Part shown: positions 1-6,630 of the stretch, one piece after another
How the letters are laid out: the number at the start of each line of letters is the position of its first letter
Position numbering within the stretch: the stretch's first letter is position 1
Origin: Holophagaceae bacterium
GTDB lineage: Bacteria > Acidobacteriota > Holophagae > Holophagales > Holophagaceae
Assembly: GCA_025353305.1 (NCBI GenBank)
Contig: JANXQX010000291.1
Location: 1 to 6,630, forward strand
Reading direction: 5' to 3'
Length of the DNA stretch: 6,630 bases
The notes under the pieces: model-generated
What the model was told of the DNA's origin: nothing
The model's database searches: none
The model's input: only the letters and a program-made list of their open reading frames with translations
Position numbers and translations under genes: made by a program

Positions 1-1478
1 AACCCGCATCTTTCGCGGACCGTGAGGCCGGCCCGTTCGCATAGGAGCGTGAAGAGCCGAACGCGATGGGCACAATTTCCCGCGCGGGCTTCCAGGGCGA
101 AAAGACCCACGCTGAGGCTCTCCCGGAAGGCGATATGGTCCAGGATCCAGGCATAGACCCTTCCGGCCCTCTGCCGGGGGTCTCGAGTCGAAGCGCCACC
201 GCGAAAAATAGTAGCGATGATCGCGTCAAGCATTGCCCCGTGGCGAGCGCTGACCCTGGTGCACTGGGCGGGCGGCGCTGGTCCCGCAGGCCCACCCATG
301 CCTTCACGAACGCGACACCGGAATGAATACCCCATGCGAAGGGTCCCGCCACTAGATGCGGTGAGTGGGATATGGACGGAAGTGCGGGCTTCATCCATGA
401 AACGCTCGAATTCAGGGGGCTCGAAATCGAAGAGGTGGAGGTCCCGCTGCTCATCACATGCCACCGGGAGGGGAAGCGAAAGTATTGGATTCATGAGGCC
501 CCTGGCCACATCGGCGCCCACCTCGACTTCGTAACGACCCTCCAAGTCAATGGCCAGAGGCGGAGCCGAGGGCCCTTCCGCAAGTCTGGGTGGCGGAATG
601 CGGAGCACCAGATTCCGTGCGGTCATCGCCTCGAAATAGCCGGTGTTGGCGATCAGCCAATTGGCGGCATGGCTGCGCTCGAACCGGCGATCTCCTTTTG
701 GGCCGGAAACAAACAGACCGGCGTCCTCGGCGCCTTCCAATGCCCGGGTGATGACTTGGTGCGGCTGAAACGCGGGATCGGCCCGCTCGGCGAAGTAGTG
801 TCCAAGTTCCTCGGCGGAATGACGGCACTGGGCAGGGACTGGGCGGCCAAAAATCCGAGCAAACCTGGCAGGAAGATCTTCGTTCGAGTTGGGTAAGGGT
901 GTCTCAAGCCGGTCACAGGCCCAGTCCAGGACCCAAAAATACGGATGCCGGTAGAACAGGGCGAGCACGGTTTCAAAGTCCATAACGCCGGGGCTTACCG
1001 CCATTGACCTTGGCCATCCTGCGGGGTTCAAAGTCCGCGCCCCAGCTTCATGCAGGCGGAGTCCCAGCTCAAAATCTTCCACGCCGCCGGGAAGGTCGGA
1101 GAAGCCGTTCAGTTCTGCCAGGAACGTCCGGCGGATGGCGAAGGGCGGGCCCAGATCAGGCGCTCCAGATGGGACCAGGGCTGAGCCCGAGTAGATTAGG
1201 TCGAGTTCCGATGCCCCCGCGAAGGGTTCAAGCGGTGGGACCTTCGACCCCTCAGCCATGAACAGCACCCATTGCCCAAGCGCGCAGCGCCATACCTGGT
1301 TCTTTTCTTCTGCCAAGGAAGTGGCACTCGAAGAATTCCATGAGCAACGGAGCAACTCCCATGGCCAGTTGAACTCCGAAAGCCTGAATTCAGCCGAACC
1401 AAGTTCCGATGCGTCCCCATCCCCAGGGGGTAGAAGGATCACTGTGAGGCCCTTGCCGCGCTCCATCGGGTGGCTCAT
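1..1478 (-). CDS. GT2-like / transglutaminase-like fusion protein, partial at 3' end
   Basis: The frame starts at ATG 1478, sharing ATGA with the glycosyltransferase stop, and runs without a stop to the left edge: 492 residues seen, C-terminus missing. Upstream of the ATG there is only a weak ribosome site, so coupling probably drives translation; Met5 (1466) is an alternative start. Residues 11-165 resemble a shortened family-2 glycosyltransferase: LTVILLPP, GQWVLFMAEGSKVPP (68-82) where the DxD metal site would be, and FLAELNGFSD with GVEDFELGLRLHEAG (119-147), the conserved late GT2 motif. Here AEG replaces DxD, so catalysis is doubtful. Residues 166-300 are unrecognised. Residues 310-405 resemble the beta-sandwich preceding bacterial transglutaminase cores (RYEVEVG, LSLPLPVACDEQ). 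From about 433, RAGRVYAWILDHIAF and ARAGNCAHRVRLFTLLCERAGL match the transglutaminase core, with Cys469 as predicted nucleophile. The catalytic His and Asp would follow outside the window. A role on the NRPS product is inferred from position only. Confidence 0.85.
   Translation of the reverse strand, partial: MSHPMERGKGLTVILLPPGDGDASELGSAEFRLSEFNWPWELLRCSWNSSSATSLAEEKNQVWRCALGQWVLFMAEGSKVPPLEPFAGASELDLIYSGSALVPSGAPDLGPPFAIRRTFLAELNGFSDLPGGVEDFELGLRLHEAGARTLNPAGWPRSMAVSPGVMDFETVLALFYRHPYFWVLDWACDRLETPLPNSNEDLPARFARIFGRPVPAQCRHSAEELGHYFAERADPAFQPHQVITRALEGAEDAGLFVSGPKGDRRFERSHAANWLIANTGYFEAMTARNLVLRIPPPRLAEGPSAPPLAIDLEGRYEVEVGADVARGLMNPILSLPLPVACDEQRDLHLFDFEPPEFERFMDEARTSVHIPLTASSGGTLRMGYSFRCRVREGMGGPAGPAPPAQCTRVSARHGAMLDAIIATIFRGGASTRDPRQRAGRVYAWILDHIAFRESLSVGLFALEARAGNCAHRVRLFTLLCERAGLTVRERCG
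1475..1478 (-). promoter_or_regulatory. ATGA stop/start overlap coupling glycosyltransferase and fusion gene
   Basis: The glycosyltransferase stop TGA (1477-1475) and the next start ATG (1478-1476) share two bases. This four-base overlap is typical of translational coupling in operons. It fixes the start of the fusion gene, which otherwise has little ribosome-binding signal. Confidence 0.7.
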
Positions 1479-2674
1479 GGCCGCTGGACCGCGTGCTGGG
1501 TAGATGATCGCCCCGCCAGGGATTCGATCAGGTCGGCAGCCACGCCCAGCCCATTTTCTGCCTTGATGGCCTGGGCAACTTCGAGACAATTGGCCCGGAT
1601 CTGCGGAGATTCCCGAGCCGTCCGGATGGCTGCGGCCAGGCCCTCCGGTGTGAGTTCCCTTACTGGAATGCTCGCGCTTGCGAGGTGGCGCTCCCGGGCC
1701 AGGGCGCCCCATAGGAATTGATCGAGCCAATGGGGCACGAACACCATGGGCACACCCGCACGCATGGCGGCGGCGGTGGTTCCCGCCCCGCCGGCATGCA
1801 CCACGCAACTGGCCCGGGGGAATAGCCAAGCGTGAGGCACAAAGGCTGTGAACATCACGTTCGGCGGAGGGTTGCGGCTGTCCAGTCCGCTCCAACCGGC
1901 CTGGATCACTGCCCGCCCGCCTGCCTGCTCTACCGCCCGGATCAGCGTCCGGGAGATTGCCTCCGGGTCCCTGTGGGCGAGGCTGCCGAAGCCGAGGACC
2001 ACGGGCCCCTCACCCGCATTCATGAAAGCTTCAAGGCCCGGATCGGGGGTGGAAGGCTCATCCAGAAACCAGAAGCCGGTGACGTGGTTCTGGTGTGCCC
2101 ATGAAGCTGGGCGCGGGAAAAGGTGAGGGCTCACGGGCGTGAGCGCGAGCAAAGGGGAGATGCCATCCACGCCCAAGGGTTCGGCGAGGGGCCCTAGGCC
2201 GAAGGTGGCCCGCAGCGCATTGAACCCCGGCGCCGCGGCCGCGGACAATTTCGGTCGGCGGCTGCTGCCGAAGGGCGAAAAATGAACCGACACGAAGGGC
2301 AGGCCCAGCAATTCCGCCGTCACCTGCCCAGCGGTTTGATAGGGAATCGAGATCAAGGCATCGGCGTCCCGGGCTTCATCGAGCAGCGCATGGACCGAGA
2401 CTTCTGCGTCCCGCATCTGCACCATCATCGTGGCTTGAATCTGTTCGGTCAGTCCCTCCATTTCATAGGCCGATGAAAAAATTTTCCGGGTCTCCGCATC
2501 GTCCATCGCCTGGCCCAGGCTGCAGAATTCAAGCCCATGCAGCGCCGCCTGAGCAGCAAAATTCGGGGGTGCCGCAAGAACCGCCTGGTGTCCTCGCCGC
2601 CGCAACTCCACCCCAAGCGCCAGAAACGGTTGAACATCGCCGGTAGTGCCCAAGGTCGCCATGACAAGTTTCAT
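1475..2674 (-). CDS. family-1 (GT-B fold) glycosyltransferase, natural-product type
   Basis: This complete 399-residue cytoplasmic enzyme is predicted to move a sugar from a nucleotide-sugar donor to a small-molecule acceptor. The N-terminal acceptor half starts with strand KLVMATLG followed by GTTGDVQP (9-16); Asp13 sits where the glycopeptide and macrolide enzymes have a conserved, possibly catalytic, Asp. GHQAVLAAPPNF follows, as in this family. The C-terminal donor half has VVLGFGSL (225-232), FVPHAWLFP (278-286) and HAGGAGTTAAAMRAGVP (293-309), the diphosphate-binding signature, then HWLDQF (315-320) near the sugar site. Length fits the antibiotic and sterol glycosyltransferases, usually about 380-420 residues. 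There is no signal peptide or membrane segment. The gene lies 40 bases after the NRPS and shares ATGA with the next gene, so it is probably a tailoring enzyme for the NRPS product. Donor and acceptor cannot be read from the sequence. No sugar-biosynthesis genes are in view, so a common UDP-sugar is possible. Confidence 0.93.
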   Translation of the reverse strand: MKLVMATLGTTGDVQPFLALGVELRRRGHQAVLAAPPNFAAQAALHGLEFCSLGQAMDDAETRKIFSSAYEMEGLTEQIQATMMVQMRDAEVSVHALLDEARDADALISIPYQTAGQVTAELLGLPFVSVHFSPFGSSRRPKLSAAAAPGFNALRATFGLGPLAEPLGVDGISPLLALTPVSPHLFPRPASWAHQNHVTGFWFLDEPSTPDPGLEAFMNAGEGPVVLGFGSLAHRDPEAISRTLIRAVEQAGGRAVIQAGWSGLDSRNPPPNVMFTAFVPHAWLFPRASCVVHAGGAGTTAAAMRAGVPMVFVPHWLDQFLWGALARERHLASASIPVRELTPEGLAAAIRTARESPQIRANCLEVAQAIKAENGLGVAADLIESLAGRSSTQHAVQRP

Positions 2675-2718
2675 GCCCAGCCTGCTTGGTGTCTGATATG
2701 GATGTGATTAATGATCAT
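2671..2718 (-). CDS. possible 15-residue coupling microgene between NRPS and glycosyltransferase
   Basis: A 15-codon frame, MIINHIHIRHQAGWA, fills the spacer between the NRPS and the glycosyltransferase. Its ATG overlaps the NRPS stop as ATGA, and its TGA overlaps the glycosyltransferase ATG as ATGA. A purine-rich GAAGGA at 2725-2730 lies six bases before its ATG, inside the last NRPS codons, and is a good ribosome-binding match. If translated, it would let ribosomes pass from the NRPS to the glycosyltransferase by stop-start coupling. The peptide is Ile- and His-rich and I recognise no family. The spacer is short, so chance is a real alternative. The arrangement is seen directly; translation is inferred. 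Confidence 0.3.
   Translation of the reverse strand: MIINHIHIRHQAGWA
2681..2686 (-). promoter_or_regulatory. ribosome-binding site of the glycosyltransferase gene
   Basis: AGCAGG, one mismatch from AGGAGG, lies six bases upstream of the ATG at 2674. It supports that start, which also places the family's N-terminal Rossmann strand (KLVMATLG) right at the N-terminus. Confidence 0.5.
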
Positions 2719-5700
2719 TGAATTTCCTTCGAGTCGGAGGGCGAAGCCAGCTTCGCGTGGGCTTGGTTCAGGCATCTCTGCAACTGATCCCCCAAATCCG
2801 AGGCGTACGTGGCGATGCTGGATAGATGTCCGCCCCCAGCGGATATGAAGACCCTGTCAACGCCACCGAGACTGGCCCATGGTTCAACTGTCGAAGCGGG
2901 CTGGCCGCTGTTTCCCTCCGAATGGAAGATGGTCAAGGATCCCGGGTACGGGCGCGCGCGGTAGGTGGATATCGCCATGAAGAGGAGACTCAATGCAGTC
3001 TGCCGTCGCTGTTCATAGGGCAGGGCGCCCAGGTCGATTCGGTTCATTAGCGGAATGGGAACAGCAGGAGGCTCCTCCAGGTTCGGATCGGGAGGATCCA
3101 CCATCGCCAACAGATCCACCCGTTCTCCCACCACCCTCAGTTGCTGGGCCATTTCAAAAGCCTCCAGGGCGCCATTGCAATGGCCCCCCAACAGATAGGG
3201 GCCTCGTGGCTGTAGGCCTCGGATCAGCTTGAGGTGCTCCGCTGCCATCGTCTCGATGCGAGTAGGCGATGGCTGTCCGCTCAATCCGTAGGGATGGATG
3301 ACGTGGAACGGTTGATCAGCGTCAAGGCGCCCAGCCAGATTGCGGCAATACAAACCACCGCCGGTGAAGTCCCCGTGCAGAAAGAAGAACGGGCGCTTAC
3401 CCCTTCCGCCCCGGATCTCCACGAGGGGGGATTCCGGGAGCATGGAAGGGCCCTCCACCAGCAAACGGCTCAGTGATTGGATGGTGGTGTGGGAATAGAA
3501 ACTTGCGACGGGCAGTTTAAGCCCGAACACCTTCTCCAGGCGCGCCAGCATCGCGAGCGCGAGGAGGGAGTGTCCGCCCAGATCGAAAAAATCGTCCTGG
3601 ATGGCAATCGGCCGGATGTTGAGGAGCTCTTCCCAGATTTGAGCCATGAGGGACTGGGTGGGATCTTCAGGACCTTGGCGATGCCGGGGGCTGGGGACTG
3701 TAAAAGGGACGCTGCGCAACGCTTGTCGGTCGGGCTTCCCGTTTTTCATCGGCAGCGACTGGACCCTCCCGAAGGCTGCCGGCACCATGTAGGGCGGAAG
3801 TTTTTTCCTCAGGAAATCCACAAGACCCTCAATACTGAAGGGCTGCCCGGCTTCTTCTGAAGTTTCGAGATAGGCCACGATCCGTTTTTCTCCAGAGGGG
3901 TCTTCGCGTGCGTCCAGCACGGAACGGCGCACTCTGGGATACTGCGCCATAGCCGCCTCGATTTCCCCGAATTCGATGCGAAAGCCCCTGATCTTGACCT
4001 GATCATCCTTCCGCCCAATGAATTCGATGTTGCCGTCGGGCAGGTAGCGGGCGATATCGCCCGTCTTGTACAGGCGCCCGCCCGGAACCGCACCGAAGGG
4101 GTCCGGAATGAATTTTTCGGCCGTCAACTCTGGGTGATTCAAGTACCCCCGGCCCAGACCGATGCCGCCAACATGGAGTTCACCCGACACGCCGATGGGG
4201 ACGGGCCGGCCCCGGGGGTCGAGCAGGTAGACGCTGGTGTTGCCGATGGGGCGCCCGATGGGCACGGAACGCTGACCGGCGTCCAGGATCGCCGGGATCC
4301 GATAGCAGCACGAGAAAGTCGTGCATTCTGTGGGTCCGTAGCCATTGATGATCTGGGTGGCCGGCAGTTCCGCCAGGGCGCGGCGGATATGGCGGACCGA
4401 CAAGGCTTCACCGCCAACCAGCAGTTGGCCGACATTGACCAATATTTCCGGGCAGTGGTCGACGATGGAATTGAACAAACTCGAGGTCAGCCAAAGCGTG
4501 TTGATCTGATTGTGCTTCAGCACGCTTTGCAGGGTGGTGAACGACAGTTCCCGTTCGGGATAGAGCACGCACTGCCCGCCATGGAGCAGGGGCGCCCAGA
4601 TTTCAAAGGTGGAGGCATCGAAGGAGACGGGGGATGCCTGCAGTATTCGGGTAGTGGCATCGAGATGTGCGTAGCCTCCTCCCAGGATCAAGCGGACGAT
4701 GCCTCGATGCAAAATCTCAACGCCCTTGGGCCGGCCGGCCGAACCGGAGGTGTACATCGCATAGGCGACATCATCCAACCCAGCACGGATCGGGGGATTT
4801 GAAGTGCTTGCCCCAACCCCCGGCAGGCTGTCCAGGTCCAGACAGAACAACTTCGCATCGCACTCGGGGATGAAATCGATCAGAGGCTCCTGGGTCAGGA
4901 GGTATGCCAGGCCCGTGTCTCTGATGACAAAGGACAATTGTTCGTGGGGATGGGTGGTATTGAGCGGCACATAGGCCGCGCCGCACTTGAGGATCCCCAG
5001 GATCCCCACCACCAGTTCAAGGGACCTTTCCATGAGTATCCCAACCGGCATTCCCGGCCCCACACCACGGCCGATCAGAACATGGGCGACCTGGTTGGCC
5101 CTTTCATTCAGGGCCCGATAGGAGAGGCTCCGGTTCCCGAAGACCAGGGCTATCGATTCTGGGGAACGCTCGGCCTGTTCCTGGAACAGTTGCTGGACGC
5201 ATTTATCAGGTATCTCGATCTTTGTGTCATTCCATTCCACCAGGACCTGATGCTGTTCCACCTCGGTCATCAACGGCAGGTTCAGAATGCGCTGATCAGG
5301 GTCCGAAACAAACGCCTCAAGCACACGTTGGAAATGCGCCAGCATCCGCTGAATCGTGGCAGCCTCGAACAAGTCCGTGCTGTATTCCAGCTCTGCGTGG
5401 AGGCCGCCCTCCGACTCCCACATGGAGAGTCCCAGGTCGAATACCGAGTAACGCCGCTCTAGGCTTTCCGCGCTTTCGCGCAATCCCAGGAAGAATGTTC
5501 CGGGTTGGGGATCCTGCTGGAAAACGAATGCCACCTGAAACAACGGAGAGAAGCTCCGGCTCCGCGCAGGATTGAGCGCTTCAACCAGTTTATCGAAGGG
5601 CAGATCCTGATGTTCATAGGCGCCCAGCGCCACCGCGCGGACCCTGGCCAGCGCTTCCCGAAGCGTGGGGTTGCCTGACAGGTCGGTGCGAAGGGCCAGC

Positions 5701-6630
5701 ATGTTGACGAAAAAGCCGATGAGGGGTTCGACTTCGGTCCGCATCCGACCAGCTATAGGCGAACCCACGACGATATCTTCCTGCCCGCAGTACCTGGCGA
5801 GCAGCACCTGAAAACCCGACAGCAGTGTCATGAAAAGCGTTGAACCCTCGCGACGCGAGAGCGCGTCCAGATCCCTGTGGAGCGTTGGCGGCAGGGTGAT
5901 GCCTTCATGGCCACCACGATGGCTCTGGACTGCCGGCCGGGAGCGGTCCGTCGGCAGGTCCAGCAGTGGCGGCGCGTCCTTCAAATGCCGTATCCAATAA
6001 TTCAATTGCTCGTCGAGCAGATCTCCTTGGAGCTGGTTCCGTTGCCATAGTGTGAAATCCGCATACTGTACCGACAGCGCGGGAACCTCGGCCTCAACGC
6101 CTTGGCAATTGGCCCGGTAGAATTCCTTCAACTCCTTGAGCAAGGCCGCCATGGACCACCCATCGGAAATGATGTGGTGCATGCAAAGCAACAGCACATG
6201 CTCTTCAGGCGACAACCGGACCAGGGTCGAGCGCACAAGGGGACCCGCGGCCAGATCGAAAGGCCGGAAAGCACCTTCAGAGATCAGTTCCCTGGCCCTG
6301 CGATCTCGCTGTCCGGGTGGAACATGCCCGAGCTCCACCAGGGGCAGGTCGACCTCCAGCTGTGCCGCGATGAGTTGATGAGGCTGTCCATCAATCCACT
6401 TGAAAGTGGTCCGAAGGGATTCATGGCGCTGGACAACCCGTCTGAAGGCTTCTTGCAATGCGGGCAAGTGCAGAGAGCCGTTGAGCCGGAGCGCCATCGG
6501 GATGTTGTAGGCGGATGGCTCGGAAATGTATTGATCCAGGAACCACAGCCGTGTCTGGGCGTAGGAAGCCGGAAAAGCGAAGCTGTCCCCGGGTTGGGGA
6601 TCGGTGCCTGTGCGGGATTCGCCAGGATTG
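2715..6630 (-). CDS. NRPS termination module, C-A-T-TE, predicted valine-specific, partial at 5' end
   Basis: This is the final module of a cytoplasmic non-ribosomal peptide synthetase, with 1304 residues visible. The frame is open to the right edge, so the true start is outside; the first Met (6497) sits inside the condensation domain. Residues are numbered from the codon at 6629. Condensation domain (about 17-450): SYAQTRLWFL at 22-31, RHESLRTTF, the catalytic HHIISDGWS (His151, His152, Asp156), GFFVNML and HQDLPFD. The motif style suggests an LCL domain. Adenylation domain (about 470-970): YTSGSAGRPKG, NGYGPTE, YKTGD, QVKIRGFRIEFGEIE and NGKPDR. Aligned to GrsA, the specificity residues are Asp671, Ala672, Phe675, Trp713, Leu737, Gly739, Gly763, Thr771, Phe772 and Lys965, the valine type. 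Carrier domain: DDFFDLGGHSLL, phosphopantetheine site Ser1021. Thioesterase (about 1070-1295): GHCNG with Cys1151, likely Asp1178 and His1268. No epimerase is present, so an L-residue is expected. The domain calls are seen in the sequence; substrate and product are inferred. Confidence 0.97.
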   Translation of the reverse strand, partial: NPGESRTGTDPQPGDSFAFPASYAQTRLWFLDQYISEPSAYNIPMALRLNGSLHLPALQEAFRRVVQRHESLRTTFKWIDGQPHQLIAAQLEVDLPLVELGHVPPGQRDRRARELISEGAFRPFDLAAGPLVRSTLVRLSPEEHVLLLCMHHIISDGWSMAALLKELKEFYRANCQGVEAEVPALSVQYADFTLWQRNQLQGDLLDEQLNYWIRHLKDAPPLLDLPTDRSRPAVQSHRGGHEGITLPPTLHRDLDALSRREGSTLFMTLLSGFQVLLARYCGQEDIVVGSPIAGRMRTEVEPLIGFFVNMLALRTDLSGNPTLREALARVRAVALGAYEHQDLPFDKLVEALNPARSRSFSPLFQVAFVFQQDPQPGTFFLGLRESAESLERRYSVFDLGLSMWESEGGLHAELEYSTDLFEAATIQRMLAHFQRVLEAFVSDPDQRILNLPLMTEVEQHQVLVEWNDTKIEIPDKCVQQLFQEQAERSPESIALVFGNRSLSYRALNERANQVAHVLIGRGVGPGMPVGILMERSLELVVGILGILKCGAAYVPLNTTHPHEQLSFVIRDTGLAYLLTQEPLIDFIPECDAKLFCLDLDSLPGVGASTSNPPIRAGLDDVAYAMYTSGSAGRPKGVEILHRGIVRLILGGGYAHLDATTRILQASPVSFDASTFEIWAPLLHGGQCVLYPERELSFTTLQSVLKHNQINTLWLTSSLFNSIVDHCPEILVNVGQLLVGGEALSVRHIRRALAELPATQIINGYGPTECTTFSCCYRIPAILDAGQRSVPIGRPIGNTSVYLLDPRGRPVPIGVSGELHVGGIGLGRGYLNHPELTAEKFIPDPFGAVPGGRLYKTGDIARYLPDGNIEFIGRKDDQVKIRGFRIEFGEIEAAMAQYPRVRRSVLDAREDPSGEKRIVAYLETSEEAGQPFSIEGLVDFLRKKLPPYMVPAAFGRVQSLPMKNGKPDRQALRSVPFTVPSPRHRQGPEDPTQSLMAQIWEELLNIRPIAIQDDFFDLGGHSLLALAMLARLEKVFGLKLPVASFYSHTTIQSLSRLLVEGPSMLPESPLVEIRGGRGKRPFFFLHGDFTGGGLYCRNLAGRLDADQPFHVIHPYGLSGQPSPTRIETMAAEHLKLIRGLQPRGPYLLGGHCNGALEAFEMAQQLRVVGERVDLLAMVDPPDPNLEEPPAVPIPLMNRIDLGALPYEQRRQTALSLLFMAISTYRARPYPGSLTIFHSEGNSGQPASTVEPWASLGGVDRVFISAGGGHLSSIATYASDLGDQLQRCLNQAHAKLASPSDSKEIQ
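2725..2730 (-). promoter_or_regulatory. Shine-Dalgarno-like GAAGGA before the 15-codon frame
   Basis: GAAGGA lies within the Ser-Lys-Glu codons at the NRPS C-terminus, six bases from the ATG at 2718. It is a better match to the anti-Shine-Dalgarno sequence than the site before the glycosyltransferase. It could recruit ribosomes for reinitiation at the NRPS stop. Confidence 0.35.

Follow-up and report, generated by a model that had tools for sequence, protein, structure and literature searches.

A degenerate GT2-like domain and a transglutaminase-like domain are joined in a single protein chain encoded beside an NRPS gene in a Holophagaceae bacterium. This is what the initial annotation had claimed, and it is borne out by an open reading frame, by relatives and by fold matches. 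The architecture, a pseudo-GT2 fused to a transglutaminase-like domain beside an NRPS, looks rare. We give a probability of roughly 40% to the reading that the protein is an NRPS-associated tailoring enzyme, in which a dead GT2-like domain accompanies a transglutaminase-like cysteine acyltransferase. A conserved fusion that pairs an intact-triad transglutaminase core with a dead glycosyltransferase next to NRPS genes would be an architecture new among such amide-forming catalysts, and it would exemplify the reuse of a glycosyltransferase fold in a non-catalytic role.

Architecture of the fusion gene

The window, that is the whole stretch of DNA analysed here, comprises 6,630 nt (positions 1 to 6,630 of contig JANXQX010000291.1, assembly GCA_025353305.1, Holophagaceae bacterium). 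Its features are as follows.

3..1478, minus strand: fusion gene, first 492 codons; continues past the window edge (longer relatives have 617-658 aa)
984..1454, minus strand: degenerate GT2-like (GT-A fold) domain, approximately aa 9-165
1248..1259, minus strand: M-A-E-G at the place of the GT2 DxD, placed by motif order, not by superposition
1053..1085, minus strand: GVEDFELGLRL, late GT2 motif, aa 132–142
561..983, minus strand: middle region, mostly helical, approximately aa 166-306, with a SHAANW motif
294..560, minus strand: beta-sandwich preceding the transglutaminase core, approximately aa 307-395 (from secondary structure; the match to 3isr starts at model residue 310)
3..293, minus strand: transglutaminase core, truncated at the window edge (PF01841 at aa 431-488)
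72..74, minus strand: codon for Cys469, the predicted nucleophile (equivalent to Cys476 of the relative P0002)
1475..2674, minus strand: GT1 glycosyltransferase (MGT/EryCIII-like), 82% identical to the copy in the related locus L001
2715..6629, minus strand: NRPS C-A-T-TE, extending past the window at its 5' end; 71% identity to its L001 counterpart

The fusion gene is read from the minus strand; it opens with an ATG at 1478 and stays stop-free for 492 codons, up to base 3, where the window ends. Both motifs quoted in the initial annotation were located in it, the late GT2 motif at the position listed and the nucleophile segment, with Cys469, at aa 467–480. Protein searches, each of which scored only the roughly 8,000 candidates with the most words in common and may miss more distant members, returned eight longer relatives of 617–658 aa (P0002–P0009). 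P0002–P0008 are 46–67% identical to the window fragment. Because these eight further proteins align across both parts of the fusion, we ruled out a frameshift or assembly artefact joining two separate genes. They also supply the completed gene, in place of the window itself.

To judge from the alignment, the GT2-like half appears to have lost the residues needed for catalysis. A DxD motif is absent from all nine sequences (the window and the eight longer relatives). The Asp of the late ED pair is kept in five of the nine, the window included, while the remaining four have Ala, Ala, Asn and Gly there; the late acid, the catalytic base of GT2 enzymes, is not a family-wide feature. By eye, the aligned N-termini contain no Asp-rich nucleotide segment after the second strand. 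The predicted model nevertheless matches GT2 enzymes in fold. The fusion differs from GT2 (GT-A) enzymes such as WrtF, BcsA, RmlT and TarP in these two motifs, the missing DxD and the partly kept late Asp.

In contrast, the transglutaminase-like half seems to keep its catalytic residues. The initial annotation had staked its proposal on a His and an Asp following the Cys in the completed gene, and the longer relatives contain them: the triad Cys476, His531 and Asp547 (P0002 numbering) is aligned in eight of eight, while the window fragment stops short of the His and Asp. RAGNC is present in all nine sequences. Four relatives exceed the curated cut-off of 23 bits for PF01841 (P0002, 40.7 bits; P0007, 42.8; P0008, 52.9; P0009, 54), and a match was obtained for all eight A1 members at E up to 10; the window fragment alone scores 19.5 bits, below the cut-off. 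A structural match had been sought for both parts, and the predicted model has both a transglutaminase fold and a GT-A fold. Its best structural match is 3isr, titled “Transglutaminase-like enzymes, putative cysteine protease”. Similarity by Foldseek is partial, with a target TM of 0.45 for 3isr and 0.42 for WrtF, and residues 458-474, which lead up to the Cys, have pLDDT <50.

Between the window fragment and its L001 counterpart, dN is 0.22 and dS 1.01. The dN/dS ratios per block are 0.24 for the GT2-like part, 0.16 for the middle region (aa 166-290, the lowest of the four), 0.19 for the sandwich and 0.24 for the core, all rough values from a single pair with dS near 1. Constraint on the GT2-like half is similar to that on the core, and so this half is probably doing something.

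Distribution and related proteins

A scan of genome contigs gave 51 stretches matching the pattern, one of which encoded a relative; this is L001, from a Holophagaceae MAG. A search of the phylum, with at most three first-look candidates scored per genome, gave 57 matches in 52 of 396 genomes. Only one genome, G001, contained the whole fusion; among the other 56 matches, 24 covered the transglutaminase part only and 32 the GT2 part only, and none had both together. The family search (E no higher than 1e-20, up to 16 candidates scored per genome) again found the whole fusion only in G001, one of 77 genomes. Viral contigs yielded 22 stretches matching the pattern, none of which encoded a relative of the fusion, and plasmids gave no fusion match. 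A wide distribution was thus not found in the phylum, family, viral-contig or plasmid searches. NCBIfam returned no family for the window protein P0001 (E up to 1) or for P0002 (E up to 0.01). A glycosyltransferase-transglutaminase fusion appears in no title among the literature matches listed, which cover few subscription journals. A PDB search with the A1 sequence profile gave three ribosomal-protein matches (E 0.53-0.62), which we took as chance.

The C-terminal half of the fusion resembles, by eye, stand-alone proteins such as those of L034, L035, L039 and L041, all from the same phylum, and 3isr, to which the L039 protein is related by sequence (E 0.0041). They share a sandwich-like N-terminal segment, a Cys-His-Asp core and an FGxxDxxR tail; unlike the fusion, these proteins have no GT2-like half. 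Some stand-alone relatives of the transglutaminase half, such as those of L037, L038 and L039, begin by eye with a hydrophobic leader and appear to be exported, whereas the N-terminus of the fusion is not strongly hydrophobic: over its first 19-residue segments the best mean does not exceed 1.38 (P0002). The highest such mean anywhere, 1.63 (P0007, from residue 58), borders on the usual membrane-segment level.

A more distant protein, P0010, came from the protein search (E 3.8e-6, 27% identity) and is a partial record from a Gemmatimonadota MAG. It aligns to the fusion with an hhalign probability of 99 over 372 columns and shares with it the sandwich, the core, the tail and the C-terminal stretch of the middle region, NW motif included. 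Its Cys and His are kept, but Glu replaces the triad Asp, and the sequenced part, from a record that is partial at the N-terminus, contains no GT2-like half. That partial N-terminus resembles a GT1 tail by eye, and its first 78 residues give a weak Pfam match to a GT1 C-terminal domain (EryCIII-like_C, E 0.041). The other three of the four tests of this tail gave no support: NCBIfam returned no family, BLASTP against the window GT1 reached only E 0.40, and hhalign with the GT1 protein pair matched elsewhere with a probability of 0.3. P0010 may therefore carry the transglutaminase module behind a GT1 tail, which, if true, would link a GT1 with this module in another phylum. Against the PDB, P0010 matched a Protein-glutamine gamma-glutamyltransferase (E 0.018). 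Two gasdermin matches over residues 118-171 (E 0.083 and 0.1) were taken as chance.

Gene neighbourhood

In the window, the GT1 gene lies upstream of the fusion gene and its stop end overlaps it by 4 bases; beyond it lies the NRPS, with condensation, adenylation, carrier and thioesterase domains. The gene order in L001 is a divergent transglutaminase-like gene, the NRPS C-A-T-TE, GT1, the fusion, an A-T didomain, a PPTase and, on the opposite strand, an FGGY kinase. The order NRPS-GT1-fusion is thus common to both loci, with an identical 4-base overlap of GT1 and fusion, and the fusion proteins are 67% identical. The A-T didomain and the PPTase are known from L001 alone, as the window ends earlier. 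The initial annotation had proposed to check whether homologues with both domains recur beside NRPS genes, and the sole relative with readable surroundings, L001, shows such a recurrence: the fusion adjoins the NRPS in two of two readable loci (the window and L001, which is one of eight relatives).

The divergent gene of L001 (1627-2664, minus strand) is a second transglutaminase-core gene (PF01841, E 8.3e-15), head to head with the NRPS. By eye, its product has a hydrophobic, lipoprotein-like leader.

Proposed function and alternatives

Transglutaminase-fold catalysis on an assembly line has a precedent. AdmF is reportedly the transglutaminase homologue of the andrimid pathway described by Fortin, Walsh and Magarvey in 2007. 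It is reported to form an amide bond on carrier-bound chains in andrimid assembly. To our knowledge, a transglutaminase homologue that forms an antibiotic assembly-line amide is rare, and AdmF is the one citable precedent. AdmF and the fusion are both transglutaminase-like and encoded with NRPS genes, the latter in the window and in L001; unlike the fusion, AdmF belongs to a hybrid PKS/NRPS line and is not known to be fused to a GT2-like domain. The AdmF work is an entry (Fortin et al. 2007) in the reference list of PMC5216899.

An AdmF-like cycle fits the triad and the gene setting, in which the L001 fusion gene sits between the GT1 and the A-T didomain, its next gene. The fusion protein would be cytosolic. 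Its Cys would attack a carrier-protein thioester and take over the acyl or peptidyl chain, and the acyl-enzyme would then be resolved by an amine, as is reported for AdmF. The pseudo-GT2 might position the acceptor, or serve as a docking site for a carrier partner or for the GT1. The pathway has no need of a further amide-forming catalyst, however, since its NRPS includes a condensation domain whose HHxxxDG motif is intact. At five genes, from NRPS to PPTase, the L001 set is small enough to be expressed in a foreign host, which would give access to its product and to the part played by the fusion.

The transglutaminase-like domain could instead be a hydrolase or amidase (protease-, deacylase- or N-glycanase-like) that clears or matures a peptide assembled by the NRPS and glycosylated by the GT1. 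Proteins of the transglutaminase fold include proteases and peptide:N-glycanase, the title of 3isr names a putative cysteine protease, and the GT1 gene overlaps the fusion gene; the adjoining carrier-protein genes, however, fit acyl transfer as well or better, and we regard hydrolysis as possible but rather unlikely. If neither domain were catalytic, the protein might be a structural or regulatory scaffold for the NRPS and GT1. The degenerate GT2 half would suit such a role, which retention of Cys, His and Asp in all eight longer relatives, of which seven share 45-62% identity with P0002, makes distinctly improbable.

Just as improbable, in our estimate, is a pathway unrelated to the NRPS, with a lineage-specific two-domain protein merely lying beside it. 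Surroundings could be read for only one of the eight relatives, which leaves room for this explanation, but the three-gene order is the same in the window and L001 despite 67-82% protein identity, and the GT1 overlap is of the same 4 bases. It is very doubtful that the GT2 domain still transfers sugars, using an unusual site that works without metal: the GT-A fold retained in the model and the late Asp in five of nine sequences speak for it, and the complete loss of DxD, the four substitutions at the late position and the missing nucleotide segment speak against it.

Within the acyltransferase reading, a more specific version is a long shot. The dead GT2 may read a sugar installed by the GT1, and the transglutaminase Cys may move a carrier-bound acyl or peptidyl chain onto the glycosylated acceptor, for example an aminosugar. 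If true, a pseudo-glycosyltransferase would couple glycosylation to amide formation, in a new kind of NRPS chain-transfer enzyme.

Further features of the NRPS genes

Amino-acid-activating A domains carry a key pocket Asp. The A-T didomain of L001 (9932-11860, plus strand) has Ser at this conserved position (FSASLRQL, by eye), which suggests a substrate other than an alpha-amino acid. The A domain of the NRPS resembles what we take to be a valine code, its pocket residues having been aligned by eye. The NRPS thioesterase (window 2715-3362, minus strand) has the nucleophile motif GGHCNGA, with Cys for Ser, and so does that of L001; Cys thioesterases are known from beta-lactone and beta-lactam forming lines.

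G001 has two condensation domains. Its second C-A-T-TE NRPS (L044, 1684-7859) lies on a 7.9-kb contig. Upstream of it are a gene of the NAD-synthase family (PF02540, E 2.6e-32) and a partial gene for AMP-binding and carrier domains; neither GT1 nor fusion is present on this contig, which ends there. The thioesterase of the L044 NRPS also has GGHCNGA.
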